Shown here one piece after another: positions 1-64,000 of a stretch of 64,000 nt of DNA. This DNA is from Tsuneonella rigui (GTDB taxonomy: Bacteria; Pseudomonadota; Alphaproteobacteria; Sphingomonadales; Sphingomonadaceae): NCBI RefSeq assembly GCF_003958625.1, contig NZ_RSEL01000015.1:62001-126000 (forward strand), written 5' to 3'. The position numbers and the translations under genes were made by a program. The notes under the pieces are model-generated. The model did not search any database, was not told where the DNA came from, and saw nothing but the letters and a program-made list of their open reading frames with translations. Position 1 is the stretch's first letter. Each line of letters begins with the position of its first letter.

Positions 1-629
1 TGGCTTTGCGCCATCGCAAGATCTCCGGTGCGCCGCGAAAGGGTCGCCGACAGCAACCACGCTTGCGCATCCTCAGGAACAGCAGCGCGTGCTTCGGCCA
101 GCGCCGAGGCGGCCTCACCCTCGCGGCCCAGTGCGACCAAGGCGCTCGCCCGGTCCAGCGCAATCGCGCCCGTGAGCTCGGCATCGCCGGCGGCATCGGC
201 CTTGCCGGCGTCGAGCGCGCTCAGGGCCTGGTCTGCCTGGGCCTCGGCGAGGAAGGCGCTGCCGGCGAGCGCGCTCATCCGGGCGCGGAAACGCGGCTCG
301 CTGGCGTCGTCGCGCGCGGCGAGGAAGGCCGCTGCCGCCGCGCTCCAGTCGCCCCCATTGCCCGCCGCGATGCCGAGGCAGTGCCGCCCCGCTGCGCGCT
401 GTGGACCGGTGGTGCGCGAGACCCACTCCTCCGCCAGTTCGCGCGCCTTGGCGGGATCGCTCTTGGCGATGGCGAGGCACACGTCGATTGCGTTCGCGCT
501 CGGCGCGCGATCGGGCATCGGCGCATTGCGCGTCGGCCGGTCGCGCAGCTCGGGCGGCACCGCGCTGACGGGCGAAGCGGTCGGCGCGATGCCGACCTGT
601 GCGATGAGCGGGAGGAGAATCGAGAACAT
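1..629 (-). CDS. TPR-like periplasmic protein, 3' end outside window
   Basis: The reading frame opens with ATG at 629, eight bases after an AAGG ribosome-binding site, and runs off the left edge after about 209 codons. Residues 1-20 are hydrophobic and look like a short export signal. The rest is Ala-rich and helical, with repeated small-residue helix pairs such as ALAGSAFLAEAQADQALSAL and AIALDRASALVALGREGEAA, the spacing typical of degenerate tetratricopeptide repeats. A Cys pair around residues 50-85 may form a disulfide. Proteins of this kind usually scaffold other proteins, but no partner is evident here. It lies 26 bases downstream of a same-strand hydrolase gene and may share its transcript. 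The forward frames across this stretch are antisense shadows. Confidence 0.6.
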   Translation of the reverse strand, partial: MFSILLPLIAQVGIAPTASPVSAVPPELRDRPTRNAPMPDRAPSANAIDVCLAIAKSDPAKARELAEEWVSRTTGPQRAAGRHCLGIAAGNGGDWSAAAAAFLAARDDASEPRFRARMSALAGSAFLAEAQADQALSALDAGKADAAGDAELTGAIALDRASALVALGREGEAASALAEARAAVPEDAQAWLLSATLSRRTGDLAMAQS

Positions 630-655
630 GGTCGCGCCTTGAGATGGTGGCGCCG

Positions 656-1378
656 CTAGAACGACGCCAGCGTGCCTAGCAGCAGCGCAATGTCCTCGTC
701 GCGGCTCAGGTTGTGGTCGCCATCCTTGACCAGCGTCAGGTGAACCTCGGTCGAACGCAGCGCCTGCTGCAGCCGCAGTGACACGTCCCACGGCACCGCG
801 TTGTCGCGCATCCCGTGCACTAGCCGGACGGGGCAATCGATAGCGATCTCGCCCGTCAGCCGGCGTTGCGCCTGGCCGTCGTTCCAGAAACCCGGGTAGA
901 ACGGGACCGAGCCGTAGGGGCTGACGTCGTGAACCACTTCCCCCGCGGCAAGGCGCGCCTTGTCGTCGTCGGAGCGGCCCCAATCGGTGAAATCGGGCGC
1001 GGCGGCGATGCCCATCAGGCCGTGGAGCCGGGAACCCAGGCGCTCCGCCACCAGCAGCATTAGCCACCCGCCCATCGACGACCCGATCGGCAGGATTGGG
1101 CCGTCCGTCACCGCGTCGACGACGGCAAGCACCTCGTCGCGCCAGCGGGAGAGCGTTCCGTTCGCAAACTCCCCGTCCGACTGCCCGCAGCCCGAATAGT
1201 CGAGCAGCAGGCAAGCGCCGCCCTGTTCCTCGGCCCAACGATAGAATGCCCCGGCCTTGATGCCGGACATGTCGGATCGGTAGCCAGGCAGGAATACGAG
1301 CGTGGGCCGGGAACCGGGCAGGTAGCGATAGGCGATCCGCCGGCCGTCCGGCATCGCGTGGTAGGAGGGCGCGTCCAT
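656..1378 (-). CDS. alpha/beta hydrolase, 240 aa
   Basis: This is a compact alpha/beta-hydrolase fold protein. The nucleophile elbow reads GSSMGG around residue 100, the acidic residue is probably in HGMRDNAVPWD, and the catalytic His is in DGDHNLS near the C terminus, so the Ser-Asp-His triad looks intact. The early FLPGYRSDMSG stretch forms the oxyanion-hole region. I chose the ATG at 1378 because the upstream part of the open frame overlaps the next gene and lacks hydrolase character. No signal peptide is visible, so it is probably cytosolic. It follows the DUF6356 gene by eight bases and is likely co-transcribed with it. The substrate is unknown; the family includes esterases, thioesterases and acylaminoacyl-type peptidases. 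Confidence 0.85.
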   Translation of the reverse strand: MDAPSYHAMPDGRRIAYRYLPGSRPTLVFLPGYRSDMSGIKAGAFYRWAEEQGGACLLLDYSGCGQSDGEFANGTLSRWRDEVLAVVDAVTDGPILPIGSSMGGWLMLLVAERLGSRLHGLMGIAAAPDFTDWGRSDDDKARLAAGEVVHDVSPYGSVPFYPGFWNDGQAQRRLTGEIAIDCPVRLVHGMRDNAVPWDVSLRLQQALRSTEVHLTLVKDGDHNLSRDEDIALLLGTLASF

Positions 1379-1386
1379 CGGCGCGG

Positions 1387-1641
1387 TCAGATCACCCAAT
1401 CCACCGTCGAGAGTTGGGTAACCGCCTGACCCTTCGCGCGGCGCTGCTCGACCATGATGCGGTTGAGCCGCTGGATCGTGTCGCTCCCCGTGGTCACGCA
1501 CCACCCCGGCACCACTGCGTGGACCAGCGCGCACATCCCGCCGCGAATCATCGTCAGGCCGAAGCGCGAGGCGACGCCGAAATGCTCGGCATAGGTCTCG
1601 TCGACCGAGCGCGGGTGGTCGATGAACAGGCGGCTGATCAT
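1387..1641 (-). CDS. DUF6356 family small protein, 84 aa
   Basis: A short protein beginning MISRLFIDHPRSVDETY, with a central hydrophobic segment (GLTMIRGGMCALVHAVVPGW) that probably crosses the membrane once, followed by a basic helix. The start, the HPRSV motif and the VHAVVPGWC core match, from memory, the DUF6356 family found mainly in sphingomonads. No biochemical role is known. The ATG at 1641 is preceded by GGAG at good spacing, which favours it over the longer frame. It is divergent from the phosphatase gene across about 130 bases and is followed after eight bases by the alpha/beta hydrolase. Confidence 0.75.
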   Translation of the reverse strand: MISRLFIDHPRSVDETYAEHFGVASRFGLTMIRGGMCALVHAVVPGWCVTTGSDTIQRLNRIMVEQRRAKGQAVTQLSTVDWVI

Positions 1642-1771
1642 GGCGGGCTCCGGGTTGGCGGCTACGGCGGCCTTAACAAATTGCGCGTGCGCTATCCAAG
1701 CGGCCGATAAGCGCTTGTCACCGGCGCGCAACCGGCGTCATCTACGGTCCGTTCGAGAGAGGGATCGCTTC

Positions 1772-3418
1772 ATGCCGCCAACACCGCCGCCATTGCCGAT
1801 GACCGCCGTCGATCGCCGCAGCCTGCTGACGGGCGGCATGCTCGGGCTGGGCTTGATCGCCGCCCCACTCAGCGCGCAGGCGGCGAGCGGCTTCACCCAC
1901 GGCGTGGCGAGCGGAGAGCCGTCGGCGCGCTCGGTGCTGCTGTGGACGCGCTATGCCGGTAAGCAGGACGCGAAGCTGCGCTGGGAAGTATCCGAGAGCG
2001 CCGACTTCGCGCATATTGCCAGCGGGGGTAACGCGGTTGCCGCGCCCGCGCACGACTGGTGCACCAAAGCGGTCGCCACGGGGCTCAAACCTGCCACCTG
2101 GTACCACTACCGTTTCATCGCGCCCGACGGGACGATCTCGGGCGTCGGCCGCACCCGCACCCTCCCGGAAGGATCGACCGATCGCTTCCGCATGGCGGTG
2201 TTCAGCTGCGCCAACCTCGGTTTCGGCTACTTCAATTCCTACGCGCACGCGGCCGACGCCGACGCGTTCGAGCTCGCCGTGCACCTCGGCGATTACCTCT
2301 ACGAATACGACCACGACACCTACCCGACCGAAAAGCAGCGCGTCGCGGACCGCACCCCGCTGCCGCTGACCGAAGCGGTGCACCTCGCCGATTACCGCCA
2401 ACGTTACGCCAGCTACCGCAGCGATCCCGACCTGCTGCGACTCCACCAGATGTACCCGATGATCGCGGTGTTCGACGATCACGAGACCGCCAACGACACC
2501 TGGAAGGGCGGGGCGGAGAACCACACGCCCTCGACGGAGGGCCCGTGGGACGCGCGCAAGAAGGCGGCCATGCAGGCCCGCAGCGAGTGGCTGCCGATCA
2601 GCGACGAGCCCTGGGCGCGCTACGATGTCGGCGATCTCGCCACGCTGTTCCGGCTCGAAACCCGCCTCACCGCGCGCGACAAGCCATTCGATCTGAGCGG
2701 TGTCGTCAAGGGCATGGCGCCCGCGCAGGCGGAAGCGGCGCTCAAGGCGTTCCACGACGGCGCCTACATGGACGCCAAGCGGACGATGATGGGCCCAGCG
2801 CAGGAGCAGTGGCTGGCCGACGGGATGAAGGCTTCGGTCAAGTCGGGCCGCAAGTGGCAAGTGCTGGTGCAGCAGGTGGTGATGGGCTCGGTCCTGCTGC
2901 CCCCGACGGTCTCGCTCGATCTCGATCCCGAGGTGGAAAAACTCGCCGCCTCGCGCATGGCGGGGCTGCTGGCAGCGACTGCGGCGGGCATCCCGTTCAA
3001 CATGGATTCGTGGGACGGCTATCCGGCCGCGCGCAAGCGGCTGCTCGATTCGGCGCGCGCGGCGGAGGCCAATCTCGTCGTGCTGTCGGGCGACAGCCAT
3101 AATGCCTGGGCCTTCGAGCATCCGGGGGCCGGCGTCGAGTTCGGCGGGACTTCGGTCACCTCGCCGGGCGCGGAAAGCTACCTGCCGTTCGTCAAGGCGA
3201 CCACCTTGGCGAAGGCGCTCATCGGCGCGAACGGCGCGCTCGAGTGGTGCGACACCTCGCGGCGCGGGTACATGGCGGTCGAGCTGACGCCGCAGAAAGC
3301 CGCGTGTGCGTGGCGCTTTGCCGATACGGTCAAGCGGCGCGATCCCGCGCACAGCGATACCACCCGCCTCGCGGCGAACCACGGGGCGCGCGCATTCACC
3401 GAAGGGTTGAGCGGTTAA
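1772..3418 (+). CDS. phoD: PhoD-like alkaline phosphatase D family protein, Tat-exported
   Basis: A 548-residue metallophosphoesterase of the PhoD family, which hydrolyses phosphomono- or diesters outside the cytoplasm. The N terminus carries a twin-arginine signal (DRRSLLTGGMLGLGL) ending at a probable SAQA-A cleavage site. An N-terminal PhoD Ig-like domain begins at FTHGVASGEPSARSVLLWTRY. Metal-site motifs follow: HLGDYLYEYD near residue 172, FDDHETANDTW near 233 and LSGDSHNAW near 440. The ATG at 1772 was chosen because GAGAGGGA precedes it at good spacing; an internal ATG at 1799 is a less likely alternative. The stop codon lies inside the -35/-10 spacer of the downstream thrS promoter. 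Function rests on family motifs; the natural substrate is unknown. Confidence 0.88.
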   Translation: MPPTPPPLPMTAVDRRSLLTGGMLGLGLIAAPLSAQAASGFTHGVASGEPSARSVLLWTRYAGKQDAKLRWEVSESADFAHIASGGNAVAAPAHDWCTKAVATGLKPATWYHYRFIAPDGTISGVGRTRTLPEGSTDRFRMAVFSCANLGFGYFNSYAHAADADAFELAVHLGDYLYEYDHDTYPTEKQRVADRTPLPLTEAVHLADYRQRYASYRSDPDLLRLHQMYPMIAVFDDHETANDTWKGGAENHTPSTEGPWDARKKAAMQARSEWLPISDEPWARYDVGDLATLFRLETRLTARDKPFDLSGVVKGMAPAQAEAALKAFHDGAYMDAKRTMMGPAQEQWLADGMKASVKSGRKWQVLVQQVVMGSVLLPPTVSLDLDPEVEKLAASRMAGLLAATAAGIPFNMDSWDGYPAARKRLLDSARAAEANLVVLSGDSHNAWAFEHPGAGVEFGGTSVTSPGAESYLPFVKATTLAKALIGANGALEWCDTSRRGYMAVELTPQKAACAWRFADTVKRRDPAHSDTTRLAANHGARAFTEGLSG

Positions 3419-3435
3419 CCTCTCGCGCTTATAAG
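3407..3435 (+). promoter_or_regulatory. sigma70-type promoter for the thrS leader
   Basis: A -35 hexamer TTGAGC (3407-3412) and a -10 hexamer TATAAG (3430-3435) are separated by exactly 17 bases. This is the best housekeeping-type promoter I noticed in the window. Expected initiation is around 3441-3445, on or just before the ATG of the leader peptide. The -35 box overlaps the last codons of the phosphatase gene. Confidence 0.6.
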
Positions 3436-3444
3436 CCACCCCGG

Positions 3445-3516
3445 ATGCAGCACCAACGCGCCCTGACTACGACTACTACCACCCCGGTCCTCCGGGGGCG
3501 GTCGGTCGCGGTCTGA
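3445..3516 (+). CDS. threonine-rich leader peptide upstream of thrS, 23 aa
   Basis: A short ORF that starts at ATG 3445 and stops at TGA 3514-3516. Codons 8 to 13 are six consecutive threonine codons (ACT ACG ACT ACT ACC ACC, 3466-3483). No Shine-Dalgarno sequence precedes the ATG, and the predicted transcription start lies only zero to four bases upstream, so translation would be nearly leaderless, as reported for the Sinorhizobium trpL leader peptide. The Thr run ends one base into the first hairpin of a GC-rich structured leader. A run of the cognate codons placed this way in front of threonyl-tRNA synthetase is the hallmark of ribosome-mediated attenuation. The coding call rests on this context, since the peptide is too short for homology. 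Confidence 0.72.
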   Translation: MQHQRALTTTTTTPVLRGRSVAV

Positions 3517-3589
3517 ACCCGCGCCGCCGCCGCCCGGCTTCGGGCGGCAGGCGTCATCCTCCCCAAGCCGGTCCACTTCCCTGACGCCT
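3482..3589 (+). promoter_or_regulatory. putative threonine attenuator (alternative hairpins) in the thrS leader
   Basis: Segment 1 (CCCCGG, 3482-3487) pairs with segment 2 (CCGGGG, 3492-3497) around a 4-base loop directly after the Thr codons. Segment 3 (GCCGCCCG, 3529-3536) pairs perfectly with segment 4 (CGGGCGGC, 3541-3548) around GCTT. Segment 2 extended (GGGCGG) is also complementary to CCGCCC within segment 3, so 1:2 plus 3:4 and 2:3 are mutually exclusive. A further arm pair, AGGCGTCA (3549-3556) with TGACGCCT (3582-3589), is followed by two more Ts. No stem has a long U tract, so the terminator is either this last weak candidate, Rho-dependent, or control acts by another route. Pairings were read by eye, not folded computationally. 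Confidence 0.5.
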
Positions 3590-3647
3590 TTCGGCGCCGC
3601 GCCCTTTCTGCCATGGGGCGCCGCGCAAGCGACGGACGGATTTGAGA

Positions 3648-5648
3648 ATGAGCGAGCTTCTGAAGATCAGCCTGCCCGATGGCTCGGTGCGCGAGATGCC
3701 GCGGGGCAGCACCCCGGCGGACGTCGCCGCCGCGATCGGCCCGGGCCTCGCCAAGGCCGCGCTCGCCGCGCGCGTGGACGGAGAGCTGCGCGATCTCAAC
3801 CGCCCGTTCGAGGGCGATGCGCAAGTCGCCCTGGTCACCTCGCGCGATGAGGCAGACGCGCTCGAACTCGCGCGCCACGATTACGCCCATGTGCTCGCCG
3901 AGGCGATCCAGTCGCTGTGGCCGGGCACGCAGATCACCTTCGGCCCGGCGACCGACGACGGGTTCTACTACGACGTCATGGCGCCGGACAGCCGCGCGCC
4001 CTTCTCGGTCGACGACCTGCCGGCGATCGAGGAGGAAATGCGCCGCATCATCCGCGCCGACAAGCCGCTCACGCGCGAAGTCTGGTCCCGCCAGCAACTG
4101 ATCGACAAGTGGCAGGCCGACGGCGAGCGCTTCAAGGCCGAGTGGGCCGCCGAACTGCCCGAGGGCGAGGAGCTGACGGTCTATCGATCCGGCGAAGATT
4201 GGCTCGACATGTGCCGCGGGCCGCACCTCGCCAGCACGGGCAAGCTCGATCCGCAAGCGTTCAAGCTGACGCGCGTCGCCGGCGCCTACTGGCGCGGCGA
4301 TCAGAAGAACGCGCAGCTGACGCGCATCTACGGCACCGGCTGGCTCAACAAGAAGCAATTGGACGCTCACCTCCACCGGCTGGAAGAGGCCGCCAAGCGC
4401 GACCACCGCAAGCTCGGCAAGGAGATGGACCTGTTCCACCTCCAGGAAGAGGCGCACGGTAGCGTCTTCTGGCACCCGCAGGGCTACAAGATCTGGCGCG
4501 AGCTGGAGGCCTACATGCGCCGCCGGCTCGATGCCGCGGGCTATGTCGAGGTGAAGACGCCGCAGGTGATGGACGCCCGCCAGTGGGAGAAGTCCGGCCA
4601 CTGGGGCAAGTACCGCGAGAACATGTTCGTCATCCCCGACGAGGTGCCCAACACCGAGGACGAGGGCCCGCTGGTGTCGGACGACGCCGAGTGGATGGCG
4701 CTGAAGCCGATGAACTGCCCGGCGCACGTACTGATCTTCAAGCAGGGCATCACCAGCTACCGCGACCTGCCGCTGCGCATGGCCGAGTTCGGCTGCTGCC
4801 ACCGCAACGAGCCGCATGGCGCGCTCCACGGCATCATGCGGGTGCGCCAGTTCACGCAGGACGACGCGCACATCTTCGTGCGCGAGGACCAGTTGGTCGA
4901 CGAGGTGCGCGACTTCTGCGACCTGCTCGACAGCGTCTACAAGGATCTCGGTTTCGACCAGTACGCGATCAAGCTCGCGCTGCGGCCCGAGAAGCGGTTC
5001 GGGTCGGACGAGATGTGGGACCAGGCCGAGCAGGAGCTGCGCGACGCAGTCGCCGCGTCCGGCCGGGCGACCGAGGAGTTCGGGTGGGAAGAGCTGCCGG
5101 GCGAGGGCGCGTTCTATGCGCCGAAGCTCGAATTCCACCTGACCGACGCGATCGGGCGGACGTGGCAGGTGGGCACGATCCAGTCGGACCGCGTGCTGCC
5201 CGAGCGGCTGGACGCCAGTTACATCGGCGAAGACGGTGTTCGGCACCGTCCGGTCATGCTGCACCGCGCTGTTCTCGGCACTTTCGAGCGCTTCATTGGC
5301 ATCCTGATCGAGCATTTTGCCGGCAAGCTGCCGATCTGGCTCGCGCCGACGCAGGCGGTGGTGGCGACGATCGTCTCCGATGCGGACGACTACGCGAACG
5401 AGGTGCTGGCCAAGCTCGCCGCCGCCGGAATCCGCGCCGAAAGCGACCTCCGCAACGAGAAGATCAACTACAAGGTGCGCGATCACTCGCTGAAGAAAGT
5501 CCCGCACCTGCTGGTGGTCGGCAAGCGCGAGGCGGAGGAGGGCACTGTCGCCCTGCGCACGCTCGGCGCGGAGCACCAGAAGGTCATGCCGCTCGACGAG
5601 GCAATTGCATGGCTCAGGGCAGAGGCGACCCCGCCCGATCTGCGATGA
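3648..5648 (+). CDS. thrS: threonyl-tRNA synthetase
   Basis: This class II synthetase charges tRNA-Thr and edits Ser-tRNA-Thr. The 666 residues match the usual bacterial length. Domain order: TGS domain (about 1-65), SAD editing domain ([12 protein letters not shown] and MCRGPHL supplying the editing His and Cys residues), class II catalytic core, and a C-terminal anticodon-binding domain from about residue 565. The catalytic zinc ligands appear in [15 protein letters not shown] or the preceding DDAH stretch, and VMLHRA. I start at ATG 3648 rather than the in-frame TTG at 3642. The stop overlaps the ATG of the next gene (ATGA), so the GNAT gene is probably translationally coupled. Expression is probably controlled by the Thr-codon leader upstream. 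Confidence 0.98.
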
Positions 5649-6094
5649 ACATTCGTGCCGGCTCCGAGGCGGACGTCCCTCGCGCGCTGGAAATCTGCCG
5701 CGCGGCGGTCGACGCCACCCATGGGTTCCTGACGCTCGAGGACCGGGTCGAGATCGATCGCATGGTCGCCGAGGAATTTCTGCCGAACGTCGATTTGTGG
5801 CTGGTCGACGATGACCAGGGCCGCGCGGTGGGGTTCCTGGTCATGGACGGCGAGATGATCGACGCGCTGTTCGTCGATCCGGCGGTGCACGGCCAGGGCT
5901 TCGGCACTGCTTTGCTGGTGCATGCGCTGACGCTCGCACCCGGTGCGCTGGTCGAAGCGAGCGAGCAGGCGACCAATGCGCTGCCGTTCTACGAGGCGCG
6001 CGGCTTCGTCAGAATTGGACGCTCCGAGACGGACCCGCAGGGACGGCCCTATCCGCTCGTCCTGCTGCGCCACATGGGCGCGGCACTGAACTAG
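5645..6094 (+). CDS. GNAT family N-acetyltransferase, 149 aa
   Basis: A single GNAT domain covers the protein: beta strands with [18 protein letters not shown], then the acetyl-CoA-binding loop [14 protein letters not shown] (Q/RxxGxG/A type) near residue 85, and a C-terminal [15 protein letters not shown] segment typical of the fold. It resembles YjaB/PA4534-type acetyltransferases. The ATG overlaps the thrS stop (ATGA), which points to coupled translation and shared control by the threonine leader. Whether that coupling is functional or only convenient packing is unknown, and so is the acceptor substrate. Confidence 0.85.
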
Positions 6095-6213
6095 AAGGGC
6101 AGCGCGCGGCCGGCGAAGATGAGCGCCAACGGACAGCCGGTCGCGAGCACGAAGCGGATCACTTCGCACGCGGGCGACTCGGTGGTCAGAACGTGGGCGA
6201 CAGCCTTGGCCAT
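6091..6213 (-). CDS. possible 40-aa membrane miniprotein
   Basis: Between the convergent GNAT and agmatine deiminase genes, the minus strand holds a 40-codon ORF. It starts at ATG 6213, 23 bases after the deiminase stop, and its TAG overlaps the GNAT stop. The product begins MAKAVAHVLTTESPACEV and ends in a hydrophobic [20 protein letters not shown] segment able to span the membrane. No good ribosome-binding site is visible and I recognise no family. It may equally be chance coding in high-GC DNA. Confidence 0.25.
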   Translation of the reverse strand: MAKAVAHVLTTESPACEVIRFVLATGCPLALIFAGRALPF

Positions 6214-6236
6214 GCACGCATCGTGCGCGCGAAGCC

Positions 6237-7214
6237 CTAATGTGGAGTTAAAGCCGGCATCTGTTGGCTGGCGCAGTGAAAGCCCCCGCCGCCCGCCAGC
6301 ACCGCATCGGCAGGTAGGCCGATGGTGGGACGGTCGGGGAATAGCGCGGCGATCGCCGCGACCCCGTCGGCATCATGGAGCGAGCCGAAGGTCGGCACCA
6401 CCACCAGGTTGGTGGTGATGGCGAAGTTGGCGTAGCTCGCCGGCTCGATGAAATCGCCGCGGGTGATGAGGCCGGGCGAGGGAATCTCGACCACATCGAC
6501 CCCGAACGCCTCCGCGCGCGCCCTGGCGTCGGCGTAGATCGCGGCGTTGGGATCGTCCGGCCCGGTCGCGCGCGGCAGCGCCAACCGGTTGGGCCCGACG
6601 AACCGCGCGAGGTTGTCGACATGACCGTCGGTGTGATCGTTGAGCAGGCCGTCGCCGAGCCACAGCACCCGGTCGAAGCCGAGGTCACGCTTCAGCCGCG
6701 CTTCGATCTCGCCGCGCGACAGCTCGGGATTGCGGTTGGGGTTGAGCAGGCACTGCTCGGTGGTGACGACGAGGCCGGTGCCGTCGCCGTCGATAGCCCC
6801 GCCTTCCAGGATCCAGTCGGACTCGCTCACCGCCAGCCCGGCATCGCGGGCAAGCTCGGCGCCGATCTCCTGGTCGCCCGCCATCAGGTACTTGCCGCCC
6901 CAGCCGTTGAAGCGGCAGCGCAGCGCGGCTCCGTCAGCGCGCACCAGCGGCCCGGTATCGCGCAGCCACACGTCGCCGAAGGTCCGCCGCTCCAGCCTGA
7001 CCGCGCCCGAGACGAGGCTGCGCGCCCGCGCCTCGTTCGCCGCGTCGCGGACCAGCAGGCGCACTCCCTGCCCGCTTTCCGCCACCGCGTTGGCGAATGC
7101 TGCGATCTGTTCCTGCGCGCGCTCTAGGACCTCAGGCCATTCGTCGGCATCGTGCGGGAAGCCGATCCACAGCCAGTCCTGCGGCGCCCACTCGGGCGGC
7201 ATCAGCGCGGTCAT
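6237..7214 (-). CDS. aguA: agmatine deiminase (peptidyl-arginine deiminase family)
   Basis: A 325-residue member of the Porphyromonas-type arginine deiminase family. It converts agmatine to N-carbamoylputrescine and ammonia, a step of putrescine synthesis and arginine-derived nitrogen use. Visible family landmarks are WLRDTGPLVR (around residue 85), LEGGAIDGDGTG, NDHTDGHVDN with the catalytic His, and the C-terminal GGGGFHCASQQ carrying the nucleophilic Cys. No signal peptide is present. The start is ATG 7214, with a second ATG four codons in at 7202; neither has a strong ribosome-binding site. It follows the M28 peptidase gene by ten bases, so the two probably form an operon. No carbamoylputrescine amidase gene (aguB) is adjacent, which is unusual. 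Confidence 0.9.
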   Translation of the reverse strand: MTALMPPEWAPQDWLWIGFPHDADEWPEVLERAQEQIAAFANAVAESGQGVRLLVRDAANEARARSLVSGAVRLERRTFGDVWLRDTGPLVRADGAALRCRFNGWGGKYLMAGDQEIGAELARDAGLAVSESDWILEGGAIDGDGTGLVVTTEQCLLNPNRNPELSRGEIEARLKRDLGFDRVLWLGDGLLNDHTDGHVDNLARFVGPNRLALPRATGPDDPNAAIYADARARAEAFGVDVVEIPSPGLITRGDFIEPASYANFAITTNLVVVPTFGSLHDADGVAAIAALFPDRPTIGLPADAVLAGGGGFHCASQQMPALTPH

Positions 7215-7224
7215 GGCGCTGCCG

Positions 7225-8922
7225 TCAGCAGCCCGCGGTGTGAGCGGCGCAGTCCTTGTCGCGCACCGCCCGGAATTCGTCGCTCGCGCGCCAGTTGGGC
7301 CACGTGGTCCCTTCGGCGAGCAGGCGGCCGAGGCGGAAGTAGAGGGCGAGGTCCTCGGTCATGCCGGCCCAGTCCCAGCTATCCGAATACTCGTCGCTCG
7401 GCTGGTGGTAACGGTTCTCGACGTAGTCCTTGGCCGCTGCGTCGCCCGCTGCGGTGCCCCCGCTTACGAGGTTATTGCCGCGTCCGAGGTCGAACATCGG
7501 CACCCCGCGCTTGGCGAAGCTGAAGTGGTCGGAACGGTAGTACGAACCCTTCTCGGGGCTATCCTCTGCCGACTCCAGCAGCCCTTGCTCACCCAGCACC
7601 TGGCGAAACAGGTCGGTGAGCTCGCTCTTGTCGCCGCCGGTCATCGCGTAGTCGCGCGCGCGGCCGCCCGGCTGTAGCGCATCGATGTTCACCCCGCCGA
7701 CGGTCTGCGACAGCGGGTAAATCGGGTTCTGCGCGTAATATTCGGAACCGAGCAGGCCCGATTCTTCCAGCGTCAGCGCGATGAACACCTGGCTGCGGGC
7801 GGTCGGGCCGGCGCGGCGGTTGGCGTCGGCCAGCGCGGTGATCGCGCCCACGCCGGTCGCGTTGTCGACCGCGCCGTTGCAGATGTCGTCGCCGGTCGAG
7901 TCTGGCGTGCAGCGGCCCAAGTGATCCCAGTGAGCCGAGTAGAGCACGTACTCGTCCTTGCGGGTGGTGCCGGGCAAAATGCCGACGACGTTGTGCGAGT
8001 TCGCTTTGCGGATCGCGTTGTCGAACCCGAAGCTGGCGGTGAGGCCGAGCGGCACCGGCTTGAAGCCCTTCCTCTGCGCTGCTGCGGTCAGGCTGGCGAG
8101 GTTCTTGCCCGCCGCGCCCAGGATCGCCTCGGCGACGGGCTTCTGCACCCAGCCGTTGGCCATCGTCTGGCTCATCCCGTCGTCGGCGGTCTGGACGTAG
8201 TACTGCGCGCCGGTCCAGCTCGAGTTGACGACGTTCCAGCCATAGGCGGCGGGGAAGGTGTCATGGACGATGATCGCGGCGGCCGCGCCCTGGCGGGCGG
8301 CTTCCTCGTACTTGTAGGTCCAGCGGCCGTAGTAGGTCATCCGCCGGCCCTTGAAGAGGCCGTCCTGCCCTTCCATCGCGTAGTCGGGATCGTTGACCAG
8401 GATGACCGCGGTCTTCCCCTTCATGTCGATCCCCGCGTAGTCGTTCCAGCCGAGCTCGGGCGCATTGATGCCGTAGCCGACGAACACCAGCGGGCTGTTC
8501 TGGATGCGGGTCTGCGGGGTGACGCGGTAGCTTGCCGCGACGTACTGGTCGCCGAACGAGAAGTTGAGCGGCTTGGCCCCGCCGCTGACGGTGAGCGGGG
8601 TGTAGTTGCTGCCCGTGATCTCGACCGTCGGCACATCCTGCAGCCACTCGCCGTGATTGCCCGGCTGCAGCCCGGCCTGCTTGAACTTGGCAATGATGTA
8701 GTCGAGCACCTTGGGCTCGACTGCGGTGCTGGGGGCGCGGCCCTCGAAATCGTCCTGAGACAGACGCTTGGTCACCTCCTGCATCAGCGGGATCGACGGC
8801 GCGACGGCGGCCTCGGCGCTGCTGCTGCTCGCGAGAACGATCTCATCGCCCCCTGAAGTGGTGGTGCACGAGGCGAGCGTCAGCGAGGCGAGAGCGGCAA
8901 AGGCGAGGGGGCGATAGGACAC
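7225..8922 (-). CDS. M28 family zinc metallopeptidase, lipoprotein
   Basis: A 565-residue secreted aminopeptidase-like enzyme. It starts at GTG 8922, supported by GGAGG seven bases upstream; the frame stays open much further but with no protein character. The N terminus is a lipoprotein signal ending LTLASC, with Cys about residue 19. A protease-associated domain insert (SPLVFVGYGINAP to IIVHDTFPAAYGW) precedes the M28 catalytic core. Zinc ligands are recognisable in SAHWDHLG, NGAVDNATG, TLEESGLLGSEY, NIDAL and the final RYHQPSDEY. It likely degrades peptides in the periplasm or at the outer membrane. The gene is divergent from glnE across about 110 bases and leads into agmatine deiminase. 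Confidence 0.9.
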   Translation of the reverse strand: MSYRPLAFAALASLTLASCTTTSGGDEIVLASSSSAEAAVAPSIPLMQEVTKRLSQDDFEGRAPSTAVEPKVLDYIIAKFKQAGLQPGNHGEWLQDVPTVEITGSNYTPLTVSGGAKPLNFSFGDQYVAASYRVTPQTRIQNSPLVFVGYGINAPELGWNDYAGIDMKGKTAVILVNDPDYAMEGQDGLFKGRRMTYYGRWTYKYEEAARQGAAAAIIVHDTFPAAYGWNVVNSSWTGAQYYVQTADDGMSQTMANGWVQKPVAEAILGAAGKNLASLTAAAQRKGFKPVPLGLTASFGFDNAIRKANSHNVVGILPGTTRKDEYVLYSAHWDHLGRCTPDSTGDDICNGAVDNATGVGAITALADANRRAGPTARSQVFIALTLEESGLLGSEYYAQNPIYPLSQTVGGVNIDALQPGGRARDYAMTGGDKSELTDLFRQVLGEQGLLESAEDSPEKGSYYRSDHFSFAKRGVPMFDLGRGNNLVSGGTAAGDAAAKDYVENRYHQPSDEYSDSWDWAGMTEDLALYFRLGRLLAEGTTWPNWRASDEFRAVRDKDCAAHTAGC

Positions 8923-9033
8923 GGGGCGACCTCCAGGCTGGGGAAGAACGCGTCGGCCCTGCCACGCGCTCGACCGGCGCACAACCCGGCTGCGGCTTGC
9001 GCTGCGGCGGCGCATCGGCTTGTTACTCGGGCG

Positions 9034-11724
9034 ATGGCGGCCGACTGGTATGAAGCGTTCAAGCGCGCGCGGGGACATGCTCCGTTTCTTGCGCACGCGC
9101 TCGACCGCCTGCCCGAATTGGCGGAGCTGCTCGCGGCGGGCGATGGTGACGCCGCGCTCGCCTGGTCGCGCGCTGCCGGCGAAGGTATCGACGATGTCGG
9201 CAAAGCGCTGCGGCGCGAGCGGCTGGCATATTCCGCTGCGCTGGCTGTGGGCGATCTGGCGGGTGCCTTTCCGCTCGCGCAGGTGACCGCGGAGCTTTCG
9301 GCGCTGGCCGACCGCTCGCTCGACGCCGCGATCCGGGCGGCGATCGCTCAGCGCGTGCCGGGGGCTGAGAGCGCCGGAATGATCGCGCTTGCGCTTGGCA
9401 AACATGGCGCGGGCGAGCTTAACTACAGCTCCGATATCGACCCGATCCTGCTCTACGATCCAGCCATCCTCCCGCGCCGCGAGCGCGACGAACCCGCCGA
9501 AGCCGCGAACAGGTACGCGCGCGAAATTGTGCGGCTGCTCAGCGAGGTGACCGCCGACGGGTACGTGTTCCGCGTCGACCTGCGGCTGCGCCCCGCTTCC
9601 GAGGTCAGCCCGCTGGCGATCCCGGTCGATGGCGCGCTGACGCACTACGAAAGCTCGGCACTGGCGTGGGAGCGGGCGGCCTTTATCCGCGCCCGGGCGG
9701 CGGCGGGCGACGTGGAAGCGGGCGAGCGCTTCCTCGCTGCGATCCGACCGTTCGTGTGGCGCCGTAGCCTCGACTTCGGCGCAATCGGCGAGATCCGGCG
9801 CCTCACCGCGCGCATTCGTGCCAGCCACGCTGGGCCGCGCGTGCCGGGGCCGGGGTTCAACCTCAAGCTCGGGCGCGGCGGCATCCGCGAGGTCGAGTTC
9901 TTCGCGCAAACCCACCAGCTCATCCACGGCGGGCGCGACCTGTCGCTGCGGGTGCGTGGCACGCGGGCGGCGCTCGATGCCCTAGCTGCGTCAAGTATCG
10001 TTTCGATCGAAGATGCGAGCGCGCTGGGCGACGCCTATGACCGCCTGCGCACGCTCGAACACAGGCTGCAGATGGTCGGCGACCGGCAGACCCATGTGCT
10101 GCCCGCGGGCGAGGAGCTGGACAATGTCGCCCGGCTCGAAGGGCTGCCCGACGGCGCGGCGCTGGTTGCCGAGGTGGCGCGCGTGACCGACACAGTGGCC
10201 CGCCGCTACGATACCCTGATCGAGGCTGAGGATACGAAGACCGCCATCCCGGTGCGCGGCGACGCCTTGGCGGCGCGCCTGCAGAATCTCGGTTTCGGCG
10301 AGGCGGAGCGGATTGCAGAACAGATCGCCGGCTGGAGCGACGGCCGCATCCGCGCGCTGCGCTCGGAAGCCGCGCGCGAGGCGTTTGAAAGCTTGCTGCC
10401 CGCTTTACTCGAACGGCTTGCCGCCGCGCCCGAGCCGGCGCAGGCGCTCAACCGGTGGGAGCGCGTGCTCGCCGCCAGCCCGAGCGCGATCAATCTGTTC
10501 AACCTGCTCAACAAACGTCCTGCGTTGCTCGACCAATTGGTTCGCATCCTCGTGCTGGCCCCGACGCTGGCCGACGAGCTCGGGCGCCGGCCGGAGCTGC
10601 TCGACACGCTGATCGACCGCCGGGCGCTCGATCTGCCGGGCGCGGTCGAGGAGATCGCGGCGCGCATGGCGCTTGGAGAAGACCGCGACGACTACGAGAA
10701 CCGACTCGACCGCATTCGCCGCGTGACGGGCGAGCTGCGCTTCGCGCTCGGCCTGCAGACCATCGCGGCGGTCCACGATCCGCTGGCGATCGGCGCGGCG
10801 CTGTCGCGGACAGCCGAGGCGGCGCTCGATACCGTGCAGCACGCAGCGGTCGCCGAGTTCGAGCAGGCGCATGGCCGCGTTCCCGGGGGCGAGCTCGTGG
10901 TGCTGGGGCTTGGGCGGCTCGGCGGCGGGACGCTGACCCATGCCTCCGATCTCGACCTCATCTACCTGTTCACTGGCGAGTTCACCGGCGAGTCTGATGG
11001 CCGGCGCCCGCTCGGCGTGACTCACTACTTCAACCGCCTCGCGCAGCGGGTCACGGCCGGGCTCAGCGTGCCGACTGCCGAGGGCGCGCTGTATGAAGTC
11101 GATACCCGGCTGCGGCCGCAAGGCGCGCAAGGCCCGCTCGCAGTCAGCTTCGCGAGCTTCGCCCGCTACCAGCAGGAGGATGCGTGGACCTGGGAGCACA
11201 TGGCGCTCACCCGCGCGCGGCCGCTGACCGGCTCACCCTCGGCGCGCGCGGAACTTCAGGACATTATCGCCGACGTGCTCGCCCGTCCGCGCGACCCCGA
11301 GACGCTAAAGGCCGACGTGCTCAAGATGCGCGGCGAGATGGCGGCGCATAAGCCGCCGCGCGGGCCGCTCGACGCCAAGCTGCTGCGCGGTGGGTTGGTC
11401 GATCTCGAGTTCCTGATCCACTTCGTCCAGCTGCGCGAACGCCAGGGCTTCGACCCCGATCTGGAGCGCGCACTCGCGGCGCTTGCCGAAGCAGGCCTGC
11501 TGTCGCCGCACTTGCTCGATGCGCTGCGGCTGATGACTCGGCTGCTCATCGCCAGCCGCTTGCTGGCGCCCGAGCTCGAAGAGCCTGCCCCGGCCGCAGC
11601 TGCCGCCTTGGCCGAGGCCTGCGGTCACGCGGACATGCCCGCGCTATTGCAAGCCTTCGACTCCGCGCGGCAGGAAGTCGCCGAAGCCTGGGCCGATTCG
11701 TTCGGCCAGCCGCTGGAGACCTGA
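9034..11724 (+). CDS. glnE: bifunctional glutamine synthetase adenylyltransferase/deadenylase
   Basis: GlnE attaches or removes AMP on glutamine synthetase in response to PII and glutamine. At 896 residues it is somewhat shorter than the E. coli enzyme but has the same layout. There are two nucleotidyltransferase domains, each with a paired-acid motif: LGKHGAGELNYSSDIDPILLY in the N-terminal deadenylylation half and LGLGRLGGGTLTHASDLDLIYL in the C-terminal adenylylation half. Each is followed by a GlnD-UR-like helical domain (KLGRGGIREVEFFAQ; KLLRGGLVDLEFLIHF). Start ATG 9034 is the only clear choice. It is followed after three bases by bcp, with DUF455 and M23 genes beyond. It complements gltBD elsewhere in the window in ammonium assimilation. 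Confidence 0.95.
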   Translation: MAADWYEAFKRARGHAPFLAHALDRLPELAELLAAGDGDAALAWSRAAGEGIDDVGKALRRERLAYSAALAVGDLAGAFPLAQVTAELSALADRSLDAAIRAAIAQRVPGAESAGMIALALGKHGAGELNYSSDIDPILLYDPAILPRRERDEPAEAANRYAREIVRLLSEVTADGYVFRVDLRLRPASEVSPLAIPVDGALTHYESSALAWERAAFIRARAAAGDVEAGERFLAAIRPFVWRRSLDFGAIGEIRRLTARIRASHAGPRVPGPGFNLKLGRGGIREVEFFAQTHQLIHGGRDLSLRVRGTRAALDALAASSIVSIEDASALGDAYDRLRTLEHRLQMVGDRQTHVLPAGEELDNVARLEGLPDGAALVAEVARVTDTVARRYDTLIEAEDTKTAIPVRGDALAARLQNLGFGEAERIAEQIAGWSDGRIRALRSEAAREAFESLLPALLERLAAAPEPAQALNRWERVLAASPSAINLFNLLNKRPALLDQLVRILVLAPTLADELGRRPELLDTLIDRRALDLPGAVEEIAARMALGEDRDDYENRLDRIRRVTGELRFALGLQTIAAVHDPLAIGAALSRTAEAALDTVQHAAVAEFEQAHGRVPGGELVVLGLGRLGGGTLTHASDLDLIYLFTGEFTGESDGRRPLGVTHYFNRLAQRVTAGLSVPTAEGALYEVDTRLRPQGAQGPLAVSFASFARYQQEDAWTWEHMALTRARPLTGSPSARAELQDIIADVLARPRDPETLKADVLKMRGEMAAHKPPRGPLDAKLLRGGLVDLEFLIHFVQLRERQGFDPDLERALAALAEAGLLSPHLLDALRLMTRLLIASRLLAPELEEPAPAAAAALAEACGHADMPALLQAFDSARQEVAEAWADSFGQPLET

Positions 11725-11727
11725 CGC

Positions 11728-12198
11728 ATGAGCAAACCCGCCGTGGGCGATCCGATGCCCGACATTGCCATGGAAACGCCCGACGGCGGCAGCCTGCGGC
11801 CATCGGACCTGCGCGGCAGACCCGCGGTGATCTGGTTCTACCCCAAGGACAACACGCCCGGCTGCACGACCGAGGCGAAAGACTTCACCGCGCTCGCGGA
11901 TGATTTTGCCAAGGCCGGCGTCGCGCTGCTCGGGGTGTCGAAGGATCCGCCCAAGAAGCACCAGGGCTTCATCGCCAAGCACGCGCTGACCGTGCCGCTC
12001 GCGACCGACGCCGCCGAGGGCGGGCTCAGCGACGCGCTCGGCATCTGGACCGAGAAGCAGCTCTACGGGAAAAAGTTCATCGGCATGGTCCGCACCACCT
12101 ACCTGCTCGATGCGGAGGGGCGGATCGCGCGCGTGTGGGACAAGGTGAAGGTCAATGGCCACGCCGCCGAAGTGCTGGAGGCCGCGAAGGCGTTGTGA
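11728..12198 (+). CDS. bcp: peroxiredoxin, thiol peroxidase Bcp/PrxQ type
   Basis: A 156-residue AhpC/TSA-fold peroxiredoxin that reduces hydrogen peroxide and organic peroxides using thioredoxin. The peroxidatic Cys is in FYPKDNTPGCTTEAKDF, around residue 45. The second Cys typical of many Bcp proteins five residues later is absent (GCTTEAKD), so this may be a 1-Cys variant or may use another resolving thiol. The start ATG lies three bases after glnE and the stop overlaps the GTG of the next gene (GTGA), so the three genes are probably one transcript. Confidence 0.93.
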   Translation: MSKPAVGDPMPDIAMETPDGGSLRPSDLRGRPAVIWFYPKDNTPGCTTEAKDFTALADDFAKAGVALLGVSKDPPKKHQGFIAKHALTVPLATDAAEGGLSDALGIWTEKQLYGKKFIGMVRTTYLLDAEGRIARVWDKVKVNGHAAEVLEAAKAL

Positions 12199-12995
12199 CC
12201 GGCCTGCCCTCGGTCGGCGGCGCGATCGTCGGCGCTCTGCTCACTGCCGATCCGCATGCGAAGGCCATGGCGGCGCGCAAGGTCGCGCGCGACTGGCGGC
12301 TCGGGCGGCTGGACTTCGTGTTCGACGCGGCCATGCCCGATCGTCCGGCGCGTCCCGATCGCCCTGAACTACTCCCGCCCAACCAGATGCCGAAACGCGG
12401 CAAGGGCGGGTCGGAGCGGGGCCGCATCGCGCTATGGCACGCACTCGCGCACATCGAATTCGTCGCGATCGACTTGGCGCTCGATATTGCAGGCCGGTTT
12501 GGCGCGGAGATGGGACGGGAGTTCGTGTCGGACTTCCTCGCCGTCGCCGCGGACGAGGCGATGCACTTCGCCTTGCTCGACCGGCACCTCGTCTCGCTCG
12601 GCAGCGGATACGGGGCGCTGCCCGCGCATGACGGCCTGTGGGAAGCGGCCGAGGAGACCGCGCACGATGTCGCCGCGCGGCTCGCCATAGTGCCGATGGT
12701 ACTGGAAGCGCGTGGGCTCGACGTGACGCCGGCGACGATCGTGCGCGCACGCACGCAAGGCGATGAAAGCGGCGCGCGCATCCTCGAACGAATCCTTGAC
12801 GATGAAATTCGCCACGTCGCGGTGGGCGCCAAGCACTTTAACGTCTGCGCGCGAATCCGCCGCGAAGACGCCGAAAACCTATGGATTTCGCTGGTGCGCA
12901 GGCATTTTCGCGGGGGTCTGAAGCCTCCGTTCAACGACTCAGCGCGTGTTGCAGCCGGTTTATCGCTCAGTGCCTGCGGTGCACTTGCTTGTTAA
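12195..12995 (+). CDS. DUF455 family ferritin-like protein
   Basis: A 266-residue protein starting at a GTG that overlaps the bcp stop. It is largely helical and shows the di-iron carboxylate signature of ferritin-like proteins: ALAHIEFVAIDLA, AADEAMHFALLDRHL and DDEIRHVAVGAKHF, the last two being ExxH motifs. These match DUF455 (PF04305), a family of unknown function with structural similarity to di-iron oxidases such as MiaE. Its place between a peroxidase and a cell-wall peptidase hints at oxygen or oxidative chemistry, but that is inference. The predicted C terminus (SLSACGALAC) is short of landmarks. The downstream 140 bases before the M23 gene hold no coding frame I can support. Confidence 0.85.
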   Translation: MTGLPSVGGAIVGALLTADPHAKAMAARKVARDWRLGRLDFVFDAAMPDRPARPDRPELLPPNQMPKRGKGGSERGRIALWHALAHIEFVAIDLALDIAGRFGAEMGREFVSDFLAVAADEAMHFALLDRHLVSLGSGYGALPAHDGLWEAAEETAHDVAARLAIVPMVLEARGLDVTPATIVRARTQGDESGARILERILDDEIRHVAVGAKHFNVCARIRREDAENLWISLVRRHFRGGLKPPFNDSARVAAGLSLSACGALAC

Positions 12996-13138
12996 ACATT
13001 TGCCCGGTTAACCCACAATCCACGAGACGGCGGGGGGTTCCGACCATCTCAAAATAATGTTCGCGCAGGCCGCTTCGGCGATCTGCACGTGGGTTCGCAG
13101 CGGTGCCGGGGGGCGCCGCGAAACAAAGGACGGGTATT

Positions 13139-13828
13139 TTGGTCGCAAGCCTTATCCAGCGCCGGGTCGTAGCTGCACTCGCGGCATTCGGTGCGTTCTT
13201 CTCGATGGGCACCGCGCCTGCTTTCGCCAACGCCAGCGCCGCTTCGGCCGACATCGCCGCTCCGGTGCGCGATGCCAAGGCTTCGGGCATCTCGGGCCCG
13301 GACGAGCAGTTCAAGCAGCTCTTCTCGACCTGGCAATCGCTCGACAACGGCGGTCCGGTCACCAGCGTTTCCACTCCGGTCGCGCCGACCATGGGCGTGT
13401 CGATCCCGTCGCGGGCCCCGCTCGCCGCTTCGACCACCACCAGCAGCTACGGCATGCGCGAACACCCGGTGCTCGGCGGCATGAAGGCGCACAAGGGCAT
13501 TGACCTCGCCGCGCCGACCGGCACCCCGGTCTATGCGACCGCCGACGGCACCGTCGAGCGCGCCGACTGGTTCTCGAGCTACGGCCTCTACGTCGCAATC
13601 GAGCACGGCAGCGACCTCGAAACCCGCTACGCTCACATGAGCCGCCTGGCAGTTGCCGCCGGCCAGCACGTCCGCAAGGGCGAGATCATCGGCTACGTCG
13701 GCACCACCGGCCGTTCGACCGGCCCGCACCTGCATTACGAAGTCCGCGTCGGCGGCGAAGCGGTCAACCCGATCCCGTACATGGCTGAAACTCGCGCCAG
13801 CGGCGGAGCGGTGCTCGCGGCCAAGTAA
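13139..13828 (+). CDS. M23 family peptidoglycan endopeptidase
   Basis: A 229-residue secreted LytM/M23 protein that likely cleaves peptidoglycan cross-links or acts as an amidase activator. I start at TTG 13139 because AAAGGA precedes it by eight bases; a GTG at 13103 in frame would make a longer signal region. The N terminus (VVAALAAFGAFFSMGTAPAFA) is a signal peptide with an AFA-N type cleavage. The catalytic domain shows GMREHPVLGGMKAHKGIDLAAPTGTPV (zinc His and Asp), RYAHMSRL, and GPHLHYEVRVGG carrying the HxH motif, so it looks active. A strong terminator lies 60 bases downstream. Confidence 0.92.
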   Translation: MVASLIQRRVVAALAAFGAFFSMGTAPAFANASAASADIAAPVRDAKASGISGPDEQFKQLFSTWQSLDNGGPVTSVSTPVAPTMGVSIPSRAPLAASTTTSSYGMREHPVLGGMKAHKGIDLAAPTGTPVYATADGTVERADWFSSYGLYVAIEHGSDLETRYAHMSRLAVAAGQHVRKGEIIGYVGTTGRSTGPHLHYEVRVGGEAVNPIPYMAETRASGGAVLAAK

Positions 13829-13888
13829 TTCGAAGCGACATAGGCCTGCCACGGCAGGCTCCGACACTCAGGGAGAGGGTGCTCGGAT

Positions 13889-13921
13889 AAGGGCGATCGG
13901 TGACAAACCGGTCGCCCTTTT
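13889..13921 (+). terminator. rho-independent terminator after the M23 gene
   Basis: A 12-base stem, AAGGGCGATCGG paired with CCGGTCGCCCTT (one G-U pair), closes a seven-base loop and is followed by further Ts. It ends the glnE-bcp-DUF455-M23 transcript before the acyl-CoA synthetase gene. A smaller hairpin, GCCTGCC/GGCAGGC, lies just upstream near 13843. Confidence 0.85.
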
Positions 13922-13971
13922 CGCTTGCCCGGTTGCGATACGAAACTAGTCTCCCCAGCCGGGAGAAGAGA

Positions 13972-15504
13972 ATGCATCCGACGACTCACGCGAATACCCG
14001 GCCCGACCATCCGGCGATCATCATGGCGGCCAGCGGACAGACGGTCACCTTCGGCGAGATGGAAGACGCCGCCAACCGCGTGGCGCAACTGTTCCGCGCA
14101 CATGGCATCGGCCCCGGCGACACCGTGGGCCTGTGGCTGGAGAACCGGGTCGAATACCTCGAGATCGCGTGGGGCAACCAGCGCGCGGGCACCGTGCTGG
14201 TGCCGATCTCGACCCACCTTACCGCTGATGAGGTGGCCTACATCCTGCAGGACAGCGGCGCGAAGCTGCTGATCAGCTCGTCCTATTTTACGCCTCGTCT
14301 GGAAGAACTGAAGGCGCTTGCCCCCGAGGTCGAGCAACTGGTGTTCGAAGGCACGCCCGATGCGTCTGCGGCGATCGCGGCGATGCCGGCCGCGCCGCTC
14401 GCCGACCAGAGCGTGGGCCTGGCGATGCTCTACAGCTCGGGCACCACCGGGCGTCCTAAGGGCATCAAGCCCGCGACCCCGCCCGATCCCGATCATATGG
14501 CGGTCTCGCCGCTGCTGATGCTCGCCGCGCACGCGTTCGGCTGGCCGACCGACGGCAGCGTCGTCTACCTCTCGCCCGGCCCGCTCTACCATGCCGCGCC
14601 GTTTCGCTGGACGATGACCGCGCACGCGCTTGGTGGCACGGTCGTGATTATGGAAAAGTTCGACGCCGAGGCGGCGCTGCAGGCGATCGAGAAGTACAAG
14701 GTCACCGACAGCCAGTGGGTGCCGACGCACTTCGTCCGCATGCTCAAGCTTCCGGAGGATGCGCGGAGCCGCTACGATCTCTCGACCCATAAGCGCGCGA
14801 TCCACGCGGCAGCGCCGTGCCCGGTCGACGTCAAGCATGCGATGATCGACTGGTGGGGGCCGATCCTGCTCGAATACTATGCGGGCTCGGAAGGCAACGG
14901 CATGACCTTTGCGACCTCGCAGCAGTGGCTCGATCACCCCGGATCGGTCGGCAAGCCGATCATGGGCACGCCGCACATCTGCGATGCCGACGGCAACGAA
15001 GTGCCGCTGGGCGAAGAGGGCGTGGTATTCTTCGATAACGAGACCCAGTTCGCCTACCACAACGACCCCGAAAAGACCGCAGAGGCGACGCACGCCCGGG
15101 GTTGGACCACGCTGGGCGACATCGGCAAGCTGGACGAGGACGGCTTCCTTTACCTGACCGACCGGCGCAGCAACATGATCATTTCGGGCGGGGTCAACAT
15201 CTACCCGCAGGAGGTCGAGAACCTCCTCATCACCCATCCCAAGGTGACCGACGCCGCGGTGATCGGCGCGCCCGATCCCGACATGGGCGAACGCGTGGTC
15301 GCGGTGGTCCAGCCGGCCGACATGGGCGCCGCGGGCGAGAGCCTGAAGGCCGAGCTGCTCGACTACCTCGGCACCAAGCTCGCCCGTCTGAAGCTGCCGC
15401 GCGAGATCGACTTCCGGGCCGAGCTTCCGCGCGAGGCGAACGGCAAGCTCTACAAGCGCAAGCTCAAGGACGAGTACCGCCAGCGCGCGACCGAGGAGGC
15501 ATAA
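13972..15504 (+). CDS. AMP-forming acyl-CoA synthetase (FadD/ANL superfamily)
   Basis: A 510-residue acyl-adenylate/thioester-forming enzyme that activates a carboxylic acid to its CoA thioester. ANL motifs are clear: LYSSGTTGRPKGIKP (A3, about residue 160), YYAGSEGNG (A5), GWTTLGDIGKLDEDGFLYLTDRRSNMIISGGVNIYPQEVE (A7-A8 hinge) and the C-terminal catalytic Lys in LPREANGKLYKRKLKDEY (A10). ATG 13972 has GGGAGAAGAG upstream and follows the terminator. The P450 gene starts three bases after the stop, so the pair is co-transcribed. The substrate cannot be read; pairing with a P450 suggests a terpenoid, steroid side chain or other hydrophobic acid, which is inference. Confidence 0.9.
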   Translation: MHPTTHANTRPDHPAIIMAASGQTVTFGEMEDAANRVAQLFRAHGIGPGDTVGLWLENRVEYLEIAWGNQRAGTVLVPISTHLTADEVAYILQDSGAKLLISSSYFTPRLEELKALAPEVEQLVFEGTPDASAAIAAMPAAPLADQSVGLAMLYSSGTTGRPKGIKPATPPDPDHMAVSPLLMLAAHAFGWPTDGSVVYLSPGPLYHAAPFRWTMTAHALGGTVVIMEKFDAEAALQAIEKYKVTDSQWVPTHFVRMLKLPEDARSRYDLSTHKRAIHAAAPCPVDVKHAMIDWWGPILLEYYAGSEGNGMTFATSQQWLDHPGSVGKPIMGTPHICDADGNEVPLGEEGVVFFDNETQFAYHNDPEKTAEATHARGWTTLGDIGKLDEDGFLYLTDRRSNMIISGGVNIYPQEVENLLITHPKVTDAAVIGAPDPDMGERVVAVVQPADMGAAGESLKAELLDYLGTKLARLKLPREIDFRAELPREANGKLYKRKLKDEYRQRATEEA

Positions 15505-15507
15505 AGC

Positions 15508-16821
15508 ATGGCCACTCTAGCCAAAGAGAACGTCGCCCCGGCCGACATTGCCTGGGAGGTGATCGACCCCAAGGCCTACGCCGAGTGGGACCACCTGCTC
15601 GACACCTTCGACTGGCTGCGCGAACACATGCCGGTCGCGCGGATCGAGCGGCCCGAGGCGCTGCATCCGCCATTCTGGCTAGTGACCCGCTACGACGACG
15701 TGATGCGCATCTCGAAGGACAACGCGACCTTCCTCAACAACCCGCGCACGGTGGTGTTCAGCACTAACGACGGGATCGAGTTCGCCAAGGCGTACTCGGG
15801 CGGGACGGAGCACATGGTGGCGAGCCTCGTCACCTTCGACGCGCCGATCCACATGAAGTACCGCAAGCTGACCCAGGAATGGTTCATGCCCAAGAACCTG
15901 CGCACGATCGAGGGTGAGGTGCGCGGGATCGCCAAGGCCGCGGTCGACCGGCTGCTGGCGGCGGCGGGAGAAAACGGCGGGGTCGTCGACTTCAGCAAGG
16001 CCGTCGCGGCGCCTTACCCGCTACACGTGGTCATGCAGATCCTCGGCGTGCCCGAGAAAGACGAGCAGCGCATGCTCATGCTCACCCAGCAGATGTTCGG
16101 CGGGCAGGACGAGGACTTGAACCAGTCGGGGATGAAAGACCTGCCGCCCGAAGTGGTGCTGCAGATCGTCGCCGGGGCGGTGAAGGACTTCGAGGCCTAC
16201 TTCGCCAAGCTGACCGCCGAGAAGCGGGCCAATCCGACCGGCGATGTCGCCAGCACGATCGCCAACGCCACCGTCGACGGCGAGCCTCTCAATGACCGCG
16301 ACATGATGGGCTACTACATCATCGTCGCCGCCGCCGGGCATGACACCACCAGCGCCTCGACCGCCGGGGCGATGCTGGCGCTGGCGCAGGATCCCGAGCA
16401 ATGGGCTCGGGTCAAGGCCGACCGCTCGCTGCTCGCCGGGATCGTCGAGGAAGCGATCCGCTGGACCAGCCCGGTGCAACACTTCATGCGCACCGCGGCC
16501 GAGGATACCGAAGTGGGCGGGCAGAAGATCGCCAAGGGCGACTGGCTGATGATCAACTACGTCGCCGCCAATCATGATCCGGCGCAGTTCGATAACCCGC
16601 GCAAGTTCGATGCGGCGCGGAGTCCGAATCGCCACCTCGCGTTCGGCGCGGGCGCGCACCAGTGCCTCGGCCTCCACCTCGCCAGGCTGGAGATGCGCAT
16701 CCTGTTCGAGGAACTGCTCGACCGAATCGATGCGGTCGAACTGGCGGGCGAAGCCAAGCGCTCGAACTCGACTTTCGTCGGCGGGCTCAAGACGCTGCCG
16801 CTCAGGATCACACCGGGCTAA
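15508..16821 (+). CDS. cytochrome P450
   Basis: A soluble 437-residue bacterial class I P450. The oxygen-activating I-helix is AAAGHDTTSAS (about residue 275), the K-helix ExxR is EEAIRW, and the haem-ligating Cys sits in FGAGAHQCLGLHLARLE near residue 385. It resembles the CYP108/CYP125-like groups of proteobacteria and actinobacteria that oxidise terpenoids or steroids, but I cannot assign a CYP family from memory. It has a strong ribosome-binding site (GAGGAGG) inside the end of the acyl-CoA synthetase gene. No ferredoxin or ferredoxin reductase gene is adjacent, so redox partners must be encoded elsewhere. Confidence 0.93.
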   Translation: MATLAKENVAPADIAWEVIDPKAYAEWDHLLDTFDWLREHMPVARIERPEALHPPFWLVTRYDDVMRISKDNATFLNNPRTVVFSTNDGIEFAKAYSGGTEHMVASLVTFDAPIHMKYRKLTQEWFMPKNLRTIEGEVRGIAKAAVDRLLAAAGENGGVVDFSKAVAAPYPLHVVMQILGVPEKDEQRMLMLTQQMFGGQDEDLNQSGMKDLPPEVVLQIVAGAVKDFEAYFAKLTAEKRANPTGDVASTIANATVDGEPLNDRDMMGYYIIVAAAGHDTTSASTAGAMLALAQDPEQWARVKADRSLLAGIVEEAIRWTSPVQHFMRTAAEDTEVGGQKIAKGDWLMINYVAANHDPAQFDNPRKFDAARSPNRHLAFGAGAHQCLGLHLARLEMRILFEELLDRIDAVELAGEAKRSNSTFVGGLKTLPLRITPG

Positions 16822-16943
16822 GCAGCGCGAAAATCACCCGCGGAGGGACCGAATCCGCTACCGCGCGATAGTTGCCTCTGCTACCAATTGGCCATGCAAC
16901 AGGGAAGGATGACCGGCCGCCCGGTACGGACCGCGGCCCGTCG

Positions 16944-17570
16944 ATGACTATTCTCGAAGTCTACAACGCGCCGTTCGCGATCGCGCTTGTGATCATGGCC
17001 ATCCTGGCGTTGGTTCAGGTCTTGGGCCTGGCCGACCTGTTCGGCGAGGGGCATCCCCATTTCGACATTCATTCGGGCGATACGCCGAACCTCGCCGATG
17101 GGCTTGTCAGCCTGTTCGGGCTCGGCCGGGTGCCGCTGACGATCTGGCTCGCGCTGTTCCTCGGCCTGTTCGCCGGAGTCGGCGTCGGCACGCAGGAACT
17201 GGCGATCGCACTCACCGGCCATCCGCTCGACCGTTGGCTCGCCGCGCTCATCGCGGGCGTGGCGACGGTGCCGCTGACCGGCGCAATCGTCCGGCCGCTC
17301 AGCCATATCCTGCCGCATGACGAGACCAGCGCGGTCGAGATCGACTCGCTGGTCGGCCGCCGAGCGCACATCACCGAAGGCACCGCGCGCGCCGGCTATC
17401 CGGCACGCGCACAAGTGCGAGACCGCTTCGGGCACCCGCACCACCTGATGGTCGAGCCGCACGAGCCGGACGCCGCGCTGATCGCCGGCGAGGAGATCCT
17501 CCTCGTCCGCCGCGAGGGCAACACATTCTATGCGACCGCGCTGGCCGAGCGCCTGCTGTCGCCGAACTGA
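16944..17570 (+). CDS. yqiJ: YqiJ-like inner membrane protein with OB-fold domain
   Basis: A 208-residue protein with N-terminal transmembrane helices (about 10-30, 65-85 and 95-120) and a C-terminal soluble beta domain (VGRRAHITEGTARAGYPARAQV to GEEILLVRREGNTFYAT), matching YqiJ of E. coli (209 aa). It is encoded directly before a YqiK flotillin, the conserved order. YqiJ and YqiK are thought to work together at membrane microdomains in envelope stress or membrane fluidity control, with an NfeD-like role for YqiJ. ATG 16944 lacks a clear ribosome-binding site. A 17-codon ORF (16894-16947) ends across this ATG (ATGA) and could provide coupled translation. Confidence 0.85.
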   Translation: MTILEVYNAPFAIALVIMAILALVQVLGLADLFGEGHPHFDIHSGDTPNLADGLVSLFGLGRVPLTIWLALFLGLFAGVGVGTQELAIALTGHPLDRWLAALIAGVATVPLTGAIVRPLSHILPHDETSAVEIDSLVGRRAHITEGTARAGYPARAQVRDRFGHPHHLMVEPHEPDAALIAGEEILLVRREGNTFYATALAERLLSPN

Positions 17571-17591
17571 TTTCAAAGGGGCAGTTTTTCC

Positions 17592-19343
17592 ATGCAGCAG
17601 CTTATCGATCTGGCGATCCCGGTTGGGGCCGTCGTCCTCGTCGTCCTCATCATCCTGGTCACCCTGACCCGGCTCTATCGCCGCGCCAGCAAGGAAACCG
17701 CCTTCGTCCGCACAGGCATGGGCGGGGAAAAGGTCGTGATGAACGGCGGCGCGCTGGTGCTGCCGGTGTTCAACGAGACGATGCCGGTCAACATGAACAC
17801 GCTGGTGCTCGCGGTCGTGCGTCGCGACACCGAGGCGCTGATCACGCTCGACCGCCTGCGGATCGACGTGAAGGCGGAGTTCTACGTCCGCGTTCGGCCC
17901 GACGCGGGATCGATCGCGATGGCCGCACAGACGCTCGGCCAGCGGACGATGCAGCCAGAGCTGCTCAAGGACCTGGTCGAGGGCAAGTTCGTCGATGCGC
18001 TGCGCTCGGTCGCGGCGGGCATGACGATGAACGAGCTGCACGAGCAGCGGGCGGACTTCGTGCAGAAGGTGCAGCAGGTCTCCTCGAGCGATCTGGCGAT
18101 GAACGGGCTGGAGCTGGAATCGGTCTCGCTGACCGGGCTCGACCAGACCAGCATCGAGCACTTCAACGCCAACAACGCTTTCGACGCCGAAGGCCTGACC
18201 AAGCTGACCGAGCAAATCGAGGCGCGCAAGAAGCTGCGCAACGACATCGAGCAGGACACCCGCGTCCAGATCGAGAGCAAGAACCTCGAAGCCGACCAGC
18301 GCAGCTTCCAGATCAAGCGGGACCAGGAATACGCGCGCCTGGAGCAGGAGCGTGAGGTCGAGGTGCGTCGCGCCGCGCAGGCGGCCGAGATCGCCGGCGA
18401 GCAGGCCGCCCGCAACCGCGAGGCGGAAGCCGCGCGGATCGAGGCCAAGAAGCAGGTCGACGCCCAGCAGATCGAGGCCGACCGACTGGTCGAGGAAGCG
18501 CGGATCGACCAGCAGCGCGCGCTCGAGATCGCCCGGCAGGAGCAGCAGATCGCGGTCCAGAACAAGAGCCGCGAGGAAAGCCAGGCCAAGGCCGAGGCCG
18601 ATGCCGCGCGCGCCAAGGCCGTGGCGGCCGAAGAGCAGGTCGTCACCAGCCGCGAGAGCGAAGTGGCCGAGCGTCTCAAGAAGATCGAACTGATCGAGGC
18701 CAGCAAACTGGCCGAGCGCGATGCGATCAAAATCAAGGTCGACGCCGAAGCCGAAAAGGACGCCGCGTCCAATCGCGCGGAAGCCGTTCGGCGCGAGGCC
18801 GAGGGTGCTGCGGAAGCCGAAAAACTGCGTGCCGAGGCGGCCCGAGTGCGCTTCGAAGTCGAGGCGGCGGGCCAGCGCGCGGTCAACGAGGCGGCCAACC
18901 TGCTGTCGATGGATCAGATCAGCCTGCAGACCAAGCTGGCCTTGCTCAAGGTCCTGCCCGAACTGGTCCGCGAGAGCGCCAAGCCGCTCGAGGCGATCGA
19001 ATCGATCAGGATCGTCCAGGTCGATGGCCTGACGCAGAAGGGCGGCGGTGCGGCCAGTGCAGGTGTCGGCGGCGGCTCAGGCAATCTTGCGAGCGACGCG
19101 GTCGCCGCAGCACTCAGCTACCGGGCGCAGGCGCCAGTGATCGACGGGCTGATGAAGGAACTAGGCCTCGACGGCAGCTCGCTGCAGGGCCTGGTCAACG
19201 GCCCGGCGGCAGAGACGGCGGGGGTCGAGCCGCTCGGCGAGCGAGCCCCGGCGAGCGCCGAAACGCTGGTCGCCGATCAGCGCGATGCGCCGCGGTCCCA
19301 TAACGGCAAGGGCAAAGCGGAAGAGGCGGCTCCGGCGGAGTAA
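17592..19343 (+). CDS. yqiK: flotillin-like YqiK, SPFH domain protein
   Basis: A 583-residue flotillin. One N-terminal transmembrane helix (about 8-26) is followed by an SPFH/band-7 domain (about 30-200). A long Glu/Ala/Arg-rich coiled coil (about 205-430) contains flotillin-type repeats such as EAARIEAKKQVDAQQIEADR. A C-terminal flotillin domain (SMDQISLQTKLALLKVLPELV) precedes a Gly/Ala-rich low-complexity tail. Flotillins oligomerise at the membrane and organise lipid microdomains. The start has AAGGGG upstream and lies 21 bases after yqiJ, so the two form an operon. The long coiled coil produces sizeable antisense frames, which are shadows. Confidence 0.92.
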   Translation: MQQLIDLAIPVGAVVLVVLIILVTLTRLYRRASKETAFVRTGMGGEKVVMNGGALVLPVFNETMPVNMNTLVLAVVRRDTEALITLDRLRIDVKAEFYVRVRPDAGSIAMAAQTLGQRTMQPELLKDLVEGKFVDALRSVAAGMTMNELHEQRADFVQKVQQVSSSDLAMNGLELESVSLTGLDQTSIEHFNANNAFDAEGLTKLTEQIEARKKLRNDIEQDTRVQIESKNLEADQRSFQIKRDQEYARLEQEREVEVRRAAQAAEIAGEQAARNREAEAARIEAKKQVDAQQIEADRLVEEARIDQQRALEIARQEQQIAVQNKSREESQAKAEADAARAKAVAAEEQVVTSRESEVAERLKKIELIEASKLAERDAIKIKVDAEAEKDAASNRAEAVRREAEGAAEAEKLRAEAARVRFEVEAAGQRAVNEAANLLSMDQISLQTKLALLKVLPELVRESAKPLEAIESIRIVQVDGLTQKGGGAASAGVGGGSGNLASDAVAAALSYRAQAPVIDGLMKELGLDGSSLQGLVNGPAAETAGVEPLGERAPASAETLVADQRDAPRSHNGKGKAEEAAPAE

Positions 19344-19485
19344 TCCGGACATCGAGGGACCGCGCGACCTATAAAAAGGCAAGTCCGGCACGAAGCGCCG
19401 CGCAATGCATTTTTAGGCTCATGCAATCGGGGGCTCCTGCGCGCGACGCCGCGCGATCGATAGTTCGTGCCGGGCTGACGGCCGG

Positions 19486-21267
19486 ATGAACCAGGAGCAG
19501 CTGGTTTCGGTCGGCCTGATCGGCCTCGCGATGGTCCTCTTCGTGTGGGGCCGCTTCCGCTATGACTTGGTCTCGCTGATGGTCCTGCTGGCGGCCGTCC
19601 TGATCGGCGACGTCAAGCCGGAGGATGCGTTCGAGGGGTTCACCAGCGACGTCGTGATCGTGATCGCTTCCGCTCTCGTGGTGAGCGCGGCGATCAGCCG
19701 GTCGGGCGTGGTTGAACCTCTTGTGCGCCCACTTGCGGCCCGCTTCACGCGGCCGGCGAGCCAGGTCCCGGTGCTCGCCGGGGCCACCGCGCTGTTCGCG
19801 ATGGTGACCAAGAACGTCGGCGCCCTCGCCACGCTGATGCCGGTCGCGATCCGGCTTGGGCGGGGCAAGGACAGCTCTCCGTCGGCGCTGCTGATGCCGA
19901 TGGCGTTCATGTCGCTCCTCGGCGGGCTGGTCACGCTGGTCGGCACCTCGACCAACATCATCGTCAGCGAAGTGCGCCAGCAGACAATGGGCGAGCCGTT
20001 CCGAATGTTCGATTTCGCGCCGGTCGGCCTGGGGCTTACCGCGCTCGGCCTGCTGGTGGTGAGCGTGGGCTGGCGGCTGATCCCCAAGGACCGCCACCCG
20101 CGCGTCGACATGGCCGAGATCACCGCCGAGACGCTTTACATGAGCGAGGCGCGGGTGCCGGACGAACTGCCCGAGGGCCTCGCCACCGTTGCCGACCTCG
20201 CGCTGGCAACCCGCGGCGTAAGGTTGGTGTCGCTGATCGCACCCGACGGCAAGCAGCGCACGCCGCTGCCCGACGCGCGGCTGGAGCCGGGCACGCAGCT
20301 GGTGCTGGAAGGCGCGGAACAGGCGCTGGGGAGCTTCTTCGCCGACACCCCGCTCGATCACGTGCGCGAAGACGAGGTGGTCGAGCGCGAGGATGTCGCC
20401 GAACCCTTGCGCGGGGTCGAAGTGGTGGTCGAGGCGCACTCGCGCGCCTGCGGCCGCAGCGCGCGCACGCTGTTCCTGCAGCAGATCTACGGCATCAAGC
20501 TGCTGGCTATCGCGCGCGCCGGCGAGCGGATCCGCGAGCAACTGTCCGAAGTGAAGCTCAAGGCCGGCGACCTGCTGCTGATCCAGGCCAGCGAGCATGT
20601 GCTGGCACCGGCGCTGCAGGACCTCGGCCTGCTGCCGCTCGCCGAGCGTTCGGTGACCATCGGCGACGCGCGCAAGCGCTATCTTCCCGCCGCGATCCTG
20701 ATCGGTGCGATCGTGCTGGTGGCGATGCAGGTGCTGACCGTCGCGGTGGGATTCTTCACCGCGGCAGTGCTGATGGTCGCGACCCGCTCACTGACTATGC
20801 GCGAAGCCTACGCCTCGCTCGAGCCGGAAGTGCTGGTGCTGATCGGCGCGCTCACGCCCTTGAGCCACGCGGTGCAAGCAAACGGCGGTACGGCAGTCAT
20901 CGGCCAGGCGCTCGCTGGCATGCTGGACGGTTTGGCACCGATGCTGATCGTTGGCGGCATGATGCTCGCGGCGATGGTCACCGCGCCGTTCCTGCACAAT
21001 GCGCCGACAGTATTGGTGCTTGCCCCGATCGGAGTGACGCTGGCCCAGCGGCTCGGGCTATCGGCGGACGCGGTGTTGATGGCGGTCGCAACGGGCGCCG
21101 GCAGCGATTTCCTCACCCCCATCGGGCACCAGTGCAACACGCTCGTGCGCGGACCCGGCGGCTACCGGTTCGGCGACTACTGGCGGCTCGGCCTGCCGCT
21201 ATCGCTGATGGTCCTGATCGCCGGCACCCCGCTGATCGCCTGGGTGTGGGGCCTGCAGGCGAACTAA
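19486..21267 (+). CDS. SLC13/DASS-type permease with central RCK_C (TrkA_C) domains
   Basis: A 593-residue integral membrane transporter. Two membrane halves flank a soluble insert (about 205-395) that contains two RCK_C-like modules, GTQLVLEGAEQAL and GDLLLIQASEHVL being the repeat cores. Each membrane half has the DASS SNT-type signature: LVTLVGTSTNIIVSE and FLTPIGHQCNTLVRGPGGY. This architecture is known from anion or sulfate/dicarboxylate permeases of the CitT/SLC13 group, usually sodium-coupled. The substrate is not predictable. Its stop overlaps the stop of the next, convergent permease gene by four bases. Confidence 0.88.
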   Translation: MNQEQLVSVGLIGLAMVLFVWGRFRYDLVSLMVLLAAVLIGDVKPEDAFEGFTSDVVIVIASALVVSAAISRSGVVEPLVRPLAARFTRPASQVPVLAGATALFAMVTKNVGALATLMPVAIRLGRGKDSSPSALLMPMAFMSLLGGLVTLVGTSTNIIVSEVRQQTMGEPFRMFDFAPVGLGLTALGLLVVSVGWRLIPKDRHPRVDMAEITAETLYMSEARVPDELPEGLATVADLALATRGVRLVSLIAPDGKQRTPLPDARLEPGTQLVLEGAEQALGSFFADTPLDHVREDEVVEREDVAEPLRGVEVVVEAHSRACGRSARTLFLQQIYGIKLLAIARAGERIREQLSEVKLKAGDLLLIQASEHVLAPALQDLGLLPLAERSVTIGDARKRYLPAAILIGAIVLVAMQVLTVAVGFFTAAVLMVATRSLTMREAYASLEPEVLVLIGALTPLSHAVQANGGTAVIGQALAGMLDGLAPMLIVGGMMLAAMVTAPFLHNAPTVLVLAPIGVTLAQRLGLSADAVLMAVATGAGSDFLTPIGHQCNTLVRGPGGYRFGDYWRLGLPLSLMVLIAGTPLIAWVWGLQAN

Positions 21268-22610
21268 AACGGGAAAAACACCGGAATCGCGATGCACGCG
21301 GCCGCCCAGGTAATGAGGTCGAGCGGGAGGCCGACCCGCACGAAATCCATGTACCGGTACTTCCCCAGCTGGAACACCAGCGCATTGGTCTGGTAGCCGA
21401 ATGGGGTGGCGAACGCCGCGCTGGCGGCGATCATCACCGCGGCGACGAACGGCTTGGGACTGACCGCGAGCCCCTCCGCGAGGCTGACCGCGACCGGGGT
21501 CAGCAGCACCGCGACCGTCGCGTTGGACAGCAGTTCGGTCAGCACCAGCGCCGCGCCATAGAACAGCACCAGCGCCACCAGCGGGCCGAGCGGGCCGATC
21601 GCGCCCACCAGCCGCTCGGTCGCGGCATTGGCGAGGCCGGTTTCCTCCATCGCGACCCCGATCACCACCATCCCGGCGATCAGCATGAGAATTTCGGGGC
21701 GCAGCCCGCGGTAGGCTTCGTCAGCGTCGATCACCCGAATAAGGATCAACAGCACCGCGCCGCTGAAGGCCGTGGCAGCGATCGGAGCGACGCCGAGCGT
21801 TGCCGCTGTCACGGCCGCAATGAACACGCTCAGCGAGGCAAGCGCCTTCCACGGGTGAAAGCGGTGCTCGGGCGCGAACACCGCGGCATTGCCTATGGCT
21901 CCGGAGCGGACCGCCGGAACGGGGTGCAGGGTGTCGCCCTCACCGTCCACAGCTGGCTGCGGATCGAAGCGGATCAACCGTCCTGACGCAAAGAACAGGA
22001 ATGCCGCACCGCTGAGCGCCACCGCCAGCCCGACCGGGGCGATTTCGAACATCGTGAAGCTGGCTGTGCCGCTGGCGCGCGCCATGTCGTTGACTAGCAG
22101 GTTGGTCGAGGTACCGATCAAGGTGCAACAGCCGCCAAGAACGGTGAGATAGGACAGCGGCATCAGGTAGCGCCGGGGATCGAGGCCGACGCTGGTCGAC
22201 ACATCGCGGATGACCGGTGCAGCCAGCACCACGATGGGCGTGTTGTTGAGAAAGGCCGAGACGGCACCGCACAGGCTCATCACCACCCAGATGCCCGTCG
22301 CGCCGGCCCTTCGCGCGAGCCACACCCCGCCGCGGATCGCGAGGTCGAGCAGACCCGACCGCTCCATTGCGTAGGCGATCACGAACAGCGCGGCGAGCGC
22401 GATGATCGCCGGCGAGGCGAACGCGACCTCCACCTGCGAGGGTTTCACCGCGCCGCTCATCAGCAGCACCGCCGCGCCGGTCAGCGCAACCACGTCGGCG
22501 CGAAAGCGGTCGAGGATCAGCGCGCCGACCACGCCGACCAGCACCGCAAGCGTGATCGCCTGGTGCCCGGTCAGGCCAATGGCTTCGACGAATGCGGGAG
22601 TGGGAATCAC
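21264..22610 (-). CDS. SLC13/ArsB-NhaD-type permease without RCK domains
   Basis: A 448-residue transporter of the same superfamily as its convergent neighbour but lacking the soluble RCK_C insert. Signatures are FLNNTPIVVLAAPV, CCTLIGTSTNLLVND and FATPFGYQTNALVF. It starts at a GTG (22608-22610) that overlaps the galU stop (GTGA), so it should be translationally coupled to galU. Around ten transmembrane helices are visible. The substrate is unknown; an anion or dicarboxylate is most likely for this family. The link to galU may be organisational only. Confidence 0.87.
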   Translation of the reverse strand: MIPTPAFVEAIGLTGHQAITLAVLVGVVGALILDRFRADVVALTGAAVLLMSGAVKPSQVEVAFASPAIIALAALFVIAYAMERSGLLDLAIRGGVWLARRAGATGIWVVMSLCGAVSAFLNNTPIVVLAAPVIRDVSTSVGLDPRRYLMPLSYLTVLGGCCTLIGTSTNLLVNDMARASGTASFTMFEIAPVGLAVALSGAAFLFFASGRLIRFDPQPAVDGEGDTLHPVPAVRSGAIGNAAVFAPEHRFHPWKALASLSVFIAAVTAATLGVAPIAATAFSGAVLLILIRVIDADEAYRGLRPEILMLIAGMVVIGVAMEETGLANAATERLVGAIGPLGPLVALVLFYGAALVLTELLSNATVAVLLTPVAVSLAEGLAVSPKPFVAAVMIAASAAFATPFGYQTNALVFQLGKYRYMDFVRVGLPLDLITWAAACIAIPVFFPF

Positions 22611-23485
22611 GGCTGGGCCAGCAGCCGCTCCGCGATCGCGCGCACTTCGGCGCCCATGTCCGGCCGCTCGAGCGCCAGCGCGAGGGTCGCCTCAACGAAC
22701 CCTGTCTTGCTGCCGCAGTCGAACCGGCGGCCGGCGAAGGTGACCGCGTGGAACGGCTGCGTGCCGATCATCTTCGCCATTGCGTCGGTGAGCTGGATCT
22801 CGCCGCCCGCGCCCTTCTCCTGCGCCTCGAGCGTGCGCATGACCTCGGGCTGGAGGATGTAGCGACCCGAGAGGATCTTGTTCGACGGCGCAGCCTCGAC
22901 GGCGGGCTTCTCGACCAGGCCGGTGACTTCGGTCAGCGTATCCGAGACCGCGGCGCCGGGCGCGATCACGCCGTAGCTCGACACCTCCTCACGCGGGACT
23001 TCGAGCACGCTGATGAGATTGCCGCCGACCTCCTCATAGGCCGCGACCATCTGCGCCATGCATCCCGGCGATCCGTGCATCAGCTCGTCAGGAAGGAATA
23101 TCGCGAACGGCTCGTCGCCAATGATATCGCGTGCGCACCAGATTGCGTGGCCGAGCCCGAGCGGCTCCTGCTGCCGGACGTAGGCGCAGTTGCCGGGGCC
23201 GAGCCGGGTCGGGCCGAGCACCGACAGGTCCTTGCCGCGCTCCGCCATGGTCTTCTCAAGCTCGAAGGCGATGTCGAAGTGGTCCTCAATCGCGCTCTTG
23301 CCGCGGCCGGTGACGAAGATCATCTGCTCGATCCCCGCCTCGCGCGCCTCGTCGACTGCGTACTGGATCAGCGGCCGGTCGACGATCGGCAGCATCTCCT
23401 TGGGGATCGCCTTGGTCGCGGGGAGGAACCGGGTGCCGAGGCCGGCGACGGGAAACACGGCTTTGCGGATGCGTTTGCGGCTCAT
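22607..23485 (-). CDS. galU: UTP-glucose-1-phosphate uridylyltransferase
   Basis: GalU makes UDP-glucose from UTP and glucose-1-phosphate for exopolysaccharide, LPS and osmoprotectant synthesis. The 292-residue sequence starts at ATG 23485 with the family opening KAVFPVAGLGTRFLPATKAIPKEM, then DRPLIQYAVDEA, a GHAIWCA segment, FAIFLPDE, and GLVEKP, ending with a GFVEATLAL helix. The open frame upstream of the ATG lacks family sequence. It is divergent from murA across 70 bases. UDP-glucose probably feeds the polysaccharide genes seen later in the window. Confidence 0.95.
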   Translation of the reverse strand: MSRKRIRKAVFPVAGLGTRFLPATKAIPKEMLPIVDRPLIQYAVDEAREAGIEQMIFVTGRGKSAIEDHFDIAFELEKTMAERGKDLSVLGPTRLGPGNCAYVRQQEPLGLGHAIWCARDIIGDEPFAIFLPDELMHGSPGCMAQMVAAYEEVGGNLISVLEVPREEVSSYGVIAPGAAVSDTLTEVTGLVEKPAVEAAPSNKILSGRYILQPEVMRTLEAQEKGAGGEIQLTDAMAKMIGTQPFHAVTFAGRRFDCGSKTGFVEATLALALERPDMGAEVRAIAERLLAQP

Positions 23486-23555
23486 GTGCGGGCGATAGCA
23501 GCCGAGGGACCGTGCGCAACCTTGCGGCACGCCCGATTCGCGCTAGTGCGCGTCC

Positions 23556-24839
23556 ATGGACAAGATCATCGTCGAGGGCGGCAAGCGCCTCCGTGGCACC
23601 ATCCCGATCTCGGGCGCGAAGAACGCCGCGCTGACGCTGATTCCGTGCGCGCTCCTGACCGACGAGCCGCTGACGCTGCGCAACCTGCCGCGCCTGGCCG
23701 ATATCGACGGCTTCCAGCACCTGATGAACCAGTTCGGGGTCACGACGGTGATCCAGGGCTCGCGGCCCGAGGACTTCGGCCGGGTGATGACGCTCGAGGC
23801 CACCCGCATCACCGGCACCGTCGCGCCCTACGACCTGGTGCGCAAGATGCGCGCCTCGATTCTCGTGCTCGGGCCGATGCTGGCGCGGATGGGGCAGGCC
23901 AAGGTCTCGCTCCCCGGCGGCTGCGCGATCGGCAACCGTCCGATCGACCTCCACCTGAAGGCGCTCGCCGCGTTCGGCGCGGTGATCGAGATCGCAGCCG
24001 GCTATGTCGCCGCGCACGCGCCCGATGGCGGGCTGCCCGGCGGCGAGTTCGATTTTCCCGTGGTCTCGGTCGGCGCGACCGAGAACGCGCTGATGGCGGC
24101 GGTGCTGGCGAGCGGGACCTGCCGCCTGTTCAACGCCGCGCGCGAGCCCGAGATCGTCGACTTGTGCAACTTGCTGGTGGCGATGGGCGCGCAGATCGAA
24201 GGGATCGGCACCTCGGACCTGACCATCCATGGGGTCCCGCGGCTGCACGGCGCGACCTACAAGGTGATGGCGGACCGGATCGAGGCGGGCTCCTACGCCT
24301 GCGCGGCCGCCATCACGGGCGGCGAAGTGCTGCTGCAGGGCGCCAGCTTCGAGGAAATGGCCTCGACCATCCACGCGCTGCGCAACATCGGCGTCCATGC
24401 GAAGGCCGAGGCGGGCGGCGTGCGGGTATCGGCCGATGGCAAGCTCCAGGCCGTCAATCTGACGACCGCGCCCTATCCGGGGCTCGCGACCGACATGCAG
24501 GCGCAGCTCATGGCGCTGCTGACCGTCGCCGAGGGCACCAGCGTGCTCAACGAGACGATTTTCGAGAACCGCTACATGCACGTGCCCGAATTGAACCGCA
24601 TGGGCGCGCATATCGAGACCAGCGGGCGCACCGCGATCGTCCACGGGGTCGGCAAGCTGACCGGCGCCGAAGTCATGGCGACCGACCTGCGCGCCTCAAT
24701 GAGCCTGGTAATCGCTGGCCTCGCCGCCGAAGGACAGACCGAAGTGCGCCGGCTCTATCACCTCGACCGGGGTTACGAGCGGCTCGAAGAGAAGCTCGCG
24801 CTGGTCGGCGCGCAGGTCGAGCGGGTGGGCGACGAATAG
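23556..24839 (+). CDS. murA: UDP-N-acetylglucosamine 1-carboxyvinyltransferase
   Basis: MurA transfers enolpyruvate from PEP to UDP-GlcNAc, the first committed step of peptidoglycan synthesis. It is 427 residues, the usual length, with the duplicated inside-out alpha/beta barrel. It opens [26 protein letters not shown], including the conserved Lys-Asn pair. The reactive Cys is in [16 protein letters not shown] at about residue 123, so the enzyme belongs to the Cys type targeted by fosfomycin. [18 protein letters not shown] stretch lies near the C terminus. A weak promoter (TTGCGG, 16 bases, TAGTGC) sits just before the ATG, which would leave a very short leader. Confidence 0.97.
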
Positions 24840-24902
24840 AGTCGTTTTCGCGGGATACGACTCCGCCCTTGCCGCGTTAACCGCAGCAAGAAGGAGGCAC
24901 CT

Positions 24903-25148
24903 ATGGCTCTGCTCAAACTCGCCGCGCTCGGTACGCTCGGCTACGTCGGTTACCAGTACTACCAGAAGAATTTCGCCGGCCACCAGGCCGCCCCCGCCTT
25001 TGCCGGCGGCCAGCCCTCGAATCGCCACACTGCCGTGCGAGACGCTGGGCCTGACGCGATGCGTGACGATACGGCAAAAGATTGGGACAAAGCCGATCAG
25101 GCCAGCGACGAGAGCTTCCCCGCCAGCGATCCCCCGGCGACCTATTAA
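24903..25148 (+). CDS. small membrane-anchored protein with acidic SDESFPASDPPA tail, 81 aa
   Basis: The gene has one of the strongest ribosome-binding sites in the window (AAGGAGG, six bases before ATG 24903). The product has a hydrophobic N-terminal helix (LLKLAALGTLGYVGYQYYQKN), a polar linker, and an acidic C terminus ending DQASDESFPASDPPATY. The SDESFPASDPP motif recurs in short uncharacterised proteobacterial proteins, as far as I recall, and no function is known. A 7-base inverted repeat (GAGTCGT/ACGACTC, 24839-24863) lies in the gap after murA, and a good terminator follows the gene. The product is likely abundant and membrane-associated; the role is unknown. Confidence 0.72.
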   Translation: MALLKLAALGTLGYVGYQYYQKNFAGHQAAPAFAGGQPSNRHTAVRDAGPDAMRDDTAKDWDKADQASDESFPASDPPATY

Positions 25149-25187
25149 AGGAGCAACGGGACTGGATCGCCTCTGACGGGGCGAAGA

Positions 25188-25218
25188 GGCGGGCGGGACT
25201 TCGGTTCCGCCCGTCTTT
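25188..25218 (+). terminator. rho-independent terminator after the 81-aa gene
   Basis: An 11-pair stem (GGCGGGCGGGA with TTCCGCCCGTC, two G-U pairs) closes a CTTCGG loop and is followed by TTTCT. It terminates the forward transcript at the end of the convergent ribbon-helix-helix gene. Confidence 0.85.
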
Positions 25219-25449
25219 CTATGTTCGATTGGCGACCAGCCACAATCGCACCGCTCCGGCGAGCCCGCATGGGTTGGCTGCGGCGATCCGCTCCTCGTCG
25301 ATCCGCGCGACGAGCGTGTTGACGGGCACCTCTTCGCGCACCGCCGCCTCGCGCAACATGTCCCAGAACAGCGGCTCGAGGCTGATCGAGGTCTTGTGGC
25401 CGGCGATCTCGACCGAGCGCTTGACCGGCGGGTGATACGGGGCGGGCAT
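25219..25449 (-). CDS. ribbon-helix-helix domain protein, 76 aa
   Basis: The central part, KRSVEIAGHKTSISLEPLFWDMLREAAVREEVPVNTLVARID, reads as a beta strand followed by two helices and matches the RHH_4-type ribbon-helix-helix family (PF13467) common in alphaproteobacteria. Members are predicted DNA-binding dimers; few have known targets. The start is ATG 25449. It is divergent from the L,D-transpeptidase-like gene and could control it, though this is only inference from position. Confidence 0.75.
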   Translation of the reverse strand: MPAPYHPPVKRSVEIAGHKTSISLEPLFWDMLREAAVREEVPVNTLVARIDEERIAAANPCGLAGAVRLWLVANRT

Positions 25450-25540
25450 CGGCCATCCCTAGCCCATGGCGGCCAACCTGTCGCTCCCCGAACCGGGCGA
25501 TACAGGCGAGCGAAAGGCCCGAAATGCTAGCCTGCGCAGC

Positions 25541-26212
25541 ATGGAAGGGTCGTCCATCAACCCGCCGGCGAGCCGGCGCGGGTTCCTTGCCGGTGCCGGA
25601 CTGTTCGCTGCGGGGGCTGCCATGCCGCTCGCGACGAGCAGCCTGCCGCGGCTGGCATTGCCCGCCACGCCGCCTCCGGTCCCGGCGCAAGTGCTCGCGC
25701 CCGATCTATCGAAGCCGCGCCTGTTCCCGCGCGCGATGGCGGTGCTCGACGCGCACGCCGGCCGCATTCCGCTGCGCGACCACATCGGCATCGTCGATTT
25801 CTCGCAACCCTCCCGCGAACCGCGCCTGCACCTGGTCGATCTGAGGAGTGGCCAGGTCGAATCGCACCTCGTCGCCCACGGCAGCGGTTCGGACCCCGAG
25901 CGCAGCGGATGGCTGCAGACATTTTCCAACCAGCCCGATTCCAACGCCTCCTCGCGCGGCGCCTTCGTTACTGGCGAGGGCTATGTCGGCAAGCACGGCC
26001 GCTCGCGGCGGCTGATCGGACTCGACCCTGACAACAACCTCGCCGAACCGCGCGGGATTGTGGTTCATGCGGCTGGCTACGTCAGTGAGGCGATGGCCAG
26101 CGCGCAGGGACTGATCGGGCGCAGCCAGGGGTGCTTCGCGGTGAGCGAGGATGTGATCGGTGACGTGCTCGAGAAGCTTGGGCCGGGGCGGTTGATCTTC
26201 GCCTGGAAGTGA
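25541..26212 (+). CDS. murein L,D-transpeptidase catalytic domain (YkuD_2-type) family protein, Tat-exported
   Basis: A 223-residue protein with a twin-arginine signal (ASRRGFLAGAGLFAAGAAMPLA) and a C-terminal domain of the YkuD_2 kind (PF13645). Conserved pieces are HIGIVDFSQPSREPRLHLVDL, SSRGAFVTGEGYVGKHGRSRRLIGLD, IVVHAAGYV and the Cys motif GRSQGCFAVSED, so a Cys-based transpeptidase or related peptidoglycan activity is likely. I start at ATG 25541; an ATG at 25466 in frame would leave only 16 bases to the divergent neighbour, too little for two promoters. Confidence 0.82.
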   Translation: MEGSSINPPASRRGFLAGAGLFAAGAAMPLATSSLPRLALPATPPPVPAQVLAPDLSKPRLFPRAMAVLDAHAGRIPLRDHIGIVDFSQPSREPRLHLVDLRSGQVESHLVAHGSGSDPERSGWLQTFSNQPDSNASSRGAFVTGEGYVGKHGRSRRLIGLDPDNNLAEPRGIVVHAAGYVSEAMASAQGLIGRSQGCFAVSEDVIGDVLEKLGPGRLIFAWK

Positions 26213-26345
26213 GCGGGTAGGCGTGGTGGCTGGGCGACGGCAAAGCCGCCGCCGTGACGTCGAACGGGGTTGTCGGCTTGAGAGCCGCCAACCTGCCGGC
26301 CGAGCCGGGCGGTGCTCGGCATGGCCTCGCACCGGCGCCTAGCTT

Positions 26346-26363
26346 GCCGTTCTGGCGAACGGC
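26346..26363. terminator. hairpin between convergent L,D-transpeptidase and phaB genes
   Basis: A perfect 7-base stem (GCCGTTC/GAACGGC) with a 4-base loop lies in the 172-base gap between convergent genes. Neither side has a clear T run, so it is a weak terminator candidate or a transcript-stabilising hairpin. I see no coding frame in the remaining gap. Confidence 0.4.
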
Positions 26364-26384
26364 CGCGCTATTCGCCTCCGCCCG

Positions 26385-27107
26385 TCAATACATATGCTGC
26401 CCGCCGTTGATGCTCATCGTCGAGCCGGTCACGAACCCGCCTTCGTCGCTCGTCAAAAACACCACCCCGCGCGCGATTTCGTCGGCCTGGCCGAGGCGTC
26501 CGACCGGGATCTTGGCGACGATCTTCTCCAGCACCGGCGCGGGCACTGCGGCGACCATGTCGGTGTCGATATAGCCCGGCGCGATGGCGTTGACGGTGAC
26601 GCCCTTCTTGGCCCCCTCCTGCGCCAGCGCTTTAGTAAAGCCGTGGATGCCGCTCTTGGCGGCGGCGTAGTTGACCTGGCCGTATTGCCCCGCCTGCCCG
26701 TTGATCGAGCCGATGTTGACGATCCGGCCCCAGCCTCGCTCAACCATGCCGGGGAAGCACGCCTTGGCCATGTTGAAGCAGCCGCCAAGGTTGATGCGCA
26801 TGACATCGTGCCAGTCGTCGTAGCTCATCCGCGCGAGCGTGCCGTCGCGGGTGATGCCGGCGTTGTTGACCACGATGTCGACCGGGCCGACTTCCTCGGT
26901 CACGCGCGCGCAGCCGTCGATGCAAGCCTGGTGATCGCCCACGTCCCACTTGAACACCGGGATGCCGTTTTGGTCGGCAAAGCGCTTCGCCGCGTCGTCG
27001 TTGCCGCCGTAGTTGGCGACGACCGTGCGCCCTTGCGCCTTCAACGCCAGGCTGATCGCCTCGCCGATGCCACGGGTACCCCCGGTGACGATTGCCACGC
27101 GTGCCAT
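26385..27107 (-). CDS. phaB: acetoacetyl-CoA reductase
   Basis: A 240-residue short-chain dehydrogenase that reduces acetoacetyl-CoA to (R)-3-hydroxybutyryl-CoA with NADPH, the second step of PHB synthesis. Landmarks are VAIVTGGTRGIGEA (nucleotide binding), NNAGITRD, NIGSINGQAGQYGQVNYAAAKSGIHGF (catalytic Ser, Tyr and Lys), and the PhaB-typical C terminus GSTMSINGGQHMY. Start ATG 27107 has GAGGAG six bases upstream. It stands alone here; the PHA depolymerase and a thiolase lie 24-31 kb away. A FabG-like role cannot be excluded, but the C terminus and the QAGQYGQ stretch favour PhaB. Confidence 0.9.
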   Translation of the reverse strand: MARVAIVTGGTRGIGEAISLALKAQGRTVVANYGGNDDAAKRFADQNGIPVFKWDVGDHQACIDGCARVTEEVGPVDIVVNNAGITRDGTLARMSYDDWHDVMRINLGGCFNMAKACFPGMVERGWGRIVNIGSINGQAGQYGQVNYAAAKSGIHGFTKALAQEGAKKGVTVNAIAPGYIDTDMVAAVPAPVLEKIVAKIPVGRLGQADEIARGVVFLTSDEGGFVTGSTMSINGGQHMY

Positions 27108-27165
27108 GCCAGCTCCTCTGTTTGTTTTTTGTAAGGCTTGACTAGGCGAAGCGGGCGGGCGCGCA

Positions 27166-27190
27166 AACAAAAACCCCGCCGGAGCGGGGT
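27166..27190 (-). terminator. rho-independent terminator, minus strand
   Basis: On the minus strand, ACCCCGC/GCGGGGT forms a 7-base stem with a 4-base loop followed by a run of Ts (27166-27173 read in reverse). It lies just past the stop of the 253-aa gene and separates it from phaB. Confidence 0.88.
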
Positions 27191-27212
27191 CGTTTGCGGC
27201 AGTGCCGTAACG

Positions 27213-27974
27213 TCAGAAGCGGAATTGAGTCCCGACGTATACCGCCTGATCGTCGCGCACCGAATCGGTCAGCGGGGTCAGCCGGTCGCGGTCCTGGCTG
27301 AGGCGCACCCCGGCGGTAACATTGAGGCTGCGCGACAGGCGATAGCCCGCGCCCAGGTCGACCGACTGCTCGCCTTCGCCTTCCAGCGTGCGCGGGCTGC
27401 GGCCGGCGCGGGTCTCCGATTCGAGCGCGATACGCGGCTGCAGCCGGCTCGGCGTGTCCTTCACCCCTTCGCTGGGCCGGAACGTCGCGAGGTCGGGCAT
27501 CTCGATCTTGCGCAGGCCCAGCGAGGGAGCCGCGGGCTTGGCGAAGCTCTGGTAGCCGCGCGAGATGCCGAGGTTGTAGCGGGTGGGCGCGATAGTCGCG
27601 AGGGTCGGTCCCACGCCCGGCTCGGCTTTGGTAGCGGCGATCGCGCTGCGCACCGAGATGGCGCGCGCCGCTTCGGGATCGACGCGGATCGCCACGGTCA
27701 CCGTGCGATCCTTGCTGAGCGGGGTGCCCGCTGGGGTGAAGCGCATGGTCTGCCCGCGGGCGGCGATGCGCGCCGCGACCTGCTGGGCAAGCGCCGGATC
27801 GACGTAAGGGGTGGCGGGAGTGACGCCGGGAGCGTGGGGCAGCGGAGTGGCGATCGCCGTGACCGCGAGACCGGCGGTCGGAACGCCGCCCAGCACGAGC
27901 GCGACGGCGATCAGCGCGGGCGCTGCACGCTCCCGCACCTTCCATTTCGCGATCGTATTACCCGCGCTCGTCAC
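27213..27974 (-). CDS. exported hypothetical protein, probable outer-membrane beta-barrel
   Basis: The 253-residue product starts at GTG 27974, eight bases after AAGGGAG; an in-frame GTG at 27983 abuts that ribosome-binding site and is less likely. Residues about 15-45 are a signal peptide (ALIAVALVLGGVPTAGLAVTAIA). The middle is Pro/Ala-rich. The last 70 residues alternate polar and hydrophobic positions (SVDLGAGYRLSRSLNVTAGVRLSQDRDRL) and end with VYVGTQFRF, the terminal Phe typical of outer-membrane barrels recognised by BamA. I do not recognise a named family. A strong terminator follows. Confidence 0.65.
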   Translation of the reverse strand: MTSAGNTIAKWKVRERAAPALIAVALVLGGVPTAGLAVTAIATPLPHAPGVTPATPYVDPALAQQVAARIAARGQTMRFTPAGTPLSKDRTVTVAIRVDPEAARAISVRSAIAATKAEPGVGPTLATIAPTRYNLGISRGYQSFAKPAAPSLGLRKIEMPDLATFRPSEGVKDTPSRLQPRIALESETRAGRSPRTLEGEGEQSVDLGAGYRLSRSLNVTAGVRLSQDRDRLTPLTDSVRDDQAVYVGTQFRF

Positions 27975-28309
27975 CCTGCGCACTCCCTTATGAGGCGTAT
28001 TCGCGCGCGAATAGAGCCCCGTTCCCCTGAACGCTCGCTGAGCGATCCGGTTTCGTCTGCAACCGACTCACTCGCAAACTTGTACGAACGCGCCAACGGT
28101 ATGCCCCGCGGACGGACTTGGCTAGCTTTTCCACAGATCGTGGCACAGACCGGCACAGACTGTTGCGCGCGCTCCACATTTGCCCGCGGGCCAAGGATTA
28201 AGCGGGGGTTCACGGCCCGGCGGCAGTGAAGGCCCAGCGGGATGCTTGCCCGCGGCCCTTGCGCACACTAGAGGCGCTGTTCGACACTTTTGAGGACGTT
28301 GCCCCGAGC
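27975..28309. other. 335-base divergent intergenic region with symmetric and repeated motifs
   Basis: This is the longest gene-free stretch I found. It separates the outer-membrane-like gene from DUF3576. It holds a 16-base perfect palindrome (27998-28013) and three CACAGA copies at 28132, 28144 and 28154, the last two within a direct repeat GGCACAGAC. A TTTTCCACA DnaA-box-like sequence overlaps the first copy. No tRNA fold and no convincing small ORF is visible. It probably holds both divergent promoters and their control sites. Confidence 0.5.
27998..28013. promoter_or_regulatory. perfect 16-base palindrome TATTCGCGCGCGAATA
   Basis: TATTCGCGCGCGAATA reads identically on both strands. It lies 24 bases upstream of the GTG start of the outer-membrane-like gene, overlapping where its promoter or ribosome entry would be. 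The length and position suit a dimeric repressor operator; the regulator is unknown. Confidence 0.4.
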
Positions 28310-28762
28310 ATGACCGCCACTTCGCGCTACTTTCGCCTGACCCGCGTTCTCATCGTGACCGCCGCGCTCGGCGCGCTGGCCGCTTGCGGCGGCAACAAGG
28401 AGCGGCCCAAGGCCGATCTCGCCGCCAGCCAGGTGACCACCATCGGCGTCAACGCCTACCTCTGGCGCGCCGCGCTGGAGACCGTCAGCTTTGCACCGCT
28501 ACTGCAGTCTGACAGCAATGGCGGGGTGATCGTGACCGACTGGTACGCCAACCCAAAGAACCCGGGCGAGCGGGTCAAGCTCACCGTCTCGATCCTCGAC
28601 CAGGACCTGCGCGCCGATGCGGTGCGGGTGGCCGCGAGCCGCCAGGTTTCGCAAGGCGGTCAGTGGGTCGATGCGCCCGTCCAGGCCGCCACCGTGCAGC
28701 GGCTCGAGGACATCATCCTTACCAAGGCGCGCGAGCTTCGCCGCCAGGCGATCGCAGGCTGA
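28310..28762 (+). CDS. DUF3576 family lipoprotein, 150 aa
   Basis: The start at ATG 28310 gives a lipoprotein signal (VLIVTAALGALAACGG) with the lipid-modified Cys near residue 26. The mature part (TIGVNAYLWRAALETVSFAPLLQSDSNGGVIVTDWYANPKNPGERVKLTVSILDQDLRADAVRVA) matches DUF3576, conserved in alphaproteobacteria and typically next to leuS-lptE. No role is established; synteny with LPS transport and the lipoprotein anchor suggest an envelope function. leuS begins 21 bases downstream. Confidence 0.85.
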   Translation: MTATSRYFRLTRVLIVTAALGALAACGGNKERPKADLAASQVTTIGVNAYLWRAALETVSFAPLLQSDSNGGVIVTDWYANPKNPGERVKLTVSILDQDLRADAVRVAASRQVSQGGQWVDAPVQAATVQRLEDIILTKARELRRQAIAG

Positions 28763-28783
28763 TCTAACCCCGGAGTAAATTCG

Positions 28784-31303
28784 ATGTCAGATCAGCGCTT
28801 CGATCCGTCGGTGGCGGATGGGCGCTGGCAGCGCGCCTGGGACGAGGCGGGCACCTTCCGCGCCGATAGCGCCAGCAACAAGCCCAAGAGCTACGTGCTT
28901 GAGATGTTCCCCTATCCCTCGGGGCGCATCCACGTCGGCCACGTGCGCAACTACACGATGGGTGACGTGCTCGCGCGCTACAAGCGGATGACCGGGCACG
29001 AGGTCCTGCACCCGATGGGCTGGGACGCGTTCGGCATGCCGGCCGAGAACGCGGCGATGGAAAAGGGCGTCCACCCCGGCGGTTGGACCCGCGCCAACAT
29101 CGCGCACATGAAATCGCAGTTGAAGCGCCTCGGCTTCGCGCTCGACTGGAGCCGCGAGCTGGCGACCTGCGAGCCCGAATATTACGGTCACGAGCAGGCG
29201 CTGTTCCTCAAGCTTTACGAAGCGGGCCTGGTCTATCGCAAGGAGAGCGAGGTCAACTGGGACCCGGTCGACATGACCGTGCTCGCCAACGAGCAGGTGA
29301 TCGACGGCAAGGGCTGGCGCTCGGGCGCGGTGGTCGAGCGGTGCAAGCTGAGCCAGTGGTTCCTCAAGATCACCCAGTTCGCCGAGGAGCTGCTCGACGG
29401 GCTGGGCACGCTCGATCAGTGGCCCGACAAGGTGCGGCTGATGCAGGAGAACTGGATCGGCAAGAGCCGCGGCCTGCAGTTCGCCTTCGACCTCTCCAAC
29501 GGCGAGCGGCTGGAGGTCTACACCACCCGGCCCGACACGATCTTCGGTGCGACATTCGTGGCAGTCGCGCCCGACCATCCGATCGCGCAACAGGTCGCGG
29601 CGATGAACTGCGATGCGGCCAAGTTCATCGAGCAGGTCAAGCGCGGCGGCACCACCGCCGCCGAGCTGGAGACTGCCGAGAAGCTCGGCTTCGACACCGG
29701 CATCGGCGCACGGCATCCGTTCACCGGCGATTACCTGCCGGTGTTCATCGCCAACTTCGTGCTGATGGACTACGGCACCGGCGCGATCATGGCGGTACCA
29801 GGCCACGACCAGCGCGACTTCGAAATCGCGACCAAGTACGGACTGCCGATCCCGCGCGTGGTCGCGGCAAGCGCCGACGAGGCGGACAAGCCGTTCGCTG
29901 GTGAGGCCGAGTCTGGCGAGGGCGTTTTGGTCAATTCGGACTTCCTCGACGGGATGAGCGTCGAGGACGCCAAGCGCGAGGTGATCGCGCGGATCGAGGC
30001 CGAGGGGCGCGGCAAGGGCCAGACCGTCTGGCGCCTGCGCGACTGGGGTGTCTCCCGCCAGCGTTATTGGGGCACGCCGATCCCGTTCATCCACTGCGCG
30101 AAGTGCGGCATCGTCCCGGTGCCCAAGGACCAATTGCCAGTCGTGCTGCCGGAGGATGTCGACTTCCAGACGCCGGGCAATCCGCTTGAACGGCATCCGA
30201 CCTGGAAGCATACCACCTGCCCCTCGTGCGGCGCTGAGGCGAACCGCGAGACCGACACGCTCGACACCTTCGTCGATAGCTCGTGGTACTTCCTGCGCTT
30301 CGCAAGCCAGCCGGCGGACAGGCCGTTCGATCCGGCCGAGGTGGCGCAGTGGCTGCCGGTCGAGCAGTATATCGGCGGCATCGAGCACGCGATCCTGCAC
30401 CTGCTCTACGCCCGCTTCTGGACCCGCGCGCTCAATCACCTCGGCATGATCGACTTCGCCGAGCCGTTCGCCTCGCTGTTCACCCAAGGCATGGTGACTC
30501 ACGAGACCTACAGCCGTGAAGAGGGTGGGCGCGAGGTGTGGTTCGGGCCCGAGGAAGTGACCCGCGGTAAGGACAGCGCGACGCTGATAGCCGACGGGGC
30601 ACCGGTGACGATCGGCAAGGTCGTCAAGATGTCGAAGTCGAAGAAGAACGTCGTCGACCCCGACGCGATGGTCGACCGCTACGGCGCCGACGCGGTGCGC
30701 TGGTTCATGCTGTCGGACTCGCCGCCGGAGCGCGACTTGCCGTGGTCGGAAGCCGGTATCGAGGGCTGTGGGCGCTTCGTCCAGCGCCTGTGGCGGCTGT
30801 TTGGCACTGTTCAGCCGGGTGTTTCGGGCGCCGATCAAGCGCTCGATCGCAAGGTCGCGCAGACGGTCGTCGGTGCGGCGGCGGACATCGAGGCGCTGTC
30901 GTTCAACAAGGCCGTCGCGCGCATCTACGAGTTGACCTCGGCAGTCGAGAAGACCGCCCCCTCGGCCAGCCGCAACGCCGCGATCCGCACCCTCGTGCTG
31001 CTCGCCGCACCGATGATGCCGCACCTCGCCGAGGAAGCCTGGACGCAGGTTGGCGGGGAAGGCTTCGTCGCCGATGCCGCCTGGCCCGAGGTCGATCCCG
31101 CCCTGCTGGTCGAGGATGAGGTGACCATCGCGGTCCAGGTGAAGGGCAAGCTGCGCGATACGTTGACCGTCGCGAAGGGCCTCGCCCAGGCCGAGCTCGA
31201 AGCGCTTGCGCTGGCCTCCGACAAGGTCCAGCGTTCGCTCGATGGAGCTCCCGTGCGCAAGGTGATCGTGGTACCCGACCGGCTGGTCAACATCGTCGCA
31301 TGA
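28784..31303 (+). CDS. leuS: leucyl-tRNA synthetase
   Basis: Class I synthetase of 839 residues. The HIGH-type motif is HVGH at about 50-53 and the KMSKS motif is at about 614-618. The CP1 editing domain shows [12 protein letters not shown] and a [10 protein letters not shown] segment with the conserved editing Asp. A zinc-ribbon-like CAKCG/CPSCG pair lies in the insertion before the second catalytic half. The start has GGAG nine bases upstream. The stop overlaps the lptE start (ATGATG), so leuS, lptE and holA are tightly coupled. No leucine-codon leader peptide is present in the 21 bases upstream. Confidence 0.98.
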
Positions 31304-31791
31304 TGCGCTTCGCCGCGCCTCTCGCCCTCGCGTTCGCGCTGTCGGCCTGCGGCCTGCAGCCGATGTACGCCGGCGGCGGGAACGGCGCCGTGGCGCGCGG
31401 GCTCGGCTCGATCGAAGTGCCCGCGATCGAGGGACAATCGGGCTGGCTGGTGCGCAACGCACTGGTCGACCGCCTCGGCGCGGCGAGCACCGGCACGGCG
31501 CGCTACCGGCTCGACGTCCGGCTGGATGACAAGCTCGAGGGCCTCGGCGTTCTGAGCGACGACACCATCGGCCGAGAGCGGCGCACGCTGCGGGCGCGCT
31601 ATCAGCTCGTCGACCTGGCCGACGACAAGATTCTGGTCGACGCGACGGCCGGTTCCGACGCCGGGATCGACGTGGTGTCGAGCGAATACGCGACCATTGC
31701 CGCCGAGCAGACCGCGCTGGAAAACCTCGCGCGCGAGGTCGCCTCGCAGATCGCCACCCGCCTCGCGCTGACGCTGCGCGAGAAGCAATGA
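31300..31791 (+). CDS. lptE: LPS assembly lipoprotein LptE
   Basis: A 163-residue lipoprotein, with signal [20 protein letters not shown] and Cys near residue 17, of the LptE/RlpB family. LptE plugs the LptD barrel in the outer membrane and helps deliver LPS to the cell surface. The GLQPMYAGG opening and the LVDRLGA...YRLDV...[12 protein letters not shown] pattern, together with its place between leuS and holA, are typical. Start ATG 31300 overlaps the leuS stop; a second ATG follows directly at 31303. The stop overlaps holA (ATGA). It works with lptA and lptC found 3 kb away. Confidence 0.9.
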
Positions 31792-32825
31792 AGGCGACGC
31801 AGAAGGACTTTCTCGCCGCCGCCCCGCGCGCGGCGCGGCTGGCCAAAGTGTTCTTCTTCTGCGGACCCGACGAGGCCGGCGCGGCGGCCGCCTCGCAGCG
31901 CATCGCCGCCATGCTCGACGATCCCGGCGAGCGGGTCGAGCTGTCGGGCGCCGACCTTCGCCGCGACCCGGTTCTGCTTGCGGACGAGGCGCGCTCGACC
32001 TCGCTGTTCGCCGGCGCGCGCCATATCGTCGCGCGCGTCAGTGGCGACGAGGCGCACGACGCGATCGCCAACCATCTCGTTAGTATCGACGCGGGCGAAG
32101 GCGCGCCCTGTCCGGTGCTGGTGGTGGCGACTTCGGCGACCGACAAATCGCGCACTGCCAAGCTGCTCGAAAAGCGCGGCGACGCGTTGGTGGCGATGTT
32201 CTGGCCGCCCGATCTCGGCAGCGTCCGCGATGCGGTGCGCACGATGGGCGACGAGCTCGGCCTCAAGCTGTCGGGCGATATGGCCGAGCGGATGGCGCGC
32301 GCGGCCGGGCTCGACGTGCGCCTGGCGCAATCGGAAGTAACCAAGCTCGCGACTTATCTCGACGCGCAACCGTCTGCGCCGGTTGCTGGCGACCCCGAGG
32401 CGCTCGACGCGATCGGCGCGCGCACCGAGGACGATGGCTTCATGCCACTGGTCAACGCGATCCTCTCTGGCCGGACCGTTCGCTTGTCGAGTGAGCTGCA
32501 CCGGATGCGAGAAATGGCGCTCAATCCGGTCGGCCTGCTCCTCGCGTTCGAGCGGCGCGTGGCGCAGCTTGCGCAGCTCAATACCAAGCTGGGTCCGCGT
32601 GACGACGCGCGCGCATTCGTGAGCTCCGAGGCGCGGGCGCGGCGGGTGTTCTTCAAGGATGAGCGCGACCTTGCCGACCAGCTCGCGATCTGGCGCGGGC
32701 CGAAGATGGCGCGGCTGGTCGCGCGCCTGGTCGAATTGCACCGGGAGCTGCTCGCCAACAGCGCCGCCGGCGAAACCTTGCTCGCGCAGGCGCTGGCTGG
32801 GCTGACACGGGCGGCGGCGCGTTGA
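31788..32825 (+). CDS. holA: DNA polymerase III subunit delta
   Basis: The delta subunit opens the sliding clamp as part of the clamp loader. The 345-residue product begins with KVFFFCGPDEAGAAAASQRI, the degenerate P-loop-like opening of HolA, followed by LADEARSTSLFAGARHIVARV, the AAA+ mid-domain, and a C-terminal helical collar (NPVGLLLAFERRVAQLAQL to GETLLAQALAGL). Its start overlaps the lptE stop. The lptE-holA order after leuS is conserved in alphaproteobacteria. Confidence 0.92.
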   Translation: MKATQKDFLAAAPRAARLAKVFFFCGPDEAGAAAASQRIAAMLDDPGERVELSGADLRRDPVLLADEARSTSLFAGARHIVARVSGDEAHDAIANHLVSIDAGEGAPCPVLVVATSATDKSRTAKLLEKRGDALVAMFWPPDLGSVRDAVRTMGDELGLKLSGDMAERMARAAGLDVRLAQSEVTKLATYLDAQPSAPVAGDPEALDAIGARTEDDGFMPLVNAILSGRTVRLSSELHRMREMALNPVGLLLAFERRVAQLAQLNTKLGPRDDARAFVSSEARARRVFFKDERDLADQLAIWRGPKMARLVARLVELHRELLANSAAGETLLAQALAGLTRAAAR

Positions 32826-32910
32826 GGTCCTAGATCTACATTAACCTTCGCTCTTTTGCGTCGCTCCGTTCTGGCATAAGAGTGCGCCGGTCGATCGCGG
32901 AGCTACCCGG

Positions 32911-34299
32911 ATGAATGCGCCCATTGCCGCCCGCTCGCCGGCCGGCCGATCGATGCATCCCGCCACGCCGTCGCTCGAACGCCGACGGGTGCGCATCTAC
33001 CTCGCGATGGTGGTGCTGGACGTTTGCCTGATCCTCGGCGGCTTCGGCCTCGTCGGGCAGACCTATCTCGATTACAATCCGATGAAGTTCGCGCTGCTGC
33101 AGGCGCAGCTGCTGTTGCCGCTCTATCTGACGCTTGCGCTCTACCAATGGGCCTATTCGATCCATGCCCTGCAGGATCGCCGCTTCGCGATCACCCGCGC
33201 GCTCGGCGCATTGGCGCTGGCGGCCGCGCTGCTGCTGTTCGTGACGTTCTACACCAAGAGCACCGCGCAATTCTCGCGCGTGGTGTTCACCGGCGGCATC
33301 ACGGTCAGCGCCGGACTTATCGTGCTGAGCCGGATCTGGTTGGGGCGGCTGATCGGCCGCTCGTGGGGCGCGAGCGTGATCAACTTGCTCTACATCGACG
33401 CCGGCGGGCCACCCGTCTCGATCGAGCACGCGATCCGGCTGGACGCGCGCGAGCAGAGGATCGTGCCGGATTTCGACGATCCCGACGCGCTCGATCATGT
33501 CGGGCGGTTCCTGCTCAACATGGATCGGGTGGTCGTCAGCTGCCCGGCGGAGGAGCGCGAAGCCTGGGCTTACGTCCTGCGCGCATCGGGAGTGCGCGGC
33601 GAACTGGTCACCGATGGACTGGGGGAGCTGCAGCCGATCGGATTGTCGGTCGAGAAGGGCTGGCGCGCGTTAATCGTTTCGACCGGCCCGCTCGGCATGC
33701 GGCAACGGGTGACCAAGCGCGGGTTCGACCTCGTCCTGTCGCTCGGCGGCCTGATCGTGCTCTCGCCGCTGATGCTGGTCGTCGCGCTGCTGATCAAGCT
33801 GGAGGACGGCGGGCCGGTGTTCTTCATCCAGCGGCGGCCCGGGCGCGGCAACCGCTTTTTCGGAATGTACAAATTCCGCTCGATGAAGGTCGAGCGAACC
33901 GATCACGACGGCGCACGCTCGGCCTCGCTCGACGACGACCGGGTGACCCGCATCGGCCGCGTGATCCGCCGCACGAGCATCGACGAACTGCCGCAGCTGG
34001 TGAACGTGCTGCGCGGGGAGATGAGCATGGTCGGCCCCCGGCCGCACGCGGTCGGCAGCCAGGCTGGGGACAAGCTGTTCTGGCGGATCGACGCGACCTA
34101 CTGGCATCGCCACGCCTTGAAGCCCGGGGTCACAGGCCTCGCCCAGATTCGCGGGTATCGCGGCGCGACCGACCTCGAATCCGACCTGCAGAACCGGCTC
34201 GATGCCGATCTCGAGTACATCCGCAAGTGGAGCCCCTGGGGCGATGCGCTGATCGTGCTCAAGACCCTCGGGGTGCTGGTGCACCGGCGCGCGTTCTAG
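32911..34299 (+). CDS. exopolysaccharide-initiating polyprenyl-phosphate sugar phosphotransferase
   Basis: A 462-residue WcaJ/GumD/ExoY-type enzyme that loads the first sugar-1-phosphate onto undecaprenyl phosphate. Four N-terminal transmembrane segments (about 28-150) and a shortened CoA-binding-like linker precede the catalytic bacterial sugar transferase domain (from about 270): [60 protein letters not shown] and [19 protein letters not shown] lies upstream of ATG 32911. It probably starts the same polymer served by the exosortase-A-type glycosyltransferase and ligase near 48-50 kb, with galU supplying UDP-glucose; this link is inference. The convergent lptA stop lies three bases beyond. 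Confidence 0.9.
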
Positions 34300-34302
34300 A
34301 CC

Positions 34303-34860
34303 CTAGTTGTTCTTTGGCACGTTGAACGAACCGGTGACCCGGCCGCTGCCGGTGCTGCCCACCGCTCCGGTGACCGAGGACGATCCGTTGGCGCGGCCGT
34401 CGACGCTCGACACGCCGCTCTTGAGGTCGATCACCAGCCGCCCGCCGTTGAGCGTGTCGCCGCCGCGGTTGAGGCGGACATTGCCGGCCATGGTGATCAC
34501 CCGGCGGTTGAAATCGTACACCGCGACTTCGCCCGCCGCGCGCTCGTCGCCGCGGGTGACGGTGACGCCGCCGGTCGCGGTGATCCGCTGGATCTGCAAG
34601 CTCCCGGCATCGGTGTAGTTGAGCTGGGTCCGCGCCGCCTGCAGCCGCAACCCCGCCTGGGTGATGTCAACGTTGCCCGACAGCACCACGCGGTTCTGCC
34701 GGTCCTGCAGTTCGATCCGGTCGGCGCCGAAGTTGACCGGTGCGTTCGAATTGTGCCCCGCGATCGCCTGCGCGCCGGCCTGGATGCCCGCCATCGTGAT
34801 CAGCGTGAGCGTGAAAGCGCCGATGCCCCAGCGGGCGGCAGTATTGGCATGACGTGTCAT
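34303..34860 (-). CDS. lptA: LPS transport periplasmic protein LptA (OstA-like)
   Basis: A 185-residue exported protein with signal IGAFTLTLITMAGIQAGAQA and an OstA-like beta-jellyroll repeat: FGADRIELQDRQNRVVLSGNVDITQAGLRLQA, then ITATGGVTVTRGDERAAGEVAVYDFNRRVITMAGNVRL. LptA bridges LptC in the inner membrane and LptD in the outer membrane to carry LPS. The start overlaps the lptC stop (ATGA). The Gly/Ser-rich C-terminal tail (about 155-185) is low complexity. The lptB gene that often follows is not present here. Confidence 0.9.
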   Translation of the reverse strand: MTRHANTAARWGIGAFTLTLITMAGIQAGAQAIAGHNSNAPVNFGADRIELQDRQNRVVLSGNVDITQAGLRLQAARTQLNYTDAGSLQIQRITATGGVTVTRGDERAAGEVAVYDFNRRVITMAGNVRLNRGGDTLNGGRLVIDLKSGVSSVDGRANGSSSVTGAVGSTGSGRVTGSFNVPKNN

Positions 34861-35525
34861 CAGGGCATCCTCAGCTTGCCGGGGACCATATGGAGGCGCG
34901 CGTTACCGTTGAGCGAAACCGTGCGCGTATCGAGATCGGCATGGAGCGAGTTGGCCGAGAACGTCCCCGCCGGAACCGCGCCAGACACCCCGCCGCTGCC
35001 GACGAGGGTTTTCTCGGGCAAGTCGACGCTGACCCCGGTGGCAACCATCCGGTAACCGTCGGCGGCGGTCACCCGCACGCCGTCGGGCGCGCTCACCACT
35101 TCATCGCGGATGTTGTATTGGCCGGCGGGCGCCATGACGCTCGCGGGCCCGTCCCGCAGCAGGATGCGCGCGACGAGATCCTGCATCCGCACGATGCCCT
35201 CGCGGCTCGACTTCTGGATCGCCTCACCCGCGGTGAGCGAGAACGGACGGCCTTCGGCATCGGCGCCGCGGTACATTGCGTTGTCGACCCGCAGGCGGTC
35301 GCCGATCACCGCCACCTTCGTCCGGTCGAGCAGGAAGCTGACTTCGCCGCGCGGAGACAGCGGCGAGACGATCATCAGCGCGGCGATCACCCCCACGCCC
35401 ATCGGCAGCACCTTGGCCAGCAGCGACACGATCCGGTCGTGCGAACCGCCGGGCGCGGCGAAGTGCTGGCGCTGGCTGCGCAGCTCCTTGGCTTGCTGGG
35501 TTTCGATGCGGCGCTGGATCACCAT
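34860..35525 (-). CDS. lptC: LPS export protein LptC
   Basis: A 221-residue bitopic protein: a basic cytosolic N terminus, one transmembrane helix (LLAKVLPMGVGVIAALMIVSPLS) and a periplasmic LptC jellyroll (VIGDRLRVDNAMYRGADAEGRPFSLTAGEAIQ ... GVSVDLPEKTLVGSGGVSGAVPAGTFSANSLHADL). LptC anchors the LptA bridge to the LptBFG transporter. It follows rnd by 22 bases and overlaps lptA. The rnd-lptC-lptA order is common in sphingomonads. Confidence 0.9.
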   Translation of the reverse strand: MVIQRRIETQQAKELRSQRQHFAAPGGSHDRIVSLLAKVLPMGVGVIAALMIVSPLSPRGEVSFLLDRTKVAVIGDRLRVDNAMYRGADAEGRPFSLTAGEAIQKSSREGIVRMQDLVARILLRDGPASVMAPAGQYNIRDEVVSAPDGVRVTAADGYRMVATGVSVDLPEKTLVGSGGVSGAVPAGTFSANSLHADLDTRTVSLNGNARLHMVPGKLRMP

Positions 35526-35547
35526 GGCAGCTTAACGCGCGTGGACC

Positions 35548-36168
35548 TCAATCGTGGCTGAATATATCGCGGTCGGCCCAACCTGCGAGGTCGAGCCGGG
35601 CGCGGGTGGGCAAGAAATCGAAGCACGCCTGCGCGATCTCGCCGCGCCCTTCGCGCTCCAGCCGCGCGGTCAGGACTTCGCGCAGGCGGTGGAGGAAGCG
35701 CACGTCGGACGCCGCGTATTCGCGCTGCGCCTCGTTGAGATCGGGGCCGCCCCAATCGCTGAGTTGCTGCGCCTTCGAGATGTCGGCCGCGAGCAGTTCC
35801 GACACCAGGTTCTTAAGCCCGTGCCGGTCCGTATAGGTGCGCGTCAGCTTGCTGGCGATCTTGGTGCAGAACACCGGCGCGGCCATTACGCCCAGGTAGA
35901 AGTACAGCGCCGCAAGATCGAAGCGGGCGTAGTGATAGAGCTTCAGCCGGTTCGGGTCGCCGATCAGCGCCTTCAGATTGGGCGCATCGTATTTGCTGCC
36001 GGGGTTGAAGCGGACGAGATGCTCGTCGCCGTGGCCATCGGATAGCTGCACGACGCACAGCCGGTCGCGGTGGGTGATGAGGCCCATCGTCTCGGTGTCG
36101 ATGGCGATCGGGCCGTCGGCGAACTGGAGGCCGGCGGGCAGGTCTTCTTCGTGGAAATGAACGGTCAT
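35548..36168 (-). CDS. rnd: ribonuclease D-type 3'-5' exonuclease
   Basis: A 206-residue DEDD exonuclease domain without the HRDC domains of full RNase D, the short form usual in alphaproteobacteria. Exo motifs: AIDTETMGL (Exo I), HYARFDLAAL (Exo II) and YAASDVRFLHRL (Exo III, the DEDDy Tyr). It likely trims stable RNA 3' ends. It is divergent from ung across 80 bases and precedes lptC. Confidence 0.9.
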   Translation of the reverse strand: MTVHFHEEDLPAGLQFADGPIAIDTETMGLITHRDRLCVVQLSDGHGDEHLVRFNPGSKYDAPNLKALIGDPNRLKLYHYARFDLAALYFYLGVMAAPVFCTKIASKLTRTYTDRHGLKNLVSELLAADISKAQQLSDWGGPDLNEAQREYAASDVRFLHRLREVLTARLEREGRGEIAQACFDFLPTRARLDLAGWADRDIFSHD

Positions 36169-36248
36169 TGGTTCCGCGCCTTAGGCGTATCGGGGATAGA
36201 GGGAAAGGGGCGCTGGCCGGAGCCGCAGAGGCGGCGTAGCGCGGCGGC

Positions 36249-36935
36249 ATGGACAGCGCGGCGATCCCAGAGAGCTGGCGAGAGGCATTGGAGCCAGCGC
36301 TTCGGGAAATGCAGGCCGCCGATGCGTGGGTCGCCCGTGAAGAGGCCGCCGGAAGGGTCGTCTATCCGCCGCGCGACTGCCGGTTTCGCGCGCTCGAGCT
36401 GACCCCGCTCGAAAGCGTGCGCGTGGTGATCCTCGGGCAGGACCCCTACCACGGTGCGGGCCAGGCGATGGGGCTGTGCTTCGCGGTGCCGGACGGCGAG
36501 CGCGTGCCGCCGAGCCTCGTCAACATCTACAGGGAGCTGGCGAGCGACCTCGGCCTCGCGCCCCCCGCGCACGGCGACCTGTCGGGCTGGGCGCGGCAGG
36601 GCGTGCTGCTGCTCAACAAAAGCCTGACGGTCGAGCACGGCAAGGCGGGTAGTCATGCGGGGCGCGGATGGGAAGCGGTGACCGACGCCTGCGTGGCGGC
36701 GGTGGCGGAGCGGCCGGAGCCGTCGGTATTCATCCTGTGGGGCAGCCATGCGCAGACCAAGGCCGCGCGCATCCCCGCCCTGCAGGGCCAAAGCCGCCAC
36801 CTGATCATCCGCAGCCCGCACCCCAGTCCGCTCTCGGCCTACCGGGGGTTCTTCGGCTCGCGGCCGTTCAGCCGGGCAAATGCGTTTCTGGAGGCTCATG
36901 GGCGGGGCCGGATCGAGTGGAACCTGTCACGCTGA
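36249..36935 (+). CDS. ung: uracil-DNA glycosylase, family 1
   Basis: A 228-residue family 1 UDG that excises uracil from DNA. The water-activating loop is GQDPYHGAGQAMGL, the uracil-stacking and binding region includes FAVPDGERVPPSLVNIYRE, then GVLLLNKSLTVEHG, and the minor-groove leucine loop is HPSPLSAYRGFFGSRPFS. All catalytic elements look intact. It is transcribed alone and followed by a 238-base gap with symmetric elements. Confidence 0.95.
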   Translation: MDSAAIPESWREALEPALREMQAADAWVAREEAAGRVVYPPRDCRFRALELTPLESVRVVILGQDPYHGAGQAMGLCFAVPDGERVPPSLVNIYRELASDLGLAPPAHGDLSGWARQGVLLLNKSLTVEHGKAGSHAGRGWEAVTDACVAAVAERPEPSVFILWGSHAQTKAARIPALQGQSRHLIIRSPHPSPLSAYRGFFGSRPFSRANAFLEAHGRGRIEWNLSR

Positions 36936-37020
36936 ACGGGTCGCGAAACTCTGTGACCTTTGGCTAAACCCGCTTTAGTTTCAGGATGTTCCGAGTCGAT
37001 CTGAAGCGCGTGGTGTGATT

Positions 37021-37053
37021 TTCGCGAATCGCGAAGCCACACCCGAGTGTGGC
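37021..37053. promoter_or_regulatory. adjacent palindrome and hairpin in the ung-acid phosphatase gap
   Basis: TTCGCGAATCGCGAA (37021-37035) is a perfect 15-base palindrome around one central base. It is immediately followed by GCCACAC/GTGTGGC, a perfect 7-base stem with a CCGA loop (37036-37053). There is no T run, so this is not an obvious terminator. It may be an operator or the core of a small structured RNA in the upstream region of the acid phosphatase gene. Confidence 0.4.
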
Positions 37054-37173
37054 GAAGGTGACGCGCAGTTCCATGCCGCCGATCAAGCACGAACGGCCGT
37101 CTGTAGGAAAATCCTTTCGGCGCACCCGGGTGAGCGGTAGCAGGCACGCATCGTCCTTGGGGAGCACCTTCGC

Positions 37174-38001
37174 ATGAACCGCACCGTCGTCGCCTCGCTT
37201 GCCCTGCTGATCGCCGGCTGCACCGCCGCCGTGGCCGCACCCGACAGCGTCAGCACGCCCGCCGTCGCGCCGATGCCACAGGGACAGCGCGTACTGTTCG
37301 ACATGGGACCGCCCTACTTCGCCGGGCCGCTGCCCTCCGGTGAGACGCTCGTGGGCGCGCCGCCGGCCGCCGGCACCGACGCGATGAGCCGCGACGAGCG
37401 CCTGAGCGCTGCCGGCCTTGCGCTCTATGGGACCGAGCGGTTCAAGCTCGCGGCACGCGACGCGGACCTCGGCCCCGGCGGCGTGCCGGGTGCCTTCTCC
37501 TGCACCGCCGGGGTGACGATTTCGGACGCGACCACGCCCGCGATCATGCACCTGCTGCGCCGCGCCAACGCAGACTTCGGCACCTCGACCAGCGGGGTGA
37601 AGAAGCTCTATAACCGTGCGCGCCCGTTCACGGTCAACAACAAGCCGACCTGCACCCCCGACGATGAGGAAGCGCTGCGCCACAACGGTTCCTATCCCTC
37701 GGGCCACAGCGCGATCGGCTACGGCGCCGGGCTGCTGCTGGCGGCGGTGTTCCCCGACAAGGCCGCTGCCCTGACGCGGCGCGGGATCGAATTCGGCGAG
37801 AGCCGCCGAGTGTGCAACGTCCACTGGGAAAGCGACATCGAAGCCGGCCGCGACTTCGCCGCCGCCACCTTTGCTCGTCTGCAATCGGACCCGACCTTCC
37901 GCGAGGATCTCGCCAAGGCGCAGGCCGAAGCGCGGGCGTTGACCCCGGCCGCCGTGCCCGCGAGCTGTGCGGCGGAGGCGGCTGCACTAGCGGCGCGCTG
38001 A
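37174..38001 (+). CDS. class A acid phosphatase (PAP2 superfamily), lipoprotein-like signal
   Basis: A 275-residue exported phosphatase. The signal ends in LLIAGC, which fits a lipobox, so it may be a lipoprotein. PAP2 catalytic motifs are KKLYNRARPF (KxxxxxxRP, about residue 150), NGSYPSGHSAIGY (PSGH) and ESRRVCNVHWESDIEAGR (SRxxxxxHxxxD). The overall arrangement matches bacterial class A non-specific acid phosphatases such as PhoN. With the PhoD-type enzyme near 2-3 kb, it suggests active scavenging of organic phosphate. GGGGAG lies 11 bases before ATG 37174. Confidence 0.9.
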   Translation: MNRTVVASLALLIAGCTAAVAAPDSVSTPAVAPMPQGQRVLFDMGPPYFAGPLPSGETLVGAPPAAGTDAMSRDERLSAAGLALYGTERFKLAARDADLGPGGVPGAFSCTAGVTISDATTPAIMHLLRRANADFGTSTSGVKKLYNRARPFTVNNKPTCTPDDEEALRHNGSYPSGHSAIGYGAGLLLAAVFPDKAAALTRRGIEFGESRRVCNVHWESDIEAGRDFAAATFARLQSDPTFREDLAKAQAEARALTPAAVPASCAAEAAALAAR

Positions 38002-38005
38002 CGCC

Positions 38006-38785
38006 TCAGAAAATCGTGTAGCCGCCGTCGATCACCACCGAATCGCCGGTGTGGAAGCGGCTGGCGTCGGAGGCGAAGTAGACCGCGATGCCGGCGAAAT
38101 CCTCGCCTTCGCCCCACCGGCGCATTGGCACGCGGCCGATCGCTTTCTCGGTGAACTTGTCCCAGCCTTGCAGCCGCTCGGTCATCTCGGTCGCAATCCA
38201 GCCGGGCAGCACGGCGTTGGCGCGGATGCCGTAGCGGGCAAGCTCGACCGCGGTGGCGCGGACCATCGCCAGCACCCCGGCCTTGGTTGCGGCGTAAGCC
38301 TGGTTGCGCGGCGCGCCGTGGATCGCGGAAGTCGAGCTGGTGACCAGCAGCGACCCGCCCGGATCGCCGGCCTCGGCACGCTCGACCATGTGTTTGGTCG
38401 CCTCGCGAAAGGTCCAGAACACCGCGTCGAGGTTGACCGCGGTGACCTTTCGCCAGCCTTCCGTGGTCTGTTCGGTCAGCGGCGCGCCGCCGCCCACCCC
38501 GGCGTTGGCGATGCAGGTATCGATCCGGCCGAGCCGGCGCAGCGTTTCGGCGGTCGCATCGACCACCGCCTGCTCGTCCGCGACATCGACCTCGAGCGCC
38601 TCCACCGCGCCGCCATGCTTGAGCAGCGCCTCGCGCGCGGAAGCGTTCTTCGCGGTGTTGCGGCCCCAGATCGCGACCGAGGCGCCGGCGGCGGCGAGCC
38701 CCTCCGCCATGCCGAGCCCGATGCCCGAGTTCCCGCCGGTGACGAGCGCGACCTTTCCGGTGAGGTCGAAGGGCTGGAATGGCAT
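38006..38785 (-). CDS. short-chain dehydrogenase/reductase
   Basis: A 259-residue classical SDR. Motifs: ALVTGGNSGIGLGMA (cofactor binding), a NAGVG segment, VTSSTSAIHGAPRNQAYAATKAGV (catalytic Ser, Tyr and Lys) and the C-terminal GDSVVIDGGYTIF. The WGRN after the second strand suggests NADP(H) preference, which is inference. AAGGAG precedes ATG 38785 by nine bases. It is convergent with the acid phosphatase, ending four bases from it. The substrate is unknown. Confidence 0.88.
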   Translation of the reverse strand: MPFQPFDLTGKVALVTGGNSGIGLGMAEGLAAAGASVAIWGRNTAKNASAREALLKHGGAVEALEVDVADEQAVVDATAETLRRLGRIDTCIANAGVGGGAPLTEQTTEGWRKVTAVNLDAVFWTFREATKHMVERAEAGDPGGSLLVTSSTSAIHGAPRNQAYAATKAGVLAMVRATAVELARYGIRANAVLPGWIATEMTERLQGWDKFTEKAIGRVPMRRWGEGEDFAGIAVYFASDASRFHTGDSVVIDGGYTIF

Positions 38786-38875
38786 CGATCGGTTCTCCTT
38801 TGGCCGCTGTGAAAGGCCGCCAAGGAGGCAATTGCAAGCGCCGGCTTAGTGGCTGTCGCGCTGGAGGCCCTAAGC

Positions 38876-39817
38876 CTACGGCTGCGGGGCTACCTTCGCA
38901 GGGGCTTCGGCATGACGCTCGAACCAATCGACCACCCACTTGTCGCGATCCTCGGTGCGAGAGCTTAGGACGTGACCCTCACCTTCGACGACATGCAGTT
39001 CGAATTGTTTGCCTAGATCGGAGAGCCGCTGCGCCAAATCCAACGCATGCGACGGGGCAACGCTTCGATCGCGGGCTCCGTGCAATAGGAGAACCGGAAT
39101 GTTGATCTTCTCGGCCCAGTGGATGGCCGAGCGGCGATCGACGATCTTTGCCCTGTCGGTCGCGAGTTCCGGCCAGATTGACGCGCCGGCTTCCGCCCAA
39201 CGCGGCTCCTGAAGCATTGTCTCGAGATCGGTGAAGCCTCCGACAACCGCGGCGGCGCGCGCCGGAAAGCCGTCGCGCAGCGCCTGGTAGACCATCATTC
39301 CGCCCCGGGATTCCCCATAGAGGTACAGCTGGTCGGGATCCGCGTAAGTCAGGCTGCGGACGACGGGCAGCAGGTTGAACAAGTCGTCGAGGTCGGCGCC
39401 GCCCATTTCATCGCGCCCTTGGGCACCCCCGCTGCCGCGATACATCGGCGCGAAGACCAGATAACCGCGCTGGCCCAGGCGATGGGCCATGGTGACCAGT
39501 TCGGCGGAGAAGGACGGCCAGGTATAGCTGCCGCGGTTGAAGATGATCACCGGCATGCGCTTGGTCGGCGCAACCGGGCGATAGACGTAGGCGTAAACTT
39601 CCAGCCCGTCGCTCGGGTAGGTGACGCGCTCCATGACGAATGCCGGATCAGCGACCGCCGCTCGGTACGCTTCGGCCGTGGCATAATCGTCGATGTTGCG
39701 AACGGTCTCGTAGCCCGGAAAGGTCACCGCGACCGGAGGTGCGGCCGCTGCAGCCTGACTGCCGAGCAGCATCGTCAAGGCCCATAGCCATCGCGCTTTG
39801 AAAGCCGAAAGTCGCAC
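38876..39817 (-). CDS. exported serine hydrolase, prolyl-oligopeptidase-like (S9/DLH type)
   Basis: A 313-residue alpha/beta hydrolase. I start at GTG 39817 because AGAGG sits five bases upstream; it opens with a signal peptide (WLWALTMLLGSQAAAAA). The nucleophile is in YLYGESRGGMMVYQA (GxSxG), the acid in LLHGARDRSVAP and the His in EGEGHVLS. The DGLEVYAYVYRPV and RGSGGAQGRDEMGGADLDDL segments match S9-type acylaminoacyl-peptidase-like proteins. It may cleave peptides or esters in the periplasm. Its base composition is slightly less GC-rich than the neighbours, especially around the promoter region (39820-39860), but not enough to claim transfer. Confidence 0.82.
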   Translation of the reverse strand: MRLSAFKARWLWALTMLLGSQAAAAAPPVAVTFPGYETVRNIDDYATAEAYRAAVADPAFVMERVTYPSDGLEVYAYVYRPVAPTKRMPVIIFNRGSYTWPSFSAELVTMAHRLGQRGYLVFAPMYRGSGGAQGRDEMGGADLDDLFNLLPVVRSLTYADPDQLYLYGESRGGMMVYQALRDGFPARAAAVVGGFTDLETMLQEPRWAEAGASIWPELATDRAKIVDRRSAIHWAEKINIPVLLLHGARDRSVAPSHALDLAQRLSDLGKQFELHVVEGEGHVLSSRTEDRDKWVVDWFERHAEAPAKVAPQP

Positions 39818-39882
39818 CGACACCTCTGCTTGCTGTATTAATGTAATACTACAGTGAAGCAGACGAGAACGCAACTCGATCC

Positions 39883-41319
39883 TCAGCGCGGGAGCTCGGT
39901 GAACCCCATCAGCGCTTCGTCGACCGCGCGGGCCGCCTGGCGGCCTTCGCGGATCGCCCACACGATCAGGCTCTGTCCCCGGCGCATGTCGCCGCAGGCG
40001 AACACGTTGGGCTCGCTCGTCGCATAGCTGACCGTGTCGGCGGCGACGTTGCCCCGCGGGTCGTAGGCGACGCCCGTCTGATCGAGCAGCCCAGCCTTGC
40101 GCGGGCCGGTGAAGCCCATCGCCAGCAGGATCAGATCGGCGGGGATGGTGAACTCGCTGCCGGCGATCTCTTCCATCCGGCCGTCACGCCATTCGACGCG
40201 CACGCATTCGAGACCAGTGACTTCGCCGCCTTCACCAACCACGCGCTTGGTCAGCACCGCCCAGTCGCGGTCTGCGCCTTCCTCGTGACTCGACGAGGTG
40301 CGCAGTTTGAGCGGCCAGTGCGGCCAGGTCAGCGCCTTGTCTTCCTTTTCAGGCGGGCGCGGCATGATCTCGAGCTGGACGACGCTCGCCGCGCCCTGGC
40401 GGTTGGAGGTGCCGACGCAGTCGGATCCGGTGTCACCGCCGCCGATCACGACCACCCGCTTGCCGGTGGCGACGAGGCTGCCGCGCGGGGCGGCGCGCAC
40501 TTCGTCGTCGCCGGCGTTGCGCTTGTTCTGCTGGGTCAGGAACTCCATCGCCAGCCGCACGCCGGGCAGCTCCGCGCCGGGAATGGCGAGCTGGCGGGGC
40601 TCTTCCGCGCCGCCCGCGAGCACCACCGCGTCGAAGTTCTCCTTGAGCGAGGCGAACGAGACGTCGACCCCGACCTCGGTCGAGGTGCGGAAGGTGACCC
40701 CTTCGGCTTCCATCTGCACCGCGCGGCGATTGACGAGGTGCTTTTCCATCTTGAAGTCGGGGATGCCGTAGCGGAGCAGCCCGCCGACGCGGTCGTTCTT
40801 CTCGAACACCGTCACCGAATGCCCGGCGCGCGCAAGTTGCTGCGCGCAGGCCATGCCTGCCGGCCCGCTGCCGACGATGGCGACGCGCTTGCCGGTGCGG
40901 CGCTCGGGCGGTTCGGGCACGATCCACCCTTCGCGCCAGCCGCGGTCGGCGATCGCGCACTCGATCGACTTGATGGTCACCGGCTGGTCGATGATGTTGA
41001 GCGTGCACGCCGCCTCGCACGGCGCGGGGCACACGCGGCCGGTGAATTCGGGGAAGTTGTTGGTCGAATGGAGGCTCGCCAGCGCGTCCTTCCAGTCGCT
41101 CTCGTAGACCAGGTGGTTCCAGTCGGGGATCAGGTTGTTGACCGGGCAGCCCGAGTGGCAGAACGGAATTCCGCAATCCATGCACCGCGCCGCTTGCAGC
41201 TTGATCGCCGGCTCGGGGTGCGGGACGATGAACTCCTTGTAGTGCCGCACGCGCTCCTTCGGGTCCGCGTAGCCGCGGTCCTGGCGCTCGTGCTCGAGGA
41301 AGCCGGTGACCTTGCCCAT
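39883..41319 (-). CDS. gltD: glutamate synthase (NADPH) small subunit
   Basis: The beta subunit passes electrons from NADPH to GltB for glutamate formation. At 478 residues it has N-terminal iron-sulfur cysteines ([30 protein letters not shown]), an FAD fold ([29 protein letters not shown]) and an NADPH fold ([22 protein letters not shown]), ending with [26 protein letters not shown]. It lies downstream of gltB on the same strand, with 134 bases between them occupied by a palindromic repeat element. Confidence 0.97.
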
Positions 41320-41343
41320 TCAATCGAATCCAAAAAAAAGAGT

Positions 41344-41438
41344 CGTCATCCCCGCGAAGGCGGGGACCCAGGTCCTGCCGCCGGAGATGGATTCCCGCGT
41401 TCCGCCTTCGGCAGTGCTTCGCAACCGCGGGAATGACG
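41344..41438. repeat. palindromic interspersed-repeat-like element between gltB and gltD
   Basis: A 95-base element bounded by 13-base terminal inverted repeats, CGTCATCCCCGCG at the left and CGCGGGAATGACG at the right (12 of 13 pairs). An inner hairpin CCCCGC-GAAG-GCGGGG (41350-41365) adds to the fold. The sequence type (GTCATCCCCGCGAAGGCGGGGACC ... GGAATGACG, split here by the interior) is the hallmark of REP/MITE-like elements scattered in intergenic regions of many proteobacteria, including sphingomonads. I saw no second copy in this window. Confidence 0.75.
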
Positions 41439-41453
41439 AGGTTAAAGGCGCCG

Positions 41454-46091
<4,638 letters not shown>

Positions 46092-46137
46092 CCGAATCAA
46101 GCACCCGACCATCATGTTGCCGGACACACCCCGCCGG

Positions 46138-46157
46138 GCGCTTCGGCAACGAAGCGC
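46138..46157 (-). promoter_or_regulatory. tetraloop hairpin in the gltB upstream region
   Basis: A perfect 8-base stem GCGCTTCG/CGAAGCGC encloses a 4-base loop (GCAA on the plus strand) 47 bases upstream of gltB. It may shape the gltB leader or mark the end of the preceding same-strand gene. No T run follows. The rest of the 192-base gap (46092-46283) shows no gene. Confidence 0.4.
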
Positions 46158-46283
46158 GATTCACCCTGCTGCCGGACGCAGCAAAACTATCGCGAGCGGT
46201 CGGTTTGGCGAAACGGAGCCGCGCCGACAACCGTCCGGCGCGTTGAGCGGGCTAAAGCACGGCTTTTCTGCCGCACTGCACAA

Positions 46284-47813
46284 TCAGGCGGCGCCGCTCA
46301 TTCGTTGCAGCTTTTCCAGCGCATCGCGCAGCGCGCGCTCGGTCTCGCCGGGATCGGCGCGGGTCGCGGAGAAGTGCGGCGCGCTGGCGTGGGCGGCGGC
46401 CTGCTCGGCGCGCGCGAGCGGCGCGTCGAATGGGCGCGGACCGGCGGACAGCGAGGCGGCGAGTACGTCGCGCGCGGGTCCGTCACCGGCAGGCGCGGCG
46501 CGGCGGACGGCCTGTCCCGGGAACACGACGACCGGTTCCTCGCCCTCGTCTTCGGGCTCGTCGTCGATCCGGATCGATTCGCGCGGGGCGCCGAACGGAC
46601 TCTTCATCGCGAGCAGCGAGGTGTAGCCGGCCTCGGCTTCCTCTTCGAACTCGTCTTCCGGCTCGGCGGGTTCATCGGCCGCCGCGAGCACCGATGCAGG
46701 CTCGGCGAACGGCGCCCGGCTCTGCGACAGCGCCGCGGTGAGATCGAGGTCGGGCAGGCTCTCGGCCTCATCTTCTTCGTCCTCGAACCCAAATGGACGG
46801 AGCGCTGCCGGAACGGTGTGGACCGGCGGTACGTCGGTTTCGGCTGGAGCGGCAAAGGCCGCGAAAGGAACGGCGAACGCGTCTTCCTCGGCGTCGGCGG
46901 CACCTTCGGGCGCGGCAAAGGCGGGTTCGGCCATCGCGGGCGCGGGCATCTCGCGGTGCTGCTGCAGGGCCAGCGCAAAGCGCTCGACGAGCTCGACCAT
47001 GCCGAGCTGCCCCAGCGCGCGCTCGGCGAGCGGAACCACCGGTTCGGCCGCATCGGTTTCAATCGCGGCAACCTCGGCTTCCGGTTCGACGCGGCGCGTG
47101 CAGGGTGCGGGCTCGAACTCCACTGGAGAGCTGTCGATGGCCTCTACGGACTCGGCAGGCGATGGCGGCGCGCTCAGCGACGATGAACCGAAGTCGGCTT
47201 GCTCCACGCTTACATCCTCTTCGTCAGCGACAGGTTCACCCGCGTCGAAGGCAATCAGGTCGAGCGGTTCGTCTGCCTCGCTCGGCATCCGGCCGGGGAG
47301 CGGCGCGAACGACAGGAAGTCGCTCGGCGCGCTTTCGTCGGTCACGGCCAGCGCGCGGCGGCGGCCGAGACCGCCCTCGCGGCGCAGCGGCGCTTCGTCT
47401 TCCTCGGCATCGAGTCCGCCTTCGCCCAGCTCCTCGTGCGCCGAGATCGGGCGCTTGACGGTCTCGGCGTCGAAATCGGCTTCCTGGCGCATCGCGGCGG
47501 CGCGGCGCGTGGTGGCACGCGGGGCGTTGGCGGCGGTAACCCTGCGCGCGACGAACAGACCGGCGAGTGCGCCGATCGCGGCTCCGGCAGCGGCGATGAC
47601 GATCCGTGCGGTTGCGCCCAGCGGCGGCTGCGCTGCGTCATAGGCGTCGGCGAGGCCGCTCGAAACCGTGAAGCGTTCGAACATCTCCAGTGGCAGGACC
47701 ATGCTGCCGATGCCGAACAGCGCGGCAAACCACAGCGAAACGATGATCGGAAAGGCCGGATGCGCGCTGACGGGCATCTGGCTGTTCGCCTTGCGCCGGC
47801 TCTTGTCGCTCAC
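46284..47813 (-). CDS. acidic membrane protein of unknown function, 509 aa
   Basis: I do not recognise this protein with confidence. It starts at GTG 47813 with GGGG upstream. Two N-terminal transmembrane helices (FPIIVSLWFAALFGIGSMVLP; IVIAAAGAAIGALAGLFVARRV) are followed by about 400 residues of low-complexity, strongly acidic, Ala/Pro/Glu-rich sequence, probably disordered. Short patches look ordered, such as LGQLGMVELVERFALALQQHREM near the middle and a C-terminal helix ERALRDALEKLQRMSG. It lies between gltB and an exosortase-A-type glycosyltransferase, 43 bases from the latter and on the same strand. It could be an envelope scaffold or division-associated protein; this is speculation. 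Confidence 0.7.
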   Translation of the reverse strand: MSDKSRRKANSQMPVSAHPAFPIIVSLWFAALFGIGSMVLPLEMFERFTVSSGLADAYDAAQPPLGATARIVIAAAGAAIGALAGLFVARRVTAANAPRATTRRAAAMRQEADFDAETVKRPISAHEELGEGGLDAEEDEAPLRREGGLGRRRALAVTDESAPSDFLSFAPLPGRMPSEADEPLDLIAFDAGEPVADEEDVSVEQADFGSSSLSAPPSPAESVEAIDSSPVEFEPAPCTRRVEPEAEVAAIETDAAEPVVPLAERALGQLGMVELVERFALALQQHREMPAPAMAEPAFAAPEGAADAEEDAFAVPFAAFAAPAETDVPPVHTVPAALRPFGFEDEEDEAESLPDLDLTAALSQSRAPFAEPASVLAAADEPAEPEDEFEEEAEAGYTSLLAMKSPFGAPRESIRIDDEPEDEGEEPVVVFPGQAVRRAAPAGDGPARDVLAASLSAGPRPFDAPLARAEQAAAHASAPHFSATRADPGETERALRDALEKLQRMSGAA

Positions 47814-47856
47814 ACTATCACCCCGTTTACCGCGAGAGCGTGGAGCCCGGAACCGC

Positions 47857-49089
47857 TCAGGCGGCGACGGACAGCTCTCCATTCACTGTCCGGCCTAACA
47901 GGTGGTGGTAAACGTCCTGATAACGACGAATATTGCGCGCCCAGTCGTGTTTAGCGCGCACGTGCTCCCGTGCGCGTTCGCGCATCGCGGGCCAATCGGC
48001 GCGTGCGTCAACCAGGTCGGCTAACGCCTCGGCGCAGGCGCGCGGGTCGTCTGGCGCGAACAGTGCGCCGGTCGCGCCGTCGGAGATCAGCTCGCGGTGG
48101 CCGCCGACATCGCTCGCGGCGACGATCCGGCCCTGCGCCATCGCTTCCAGCGGCTTCAGAGGGGTGACCAGCTCGGTCAGCCGGCTTGCTTTCCGCGGAT
48201 AGGCGAGCACGTCGATCAGCGAATAGTAGCGCTCGACCTCGCCGTGCGGGACGCGGCCGGTGAAGTGGATGCCGGAGAGCCCCTGCGCCTGGCGGCGGAG
48301 CTCCGCATCCAGCGGGCCGCCGCCGACCAGCAGCAGCGACGCGTCCGGATAGCGCTGGCGCAGATGGGGCATGGCGGCGATCAGGTCGTCCAGCCCTTCG
48401 TAGTCGTAGAAGCTGCCGATGAAGCCGATCACCGGGCCCCCAGAGTCCTTGGCGCCGAGGCCGAGTTTGGCGGCCAGCGCATCGTCGCGCGCCGGCGGTT
48501 CGCCGAACAGCGCGAGGTCGACCCCGTTGGGCGAGAGGCCGATCTTGCCGCCCGCGTGACCGCGCGCGATCAAGTCGTCGCGCAGGCCGTGGCTGATGGT
48601 GAACACCGCGTCGGCCTCCGCCACGGCGCGGTCTTCGAGCGCGCGGGTCAGGCGATACTTGACCGAGCCGGTGCGCCCGCTGCCGTTTTCGACCGCGGCG
48701 TCCTCCCAGAAGGCGCGGATCTCGTAGACCACCGGAATGCCCAGCGCACGCCCGGCACGGAGCGCGGCGTGGCCGCACAGCGCGGGCGAGTGAGCATGGA
48801 GCACGTCGGGGCGCCAATCAGCGGCGAGCTTCTCGATCTGTTCTGCAAGACGGCCGATCTCGCGCCACTCGCGCAGGCCCGCGGGACCGCTCGCGGTGCC
48901 GGGGGTGCGGTGAAACAGCAGCCCGTCGGCGACCTCCGCCACCGGGCCATCGGCGGAGTGACGCTGGCCGGTGATTCCGCGCACATCGAGTCCGCTCGCT
49001 GCCTGCGCGGTCATGATCGCGCGGGTGCGGAAGGTGTAACCGCTGTGCAGCGGCAGCGAGTGGTCGAGGACATGCAGCACGCGGGTCAT
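47857..49089 (-). CDS. exosortase A-associated family 4-type glycosyltransferase
   Basis: A 410-residue GT-B glycosyltransferase. The opening MTRVLHVLDHSLPLHSGYTFRTRAI is characteristic of the PEP-CTERM/exosortase A-associated glycosyltransferase group (TIGR04063, from memory). The acceptor side includes DVLHAHSPALCGHAAL; the nucleotide-sugar half has GFIGSFYDYEGLDDLI, LLLVGGGP and the ELVTPLKPLEAMAQGRIVAASDVGGHRELI motif (E-x7-E). It probably adds a sugar to an exported polymer or lipid-linked intermediate. It is divergent from the small ORF/ligase pair across 66 bases, so the promoters are likely shared. Confidence 0.85.
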   Translation of the reverse strand: MTRVLHVLDHSLPLHSGYTFRTRAIMTAQAASGLDVRGITGQRHSADGPVAEVADGLLFHRTPGTASGPAGLREWREIGRLAEQIEKLAADWRPDVLHAHSPALCGHAALRAGRALGIPVVYEIRAFWEDAAVENGSGRTGSVKYRLTRALEDRAVAEADAVFTISHGLRDDLIARGHAGGKIGLSPNGVDLALFGEPPARDDALAAKLGLGAKDSGGPVIGFIGSFYDYEGLDDLIAAMPHLRQRYPDASLLLVGGGPLDAELRRQAQGLSGIHFTGRVPHGEVERYYSLIDVLAYPRKASRLTELVTPLKPLEAMAQGRIVAASDVGGHRELISDGATGALFAPDDPRACAEALADLVDARADWPAMRERAREHVRAKHDWARNIRRYQDVYHHLLGRTVNGELSVAA

Positions 49090-49155
49090 GCGGAAGTTGT
49101 CGCACGATAGGCTTAACGGCGCGTCAACCGCGTGCGTGTAGGCGCAGCGTTGCCG

Positions 49156-49269
49156 ATGATCGACCTGTTCGCCCTTGCCCTCACGCACGGCCTGCTGCTG
49201 CTGATGGCGGTGCGGCTGATGAGCCGCGACGACCTCGATCGCGACCCGCCAGCCGACGATACTCCATGA
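49156..49269 (+). CDS. 37-aa single-helix ORF coupled to the O-glycosylation ligase
   Basis: ATG 49156 opens a 37-codon frame whose TGA overlaps the ATG of the ligase gene (ATGA at 49266-49269). The peptide has a hydrophobic N-terminal helix (MIDLFALALTHGLLLLMAV) and an acidic tail (SRDDLDRDPPADDTP). The four-base coupling and the TM-plus-acidic layout support translation, although the ribosome-binding site is weak. It begins with MIDL like the ligase, but the sequences then differ. No family recognised; a small accessory subunit of the polysaccharide machinery is possible. Confidence 0.5.
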   Translation: MIDLFALALTHGLLLLMAVRLMSRDDLDRDPPADDTP

Positions 49270-50645
49270 TCGACCTCGGCCTGTTCCTGTTCATCGCTGC
49301 GTTCCTAGCGCTCGGCCTCAGGCGGCCGTTCCTGTGGGTGCTGACCTATATCTATATCGATACGCTCGCGCCGCAGGACATCGGCTGGCGCTTCGTCGCC
49401 GCGCTGCCGGTCTCGCTGATTGCCTTCTGCGCGGCGTTCGGCGGCTGGCTGCTGGCCGACCCTAAGCACGGCGCGCGCTTCGCCTTTCGCCAGTGGCTGC
49501 TCCTGATCCTGCTCTGCTGGTGCGCGGTCACCACCGCAAACGCCGACTTCCCGATCCAGGCGGCCATGAAATGGTCGTGGGTTTGGAAGGCGCTGGTGTT
49601 CGCGATCTTCGTGCCGCTTACACTGACCACGCGGCTGCGGTTCGAGGCGGTGATCCTGACCATGGTCCTGACCGCCGGGGCGATCGTGATCGACGGGGGG
49701 ATCAAGACCGCCACCGGCGGCGGCGGCTACGGGGTGCTCTACCTGTTCGTGCAGAACAACACGGGCATGTACGAAAGCTCGACCATCGCGACGGTGGCGA
49801 TCGCGCTGATCCCGATGATCCTGTGGCTGGCGAAGCACGGCACGGTGTTCCCGCCCGATTGGCGGGTGAAGGCGTTCGCCTACGCGCTGATCTTCTCCTG
49901 TGTGCTGATCCCGATCGGGACCGAAGCGCGCACCGGCCTCTTGTGCCTCGGCGTACTGGGTCTGTTGATGCTGCGCGATGTGAAGCGCCGGTTCCTCTAC
50001 GTCGGCGGCGCGGCACTGCTGGGGTTGATGGCGTTGCCGTTCCTGCCGCAGAGCTATTACGCGCGGATGTCGACGCTCGAGAGCCACGAGGAGGATACCT
50101 CCGCCTCCACCCGCGTGGCGGTGTGGCAGTGGACGATCGATTACGCCAACAGCCACCCGATGGGCGGCGGGTTCGACGCTTACCGCGGCAACAAGTTCAC
50201 CTACAAACTGCCAGTCCGCACGCAAAGCGGCGGCAACACCAGCGCGGTCGAGTTCGAGGACCATACCGACAAGGCGCGAGCCTATCACTCGGCGGTGTTC
50301 GAGATGCTGGGCGAGCAGGGCTGGCCGGGCCTCGGCCTGTGGCTGTGGATCCACCTCCTCGGCCTATGGCAGATGGAGCGCATCCGTCGCCGCTGGAAGA
50401 ACCGCACCGGGGAGCGCGAGCAATGGCAGGCGCCGCTCGCAGGCGCGCTGCAGTTCGCGCAGATCGTCTACCTGGTCGGCTCGCTGTTCCAGGGCATCGC
50501 CTACCAGCCGTTCATCCTGACGCTCCTGGGCGTGCAATGCGCGCTGTGGAGCTGGTGCAAGCTGGCCGATTCGCCGCGCCGCAAGCGGCCGCGTCAGGCG
50601 CCGCCTGCGGTTGCCGTAACGGCAGAGGCTGCGCCGTTGCGCTAA
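49266..50645 (+). CDS. exosortase A-associated O-glycosylation ligase / O-antigen polymerase-like membrane protein
   Basis: A 459-residue polytopic protein with about ten transmembrane helices and a large periplasmic loop (about 270-340) typical of the Wzy/WaaL superfamily. The opening IDLGLFLFIAAFLALGLRRPFLWVLTYIYIDTLAPQDIGW and the GFDAYRGNKF and AYHSAVFEMLGEQGWPGL segments match, from memory, the putative O-glycosylation ligase of exosortase A systems (TIGR03097/DUF5935). It likely polymerises or transfers a lipid-linked glycan in the periplasm. The C-terminal tail is basic and cytosolic. Exosortase itself is not in the window. Confidence 0.85.
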   Translation: MIDLGLFLFIAAFLALGLRRPFLWVLTYIYIDTLAPQDIGWRFVAALPVSLIAFCAAFGGWLLADPKHGARFAFRQWLLLILLCWCAVTTANADFPIQAAMKWSWVWKALVFAIFVPLTLTTRLRFEAVILTMVLTAGAIVIDGGIKTATGGGGYGVLYLFVQNNTGMYESSTIATVAIALIPMILWLAKHGTVFPPDWRVKAFAYALIFSCVLIPIGTEARTGLLCLGVLGLLMLRDVKRRFLYVGGAALLGLMALPFLPQSYYARMSTLESHEEDTSASTRVAVWQWTIDYANSHPMGGGFDAYRGNKFTYKLPVRTQSGGNTSAVEFEDHTDKARAYHSAVFEMLGEQGWPGLGLWLWIHLLGLWQMERIRRRWKNRTGEREQWQAPLAGALQFAQIVYLVGSLFQGIAYQPFILTLLGVQCALWSWCKLADSPRRKRPRQAPPAVAVTAEAAPLR

Positions 50646-50704
50646 GGCAATTCTTGCGCCTATGGAAACCGCATACCGTGGTTTCTAATCGCAAGGAGAG
50701 GCGC

Positions 50705-51154
50705 ATGACCCCGCAGGAAGTCAAAGCTCAGGTCGGCCAGAACGTCGGCACCAGCGAATGGGTCGTGATGAGCCAGGAGCGGATCAACCAGTTCGCCGAG
50801 GCGACGGGCGATCACCAGTTCATCCACCTCGACGAGGAAAAGGCCAAGCTGACCCCGTTCGGCGGCACCATCGCGCACGGCTTCCTGACGCTGTCGATGA
50901 TCCCGTACCTCTCCGCCAATTCGGACCTGCCCAAGGTCGATGGCGTCAAGATGGGCGTCAACTACGGCGGCAACAAAACCCGCTTCATCTCGCCCGTCCG
51001 CAGCGGCAAGCGCATCCGCGGCCACTGGAAGCTGATCGAGCTCGAAGAAAAGCGCCCCGGCCAGTGGCAGCAGACTCACGAGATCACCATCGAGATCGAG
51101 GGCGAGGACAAGCCCGCCCTGATCACCGAATGGATCATGCAGTTCTTCGTCTGA
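50705..51154 (+). CDS. MaoC family (R)-specific enoyl-CoA hydratase/dehydratase
   Basis: A 149-residue hot-dog fold protein. The hydratase-2 motif is AEATGDHQFIHLDEEKAKLTPFGGTIAHGFLTLSM, holding the catalytic Asp and His near residues 35-40. It hydrates trans-2-enoyl-CoA, possibly giving (R)-3-hydroxyacyl-CoA that can feed PHA synthesis. AAGGAGAGG lies directly before ATG 50705. The thiolase gene begins 51 bases after its stop and probably belongs to the same transcript. NodN-like dehydratases share this layout. Confidence 0.88.
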   Translation: MTPQEVKAQVGQNVGTSEWVVMSQERINQFAEATGDHQFIHLDEEKAKLTPFGGTIAHGFLTLSMIPYLSANSDLPKVDGVKMGVNYGGNKTRFISPVRSGKRIRGHWKLIELEEKRPGQWQQTHEITIEIEGEDKPALITEWIMQFFV

Positions 51155-51205
51155 TCGCTCCTCCCCGGGGATCGGACCAACTTCGCTTAGCTACAGGAAT
51201 TGACC

Positions 51206-52384
51206 ATGCGTGACGCCGTCATCGTCTCCACCGCCCGCACCCCGCTCGCCAAGGCGGGCCGCGGGGCGTTCAACAACACCCATGCGGTCGAGCTGGGCGC
51301 GTTCTCGGTCAAGGCCGCCGCCGAGCGCGCGGGCCTCCAGGGCAGCGAGATCGACGACGTGATCATGGGCGCGGCGAGCCAGCAGGGCATGCAGGGGATG
51401 AACGTCGGCCGCCAGATCGCGCTGATGGCCGGCTTCCCCGACAGCGTGCCGGGCATGTCGATGGACCGCCAGTGCTCGAGCGGCCTGATGAGCATCGCCA
51501 CCGCCGCCAAGCAGATCATCGTCGACCGGATGGACATCTGCGTCGCCGGCGGCCTCGAATCGATCAGCGGCATGGCCGCGGGCGGCGGCCGGCTGGTGCA
51601 GAGCGAGGCGTTGCTGGCGCTCCACCCCGACATCTACATGCCGATGATCGGCACCGCCGAAGTGGTCGCCAAGCGCTACAACATCAGCCGCGAGGCGCAG
51701 GACGAGTACAGCCTCGAATCGCAGAAGCGCACCGCCGCCGCGCAGGCCGCCGGCAAGCTCGACGACGAGATCATCCCCGTCACCGCGACGATGAAGGTCA
51801 CCGACAAGGCGACCGGCGAGACTAGCGAACGCGAAGTCACCATCTCGATGGATGACTGCAACCGCCCGGACACCACGCTGGAAGGGCTCGCCAGCCTGAA
51901 GCCGGTGATGGGCGAAGGCCACACGATCACCGCCGGCAACGCCAGCCAGCTCGCCGACGGCTCTGCCGCCTCGGTGCTGATGGAGGCCGAAGTCGCGAAG
52001 GCCCGCGGGCTGACCCCGATGGGCCGCTACGTCGGCATGGCAGTCGCCGGCACCAAGCCGGACGAGATGGGCATCGGCCCGGTGTTCGCGATCCCCAAGC
52101 TGCTCGACCGGTTCGGCCTCAAGATCGACGACATCGGCCTGTGGGAGCTCAACGAGGCCTTCGCGGTGCAGGTGATCTACTGCCGCGACCAGCTCGGCAT
52201 CCCGAACGACCGGCTGAACGTCAACGGCGGCTCGGTCTCGATCGGCCACCCCTTCGGCATGACCGGCGCGCGCTGCGTCGGCCACGCGCTGATCGAGGGC
52301 AAGCGGCAGGGCGTGAAGTACGTCGTGATCACGATGTGCGTCGGCGGCGGCCAGGGCGCGGCCGGGCTCTTCGAAGTCCTGTGA
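51206..52384 (+). CDS. acetyl-CoA acyltransferase (thiolase)
   Basis: A 392-residue thiolase with the acyl-binding Cys in [13 protein letters not shown] (about residue 90), [11 protein letters not shown], the His motif [17 protein letters not shown] and the second catalytic Cys in [15 protein letters not shown]. It may cleave 3-ketoacyl-CoA in beta-oxidation or condense acetyl-CoA. I start at ATG 51206, two codons inside a TTG-initiated frame, with AGGA upstream. It is followed after one base by the CMD gene. A degradative role is favoured by the operon partners. Confidence 0.92.
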
Positions 52385-52385
52385 T

Positions 52386-52955
52386 ATGAGGCTGCGCACC
52401 CCGCGCGTCGCCCCGCTCGACCCGGCCGCGCTCTCGCAAGAGCAGGCCGAGGCGCTGGCGCCGGTGACGCGCGAGGGCGCGCGGCCGCTCAATATCTTCC
52501 TGACCTTCGCCCGCGCACCGGAAGCGCTCACGCGGTTCCTGGCGTGGGGGAACTACATCCTCAGCCGCAAGAACACGCTCGACCCGCGGCGGCGCGAGAT
52601 CGCGATCCTGCGCACCGGGTGGAATTGCCGCTCGGGTTACGAGTTCGCGCAGCACGAGCGGATCGGCCTCGCCTCGGGCATGAGCGAGGCGGAGGTCGCC
52701 GGCACGATGGAAGGCCCGCACGCCAAGTGCTGGGACGACCTCGACCGCGCGATCGTCACCGCCTGCGACGAGCTGGTGCGCGATCACTTCGTCTCAGATG
52801 CGACCTGGGCGGCGCTCGCGCCGCTCGGCGACAAAGGCCGGATGGACCTCGTCTTCACCGTCGGCCAGTACACCCAGGTCTCGATGATGCTGAACAGCTT
52901 CGGCGTGCAGCTCGAAGACGACAGCCAACTCAACCCGGAGCTCGATCTCCGGTGA
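52386..52955 (+). CDS. carboxymuconolactone decarboxylase (AhpD-like) family protein
   Basis: A 189-residue all-helical CMD-fold protein. The active region reads REIAILRTGWNCRSGYEFAQHERIG: the sequence has one Cys and a following His instead of the CxxC of AhpD peroxidases, so it probably belongs to the decarboxylase/hydrolase-like branch rather than the antioxidant branch. It starts one base after the thiolase stop and its own stop overlaps the GTG of the SDR gene, indicating a tight operon. The precise reaction is unknown. Confidence 0.85.
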   Translation: MRLRTPRVAPLDPAALSQEQAEALAPVTREGARPLNIFLTFARAPEALTRFLAWGNYILSRKNTLDPRRREIAILRTGWNCRSGYEFAQHERIGLASGMSEAEVAGTMEGPHAKCWDDLDRAIVTACDELVRDHFVSDATWAALAPLGDKGRMDLVFTVGQYTQVSMMLNSFGVQLEDDSQLNPELDLR

Positions 52956-53749
52956 CGGGGCGGCTGGCGGGCAAGATGGCGGTGGTCGTCGGCGCGGGCC
53001 AGCAACCGGGCGAGACGATCGGCAACGGCAAGGCGATCGCGCTGACTTTCGCGCATGAGGGCGCGGAAGTTCTGTGCGTCGATCGCGACCTCCCGCGCGC
53101 TGAAGGGACGGTAGCCGAAATCATGGCGGCGGGCGGCACGGCGTTCGCGCTTGGCGCTGACATTGTCGTCGATTCAGAGGCGATCGTCGCGGCAGCGCTG
53201 GAGCGCTGGGGCCGGATCGACATCTGCGTCGACAACGTCGGCATCGGCCACCGTGGGGATGGGCCGGCACACGCCCACGACGATGAGGCTTTCGAGACGG
53301 TGTTCGCGGTCAACTTCACCGGCGCGCGGCGGCTGGTGAAGGCGGTGCTCGCGCCGATGCGGGAAGCGGGCGCTGGGTCGATCGTACTGATCAGTTCGCT
53401 CGCCTCAACCGCGGGCGCGAATATGGTCGCGTACGAAATCTCGAAAGCCGCGCTCAACCGGCTGGCGATCGCGACTGCATTGGGCTCGGCCAAGCGCGGG
53501 GTGCGCTGTAACGCCATCCTCCCTGGGTTGATCGATACTCCGATGGGCGTCGGTGGGACCGCAGAGCGCGACGGACGCGACCTCGCCGCCCAGCGCGAGG
53601 CGAGGAGCGCGATGGTGCCGCTGAAGGGCGGCATGGGCACCGCCTGGGATGTCGCCAACGCGGCGCTGTTCCTCGCCAGCGACGAGGCGAAGTTCGTCAC
53701 CGGCGTGCTGCTGCCGGTCGATGGCGGCCAAGGGGCCCGCATCGGCTGA
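52952..53749 (+). CDS. short-chain dehydrogenase/reductase
   Basis: A 265-residue SDR starting at GTG 52952, overlapping the CMD stop (GTGA). Motifs: AVVVGAGQQPGETIGNGKAIA, an unusual, extended glycine-rich loop with extra residues between the glycines; CVDRD for the adenine ribose, suggesting NAD; DNVGIGHRG; ISSLASTAGANMVAYEISKAAL (Ser, Tyr, Lys); and VTGVLLPVDGGQGARIG. The long loop is seen in some SDRs of aromatic or steroid catabolism. It closes the MaoC-thiolase-CMD-SDR group. Confidence 0.88.
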   Translation: MTGRLAGKMAVVVGAGQQPGETIGNGKAIALTFAHEGAEVLCVDRDLPRAEGTVAEIMAAGGTAFALGADIVVDSEAIVAAALERWGRIDICVDNVGIGHRGDGPAHAHDDEAFETVFAVNFTGARRLVKAVLAPMREAGAGSIVLISSLASTAGANMVAYEISKAALNRLAIATALGSAKRGVRCNAILPGLIDTPMGVGGTAERDGRDLAAQREARSAMVPLKGGMGTAWDVANAALFLASDEAKFVTGVLLPVDGGQGARIG

Positions 53750-53799
53750 TTGCGCGTTACCTCCGGCGGGCGCATGCTGAGCCCGCAAGAGGAGCGCTT

Positions 53800-54414
53800 A
53801 TGGGCATCGTCGAAGTTCTCGGGCTCGCCGGCAGTGTCAGCCTGCTCGCCGGCTGGCGGCTCTATCTCGCGATCCTCGCTACCGGCATCGCCATGCGGGT
53901 GGGCGCGCTGCCTTTGCCCGATCACCTCCATTCGCTCGACGTGGTCGCAAATCCGTGGGTGATGGGCGTCGCCGCAATCGCCGCGTTGGCCGAGTTCTTC
54001 GCCGACAAGGTCGCCTGGCTCGATAGCGCGTGGGACGCGGTGCACACGGTGGTGCGCCCGATCGGCGGCGCGCTGCTGGCGCTGGCGATCGTCGATCCGG
54101 GCGATCCGGCGACCCAGGCGATCGCCTTCATCCTCGGTGGCGGCGCGGCGCTCGCGGCGCACGGCGGCAAGGCGGGCGCGCGGGCGGTGGTCAACGCCAG
54201 CCCGGAGCCGTTCAGCAACATGGTCGTCTCGACCGCGGAGGATGTCGCCAGCGCCGGCCTGCTGTGGCTCGCCTACGCGCACCCCTACGTCGCCGGCGGC
54301 ATCGCGCTGGTGCTGCTGGCGCTGACCGTCTGGCTGCTCCTGCTCGCCCGGCGGGTGCTGCGACGGCTGTTCGGCCGCCGCAGCGCGGCGCCGGAGGTCA
54401 CGCCGCCAAGCTAG
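53800..54414 (+). CDS. DUF4126 family membrane protein
   Basis: A 204-residue hydrophobic protein with a first helix [30 protein letters not shown] and several further membrane segments, including a [13 protein letters not shown] ... [34 protein letters not shown] stretch typical of DUF4126. No function is known. GAGGAG precedes ATG 53800. Its end overlaps the convergent alcohol dehydrogenase gene by 17 bases. Confidence 0.82.
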
Positions 54415-55600
54415 CCGATCCTGCCATCCCCGGCTTGAGGACGATCTTGGTGTAAGTGTCCTGCTCGTCGTGGAACTTCTGGTAGCCGGTCGGCCCTTCC
54501 TCCAGCGCCATCCGGTGGCTGATGAGGAAGGTCGAATCGATCTTGCCCTCGGCGATCGCGGTGTAGAGCGGGCGCGTGTATTTCTGGACGTGGGTCTGCC
54601 CGGTCTTGAGCGTCAGGCCCTTCTCCATCAGCGCGCCGAGCGGGAACTTGTCGACGAACCCGCCGTAGACGCCGGGCATCGATACCCGCCCTCCGCGCCG
54701 CGCGGCCATGATCACCTGGCGGATGACATGCGCGCGGTCGGTGCCGAGGAAGGTCGAGACCTTGATCTGGTCGATGATATTGTCGGCGAACGCGCCGTGG
54801 GCTTCGAGGCCGACGCAGTCGATGCAGGCGTCGGGGCCGATCCCGCCGGTCATGTCCTGCAGCGCCTCGTAGACCTTGGTTCGCTCGAAGTTGATCGTCT
54901 CGGCGCCGAACTGCCTGGCGAGCTCGAGCCGGTGCGGGAAGTGGTCGATCGCGATTACCCGCTGGGCGCCCATCAGGAACGCCGACTGCACCGCGAACAG
55001 CCCGACCGGGCCGCAGCCCCACACCGCAACCGTGTCGCCAGGTTCGATGTCGGCATTCTCCGCCGCCATCCAGCCGGTGGGGAGGATGTCGGTCAGGAAC
55101 AAGACCTTGTCGTCCTCGACGCTGTCGTCAGGGATCACCAGCGGGCCGACATCGGAAAACGGCACGCGGACGTATTCCGCTTGGCCGCCCGAATATCCGC
55201 CGGTCATGTGGCTGTAGCCGAACACCCCGCTCATCGGCTGGCCCAGCCCTTCGCGGCCGATGTCGTGCTTGTCGGCGGGGTTGCTGTTCTCGCAGGCGGA
55301 GAACTGCGCCTTCTCGCAGTGGTAGCACTTGCCGCAGGAAATGGTGAACGGCACCACCACACGCTGGCCCTTCTTGAGCGTGCTGGCGGCGCCCACTTCC
55401 TCGACCACGCCCATGAATTCGTGGCCGAGAATGTCGCCCGGCTTCATCGCGGGCACGTAGCCGTCGTAGAGGTGGAGGTCGGAGCCACAGATGGCGGTCG
55501 AGGTGATGCGGATGATCGCATCGCGCGGGTTGAGGATTTCGGGATCGTCGACCGTGTCGCAGCGGACGTCGTGCTTCCCGTGCCAGGCGAGTGCCTTCAT
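54398..55600 (-). CDS. zinc-dependent alcohol dehydrogenase (formaldehyde-dehydrogenase-like MDR)
   Basis: A 400-residue medium-chain dehydrogenase. The catalytic zinc site is [12 protein letters not shown] and [12 protein letters not shown]; the structural zinc site is [20 protein letters not shown] binding is [30 protein letters not shown]. The length and [14 protein letters not shown] segment resemble glutathione-independent formaldehyde dehydrogenase-like ADHs found widely in soil bacteria. The start overlaps the stop of the SRPBCC gene (ATGA), so the two are coupled. The substrate could be formaldehyde, other aldehydes or alcohols. Confidence 0.92.
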
Positions 55601-56193
55601 GCCCCTGTCTCCTCGAGTTCGCGGGTGATCGTCTGGTCTTCGTTGCGCTCCTCGCGCTGGCGGCGGTTCCGTGCGCTGGTGGCGATCTCGCCTGCTTCCA
55701 TCAGCTGCTTGAAGCGGTGGAGGTCGCGCCGGGTCTGGATGCGCGGCTCGCGCTGGAACAGCTTGGCGACGATCCGGCCGATCGCGCCTGCCGGCGGGTC
55801 GTAGGCGATTGTCGCGCGCACCACCGTGCCGCGCAGCTCTGCATCCTCGAAGCGGATGCGGCCCGAATTGGCGACGTCGGCGCCATCTTCGGACTGCCAC
55901 GACAGCTCGCGGTCGGGGATGTCGTTGGTGATCGCGGCGACCCAGCTCACTTCCTTGTCGCCCGGCGCCTTGACCGTCCAGCGGAAGCGGTCGGCGCCCT
56001 CGGGCACGATCGAGACCACGTTCTCCATCACCGCGGCAAGCTTGGTCTGGTCGCGCCAGAACTGGTAGAGTTCGCTCGCCGGGCGGTTGATGGTCACCGC
56101 CTCCTCGATCAGCGTGCGGTCGGGATCGGCGACCTTGGAGTAAGCGACGGGAGCGTCGTCAGGCGCGTCTGAGTGGTCGGACAAAGGGGGCAT
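55597..56193 (-). CDS. SRPBCC family (cyclase/dehydrase-like) protein
   Basis: A 198-residue protein with a START/SRPBCC helix-grip domain: [34 protein letters not shown], then [50 protein letters not shown]. Such domains bind hydrophobic ligands. It is often found next to this type of ADH. The ATG at 56193 is preferred, since residues further upstream lack fold character. The C-terminal 25 residues are highly charged. It is followed by the coupled ADH gene. Confidence 0.85.
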
Positions 56194-56258
56194 CCTCGGC
56201 TGAGTGGTACAGCCGGCCAATCCCCCGCCGCGGCGTTAAGTTCCTGTATTAACGTGCA

Positions 56259-57503
56259 TCAAGCGGCGACGCGCAGCGCCTTTGCGCCGTGCCGAGCGAT
56301 GAACGCTTCGACCACCGGCGCGATCTTGTCGCGCCAGCGGCTGCCGTTGAAGATGCCGTAATGACCCGCGCCCTCGGCCAGCAGGTATTGCTTCTTCGCC
56401 CTGGCGAGCCCGGTCGCGAGATCGAGCGCCGCCTTGGTCTGGCCGATGCCGGAAATGTCGTCGCGCTCGCCCTCGACCGCCAGCAGTGCAGTGTCGCGGA
56501 TCGCGCCGAGGTCCACCACCTCGCCGTGGTGCACGAAGGTGCCGTTCGGCAGCGAGTGCTTCTGGAACACCTCTTCCACCGTCTGGAGGTAGAACTCGGC
56601 AGTCATGTCGCAGACGCTGCGGTACTCGTCGTAGAAGTCCTTGGTCGCCTGCGCGCTTTCCTCGTCGCCGGCGGTGAGATGCTTGAACATCTCGTAGTGG
56701 CTCATGAGGTGGTTGCCGAGGTTCATGCTCATGAACCCGGCGAGCTGCAGGAAGCCCGGATAGACCTGCCGGCCCGAGCCGCGATACTGCAGCGGCACGG
56801 TGGCGATCACGTTCTGCCGGAACCACGCGATCGGGCGGTTCATCGCGAGGTCGTTGACCGTGGTCGGGGATTCCCGCGTGTCGATCGGCCCGCCCATCAT
56901 CGTCAGCGTCGCCGGGCGCGCCGGGTGGCGTTGGTTGTTCATCGCCGCCGTCGCGGCGAGCGCGGGGACCGAGGGCTGGCACACCGCTATCACGTGCGTG
57001 TCAGGACCGATGAAAGCGAGGAAATCGATGAGATAGTCGATGTAGTCGTCGAGATCGAACTTGCCCGCGCTCGCCGGTACGTCGCGCGCGTCGGCCCAGT
57101 CGGTGATGTAGACCTCGCTGCTCTCCACCATCCGCGCGACCGTGCCGCGCAGCAGGGTGGCGTAATGCCCGCTCATCGGCGCGACGATCAGCACCTTGGG
57201 CGCATCGTCCGGCAGGCCATCGCGGGTGAAGCGGCGCAGGTCGCCGAACGGCTTGTTGTAGACGATCGCCTCGGTGACCGCGCGCGAGCGGCCGTCGAGC
57301 GTGACCGCCTCGATGTCGAAGGCCGGCTTGCCGTAGGTCTGTGTCGCATGCGCGAACACCTCGAGCGCGCTTGCCGCCATCGGACCCATGCCCATGTAGG
57401 CGGCGGGGTAGCGCGGGTTGGTCATCAGCTCGGCGCCGATCGAGGCCCAGGCGCTCGCGCCGCTGAGCCAGGCGCGCTGCAATTCGTATGCGTGGTAAAG
57501 CAA
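56259..57503 (-). CDS. phaZ: intracellular polyhydroxyalkanoate (PHB) depolymerase
   Basis: A 414-residue PhaZ that degrades PHB granules inside the cell. It starts at TTG 57503 with AGGGGA six bases upstream, giving the family-typical opening LLYHAYELQRAWL. The catalytic Cys is at about residue 175 in VIAVCQPSVPAL, as in the Ralstonia-type intracellular enzymes, with Asp in VEGERDDISGIGQT and His in EGAGHYGIFNGSRWR. There is no signal peptide. Two TGC/GCA inverted repeats lie between it and the divergent ABC gene and may be PhaR-type operators. Confidence 0.93.
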   Translation of the reverse strand: MLYHAYELQRAWLSGASAWASIGAELMTNPRYPAAYMGMGPMAASALEVFAHATQTYGKPAFDIEAVTLDGRSRAVTEAIVYNKPFGDLRRFTRDGLPDDAPKVLIVAPMSGHYATLLRGTVARMVESSEVYITDWADARDVPASAGKFDLDDYIDYLIDFLAFIGPDTHVIAVCQPSVPALAATAAMNNQRHPARPATLTMMGGPIDTRESPTTVNDLAMNRPIAWFRQNVIATVPLQYRGSGRQVYPGFLQLAGFMSMNLGNHLMSHYEMFKHLTAGDEESAQATKDFYDEYRSVCDMTAEFYLQTVEEVFQKHSLPNGTFVHHGEVVDLGAIRDTALLAVEGERDDISGIGQTKAALDLATGLARAKKQYLLAEGAGHYGIFNGSRWRDKIAPVVEAFIARHGAKALRVAA

Positions 57504-57568
57504 CCGTATTCCCCTGCTGACGCCTCTTTCGAGCGTTCGGTATGGGCATCCTGCCGACAATCCGATTC

Positions 57569-57583
57569 TTGTGCAACGCACAA
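57569..57583. promoter_or_regulatory. inverted repeat TTGTGCAACGCACAA upstream of phaZ
   Basis: Perfect 6+3+6 inverted repeat located 66 bases upstream of the phaZ start. TGC-N3-GCA symmetry resembles the TGC-rich sites reported for PhaR repressors of alphaproteobacterial PHA genes. The identity of the regulator is inferred from the neighbouring gene only. Confidence 0.45.
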
Positions 57584-57605
57584 ACTGCGCGGTCGGGTCC
57601 CTTCG

Positions 57606-57618
57606 CAGTGCAGCACTG
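57606..57618. promoter_or_regulatory. inverted repeat CAGTGCAGCACTG between phaZ and the ABC exporter gene
   Basis: Perfect 6+1+6 inverted repeat sharing the TGC/GCA core with the site at 57569. Centres are 36 bases apart, which puts the two sites about 3.4 helical turns apart. It lies about 25-37 bases before the ABC exporter start, so it could influence either divergent gene. Confidence 0.4.
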
Positions 57619-57642
57619 TGGATTTAGCTCACGGGCGGGCTT

Positions 57643-59517
57643 ATGTGCGCGGCAATGGACGAGAGCGAGCGCGGCGACCTCGAAGGGGTCGAGACGGAAC
57701 CTGCAGGCGAGCGGCGCGGGCTGTTCAGGCGCAAGCTGCGCGACCCCGGCGAGCCCAAGCCCGCCCGGAGCGTGCGCCCGCTGCTGATGATCTGGCGGCA
57801 GGCCCTGCAGTACCCCGGCCGCGTGGCGCTGGCGCTGGTCGCGCTGACGATCACCGCCGGAGCGACGCTGGCGATCCCGTCGGGCTTCAAGCTGATCATC
57901 GACCGCGGTTTCTCCGCCGGCGGCAACCCGGACGATATCGCGCGCTGGTTCCGCTACCTGTTCCTGATCGTCGGTGTGCTCGCGCTCGGCACGGCGATGC
58001 GGTTTTATTTCGTGAGCTGGCTGGGCGAGCGGGTCGTCGCCGACATTCGCGAGAAAGTGCAGGACAACCTCCTGCGCCTCGCGCCGGGGTTCTACGAGCA
58101 GAACAGCCCCAAGGAAATCTCCAGCCGAATGACCAGCGACACCACGCTGATCGAGCAGGTCGTCGGCACCACAGTCTCGGTCGCCCTGCGCAACACGCTG
58201 ATGGGCGTGGGCGGCGTCGCCTACCTGTTCTACCTCGTCCCCCAGCTGACGATGTGGATGGTGCTGGTGATCCCCGCGGTGGTGATCCCGATCACCGTGT
58301 TCGGCCGCCGCCTGCGCAACGTCTCGCGCACCAGCCAGGACCGGGTGGCCGATATCGGCGCGATGGTGTCCGAAGTGCTGGGCGCGATGAAGATCGTGCA
58401 AGCGTTTGGCCAGGAAGAGCGGGAGCAGAAGCGTTTTCGCGACGCGGTCGAGCGCAGCTTTGCCACCGCGAAGCGGCGAATCATGATCCGCGCGGCGATG
58501 ACCGCGCTGATCATCTCGGTGGTGTTCGGCGCGATCGTGCTGCTGATGTGGCGCGGCGCTGTCGGCGTCGCGAGCGGCGCCATCTCGGGTGGGACGATCG
58601 CCGCGGTGGTGATCACCGCTGGCCTCGTCGCCGGTTCGCTCGGGGCGCTGACCGAGGTATACGGCGATCTCCTGCGCGGCGCGGGCGCGGCAAGCCGCCT
58701 CGCCGAACTGCTCGAAGAGAAGCCCACCATCGCGCCGCCCGCACGCCCCGAGGCGCTGCCCGAGCCGCCGCGCGGATCACTCTCCTTTCGCAACGTCAGC
58801 TTCCGCTATCCCACCCGGCTGGAAAGCCCGGCGCTGCGCGATTTCACGCTCGAGGTGCAGCCGGGCGAGACGGTGGCGATTGTGGGCCCTTCGGGCGCGG
58901 GGAAGAGCACGATCTTCCAGCTGGTCGAGCGGTTCTACGATCCGCAGGCGGGCACCATCCGGCTCGACGGGGTGCCGCTGACCAGTGCGGACCCGGCCGA
59001 GATCAGGAAGCGCATCGCGTTTGTCCCGCAGGAGGGCGTGCTGTTCAGCGCCAACGCGCGCGACAACTTGCGCTACGGCAACTGGGACGCGAGCGACGAG
59101 GACATCTGGGAGGCTGCCCGCGCCGCCAACGCCGAGGCGTTCCTGCGCGCGCTGCCGCAGGGCCTCGACACCTTCCTCGGCGAGAACGGCACCCAGCTTT
59201 CGGGCGGTCAGCGTCAGCGCATCGCGATCGCCCGCGCGATCCTGCGCAAGGCGCCGATCCTGCTGCTCGACGAGGCGACCAGCGCGCTCGATGCCGAGAG
59301 CGAGCGGTTGGTGCAGGACGCGCTCGACCGGTTGATGGCGGATCGCACCACTTTGGTCATCGCCCACCGCCTCGCGACCGTGCGGCAGGCGGACCGGATC
59401 GTCGTGATGGACGACGGCCGGATCGTCGAGCAGGGCAGCCATGGGGTGCTGGCCGAGGGCGGCGGACTCTACGCCCGGCTCGCCAAGCTGCAGTTCGGCG
59501 GAGCCGAAGCGGCTTAA
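57643..59517 (+). CDS. MsbA/LmrA-type ABC exporter (fused membrane and ATPase domains)
   Basis: A 624-residue half-transporter that works as a dimer. A 40-residue polar N-terminal extension precedes six transmembrane helices (about 60-330). The ATPase domain follows: Walker A GPSGAGKST (about 415), Q-loop FVPQEGVLFS, signature LSGGQRQRIAIARA, Walker B ILLLDEATSALD and the switch His in IAHRLATV. It likely exports lipids or hydrophobic compounds. ATG 57643 is used; an ATG four codons later (57655) is possible. It is divergent from phaZ. Confidence 0.9.
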   Translation: MCAAMDESERGDLEGVETEPAGERRGLFRRKLRDPGEPKPARSVRPLLMIWRQALQYPGRVALALVALTITAGATLAIPSGFKLIIDRGFSAGGNPDDIARWFRYLFLIVGVLALGTAMRFYFVSWLGERVVADIREKVQDNLLRLAPGFYEQNSPKEISSRMTSDTTLIEQVVGTTVSVALRNTLMGVGGVAYLFYLVPQLTMWMVLVIPAVVIPITVFGRRLRNVSRTSQDRVADIGAMVSEVLGAMKIVQAFGQEEREQKRFRDAVERSFATAKRRIMIRAAMTALIISVVFGAIVLLMWRGAVGVASGAISGGTIAAVVITAGLVAGSLGALTEVYGDLLRGAGAASRLAELLEEKPTIAPPARPEALPEPPRGSLSFRNVSFRYPTRLESPALRDFTLEVQPGETVAIVGPSGAGKSTIFQLVERFYDPQAGTIRLDGVPLTSADPAEIRKRIAFVPQEGVLFSANARDNLRYGNWDASDEDIWEAARAANAEAFLRALPQGLDTFLGENGTQLSGGQRQRIAIARAILRKAPILLLDEATSALDAESERLVQDALDRLMADRTTLVIAHRLATVRQADRIVVMDDGRIVEQGSHGVLAEGGGLYARLAKLQFGGAEAA

Positions 59518-59641
59518 GTTCCGGCCCAATCGACCAAATGCATACCGTACTCGCTCAACGGCGTTGCGCGCGCGCGGGCCGCGGGGGATGAGGTCCAGTC
59601 ATAGCAATCACAATCGATTGCCATTGGTTGGGGACTCACAC

Positions 59642-61786
59642 ATGAACCGCATGTTCGCCACGCTGGCCGCGGCCGCGTCGTTTTCCGCTATCGCCATCGC
59701 CGCGCCGGCCGCCGCCGAGGATGCGCCGGCTGCCGGTGCGCCGGCGGTCCAGCAGGAGTACCGCCTGCCCGAGTACGGCGGGTGGGGGTTCAATCCGGCC
59801 GAGCTCGACCAGAGCGTCAAGCCAGGCGACGACTTCTTCAAGTACGTCAACGGCAAGTGGGACGCGGCTGAAGTAATCCCGCCGCAGTATCCTTACAGCG
59901 GCGTGGCCCTTGGCCTGCGCCTCGGCGCGGAGCGCGACATCAAGGCGATCGTCGACGAGATGGCCGCCGGCACCTATCCCGCCGGCTCGCTCGAACAGCG
60001 GGTGAGCGACCTCTACAAGGCCTATCTCGACGTCGACGCGATCAACGCCGCGGGCCTCGCCCCTGCCAAGCCGTTCCTCGACAAGATCGCCGCGGTGAAG
60101 ACCCGCGCCGACCTCGCGCACGCCTTTGCCGCCACCGGCATTCCGGCGCCGCTCGGCATGTACGTGTCGATCGACACCGCCAGCCCGAAGGACAACGCGC
60201 TCTACACCGGCATCGGCGGGCTCGGCCTGCCCGACCGCGACTACTACCTGGTCGATAGCGAGGCGAACCTGGCGATCCGCGCGAAGTACAAGGATTACCT
60301 CGCGTTCATGCTCGGCAAGGCCGGGTACGCCGACCCGAAGGCGACCGCCGAGCGGGTCTATGGTCTCGAGAAGCAGTTCGCCGAACTCGGCTGGGATCGC
60401 GCGCTGTCGCGCAATCCGGAGCTCACCACCAACCGCGTCACCGTCGACGAGTTGAAGGCGATGTCTGGCGGGTTCCCGGTCGAGCTGGTGCTGCAAGACC
60501 GCAAGGTCGCCGATGTCGCCGGCCTCTACGTAGCGCAGCTGCCGCCGACGCAGGACGAGATCGCCAAGCTCGGCCTGACGCCGGAGCAGCTCGCCAAGCT
60601 CGGCGGCGGGATGCCCGCGATGCTGTCGCTGCTCAACACCGCGCCGATCGAGGACATCAAGGCGTGGATGGCCGCCCGCTTCCTGTCGGGTGCGAGCCAG
60701 GTCCTGCCGAGCGACATCGATGACGCCAACTTCGAATTCTACGGCAAGACCCTGCAGGGCAAGACCCAGCAGCGCGAACGCTGGCAGCGCGCGCTCGACT
60801 TCGTGCAGGGTGCAATGGGCGAAGGCCTCGGTAAGATCTACGTCGAGCGCCACTTCCCCGCCTCGAGCAAGGCGGCGATGGAGGAGCTGGTCGGAAACTT
60901 GCGCTTGGCGCTGGGGTCGAACCTCAAGGACCTCGCTTGGATGACGCCGACCACGCGTCTCGCCGCGCAGAAGAAGCTCGACGCGTTCGGGGTGAAGATC
61001 GGTTACCCCGATAAGTTCGAGACCTATGACGGTCTCACCGTCGTTCCCGGCCAGGCGCTCGCAAGCGCGATGGCGGTCAGCGAATGGGGCTGGAACGACC
61101 AGCTCAAGGACCTGCGCGAAGGGGTCGACAAGACCCAGTGGCTGATGACCCCGCAAACGGTGAACGCCTACTACATGCCGCCGGCGAACGAGATCGTGTT
61201 CCCCGCCGCTTACCTGCAGCCGCCGTACTTCAACCCCAAGGCCGACGCCGCGGTGAACTACGGCGCGGTGGGCGCGACGATCGGCCACGAGATCGGCCAC
61301 GGGTTCGACGATTCGGGTGCCAAGTTCGGCCCCACCGGCGCGCTGGAGAACTGGTGGACGGATACCGACCGCAAGACCTTCGAGGCGCTCGGCAACAAGC
61401 TCGCCGCGCAGTACGATGCGCAGTGCCCGTACGATGACGGTAAAACTTGCCACAACGGCCGCCTGACCCTGGGCGAGAACATCGGCGACCTCGGCGGCAT
61501 CTCGATGGCGTACCAGGCGTACAAGCTGTCGCTGAAGGGCAAGCCTGCGCCGATGATCGACGGGCTGACCGGCGACCAGCGCTTCTTCCTGTCCTATGCG
61601 CAGGCGTGGCGCTGGAAGTACCGCGAGGCGTTCGCCAAGCAGTTGCTCAAGACCGACAGCCACAGCCTGGCCGAAGCGCGGGTCAACGCGGTCGTGCGCA
61701 ACTTCGACCCCTGGTACGCGGCGTTCAACGTCAAGCCGGGCGACAAGCTCTACCTCGCACCCGAAGACCGCGTGCACATCTGGTAA
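59642..61786 (+). CDS. M13 family metallopeptidase (neprilysin/PepO-like), first of a tandem pair
   Basis: A 714-residue secreted zinc endopeptidase. The signal peptide is ATLAAAASFSAIAIAAPAAAED. The N-terminal M13 domain begins ELDQSVKPGDDFFKYVNGKW. The catalytic region has NAYYMPPANEIVFPAAYLQPP, then IGHEIGHGFDDSGAKF with the HExxH at about residue 548, and GENIGDLGGISMAY supplying the third zinc Glu at about 610. The conserved C-terminal CxxW is absent: the sequence ends PEDRVHIW. GGGGA lies seven bases before ATG 59642, and a GCAATC/GATTGC inverted repeat (59604-59621) lies in the promoter region. Confidence 0.93.
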   Translation: MNRMFATLAAAASFSAIAIAAPAAAEDAPAAGAPAVQQEYRLPEYGGWGFNPAELDQSVKPGDDFFKYVNGKWDAAEVIPPQYPYSGVALGLRLGAERDIKAIVDEMAAGTYPAGSLEQRVSDLYKAYLDVDAINAAGLAPAKPFLDKIAAVKTRADLAHAFAATGIPAPLGMYVSIDTASPKDNALYTGIGGLGLPDRDYYLVDSEANLAIRAKYKDYLAFMLGKAGYADPKATAERVYGLEKQFAELGWDRALSRNPELTTNRVTVDELKAMSGGFPVELVLQDRKVADVAGLYVAQLPPTQDEIAKLGLTPEQLAKLGGGMPAMLSLLNTAPIEDIKAWMAARFLSGASQVLPSDIDDANFEFYGKTLQGKTQQRERWQRALDFVQGAMGEGLGKIYVERHFPASSKAAMEELVGNLRLALGSNLKDLAWMTPTTRLAAQKKLDAFGVKIGYPDKFETYDGLTVVPGQALASAMAVSEWGWNDQLKDLREGVDKTQWLMTPQTVNAYYMPPANEIVFPAAYLQPPYFNPKADAAVNYGAVGATIGHEIGHGFDDSGAKFGPTGALENWWTDTDRKTFEALGNKLAAQYDAQCPYDDGKTCHNGRLTLGENIGDLGGISMAYQAYKLSLKGKPAPMIDGLTGDQRFFLSYAQAWRWKYREAFAKQLLKTDSHSLAEARVNAVVRNFDPWYAAFNVKPGDKLYLAPEDRVHIW

Positions 61787-61800
61787 GCTGCTGAAACCTG

Positions 61801-61834
61801 AGCCGGAGGGCGCCCGTCGCGGCGTCCTCCGGCT
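61801..61834 (+). terminator. hairpin after the first M13 gene
   Basis: AGCCGGAGG (61801-61809) pairs perfectly with CCTCCGGCT (61826-61834) around a GC-rich loop, 15 bases past the stop. The following bases are not a T run, so termination would be weak or Rho-assisted. The remaining 140 bases to the next gene probably contain its promoter; a TTGCCG-N18-TAAGGT pair around 61884-61913 is a weak candidate. Confidence 0.5.
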
Positions 61835-61979
61835 TGCCGTTCAGCGCCCGGTCAAATCCGCTGTGCTGACACGTGAACAAGCGTTGCCGAATGGGACTTA
61901 CCTATCGTAAGGTAGGCCTCCAACGCCGTTAACTGCGAGCGCGCGCATCCAAGCCCGCCGCGAACAACCGGGACTCGCC

Positions 61980-64000
61980 ATGAGCTTCAAATCGATTGCC
62001 GCGCTGGGCATCAGCGCCCTTGCCCTGACCGTTGCCACCCCCGCGCTCGCCGAGGATGCGCCTGCCGCTCCCGCCGCCGCGCCGGCTCCCGCCGCCGCGC
62101 CGGCCCCGACGCCGTTGCCAACGATGAGCTTCGGCTCGTGGGGCTTCGATCCCGCCGACATCGACACCTCGATCGATCCTGGTGACGACTTCTTCGCTTA
62201 CGCAAACGCCAAGTGGCTCAAGGCCAACCCGCTGCCGCCCGAATTCAGCCGCTTCGGCGCGTTCAACCTGCTGCGCGAGAAATCGACCAGCGACGTGAAG
62301 TCGCTGATCGACGAGTTGGTGGCGAAGGACCCGGCCGCGCTCTCGGCGGACGAGAAGCGGATCGTCGATGCCTACAACGCGTTCCTCGACCGGAAAGCGA
62401 TCGACGCCCCGGGGCTCGCTCCCGCCAAGCCCTACCTCGACCAGATCCGCAGCGCCGACACGCTCGCCAAGATGGCTACCCTTTGGGGCAGCGTCGGCTA
62501 TCCCTCGCCGATCGGCGGCGGGGTGAGCGTCGATGCCAAGGAGCCCACCCGTTACTCGGTCTCGGTCGGCTCGGGCGGATTGGGCCTGCCCGACCGCGAC
62601 TATTACCTCGATGATTCCGACGCTGGTAAGGCGATCCAGGCCAAGTACCGCGATTACCTCGCGTTCCTGCTCGGCAAGGCCGGGTACGCCGATCCCGCGG
62701 GGATGGCGGCCAAGGTCTATGCGTTCGAGGATAGCGCCGCGCGCAAGGTTTCGTGGGACCGCGCCACTCGCCGGAACCGCGACCTCACCTACAATGCGCT
62801 GACCCCGGCCGAGCTCCGCGCGCTCGAGCCCGCGTTCCCGACCGCAGCGTTCCTCGCCGCTGCGGGCTTCGACAAGACCGACCGCTACATCGTCGGCGAC
62901 CTGCCGCCGACGCCCGAGCGGGCAAAGGAATTGGGCCTCGACGAAGCCACCCTCGCCAAGATCGGCGGCGGCACCCCGGCGATGATGAAGCTGCTCGAGG
63001 CCACTCCGATCGACGTGTTGCAGGCGTGGATGATCAAGGGTTTCCTGTCGGGCAACGCCGCCGTCCTGCCGAGTGACATCGATGCGGCGCAGTTCGAATT
63101 CTACGGCAAGACGCTGGGTGGCACGCCCGAGCAGCGTCCGCGGTGGAAGCGCGCGATCGACGAGAGCGAAGGCCTGATGGGCGAGCTGGTTGGCGCGGCC
63201 TATGTCCAGCGCTATTTCCCGCCCGCCAACAAGGCGGCGATGGTCGAGCTGGTCAAGAACCTGCGCAAGTCGCTCGGCGTCAGCATCCAGGAGAACACCT
63301 GGATGGGCGCGGAGACCAAGAAGGAAGCGCTCGCCAAGCTCGACGCGTTCGATCCCAAGATCGGCTACCGCGACAACCTCGAGACCTATCCGGGCCTCGC
63401 GATTACCCCCGGCCAGCCGCTCGCCAACCGTATCGCAGCGGCCAAGTGGGAAACCGCCGACGAGCTCAAGAAGCTGGGCGGCCCGATCGACCGCACCGAG
63501 TGGGGCATGCTGCCCGAGACGGTGAACGCCTACTACAACTCGACCAAGAACGAGATCGTGTTCCCTGCCGGCATCCTGCAGCAGCCGTTCTTCGGCCTGA
63601 CCGCGGACATGGCGGTGAACTATGGCGGGATCGGCGCTGTCATCGGGCACGAGATGGGCCACGGGTTCGACGACCAGGGTTCCAAGTCCGACGGCACCGG
63701 CATGCTGCGCAACTGGTGGACCGACGCCGACCGCGCCGCGTTCGACAAGCTGACCAGCGCATTGGTGGAACAATACAACAAGTTCTGCCCGCTGGGCGAA
63801 GGCAAGCCGTGCGTAAATGGCCGGCTGACGCTGGGCGAGAACATCGGCGACCTCGGCGGGCTGTCGGTCGCCTATCGCGCCTATCACATGGCGCTTGGCG
63901 GCAAGCCGGCGCCGGTGATCGACGGGCTGACCGGCGACCAGCGGTTCTTCCTCGCCTGGGCGCAGGTGTGGCGCGCGCAGCAGCGCGACGAGACCGCGCT
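61980..64000 (+). CDS. M13 family metallopeptidase, second of a tandem pair, 3' end outside window
   Basis: About 673 residues are visible before the right edge. The signal peptide (IAALGISALALTVATPALAED) is followed by an Ala/Pro-rich linker and the same domain order as the preceding gene: DTSIDPGDDFFAYANAKWLK, NAYYNSTKNEIVFPAGILQQP, IGHEMGHGFDDQGSK with HExxH at about residue 555, and GENIGDLGGLSVAY at about 618. It is clearly a paralogue of its neighbour but diverged through most of the N-terminal half. The frame is open to the window end with no defect. Confidence 0.93.
   Translation, partial: MSFKSIAALGISALALTVATPALAEDAPAAPAAAPAPAAAPAPTPLPTMSFGSWGFDPADIDTSIDPGDDFFAYANAKWLKANPLPPEFSRFGAFNLLREKSTSDVKSLIDELVAKDPAALSADEKRIVDAYNAFLDRKAIDAPGLAPAKPYLDQIRSADTLAKMATLWGSVGYPSPIGGGVSVDAKEPTRYSVSVGSGGLGLPDRDYYLDDSDAGKAIQAKYRDYLAFLLGKAGYADPAGMAAKVYAFEDSAARKVSWDRATRRNRDLTYNALTPAELRALEPAFPTAAFLAAAGFDKTDRYIVGDLPPTPERAKELGLDEATLAKIGGGTPAMMKLLEATPIDVLQAWMIKGFLSGNAAVLPSDIDAAQFEFYGKTLGGTPEQRPRWKRAIDESEGLMGELVGAAYVQRYFPPANKAAMVELVKNLRKSLGVSIQENTWMGAETKKEALAKLDAFDPKIGYRDNLETYPGLAITPGQPLANRIAAAKWETADELKKLGGPIDRTEWGMLPETVNAYYNSTKNEIVFPAGILQQPFFGLTADMAVNYGGIGAVIGHEMGHGFDDQGSKSDGTGMLRNWWTDADRAAFDKLTSALVEQYNKFCPLGEGKPCVNGRLTLGENIGDLGGLSVAYRAYHMALGGKPAPVIDGLTGDQRFFLAWAQVWRAQQRDETA

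Follow-up and report, generated by a model that had tools for sequence, protein, structure and literature searches.

A probable threonine-codon attenuator before thrS of Tsuneonella rigui and other sphingomonads, with covarying alternative helices and no U-tract

The window considered here is a stretch of 64,000 nucleotides of the Tsuneonella rigui contig NZ_RSEL01000015.1 (assembly GCF_003958625.1, positions 62,001 to 126,000). It contains thrS, the gene of threonyl-tRNA synthetase (ThrRS), preceded by a PhoD-like phosphatase gene and followed by a GNAT acetyltransferase gene (Table 1). A reading made from the sequence alone had proposed that the GNAT gene is coupled to thrS. Indeed, the two genes overlap in an ATGA and both are confirmed by Pfam domains, so the GNAT gene would share the control of thrS. 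The same sequence-only reading had described an ORF of 23 codons, six consecutive ones for threonine, in front of thrS; this leader ORF is present, and 131 nt separate its end from the thrS start (3648). Runs of six ACN triplets are found genome-wide in 9 matches (some overlapping, the leader included) as against 16 for the reversed pattern, which means that a six-threonine run is by itself not rare in this genome. The case from the single sequence is modest, and it is conservation across species that raises the leader above chance.

Table 1. Features of the thrS leader region and its neighbouring genes (positions in the window)
Feature	Position	Strand	Remarks
PhoD-like phosphatase gene	1622-3418		upstream of the leader
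Candidate promoter P1	3407-3435	+	-35 TTGAGC 3407-3412, 17-nt spacer, -10 TATAAG 3430-3435; overlaps the end of the PhoD-like gene
Leader ORF	3445-3516	+	23 codons and stop, product MQHQRALTTTTTTPVLRGRSVAV; six consecutive Thr codons at 3466-3483
Segment 1	3478-3487	+	overlaps the last two Thr codons; 1:2 in predicted fold
Segment 2	3492-3502	+	partner of 1, or (3492-3501) of 3
Helix s:s'	3507-3511 with 3519-3523	+	encloses the leader stop UGA 3514-3516; apical part of the 2:3 antiterminator; predicted fold
Segment 3	3527-3537	+	partner of 2 (antiterminator) or of 4
Hairpin 3:4	3529-3536 with 3541-3548	+	GC-rich, without a U-tract behind it; predicted fold
Helix 4:5	3536-3547 with 3558-3569	+	alternative to 3:4; covariation
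Helix b:b'	GGCGUCA 3550-3556 with UGACGCC 3582-3588	+	interleaved with 4:5; covariation
Module adjoining thrS, candidate P2	3588-3622	+	CTTTCG, 16 nt, GCCATG; inverted repeat c:d; by eye from alignments
thrS, threonyl-tRNA synthetase	3648-5648	+	Pfam TGS, tRNA_SAD, tRNA-synt_2b, HGTP_anticodon
GNAT acetyltransferase gene	5645-6094	+	Pfam GNAT domains; start overlaps the thrS stop (ATGA, 5645-5648)

A leader was called where a short ORF with at least 4 threonines in 8 residues lay no more than 280 nt from thrS. By this rule 54 of 117 fetched sphingomonad thrS loci have one, a biased frequency, as 80 named loci of the sample were the top ones among at least 586 and the others, too, are best matches. 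The leaders are 19-27 codons long and begin with ATG in 53 of the 54 (GTG in L053). They hold 4-12 threonines in total (at least 5 in 53 of the 54), with a longest run of 3-8, counts that are conditioned by the selection on threonine content. In all, 378 of 415 ACN triplets stand in the leader frame and ACC, ACT, ACG and ACA are all used. The regulatory threonine codons are thereby kept between species, synonymous changes included; persistence of the run in related genomes had been named beforehand as a check on the proposal. It remains conceivable in principle, since six-ACN runs are not rare in the genome, that the leader is a chance threonine-rich frame in GC-rich DNA. However, its position, frame, length and pairings are conserved over many genera, and we give this explanation practically no weight.

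A leader model of 159 positions has a single match in each of 91 genomes, out of 296 searched from the order (E <= 0.01; 86 of them with E <= 7.2e-7), in a search whose stricter filters lose weak matches. At all of the 30 best matches, and at L168, thrS follows directly in the same orientation. Among the five weakest, those in G301, G393 and G057 precede a thrS with an eroded or lost leader, and those in G055 and G175 lie in fetched stretches that hold no thrS. In the wider class 6 genomes out of 289 match: three strong ones are members of the family, and the three others are weak (E 0.005-0.009), with no thrS in the stretches fetched.

Two further loci, L091 and L112, have the leader in altered form, and 61 of the 117 thrS loci show none, including L002 and also L029, which was counted though only 101 nt upstream were available. 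Leader control is therefore dispensable. When 56 of the 117 loci are labelled as leader loci (L091 and L112 included) on their ThrRS tree, the label must change at least 14 times. One large clade (support 88) has it in 40 of its 42 rows, and it turns up again among loci of Novosphingobium, Blastomonas, Sphingopyxis, Sphingorhabdus and Sphingomonas. We read the leader as an old trait that has often been lost; alternatively, it may have been transferred.

In the window a promoter-like hexamer pair, P1, ends 9 nt upstream of the leader ATG. Over the 54 leader loci, the best 17-nt-spaced hexamers within 45 nt before the ATG score 7.4 of 12 on average, compared with 5.3 in shuffled flanks, and a score of at least 7/12 is reached by 85% of the loci versus 10% of shuffles. 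The pair ends 6-8 nt upstream of the ATG in 36 of the 54. A strict promoter scan of 3200-3800 reported no site, neither P1 nor the thrS-proximal P2. A purine-rich box (AGG or GGA) stands before the leader start in 5 of 54 loci and before thrS in 33 of 54, counts taken over unequal windows of 9 and 12 nt, respectively. Because the promoter-like pair ends close to the ATG and the purine-rich box is seldom found there, the leader is probably translated leaderless, from the 5' end of the RNA.

Both hairpins that the sequence-only reading had drawn, 1:2 (3482-3497) and 3:4 (3529-3548), are present in the predicted folds, together with the stop-codon helix s:s'. Hairpin 1:2 comprises 3478-3487/3492-3502 with a core at 3482-3487/3492-3497. 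The competing pairing 2:3 (GGGCGG with CCGCCC) is borne out as well and is longer than claimed; as read, it has 10 bp and one bulge and joins 3492-3501 with 3527-3537. Helices 1:2, 2:3 and 3:4 are mutually exclusive, and each is able to form. The overall fold is less telling: the whole leader barely beats its shuffles (z -1.46; 16 of 200 as good), while 3478-3560 fares better (z -2.90; 2 of 200 as good). By eye, the leader stop falls just 3' of segment 2 in the aligned rows, somewhat later in L095. Since segments 4, b, 5 and b' follow each other in interleaved order, 4:5 and b:b' are either mutually exclusive or form a pseudoknot.

On the full alignment RNAalifold returns a mixed structure of 14 pairs because the alternative helices compete. 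Each helix was therefore tested apart by swapping partners, the duplex energy of a species' own arms being compared with that of arms exchanged between species. Leader set A1 leaves out L010, L048, L052, L053 and three near copies, and set A2 leaves out L078 as well. Relatedness was controlled by a reduced subset and by negative pairs, not by a tree. With 48 sequences, own arms pair better than swapped ones in 4:5 (-17.5 versus -14.1 kcal/mol, z -10.6), b:b' (-10.8 versus -8.9 kcal/mol, z -9.2) and 2:3 (-20.5 versus -18.9 kcal/mol, z -5.7). A subset of 36 sequences below 68% identity gives z -8.9, -7.2 and -4.8 for the same three helices. Helix s:s' reaches z -5.6 (47 sequences), or -4.3 in a 28-sequence subset. 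Covariation of 1:2 is weak (z -2.3 with 48 sequences, -1.8 in the 36-sequence subset). No favourable signal came from the control pairs 1:3, 2:5, 5:b', 1:5 and 4:b' (z -0.6 to +2.3, 48 sequences), nor from b':d, b:d, b:c and 2:c, nor from 2:s', s:3 and s:5.

Counting by columns gives a similar picture for 2:3 and 4:5, where 9 of 19 pairs are changed on both sides (5 of 9 in 4:5). Here 32 cells are changed on both sides compared with 11.2 in shuffles, none of 500 of which scored as high. The arms of 3:4 are nearly invariant (swap test z -0.4, 48 sequences). A single pair changes on both sides, from G-C to A-U, in 5 of 47 sequences; shuffles average 1.9 such double-changed cells, and 8 of 500 are as high. 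Neither the number of covarying 3:4 pairs nor the pair types exceed shuffles in these 47 sequences. As drawn, however, 2:3 has a bulge and 4:5 a mismatch at the changed pair, which thus supports 3:4 itself. The compensatory changes that had been called for are accordingly strong in 2:3, weak in 1:2 and confined to one pair in 3:4.

A profile of the 3-4-b-5 part alone, covering neither the leader ORF nor 1:2, was run on all loci fetched. A threonine-rich ORF lies just upstream at 44 of its 45 training places and at all 27 others (25 with E <= 1e-3), a result that is partly circular: the training rows are threonine-selected leaders, 22 of the outside places (L140-L168) and L185 had come in through model R1, of which the threonine codons are a part, L003, L005 and L016 duplicate training rows exactly or nearly so, and L112 is the sole outside place fetched by thrS alone.

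The covariation also bears on the C-terminus of the leader peptide. Many leaders end in RGRxVAx, and it could be imagined that the peptide itself halts the ribosome through RGRxVA before the stop, the leader being an arrest peptide and not a threonine sensor. Yet RGRxVA is encoded by the bases of segments 2 and s; these covary with 3 and s', so that RNA pairing accounts for the motif. An arrest peptide would also leave the threonine run unexplained, and we regard it as very unlikely.

Comparison of the sequences supports the ORF, its threonine codons and the pairings 2:3, s:s', 4:5 and b:b'. The logic of ribosome-mediated attenuation, as originally suggested for the window, gains support from the conserved threonine run and the covarying alternative helices. 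With high confidence, though from comparative evidence, we propose that the leader is a ribosome-mediated attenuator, in which thrS and the overlapping GNAT gene are controlled according to the supply of charged tRNA-Thr. From here on we infer ribosome stalling, the direction of control (thrS probably goes up when charged tRNA-Thr is scarce) and a preference for termination, U-poor or Rho-assisted, over translation as the output.

The attenuator is envisaged as follows. Transcription from P1 would begin practically at the leader AUG, and the RNA would be translated leaderless. When Thr-tRNA is ample, the ribosome would run to the stop, where it presumably covers roughly 3497-3527. As the apical loop of the 2-s:s'-3 hairpin contains the stop, a finishing ribosome would melt this antiterminator and a ribosome stalled on threonine codons would let it form. 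Once it is melted, 3:4 and then b:b' would form, and expression of thrS from P1 would be lowered. When Thr-tRNA is short, the ribosome would stall on the threonine codons and cover segment 1, leaving 2, s, s' and 3 free. Helix 2:3 with s:s' would form ahead of it, free 4 for pairing with 5 and block 3:4. This state would also block b:b', unless a pseudoknot arises, and RNA polymerase would continue into thrS. The two states would thus be 3:4 with b:b' and 2:3 with 4:5.

The output step is less clear. Classical intrinsic termination at 3:4 is not supported: among 48 leaders no run of more than 4 U occurs between leader stop and thrS (a run of 4 in 9 of the 48), and a scan of 3200-3800 gave no terminator-like site, so 3:4 does not look like an intrinsic terminator with a U-tract. 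Terminator-like sites in 1-40000 are at chance level, and such scans therefore say little about the terminators of this genome. The 9 nt after segment 5 contain 2.5 U on average. In L084, L096, L085 and L014 a 4-nt U-run follows a few nt after segment 5, and 4:5 may act as a weak terminator there. As no U-run exceeds 4 nt, the output could be U-poor termination, Rho-dependent termination or translation; all three remain.

Possibly, Rho is the effector. The C-rich stretch in segment 5 would be a Rho-loading site, exposed by 3:4 with b:b' and hidden by 4:5. Segment 5 is pyrimidine-rich (CCTCCC) and would be masked by 4 in the 2:3 state, and no intrinsic terminator was found; against this, Rho sites are not reliably readable from sequence. 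The translational output, about which we are similarly doubtful, keeps the threonine-codon sensing and assumes that ribosomes load poorly at the thrS start because of b:b' or of the inverted repeat adjoining the gene, an obstacle that the alternative fold would relieve. It is favoured by the absence of a U-tract, by the b' arm, which as read abuts the Shine-Dalgarno sequence of the next ORF in G068 (L172) and G391 (L185), and by the inverted repeat c:d, which covaries and in many rows stands some 20 nt upstream of thrS. However, in the window 59 nt separate the end of b' from the thrS start, segments 2, 4 and 5 have no covarying pairing to the ribosome-binding region of thrS, and c:d persists without an intact leader. 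Moreover, the helix b':c shows no covariation in the swap test, so that a link from the leader to c:d is not supported.

The repeat c:d (swap test z -3.2 with 48 sequences; -3.2 to -3.9 over both sets) belongs to a module between b' and thrS. By eye, it reads CTT(C/T)nn, 16 nt and a GCCATG-like element (3588-3615 in the window), with hardly an indel. At L174 (G301) and L176 (G057), where no intact leader is left, a CTTCAAG...GCCATGG module is kept just before thrS, which makes the module look separable from the attenuator. It was considered as the output hairpin of the attenuator and rejected on account of this persistence. At several non-leader loci CTTGCC or TTGAGG, as read, stands at the module position about 16 nt before GGCAAA or GCTAAG. 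Judged from these patterns, the module is probably a second promoter that would give basal thrS expression, and it probably lies outside the attenuator proper.

Near the thrS start, a hairpin whose loop is conserved recalls another mode of control, in which ThrRS represses its own gene at a tRNA-like operator and the ORF is incidental. The E. coli-type operator carries an anticodon-like loop (NGU) close to the start site. Here the triplet that would imitate the threonine anticodon, UGU, reads UCU in seven rows, the window's own and those of six relatives (L001, L082, L084, L085, L102, L109 and L119), for which an operator of this type was rejected, and the threonine codons and leader pairings are conserved. 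Autoregulation of the E. coli kind is therefore very improbable.

Several loci depart from the common arrangement. L002, from an uncultured Novosphingobium, has the nearest named thrS among the matches listed (89% identity) and no leader; promoter-like TTGAGG and GCTAAG lie near its thrS start, and its thrS mRNA is possibly leaderless. The leader of L091 is altered, with three threonines in the best window. As read, three or two threonine codons remain in the runs of L091 and L175 (G393), the latter a weak match to the model, and these attenuators look to be decaying. L010 (1382-1500) is a compact variant, with the leader ORF and 1:2 followed by the thrS-proximal module; 3, 4, b, 5 and b' are missing. 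At L112 the leader lies about 720 nt before thrS with an ORF in between. Likewise, at L172 (G068) and L185 (G391) an intact threonine leader and thrS are separated by an ORF of about 165 aa (MRYYIDTEFNGTGGQLL...), whose G068 copy gave no Pfam match. There the bases of b:b' differ with complementarity kept (by eye), and thrS has its own CTTGCC-N17-GGCATA element.

We also entertain, tentatively, a fuller version of the attenuator reading. It would lack an intrinsic terminator and relay the position of the ribosome through 1:2, 2-s:s'-3, 3:4, 4:5 and b:b', with a 4:5/b:b' pseudoknot as a possible switch, and in two genomes it would now stand before another gene.

Leader-peptide attenuation of aminoacyl-tRNA synthetase genes is already known from E. 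coli pheM-pheST, in which the synthetase gene lies behind a leader rich in the cognate amino acid, Phe. The sphingomonad leader shares this arrangement and differs from that gammaproteobacterial system in amino acid and in lacking its normal U-tract terminator. With thrL of the E. coli thrABC operon it has in common a threonine-codon leader peptide and mutually exclusive hairpins; unlike it, thrL governs biosynthesis genes, contains Ile codons besides Thr codons and ends in an intrinsic terminator. The rhizobial trpL attenuator is another alphaproteobacterial leader whose ORF begins at or next to the transcription start, in that case with Trp codons, trpE and an intrinsic terminator. Lopatovskaya, Seliverstov and Lyubetsky (2010) reportedly dealt with attenuation of aminoacyl-tRNA operons and may have predicted the present leader. 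Within 2500-4500, Rfam yields six matches up to E 5; none is an enterobacterial thr leader or a T-box and none reaches the gathering score. Among the literature matches listed, taken as titles and abstract openings with few subscription papers, there was no threonine leader before thrS of a sphingomonad or other alphaproteobacterium.

The claim that no such control had been described in sphingomonads thus agrees with what was found, yet a precedent exists elsewhere: in Streptomyces lividans a threonine leader, thrL, before thrS was proposed from RNA-seq (PMC8079986). By that account, thrL-thrS is the closest precedent, with a threonine-codon leader, a leaderless transcript and a hairpin without a uridine-rich stretch; it differs in having two threonine codons in MKRVRPFLETTPGFVPAR and in belonging to another phylum (PMC8079986). 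By comparison of the descriptions, the sphingomonad leaders are set apart from it by their 4-12 threonines and a chain of covarying helices. Helices s:s', 4:5 and b:b' and the promoter-like module next to thrS make up an architecture beyond the earlier description. Altogether, this looks like a known mechanism in a lineage for which no report was found, with extra helices and without the usual terminator.

The leader is a predicted way for sphingomonads to match threonyl-tRNA synthetase to demand, unlike autoregulation in E. coli or the T-box. How an attenuator works without a U-tract is also an open question for the Streptomyces leaders. If the proposal is true, the sphingomonads offer a natural series, kept, eroded, lost or separated from the gene, of an attenuator that functions in this manner, and the covarying helices 4:5 and b:b' would be new handles on how its signal is read out.
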